From Actinomycetes bacterium (GTDB lineage Bacteria; Actinomycetota; Acidimicrobiia; Acidimicrobiales; RAAP-2): a stretch of 7,778 bases of DNA. The notes beneath the pieces were generated by a model. That model saw only the letters and a program-made list of their open reading frames with translations, ran no database searches and was not told the DNA's origin. Within the stretch, counting starts at the first letter, position 1; every line of letters starts with the position of its first letter. Positions 1-7,778 of the stretch are shown piece after piece. The stretch lies in the NCBI GenBank assembly GCA_021787255.1, contig JAJYMD010000326.1, positions 1 through 7,778 of the forward strand, given 5' to 3'. A program made the translations under genes and the position numbers.

Positions 1-563
1 CCGACGCCCTGCTTGTCGAGGGTCTCAGCCACGAGGACCTTGGCGAGCGTGGCGTTCTCCGCACGAGCGAGCATCCAGCCGGGCACGTAGCGGCTGAAGA
101 TGTCGATCACCACGTAGAGGTAGTAGTAGCTCCACTTCTCGGGGCCGAGGAGCTTGGAGATGTCCCAGCTCCAGACCTCGTTCGGCTGGGTGGCCACGAG
201 CTCGGGCTTCTTCTTCGCTGGATGCGTCGCCTGCCGGCGGCGTTCGCCCACCTCTGTGTGCTCGCGAAGCACCCGGTACATGGTGGAGACCGATCCCAAG
301 TAGCGGCCCTCGTCGAGCAGCTTCGCGTACACGGTGGCTGGCGCCTCGTCGACGTGCCCGTCGCTGTTCAAGACCGCTCGGAGCTCTTTGCGCTCGACCT
401 CGGAGAGGGCCCGGGGCTGGGGCGCGGGCACGCGCTCGGGCCTGGGCGGTGCGGGCGACTTGCGGTGCCGGCGGTAGTGACGGGCCCGAGGCTCACCCAG
501 CGCCGCGCACGCCGCCTTCACGCCGACGACCGGTGCCAGTTCTGCGATCGCCTCGTCGATCAC
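1..563 (-). CDS. IS3-family transposase OrfB, integrase core (3' part beyond window)
   Basis: This is the catalytic subunit of an IS3-type transposase; it cuts and joins the element ends. 187 residues are visible from a GTG start at 563, and the rest lies beyond base 1. An HTH_21-type region with [15 protein letters not shown] covers residues 88-102. The rve integrase core follows, with [12 protein letters not shown] at 129-140 and [15 protein letters not shown] at 150-164. D134 in SWDIS matches the first residue of the family DDE triad; the second Asp and the Glu should lie past the window edge. The start is chosen because GTG (563-561) overlaps the orfA stop as GTGA and has a purine-rich GAGAGGGG 9 bases upstream. 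OrfB is in the -1 frame relative to orfA, as usual in IS3, but I see no A-rich slippery heptamer at the junction, so coupled reinitiation seems likelier than frameshifting. The family call is firm; whether the gene is intact cannot be judged. Confidence 0.93.
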
Positions 564-1009
564 CTGGTCTCGCCCCTCTCGTCCAGCGCGCTGTCGGTGG
601 CGAGCTGCTCCAACAGCGCTGAGAGTTTTCCCTGGACCTCGATCACCTTGCGGGCCTTGTCGAGGTCGGAGACGAGCTTCTCGTTCTTCTTCTTCAGCGT
701 CGCGATCTCCCGGTCCCGGGGATCGGCGGGCTGGCGACCCGAAGACCGGCCGAGCGCCTCGTGGGCGCCCTGGCCCGCCTGGCGGCGCCACTCGGTGACG
801 AGCGAGCTGTAGAGGCCTTCTCTTCGCAGCAGGGCACCCTTCTCCGTCTTGGACAGGTGCTCGTACTCAGCGAGGATCCTCGCCTTGTAGTTGGCCGAGA
901 AACGCCGGGGCGGCCTCGCGCGTTCGGGGACTTCGGGGTCCGGGTCGGTGTGGTTCGTCACGGCGCCATCGTGGCGCGCGTCAACGGCGTGGTTGGTCGT
1001 GGTGGTCAT
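560..1009 (-). CDS. IS3-family transposase OrfA (HTH DNA-binding subunit)
   Basis: OrfA of an IS3-type element, 149 residues; it binds the terminal inverted repeats and works with OrfB. A helix-turn-helix region covers about residues 36-76, with [16 protein letters not shown] followed by [20 protein letters not shown], typical of the IS3 transposase_8 fold. Residues 97-135 ([20 protein letters not shown] and on) look like the leucine-zipper coiled coil that mediates multimerisation in this family. The first 30 residues are low-complexity, so translation could begin later. ATG 1009 has a GGGGAAGG purine tract 11 bases upstream. The TGA stop overlaps the orfB GTG, so the two are probably translationally coupled. 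Confidence 0.92.
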
Positions 1010-1061
1010 TCTGGGGAGTTCCTTCCCCGCCCTCTCAGCTCAACGAATCGGGAGTCCGATC

Positions 1062-1112
1062 TGTCACTTGCCAGTCCCAAGGGACCACCCCGTTGCCAGC
1101 AACATGGGACCA
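1062..1112 (-). repeat. IS21 terminal repeats, istB end (two copies)
   Basis: The two copies are at 1068-1087 and 1093-1112, 25 bases apart start to start. On the minus strand they read TGGTCCCTTGGGACTGGCAA and TGGTCCCATGTTGCTGGCAA. They are inverted relative to the three copies at the other end. These are the expected IstA binding sites. The outer copy is the more diverged in its centre. Confidence 0.88.
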
Positions 1113-1166
1113 CCTCGCGCCCACCGCAGCCGGCGATCGTGATGATCGTGGCGGCCGGTCGGAGTG

Positions 1167-1973
1167 TCAAGCGCGTCGGCTGCGGCCGGACCGCGCTGCG
1201 TCGCTCTGTGGCCGTGGTTCGAGGGTCGGCTTCTCGTTCGGTCGATAGGACTCGCCTTCGATGACGAGCTCCCACGCCGCGCTCTTCAGGCGGTCGACGG
1301 CCGACTGGGCGAGCATGGGATCGGCCATCATCGCCAGCCACTCGCTCGGGTCCCTATTCGAGGTCAAGACCGTCGCCGCACGGCGGTGGCGCTCGACGCA
1401 GAGCTCGTAGACATCCGCGGTCTCGAGGGCATCGAGTGCCGCCAGCGCGAAGTCATCGAGGATGAGCAGATCGATGCCGATGAGCTTGCGCATCTCAGCG
1501 TCATAACTCGCGTCGAGACGTGCGGCCTTCAATCGTTTGAGCAGTTTGTCTGCACGTTCGAAGTGCACACCGATGCGCCGTCGACACGCGATGTGACCGA
1601 GCGCGGTCGCCAGGAAGGTCTTGCCGACACCGACCGGTCCCAAGATCAACGCGTTCTGTGCGGCATCGACGAAGCGCATCGAGCAGAGCTCGGACCACAC
1701 GGCCTTGTCGAAGGTGACCTTCGCGTCGGCGTCCCATGCGTCGAGGTGCATCGTCGCATCGAGCTTGGCATTTCGCGCCCGCCTCCCCGCAGACGAGGCG
1801 TCGCGCCGCTGGACCTCGTCTGAGAACAGCTGCTCCAAGAACTCGGCGTGGGAGAGGTCGTGGGTCCGGGCCAGGGCCAGCCGCTCCGGCATGGTGTCGA
1901 GGAGCTGTCCGAGCTTCAAGGATCGCATGAGGGAGCGCAGTTCGGCAGAGACGCCCGGAGCCGGCGCGCTCAT
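1167..1973 (-). CDS. istB: IS21 helper protein IstB, AAA+ ATPase
   Basis: IstB is the AAA+ ATPase that helps IstA choose target DNA and stimulates strand transfer. From ATG 1973 it is 268 residues, close to the usual 250-270. The N-terminal helical region has LKLGQLLDTMPERLALARTH at about 19-38, typical of IstB. Walker A is GPVGVGKT at 112-119, Walker B LLILDD at 169-174, and a sensor-like TSNR sits at 204-207 before DPSEW. The frame is open upstream to 2054, but ATG 1973 is preferred: it overlaps the istA TGA as ATGA, has AGAAGG 7 bases upstream, and yields the family N-terminus. The Arg/Ser-rich tail (residues 256-268) is non-specific. The family identification is secure and the protein appears intact. 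Confidence 0.95.
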   Translation of the reverse strand: MSAPAPGVSAELRSLMRSLKLGQLLDTMPERLALARTHDLSHAEFLEQLFSDEVQRRDASSAGRRARNAKLDATMHLDAWDADAKVTFDKAVWSELCSMRFVDAAQNALILGPVGVGKTFLATALGHIACRRRIGVHFERADKLLKRLKAARLDASYDAEMRKLIGIDLLILDDFALAALDALETADVYELCVERHRRAATVLTSNRDPSEWLAMMADPMLAQSAVDRLKSAAWELVIEGESYRPNEKPTLEPRPQSDAARSGRSRRA

Positions 1974-3526
1974 TGTCCGACCTTCTTGGACGAAAAGGCC
2001 GATGCGTCGCGTGCGAAGCGTCCCTGGACGATGACACCATTGGCGCGGCGCCACTCCTCGGGTGCATCCTCACGTGCCCGCTCCAACATGCGGCTGACGA
2101 GGTTCACGTCGATCGCTTCGGCATCGAGCGCGCGCCGGCACGCCGCGTCGAGTCGGGCGTCGCCCCACTTCTTGGCCAGTCCCAAGAGCCGGTAGACCTG
2201 CCGCATCTTGGTCCAGGGCAGAGGTGAGTCGAGGAGGGCCGCGGCGTAGGTGCCGACGGCCGGACCGATCTCGGCGGCCCGGCGAGTGAGCGACTCGATG
2301 TCGCGCATCGCGTAGGCCTCGGTGCCCGGCGGGTAGTCCGCAGGATCGCTGGAACGCCGGCCAGGAGCCATCTTTGGGTGCAGTTTTACGAGCTCGCCGT
2401 GCAAGTAGAACTTCACCGTGGTCGAGTCCCGACGCACGCGAAGGGTCTTGCCACGCAGCGTGTAGTTGACGCTGTAGAGGGCCTTGCCCGTCTCGCAGTG
2501 GAAGTCGCGGTGGACCTTGGCTGTCGACCACACTGGCGTGTCGAACGGCGTGGCCGGACGCGCCAAGAGCAGTGCGAGCTCTTCTGCCCTGAAGTGCTCC
2601 ACCGGACGCAGCTGAGTCGTGCCGTGGATGCGCATGCCCGCGGTCGTCATGCACCAGGTCTCTGCACGGCAACGGACGTCGGTGAGGTCCATGAACTCTT
2701 CGCCCTTGAAGAAGTTTGTGCGCACATAGGGCACGACCCGTTCCACGCGTGGTTTGTCCGTCGGAGTTCGCACACGGGCTGCATCGATGACGAAGCCCCG
2801 GGACTGCGCGTACTCGATGAAGACGTCGTTGAACCGGGGCGCGGTGTTCTCCGCCTCGATGATGATCGAGGACATGTTGTCGGGAATTGCGACCGGGAAG
2901 ACGCCACCGAAGAACCCCCACGCCGCTTCGAAGCCACGGATCACCTCTTCGGTCGTCTGGAGGAACGTCGGCCAGACGAACATGTGCCGGGAATAGCACG
3001 CGGTGAAGATGAGCCCATAGCACACGCGACGCCGCTCGCCGTCGGGGACGAGACCGAGCCTTCCGAAGTCGACTTGCAGCTCGCGACCGGGCGGTGGATC
3101 GTCGACGCGCACCGTCGGCTTCCTGCGTCCCGTCCCGCAGCGCTCGACGCAGTAGCGCGCGAGCGTGCGATGCGGGACCTCCACGCCGCGCCGGGCGAGG
3201 AGGATCCCGATCTTCACCACGGTGAGGTCGGCCTCCACCCACTTCTTGATCTGGTCGTGCTCTGAGACGAGCGTGCGCCACGCCTCGCCGTGGCCGTCCG
3301 TTCGATGAGGGCGCACTGCTTCGACGACCTGACCGATCAGCTCGTCGGTGAGCTGTGCCTCGCTGCTCGAGCGATCCAGCCCGGCTACGGCGCCAGCTGC
3401 GATGTAGCGCCTCGCCGTCTTGCGATCGACCCCGACGGCACGGGCGATCGTCCGCTCGCCCTCACCTCTCAACCACCGGCGGAGTGCCTCTTTCACCTGC
3501 ATCACCGTGACCTCCCTGAACGCCAT
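1970..3526 (-). CDS. istA: IS21 transposase IstA (DDE family)
   Basis: IstA binds the terminal repeats and catalyses transposition. It has 518 residues, normal for IS21. An N-terminal HTH is at about 22-42 (EGERTIARAVGVDRKTARRY), followed by a second DNA-binding region to about 130. The rve catalytic core runs from about 145 to 270. Probable DDE residues are D153 in LQVDFG, D216 in AIPDN and E262 in RVERVV, so the triad looks intact. A C-terminal Mu-type beta-barrel-like region includes YSVNYTLRGKTLRVRRD at about 351-367. ATG 3526 has GGAGGAGG 4-5 bases upstream. An internal ATG at 3502, with GGGAGG upstream, would give the shorter MQVKEALRRW start that resembles other IstA proteins, so the exact start is uncertain. 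It overlaps istB by four bases, indicating coupled translation. Confidence 0.96.
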   Translation of the reverse strand: MAFREVTVMQVKEALRRWLRGEGERTIARAVGVDRKTARRYIAAGAVAGLDRSSSEAQLTDELIGQVVEAVRPHRTDGHGEAWRTLVSEHDQIKKWVEADLTVVKIGILLARRGVEVPHRTLARYCVERCGTGRRKPTVRVDDPPPGRELQVDFGRLGLVPDGERRRVCYGLIFTACYSRHMFVWPTFLQTTEEVIRGFEAAWGFFGGVFPVAIPDNMSSIIIEAENTAPRFNDVFIEYAQSRGFVIDAARVRTPTDKPRVERVVPYVRTNFFKGEEFMDLTDVRCRAETWCMTTAGMRIHGTTQLRPVEHFRAEELALLLARPATPFDTPVWSTAKVHRDFHCETGKALYSVNYTLRGKTLRVRRDSTTVKFYLHGELVKLHPKMAPGRRSSDPADYPPGTEAYAMRDIESLTRRAAEIGPAVGTYAAALLDSPLPWTKMRQVYRLLGLAKKWGDARLDAACRRALDAEAIDVNLVSRMLERAREDAPEEWRRANGVIVQGRFARDASAFSSKKVGQ

Positions 3527-3530
3527 GGGG

Positions 3531-3538
3531 CCTCCTCC
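3531..3538 (-). promoter_or_regulatory. Ribosome binding site of istA
   Basis: On the minus strand the sequence reads GGAGGAGG shortly before ATG 3526. It is the best Shine-Dalgarno match near this gene and favours 3526 over the internal ATG at 3502. Confidence 0.65.
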
Positions 3539-3558
3539 GCGTCGGCTTCGGAGGCCCA

Positions 3559-3576
3559 GCCGAGTGATTCCTCGGC
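3559..3576 (-). other. Stem-loop in the istA leader
   Basis: GCCGAG at 3559-3564 and CTCGGC at 3571-3576 form a perfect 6-base stem with a 6-base loop. It lies between the innermost terminal repeat and the istA start, so it would be in the istA mRNA leader if transcription begins in the repeat array. A role in limiting transposase expression or read-through from outside is possible but not shown. Confidence 0.35.
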
Positions 3577-3598
3577 CGGCGTTGGTGGATGGTCAGGG

Positions 3599-3682
3599 TG
3601 GTCCCATAACTGGCAACGAAAGTGGTCCCATGCCGCTGGCAAAACTGCCCGTCAGCTGGTCCCATGTGGCTGGCAAACGACA
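3599..3682 (+). repeat. IS21 terminal repeats, istA end (three copies)
   Basis: Three copies in direct orientation lie at 3599-3616 (TGGTCCCATAACTGGCAA, two bases shorter), 3623-3642 (TGGTCCCATGCCGCTGGCAA) and 3657-3676 (TGGTCCCATGTGGCTGGCAA). The outermost is followed by ACGACA, whose complement TGTCGT is the element tip. Start-to-start spacings are 24 and 34 bases. These are the likely IstA binding sites, and the promoter of istA may overlap them. Confidence 0.88.
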
Positions 3683-3718
3683 GCAGCAGAACACTCGTCA
3701 GGACCCCGCCTCACTCGT

Positions 3719-3734
3719 CGCCGTCTGGACGGCG
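3719..3734. promoter_or_regulatory. Inverted repeat upstream of the sigma factor gene
   Basis: CGCCGTC at 3719-3725 and GACGGCG at 3728-3734 are perfect 7-base arms separated by TG. It lies 58 bases before the sigma gene, in the 110-base interval between the IS21 end (3682) and ATG 3793. It could be an operator for the sigma operon or the terminator hairpin of a gene displaced by the insertion. There is no T-run after it. I see nothing else definite in 3683-3780. Confidence 0.35.
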
Positions 3735-3781
3735 CCATCCGCAGGTTCACACGGGTGGTAACTCGGAGCAGAATCCGGACT

Positions 3782-3787
3782 TATACA
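3782..3787 (+). promoter_or_regulatory. Possible -10 element for a leaderless sigma operon transcript
   Basis: TATACA is an AT-rich hexamer in GC-rich surroundings and ends 5 bases before ATG 3793. If it is a -10 box, transcription would begin at or next to the A of ATG, giving a leaderless mRNA, which is common in actinobacteria. This fits the absence of a convincing Shine-Dalgarno there. No good TTGACA-like -35 is present at the normal distance. GGTAAC at 3757-3762 resembles an ECF-type -35 element, but its spacing to TATACA is 19 bases. Confidence 0.35.
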
Positions 3788-3792
3788 GAGTG

Positions 3793-4413
3793 ATGGCGAG
3801 GGATCAGCTGCGTGTGGATCGGGAGGCAGCGTTCGTCGCGCTGTTCGACGCCCACTACGGCAAGATCCTGGCCTTCGCGACGAGGCGCATCGGGCCCGAC
3901 ATCGCCAAGGATGTCGTGGCGGACACGTTCGTCACCGCATGGTTGAGGCTCGAGGACCTGCGGGGCGACCCCCTGGTGTGGCTGTACGGACTCGCGAGGG
4001 GGGCGCTGGCCAATCACCGCCGTAGGCTCCTTCGCGCCCAGCACCTCTCCGACCGGGCCGAACGGCTTTCGGCGCCCCGTGAAGGAGGCGACCCGGCGGA
4101 CGACGTCGCGTGGCGGGACTCGTTCGCCTCTGCCTTCGGCCAACTCGCCGAAACCGACCGTGAGGTGCTGCGCCTCGTCGCCTGGGAAGGCCTCGACACT
4201 GACGCGGCGGCAGCGGTCCTCGGATGCTCGGCTGGCGCCTTCAAGGTGCGGCTCTACCGCGCTCGTCGACGCCTGCGTCGCTATCTCCGGCTCGATAGCG
4301 GTGTCACCCGCGCCATGAGGACCACAGATCCTGCCGGCGCCGTTACGCCCAAGGTCAACCCGCCGCAAGGATTCTTGGCGCCTGCTGTCTCCAAGGAGCT
4401 CCCATGCCCATGA
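3793..4413 (+). CDS. ECF-type RNA polymerase sigma factor (sigma-70 family)
   Basis: This alternative sigma factor directs RNA polymerase to a small regulon, probably including its own operon. It has 206 residues from ATG 3793. Sigma region 2 is at about 14-80 (FVALFDAHYGKILAFATRRI, then DVVADTFVTAWLRLEDL and WLYGLARGALANHRRR). A linker follows, then sigma region 4 at about 114-166 with LAETDREVLRLVAWEGL and the HTH DAAAAVLGCSAGAFKVRLYRARRRLRRYL. There is no region 3, which is the ECF layout. A tail of about 40 residues follows region 4 (167-206). GTG 3790 is an alternative start. The frame is open back into the IS21 end, but that extension has no sigma-like content. It overlaps the next gene by 10 bases, the classical arrangement of a sigma factor with its membrane regulator. 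The ECF subgroup cannot be assigned by eye. Confidence 0.93.
   Translation: MARDQLRVDREAAFVALFDAHYGKILAFATRRIGPDIAKDVVADTFVTAWLRLEDLRGDPLVWLYGLARGALANHRRRLLRAQHLSDRAERLSAPREGGDPADDVAWRDSFASAFGQLAETDREVLRLVAWEGLDTDAAAAVLGCSAGAFKVRLYRARRRLRRYLRLDSGVTRAMRTTDPAGAVTPKVNPPQGFLAPAVSKELPCP
4393..4398 (+). promoter_or_regulatory. Ribosome binding site of the propeller gene
   Basis: AAGGAG lies inside the 3' end of the sigma gene, 5 bases before ATG 4404 and 11 bases before the in-frame ATG 4410. It favours 4404, although starting at 4410 would give a classical ATGA overlap with the sigma stop at 4411-4413. The two starts differ by two residues. Confidence 0.7.
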
Positions 4414-6107
4414 CCTGGCCAGCCGAAATGGTCGACGCCGAGGTTGCCCGTCACAATCCGGTCCATAGCGACCTCACGCACGCCGTGCGCAGCGCGGAGG
4501 CAATCGAGCTCCTCTCTCATATCCTCGACCTCGACTACCAAGGCGCCGTCGACGCCGAGCCCGGAGCTGCCCCGGCCCGTCCGACCCCTCAGGTGGAAGA
4601 CCAGCCGGGCGTCTGGACCAGAGGGGCGTACCGGCGCTGGATCGCACCTCGACCGAAGCTCGTGCTCGCCGCCGCGACCCTGCTCGTCGTCGGCGCCGTG
4701 GCCGGGACGCTCGCATCGCTGGGAGGCGGCGGGCTCAGCCGGCCCTTCAAGACGTCCTGGCGGCCCGCACACCCGCTTGCGGCGCCGGAGAAGGCGGTAG
4801 AACGCTCCGGCACTTGGCGGCTCGTCGATGCCCTGCTCACCGGCACCTGGCAACAGAACGTCTACGGCCCGCCTCCCGGGTGGTTCTCGTGCTCGCCGGG
4901 TGGTTCCTGCTTCGTGCTCGCCGGCAAGTATCCGTCGGTCAGAGCCGGCGCCCCACTCCTTTCGGAGTCCTTGTACGTCAGTGGTGACCAGGGGGCAACT
5001 TGGGCGGCGTTCCCGTTGCCCGCCGGACTCGTGCCCACGACGCCGCTCGAGTGCAGCGGTCCGCAGTGGTGTGCCGCCGGTGCGACGTTCAACGGCCAGC
5101 CGGCACTCGCGATCACCCGCAATGGGGGCCACTCGTTCACGGTCGACCCATTGCCCACAGGGGTGGGAACCCTGTTCGGCCTCGCTTGCCCGGCGACAGC
5201 CGTGTGTGAAGGGCTCACCGCGGCATCGACTTCGGGGACAACACCGGTCGACGCCACCTTCCTCGTGATCAACAACGGCGGATCGACCTTCCACGACGAA
5301 GCCATCGTCGCCGGTGAGTCGATGACCCACCTTGCATGCATCTCGGCCACAGACTGCACGGTCGTCGGACAGACGGATGCAGCACCGTCAGCAGTCTCGG
5401 CCGTCACGACCGACCAGGGCCGCACGTGGAAGGCGGGATCCCTTCCGGCCGGCTTCGGGATCGACAGGTGGAACTCGCTGGCGTGCCCTGACGAACGCCA
5501 CTGCTTTGTGACCGGACAGGTCCCGATGCGAGTCAAGAACCCGCCGATCTGCTCGACACTGAACTCCCAGAGCCCGACGCAGGCGACGACACAGACTCTT
5601 CCGAACATGAGCTCGCAGGTAGCGGCGATCTCGAAGAAGGAGACCGAGATTCTGTTTGCCGAGGTTGCGAAGCAGACCACAGTCAACTTGGCCACATGCC
5701 GCAACGGGATCTCGAGCTTCGGTGACGTCGCCTCGAGCAAGGACGGTGGGCTGACCTGGACGCCCGAGATGCTGCCGAGCGATGTGCCAGGGCCTTCTCT
5801 CACAGGGCTGTCGTGCCCGACGGCGACAGAGTGCTGGACCGGGGGGCAAGAGGCGGTTCCCGTGACGCTCAAAGGCGGCGGGATCGACATGGGATCTCCG
5901 GTCCTCATCGGTACGACGGACGGCGGGGCGACGTGGTCCAAGGTCGTCTTCACCGTCCCCTCGACAGCTCCAAACCTGACAAGCCAGACCTACCTTTCGA
6001 TGGGCTCGGTCACATGCCCTACAGCGAATGTGTGCCTGGCGAGAGGAATGGCTGCGCAGAGCGCTCGTTACGCACCGGTCTACAGCCTCATCAAACCGCG
6101 CAACTGA
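4404..6107 (+). CDS. Single-pass membrane protein with extracytoplasmic Asp-box beta-propeller; candidate anti-sigma/sensor
   Basis: This is a 567-residue protein I cannot name. Residues 1-80 are hydrophilic and contain no cysteine. RRWIAPRPK then precedes one membrane segment at about 85-106 (LVLAAATLLVVGAVAGTLAS); positive charges before it predict N-terminus inside and C-terminus outside. The exterior part has six Asp-box (BNR) motifs: SGDQGATW 193-200, TRNGGHSF 238-245, INNGGSTF 289-296, TTDQGRTW 335-342, SKDGGLTW 445-452 and TTDGGATW 504-511. Seven C-x5-C pairs alternate with these (163/169, 217/223, 262/268, 312/318, 361/367, 471/477, 538/544), usually followed by a Gly, suggesting a seven-bladed propeller with one short disulfide loop per blade. 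C383 and C432 lie in a long insert before pair six. All 16 cysteines are extracytoplasmic. Overlap with the sigma gene suggests the cytoplasmic part binds the sigma factor. It lacks the HxxxCxxC zinc motif of ZAS anti-sigma proteins, so that role is inferred. Confidence 0.85.
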   Translation: MPMTWPAEMVDAEVARHNPVHSDLTHAVRSAEAIELLSHILDLDYQGAVDAEPGAAPARPTPQVEDQPGVWTRGAYRRWIAPRPKLVLAAATLLVVGAVAGTLASLGGGGLSRPFKTSWRPAHPLAAPEKAVERSGTWRLVDALLTGTWQQNVYGPPPGWFSCSPGGSCFVLAGKYPSVRAGAPLLSESLYVSGDQGATWAAFPLPAGLVPTTPLECSGPQWCAAGATFNGQPALAITRNGGHSFTVDPLPTGVGTLFGLACPATAVCEGLTAASTSGTTPVDATFLVINNGGSTFHDEAIVAGESMTHLACISATDCTVVGQTDAAPSAVSAVTTDQGRTWKAGSLPAGFGIDRWNSLACPDERHCFVTGQVPMRVKNPPICSTLNSQSPTQATTQTLPNMSSQVAAISKKETEILFAEVAKQTTVNLATCRNGISSFGDVASSKDGGLTWTPEMLPSDVPGPSLTGLSCPTATECWTGGQEAVPVTLKGGGIDMGSPVLIGTTDGGATWSKVVFTVPSTAPNLTSQTYLSMGSVTCPTANVCLARGMAAQSARYAPVYSLIKPRN

Positions 6108-6120
6108 GTGAGCCCGCACG

Positions 6121-7059
6121 GTGCCTAACCAATCTCGGAGGCGCGGACAGCGCGCGCCGCAGAGATCCGCACGCCATGGTGCCCGACGCTCCCGGAGCCT
6201 GGTGTTCACTTGGGGTGCGGTCGGCCTTGTCGTGGTAGTAGTGCTCGTGGTGGTCGTCGTGAGTCAGACGAGTCGCAATGCACCGATCAGTGGGCTCCAC
6301 TTCACGCCGAAGCCGGTCCCCGCGACGATCGCCGGGGAGATCACCCACGTCCCTGTCTCGTCCTTCAACGCAGCCGGGCCTGGACTTGCAGAGATCACGC
6401 ACCCCGTGGTCCTCAGCGAACAACCGGCACTCACGTTCACAGGCAAGCCTGGGATCTTCGGTCTCTTCGGGGAGTTCTGCCCCTTCTGTGCAGCGGAGCG
6501 CTGGGCGGTCATCACGTCCCTTTCTCGGTTCGGGACGTTCAGGGGCCTGAAAACGATGCAGTCCTCTCCGAAGGACACGGCGCCGAGGACCCAGACCTTC
6601 GAGTTCGCGACAGCCACTTACTCGAGTCCCTATGTGTCGGCAAAGCTCCTGGAGATGTTCGGCCAGGACAAGGCGACAGGCAGACATCCCATCATCAAGA
6701 GGCCGACCAAAGTCGAAGAGAAGCTGATCGAGAAGTACGATCCGACAGGCACGATCCCGCTCTTCGACATCGGCAACAAGCTCTTCGTCACGGGCGCCAC
6801 GTACTCGCCGACAGTCCTGAAGGGCCTGTCGAGGGCAACAATCGCGGCCGGCCTGTCGCACCCGTCCGACCTGGTGGCGCGGCTGATCTTGGCAGCCTCA
6901 AACTGTCTTTCAGCGGGCATCTGCGCGATCGACGGCGGGTCGCCTCATCCCGTGTGCGCGAGCGTCGGGGTGAGGGACGCTGCGATGGCACTCGGGCTCC
7001 GGATCCAACGGGCGCCGGCGACAGACGCCGGCCCCGGTACGAGCATCGAGAAGACTTGA
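6121..7059 (+). CDS. DUF929-type membrane-anchored thioredoxin-like protein with CPFC motif
   Basis: A 312-residue protein resembling the DUF929 family of archaea and acidophilic actinobacteria. The N-terminus is very basic (residues 1-26), followed by one membrane segment at about 28-48 rich in valine, so the rest should be extracytoplasmic. The thioredoxin-like signature is GEFCPFCAAERWAV at 117-130 (C120, C123), and a cis-Pro-like TIPLFDIGNK is at 211-220. Three further cysteines lie near the end (C262, C268, C279). Known behaviour of CxxC thioredoxin folds suggests a disulfide oxidase, isomerase or reductase, but activity is unproven for DUF929. GTG 6121 is 13 bases after the propeller stop; no in-frame ATG lies before the membrane segment, and the ribosome binding site is weak, suggesting translation coupled to the gene before. 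The context implies that the cysteine-rich propeller is its substrate or partner. Confidence 0.85.
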   Translation: MPNQSRRRGQRAPQRSARHGARRSRSLVFTWGAVGLVVVVVLVVVVVSQTSRNAPISGLHFTPKPVPATIAGEITHVPVSSFNAAGPGLAEITHPVVLSEQPALTFTGKPGIFGLFGEFCPFCAAERWAVITSLSRFGTFRGLKTMQSSPKDTAPRTQTFEFATATYSSPYVSAKLLEMFGQDKATGRHPIIKRPTKVEEKLIEKYDPTGTIPLFDIGNKLFVTGATYSPTVLKGLSRATIAAGLSHPSDLVARLILAASNCLSAGICAIDGGSPHPVCASVGVRDAAMALGLRIQRAPATDAGPGTSIEKT

Positions 7060-7124
7060 CGCACGCGCTGGACGAGGTCTCGGGTGCTACACGCGAGTTG
7101 ACTCGGTCGTAGAACCTCTGTCAC

Positions 7125-7138
7125 CTATCGCGCGATAG
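7125..7138. promoter_or_regulatory. Perfect 14-base palindrome
   Basis: CTATCGCGCGATAG equals its own reverse complement. It lies 66 bases after the stop of the CPFC gene. It could be a dimeric repressor operator, a recombinase-related site, or a weak terminator hairpin (5-base stem, 4-base loop, no T-run). No promoter is evident beside it. Confidence 0.4.
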
Positions 7139-7280
7139 CCGCGTCCCAAGAACACGCCGCGACGGCAGGCCGAAGTGCCGCTACACGGGCACGCAACGAT
7201 CGCGAGCGCGGTACTGAACTAGCGTCCGTACCCCCCAGATTCGAAGACTCGGTTATCCCGCTGTCATAAGGCGGAACCCA

Positions 7281-7296
7281 GGCCTTCGGCAAGGCC
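7281..7296 (-). terminator. Possible terminator hairpin downstream of the integrase gene
   Basis: GGCCTT-CGGC-AAGGCC is a perfect 6-base stem with a 4-base loop, 44 bases beyond the integrase stop on the minus strand. No T-run follows on either strand, so it is at best a weak or Rho-assisted terminator. The small stem at 7320-7333 is nearer to the stop. Confidence 0.3.
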
Positions 7297-7339
7297 GGCC
7301 GCCCGCCCGTCGCTCATCAACGCGATACCGCGTGATTGT

Positions 7340-7778
7340 TCAGGAGCCCGCGAGCACCCGGCGCTGGGCCGCCGTGAGGTCGACCGGTCGACGTGTCTTG
7401 TGGCGGTAGACCGCCTGCAGCATCCTCGTGTTCTTGTGGCCCAGGAAGTCGGCAACCTCCTGCAACGACGCGCCCGCGGAGACGAGAAGGGTAGCCGCGG
7501 AGTGGCGCAGCTCATTCGGGCTGATCGGCTCCATCCCAGCCCCGCGGCAGAGTCGCATCACCTCGCGGCGGAGGTTGTTCTTATCGATGTAACGCCCGAT
7601 CCCGTTGGGAAAGACGAGGCCGAGGTCATCCCAGGCCTGCGCGTCCAGTCGCTCCCGCTCTTGCTGGTGTTCATGCGCCTTCAGTGCGTCGTAGATGGCG
7701 TCGGGGAGCCGTTGCACGCGGTCAGACTCGGCCTTCGTGGCACCGATGACCATGGAGCCATCGGGCAACATCTTGCGG
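7340..7778 (-). CDS. Tyrosine recombinase / phage-type integrase, C-terminal part (5' end beyond window)
   Basis: The catalytic half of a tyrosine recombinase; its N-terminal DNA-binding region and first catalytic arginine lie beyond base 7778. The frame is open to the window edge, so the ATG at 7771 is not taken as the start. Numbering from that Met: the beta-hairpin lysine is K13 in GATKAESDRVQRLP; box II is SPNELRHSAATLL with R89; LGHKNTRML gives H112; the nucleophile is probably Y122 in QAVYRH. The His usually found three residues before the box II Arg is Asn here (N86). A 21-residue tail follows Y122. Such enzymes integrate and excise prophages or integrative elements, so it marks mobile DNA continuing to the right. 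It points towards the sigma operon and is convergent with it. Confidence 0.92.
   Translation of the reverse strand, partial: RKMLPDGSMVIGATKAESDRVQRLPDAIYDALKAHEHQQERERLDAQAWDDLGLVFPNGIGRYIDKNNLRREVMRLCRGAGMEPISPNELRHSAATLLVSAGASLQEVADFLGHKNTRMLQAVYRHKTRRPVDLTAAQRRVLAGS

What the first reader, a model, noticed from the sequence alone, without database searches (positions are those of the whole stretch)
3793..7059. Three-gene module: ECF sigma, membrane disulfide-propeller, DUF929 CPFC protein
Seen: the sigma gene overlaps the propeller gene by 10 bases, and 13 bases separate the propeller from the CPFC gene, all on one strand. Known: ECF sigma genes are often followed by a membrane regulator, and CxxC thioredoxin folds act on disulfides. 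Inferred: an extracytoplasmic signal is read by a propeller stabilised by disulfides, passed through one membrane helix to a cytoplasmic sigma-binding segment, with a dedicated oxidoreductase keeping the propeller cysteines in order. I know of no described system with this composition.
Basis: partly seen in the sequence, partly recalled or inferred. Interest (0 to 1): 0.78.

Follow-up and report, generated by a model that had tools for sequence, protein, structure and literature searches.

The report
Sigma factor with disulfide-propeller anti-sigma partner
In some uncultured actinobacteria, a gene switch (sigma factor) is paired with a membrane protein whose outer part is a cysteine-rich propeller and whose inner tail most likely holds the switch off; the pair recurs in related genomes, while the third gene, a probable thiol-disulfide protein, looks like an occasional extra.

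Summary
The three genes are real and at the stated places. The sigma-propeller pair is a true module: 15 of 15 relatives with cytoplasmic tail, membrane helix and upstream sequence have an ECF sigma gene directly upstream (13 found by propeller search, 2 through promoter-like sites); 3 of 3 secreted look-alikes do not. DUF929 is not core: it follows the propeller in 3 of 13 testable places, window included; 11 of 12 genomes hold DUF929 elsewhere, and relatives without it beside the propeller keep the cysteines. The propeller protein is most likely a membrane anti-sigma factor. Tail type tracks sigma type independently of the ectodomain (15 pairs: r 0.855, partial 0.795); for one group sigma and ectodomain trees conflict (p-AU 0.0004). 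A two-box site (TGWAAC-N15/16-KACAT) precedes sigma at 1 mismatch or fewer in 12 of 16 loci (window: 2) and the propeller gene, inside the sigma gene, in 6 of 16. In 7 genomes all 7 exact sites precede this sigma. An experimentally shown parallel exists: Tt-RpoE1/Tt-TolB (PMC3397946).

The parts
3757..3782 (+). candidate autogenous ECF promoter, GGTAAC-N15-GACTT, 36 nt before the sigma ATG
   Evidence: 2 mismatches to TGWAAC-N15-GACAT; a best site with 2 mismatches occurs in 25 of 3735 random 110-nt windows, a better one in none; the distant pair L092 has its site at the same -36 place. With L001 it is the weakest of the 14 sites counted before sigma
3793..4413 (+). ECF sigma factor, 206 aa, sigma2 and sigma4 only
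   Evidence: Pfam Sigma70_r2 residues 17-79, Sigma70_r4_2 residues 111-161; nearest distinct homologue listed is 84% identical
4404..6107 (+). membrane propeller protein, 567 aa, putative anti-sigma factor (start 4404 or 4410)
   Evidence: 76 proteins at E <= 0.001, the query's own entry included; AF2 mean pLDDT 75; propeller folds in PDB
4404..4658 (+). cytoplasmic N-terminal tail, residues 1-85, putative sigma-binding part
   Evidence: no Cys; net positive before the TM helix; tail type follows sigma type; AF2 shows short helices 7-17, 21-28, 31-41 at low confidence
4659..4715 (+). single transmembrane helix, residues 86-104
   Evidence: mean hydropathy 2.34 over 19 residues; AF2 helix 86-104
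4842..6104 (+). extracytoplasmic beta-propeller with seven C-x5-C pairs (C163/169, 217/223, 262/268, 312/318, 361/367, 471/477, 538/544) plus C383 and C432
   Evidence: 15 of 16 Cys invariant in 31 of 31 rows, C432 in 22 of 31; fold; seven blades and one pair per blade are inferred from the seven pairs; that the pairs are disulfides is inferred
6121..7059 (+). DUF929 membrane-anchored, probably thioredoxin-like protein, 312 aa; accessory, not core
   Evidence: Pfam DUF929 E 6.8e-17; C120 and C123 invariant in 33 rows; AF2 mean pLDDT 86.7, helix 27-53
6478..6489 (+). CPFC motif of the DUF929 protein

Best explanation
A two-gene signalling unit. The ECF sigma is held at the membrane by the roughly 80-residue cytoplasmic tail of the propeller protein. 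The propeller, probably stapled by one C-x5-C disulfide per blade, sits outside and senses an envelope or extracellular cue (a ligand, protein or cell-wall fragment). Signal binding or damage releases the tail, by conformational change or regulated proteolysis; freed sigma transcribes its own operon from a TGWAAC-N15-KACAT-type promoter and, in some relatives, transcribes the anti-sigma gene again from an internal promoter inside the sigma gene, which resets the switch. Shown here: gene order, topology features, cysteine pattern, predicted propeller fold, tail-sigma co-variation, placement of promoter-like sites. Inferred: sigma binding, inhibition, promoter activity, signal, release step. In the window the pair is followed by a DUF929 protein that may help oxidise envelope proteins, the propeller among them, but is not needed for the system elsewhere.
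For: Adjacency 15 of 15. Tail-sigma Mantel r 0.855, p 0.0001; partial given ectodomain 0.795, p 0.0001; sigma-ectodomain given tail 0.16, p 0.12. Ectodomain data reject the DPV-tail rows as one clade (p-AU 1.45e-8); sigma data reject the L007/L045/L008/L010 grouping of the ectodomain tree (p-AU 0.0004; that grouping has 93/94 support, not starred). Tails are net positive before the TM helix in 14 of 15 (0 in L009), without Cys in 15 of 15. Secreted look-alikes L094, L095, L098 have no sigma neighbour. Autogenous sites. Precedent with direct binding by a 39-residue tail: PMC3397946.
Against: No binding or transcription data. The tail fold is low confidence (block pLDDT 32-56) and lacks the zinc-type HxxxCxxC signature. 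For the window's sigma and for L001/L011 the sigma tree does not significantly contradict the ectodomain tree (p 0.081; 0.249 and 0.291), so exchange of the sigma is shown only for L008/L010. The window site has 2 mismatches and the window has no internal site; L008 and L010 have neither site. Mantel tests and shuffles do not remove shared ancestry.
Confidence: 0.8

Rival explanations
1. The propeller protein is a target or co-factor of the sigma (an envelope protein made on demand), and a separate unlinked anti-sigma controls the sigma.
For: Seven of seven exact sites in 7 genomes lie before this sigma operon, so the propeller is a main predicted product.
Against: The tail tracks sigma type independently of the ectodomain; a single TM with a positive tail directly after sigma is an anti-sigma layout, and Tt-TolB works that way (PMC3397946).
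Confidence: 0.12
2. True three-gene redox circuit as first proposed: DUF929 is a dedicated partner that sets the propeller disulfides and thus the signal.
For: Gaps of 13 (window), 18 (L001) and 20 nt (L011; start taken from the 328-aa length of P0080, matched to L011 by its contig length); the three propellers group together (support 90/89, not starred).
Against: 10 other testable loci lack it there and keep the same seven C-x5-C pairs; DUF929 occurs elsewhere in 11 of 12 genomes.
Confidence: 0.08
3. The internal sites before the propeller gene are by-products of sigma protein conservation, not promoters.
For: The two boxes fall in one reading frame on K-(R/H) or Q-H and G/R/E-H codons in several loci; L003 and L004 lack the site at 2 mismatches or fewer.
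Against: The residues between differ; codons AAA and CAT are used at the sites of L002, L006 and L009, where AAG and CAC prevail in the two genes; the distant pair L092 has the site at a like distance; 0 of 3735 random windows have 1 mismatch or fewer.
Confidence: 0.3

Closest known systems
Tt-RpoE1 / Tt-TolB of Thermoanaerobacter tengcongensis (PMC3397946)
   Same: ECF sigma directly followed by a protein with a short N-terminal tail (1-39), one TM (39-61) and a large C-terminal part (62-645); tail binds sigma in yeast two-hybrid; sigma transcribes its own gene (tGTTACN16CGTC)
   Different: TolB-type ectodomain, different -10 element; no cysteine staples mentioned in the parts read; sequence relation not tested here; that TolB carries a propeller is recalled, the word does not occur in the paper
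ECF sigma factors with class I-III anti-sigma factors (passages of PMC7406223, PMC8103513)
   Same: sigma2-sigma4 only, co-encoded single-pass regulator, AAC in the -35 box, autoregulation
   Different: tail lacks the HxxxCxxC signature and comes in several unlike types; ectodomain is a BNR propeller
Ycf48 / sortilin-type Asp-box propellers
   Same: BNR and PSII_BNR Pfam models match 24 and 12 of 31 members at E <= 0.01; Ycf48 and sortilin among the top Foldseek rows
   Different: membrane-anchored with cytoplasmic tail, seven C-x5-C pairs, beside a sigma gene
DUF929 (PF06053) thioredoxin-like family (passages of PMC3091736)
   Same: over the Pfam cut-off, CxxC kept
   Different: in the 12 genomes searched most copies are not beside a sigma-propeller pair

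Membership tests
ECF sigma factor | sigma2 and sigma4 domains only | tested here: met
ECF sigma factor | promoters with AAC in the -35 box (PMC8103513) | tested here: inconclusive
   site placement in 12 of 16 loci at 1 mismatch or fewer, window at 2; no transcription data
ECF sigma factor | co-encoded regulator | tested here: met
   single-pass propeller protein directly downstream in 15 of 15 comparable relatives; its regulatory role is inferred
class I anti-sigma (ASDI), zinc type | HxxxCxxC signature in the tail | tested here: not met
   no Cys in any of 15 tails
class I anti-sigma (ASDI) | four-helix sigma-binding fold | tested here: inconclusive
   short helices at low pLDDT
anti-sigma factor, any class | binds and inhibits its sigma | not testable with these tools
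   needs bench work
Tt-TolB type | sequence homology to Tt-TolB | not tested
   architecture compared only
BNR/Ycf48-like propeller | Asp-box repeats and propeller fold | tested here: met
   (window at the BNR cut-off exactly)
DUF929 | Pfam PF06053 over cut-off with CxxC | tested here: met
thioredoxin fold (DUF929 protein) | structural match to thioredoxins | tested here: inconclusive
   best Foldseek E 0.22, none at 0.001, thioredoxin-like rows on top; fold assignment taken from PMC3091736

The most novel reading that the evidence does not exclude
The propeller is a plug-in sensor that has been handed between unrelated ECF sigma factors by exchanging sigma gene and tail as one cassette, and the sigma's only strong sites in its genome are its own two promoters: a self-contained switch whose main product is the propeller itself rather than a distant regulon.
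Probability: 0.25. Interest if true: 0.72.

Novelty: new variant of a known kind. Interest (0 to 1): 0.5.

Why it matters
It gives an uncultured actinobacterial lineage a clearly bounded signalling unit with a testable binding tail and promoter. It also offers a natural experiment on how anti-sigma tails and sigma factors stay matched while a sensor domain is re-used, and a possible case of a sigma factor that controls little beyond its own sensor.

Tried and rejected
Three-gene module: rejected as the conserved unit (see above). Plasmid home: no tblastn match for the propeller in 72,556 plasmid records. Viral home: 20 pattern matches, none confirmed. RNA genes in the window: none found. Wider regulon: a pattern with one mismatch allowed gave 16 sites in 5 genomes, 10 before this sigma or a propeller gene of such a pair, 6 elsewhere without an evident common theme; the reversed-pattern control gave 7. 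Sigma tree against the ectodomain grouping: not significant for window and L001/L011, so an exchange there is not claimed. Class II or III anti-sigma fold for the tail: could not be decided. NCBIfam CU044_5270 and anti-sigma models touch some relatives' tail regions only weakly (E 0.001 to 0.04). Literature: searches listed no title or abstract start on this pair; only listings were seen for most of them, and searches list only part of their hits (15 of 27, 15 of 419, 10 of 32, 12 of 19). The large ECF re-classification paper is not held, so no ECF group number is given.

Rows set apart: L012 (propeller piece at contig start, no upstream), L013/L098 (one place, secreted type), L093 (upstream off the contig), L096 (broken third copy in G003, frames read apart only), L097 (923-aa open frame, short match). 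Other loci are shorter copies of places already counted or lone pattern sites. L047 was left out of the 15-pair statistics because its propeller is cut by the contig end. In the DUF929 count L005, L046 and L047 were not testable. L047 and L092 were found through promoter-like sites, the other 13 relatives by propeller search. L047 resembles L005 closely. The pattern was derived from loci in those genomes; only the G058 site and the second G002 operon were unseen, so its news is the lack of other sites; G006 has none. The 5-of-9 dyad control used first-order Markov samples of each upstream region. The homologue searches scored a capped set of candidates and listed 120.
Full report
What is there. 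The window holds, on the + strand, an ECF sigma gene (3793-4413), a membrane propeller gene (4404-6107) and a DUF929 gene (6121-7059), as reported. Upstream on the - strand lies an IS21-type element (istA/istB-like genes between 1167 and 3526, end repeats about 1068-1117 and 3622-3677), then transposase-like frames (3-1009); downstream lies the C-terminal part of a tyrosine recombinase (7340-7777). No own genome is held.

The pair. Searches gave 76 propeller, 731 DUF929 and 816 sigma proteins at E 0.001 or better, from capped candidate sets for the first two. One scan of genome contigs with the 31-row alignment A1 gave 13 loci, titled as Acidimicrobiales, Acidimicrobiaceae, Ilumatobacteraceae or Actinomycetes MAGs. 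An ECF sigma gene lies directly before the propeller gene on the same strand in L001-L011, in L045, L046 and L047 and in L092: 15 of 15 places where the protein has tail plus TM and upstream sequence exists. L047 and L092 were found through promoter-like sites. The genes overlap by 4 bases in 12 of the 15 and lie 1 (L008, L010) or 11 bases (L011, by the start I chose) apart in three. The window shows 10, or 4 if the second ATG (4410) is the start. C-x5-C propellers with signal-peptide-like starts (L094, L095, L098) have no sigma neighbour. Carriage is patchy: 6 of 61 genomes sampled in one family, its centre included, and 1 of 118 in one order, the centre itself, at E 1e-60.

The propeller. 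AF2 gives a propeller after one TM helix (residues 86-104; mean pLDDT 75); PDB matches are Ycf48, sortilin and many other propellers. Seven C-x5-C pairs occur in 15 of 15 pair members compared (window included, L047 left out), with 16 Cys each (14 in L092) and none in the tail; 57 of 59 listed homologues of at least 520 aa have seven. One pair per blade is inferred.

The tail. Homologues differ most in the tail: NPV, DPV, LGAVEPP, HPDADRV, LRSFRSD and other types (my labels) precede one conserved ectodomain. Over 15 sigma-propeller pairs, sigma and tail distances correlate (r 0.855, p 0.0001), also with ectodomain distance removed (0.795, p 0.0001), while sigma and ectodomain do not with the tail removed (0.16, p 0.12). 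Window and L001 ectodomains are 70% identical but their sigmas 35% and tails 24%. The ectodomain tree rejects the DPV-tail rows as one clade (p-AU 1.45e-8); the sigma tree holds them together weakly (72/60) and does not reject the ectodomain grouping of six rows (p 0.081). With long rows left out the sigma data again do not reject it (0.291, 0.249). Sigma data do reject grouping L008/L010 with L007/L045 (p-AU 0.0004), where their ectodomains fall (93/94). So exchange of sigma plus tail is shown for one group and only suggested for the window's.

Promoter-like sites. Upstream of sigma lies TGWAAC-N15-KACAT (N16 in L001 and L011) at 1 mismatch or fewer in 12 of 16 loci, at 2 in L001 and the window (GGTAAC-N15-GACTT, 3757-3782), and not in L008 and L010, whose sigma is the most divergent. 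A dyad shared by 5 of 9 upstream regions was not reached in 300 Markov-shuffled sets. In 147,888 bases (L001-L013 and window) 13 sites had 1 mismatch or fewer: 8 before this sigma, 4 before the propeller gene within the sigma gene, 1 before another sigma. With later loci the internal site is present in 6 of 16 (L002, L005, L006, L009, L047, L092), 70-79 nt before the propeller start, and at 2 mismatches in L007 and L046; the window has none. None of 3735 random windows had 1 mismatch or fewer. Its boxes share one reading frame, so protein conservation is a rival; codon choice speaks against it. In 7 genomes (25.5 Mb) the exact pattern TGWAACN15KACATR occurs 7 times, in 6 of them, each time before this sigma, once in a second operon of G002; the reversed control gave 3. 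A looser pattern in 5 genomes gave 7 exact sites, all in this operon, and 9 with one mismatch, 3 of them before a propeller gene of such a pair; its control gave 7. So beyond the operon there is no excess over the control.

DUF929. It follows the propeller in the window, L001 and L011 and in none of 10 other testable loci. The three propellers group together (90/89), which suggests one gain. DUF929 matches are in 11 of 12 of these genomes, 1-4 each. The CPFC cysteines are invariant in 33 rows. The fold comparison was weak, so thioredoxin membership rests on PMC3091736 (passages).

Known relatives. The Tt-RpoE1/Tt-TolB pair works as proposed here: a 39-residue tail before one TM binds the sigma, and the protein inhibits transcription (PMC3397946, abstract, sections 5 and 8). 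ECF hallmarks (AAC at -35, autoregulation, co-encoded anti-sigma) are from passages of PMC8103513, class I features from passages of PMC7406223. Verdict: a new variant of a known kind, two genes rather than three.

Noticed in passing
window 1068-3677: IS21-type element (istA/istB-like) whose right end repeat lies about 80 bases before the candidate sigma promoter.
   Followed up: partly
window 3-1009 and 7340-7777: Transposase-like frames (rve and HTH_Tnp_1 matches) and the C-terminal part of a tyrosine recombinase frame the module: a mobile-element-rich setting.
   Followed up: no
L096 (G003:C132) 3516-4099: A broken copy of the propeller, spread over three frames at a contig end, in a genome that also has an intact one.
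   Followed up: no
G001:C163, G002:C201, G003:C201, G004:C81, G005:C100, G058:C34, G065:C80: DUF929 matches lie in tandem pairs about 1.0-1.8 kb apart in 7 of 12 genomes; reason unknown.
   Followed up: no
L010 7143 (- strand): The two-box promoter-like site, with one mismatch, precedes another ECF sigma gene close to the sigma-propeller pair.
   Followed up: no
L092 1130-3054: A distant sigma-propeller pair (ectodomain about 30% identical) with promoter-like sites before both genes, in a genome that also has the common type.
   Followed up: partly
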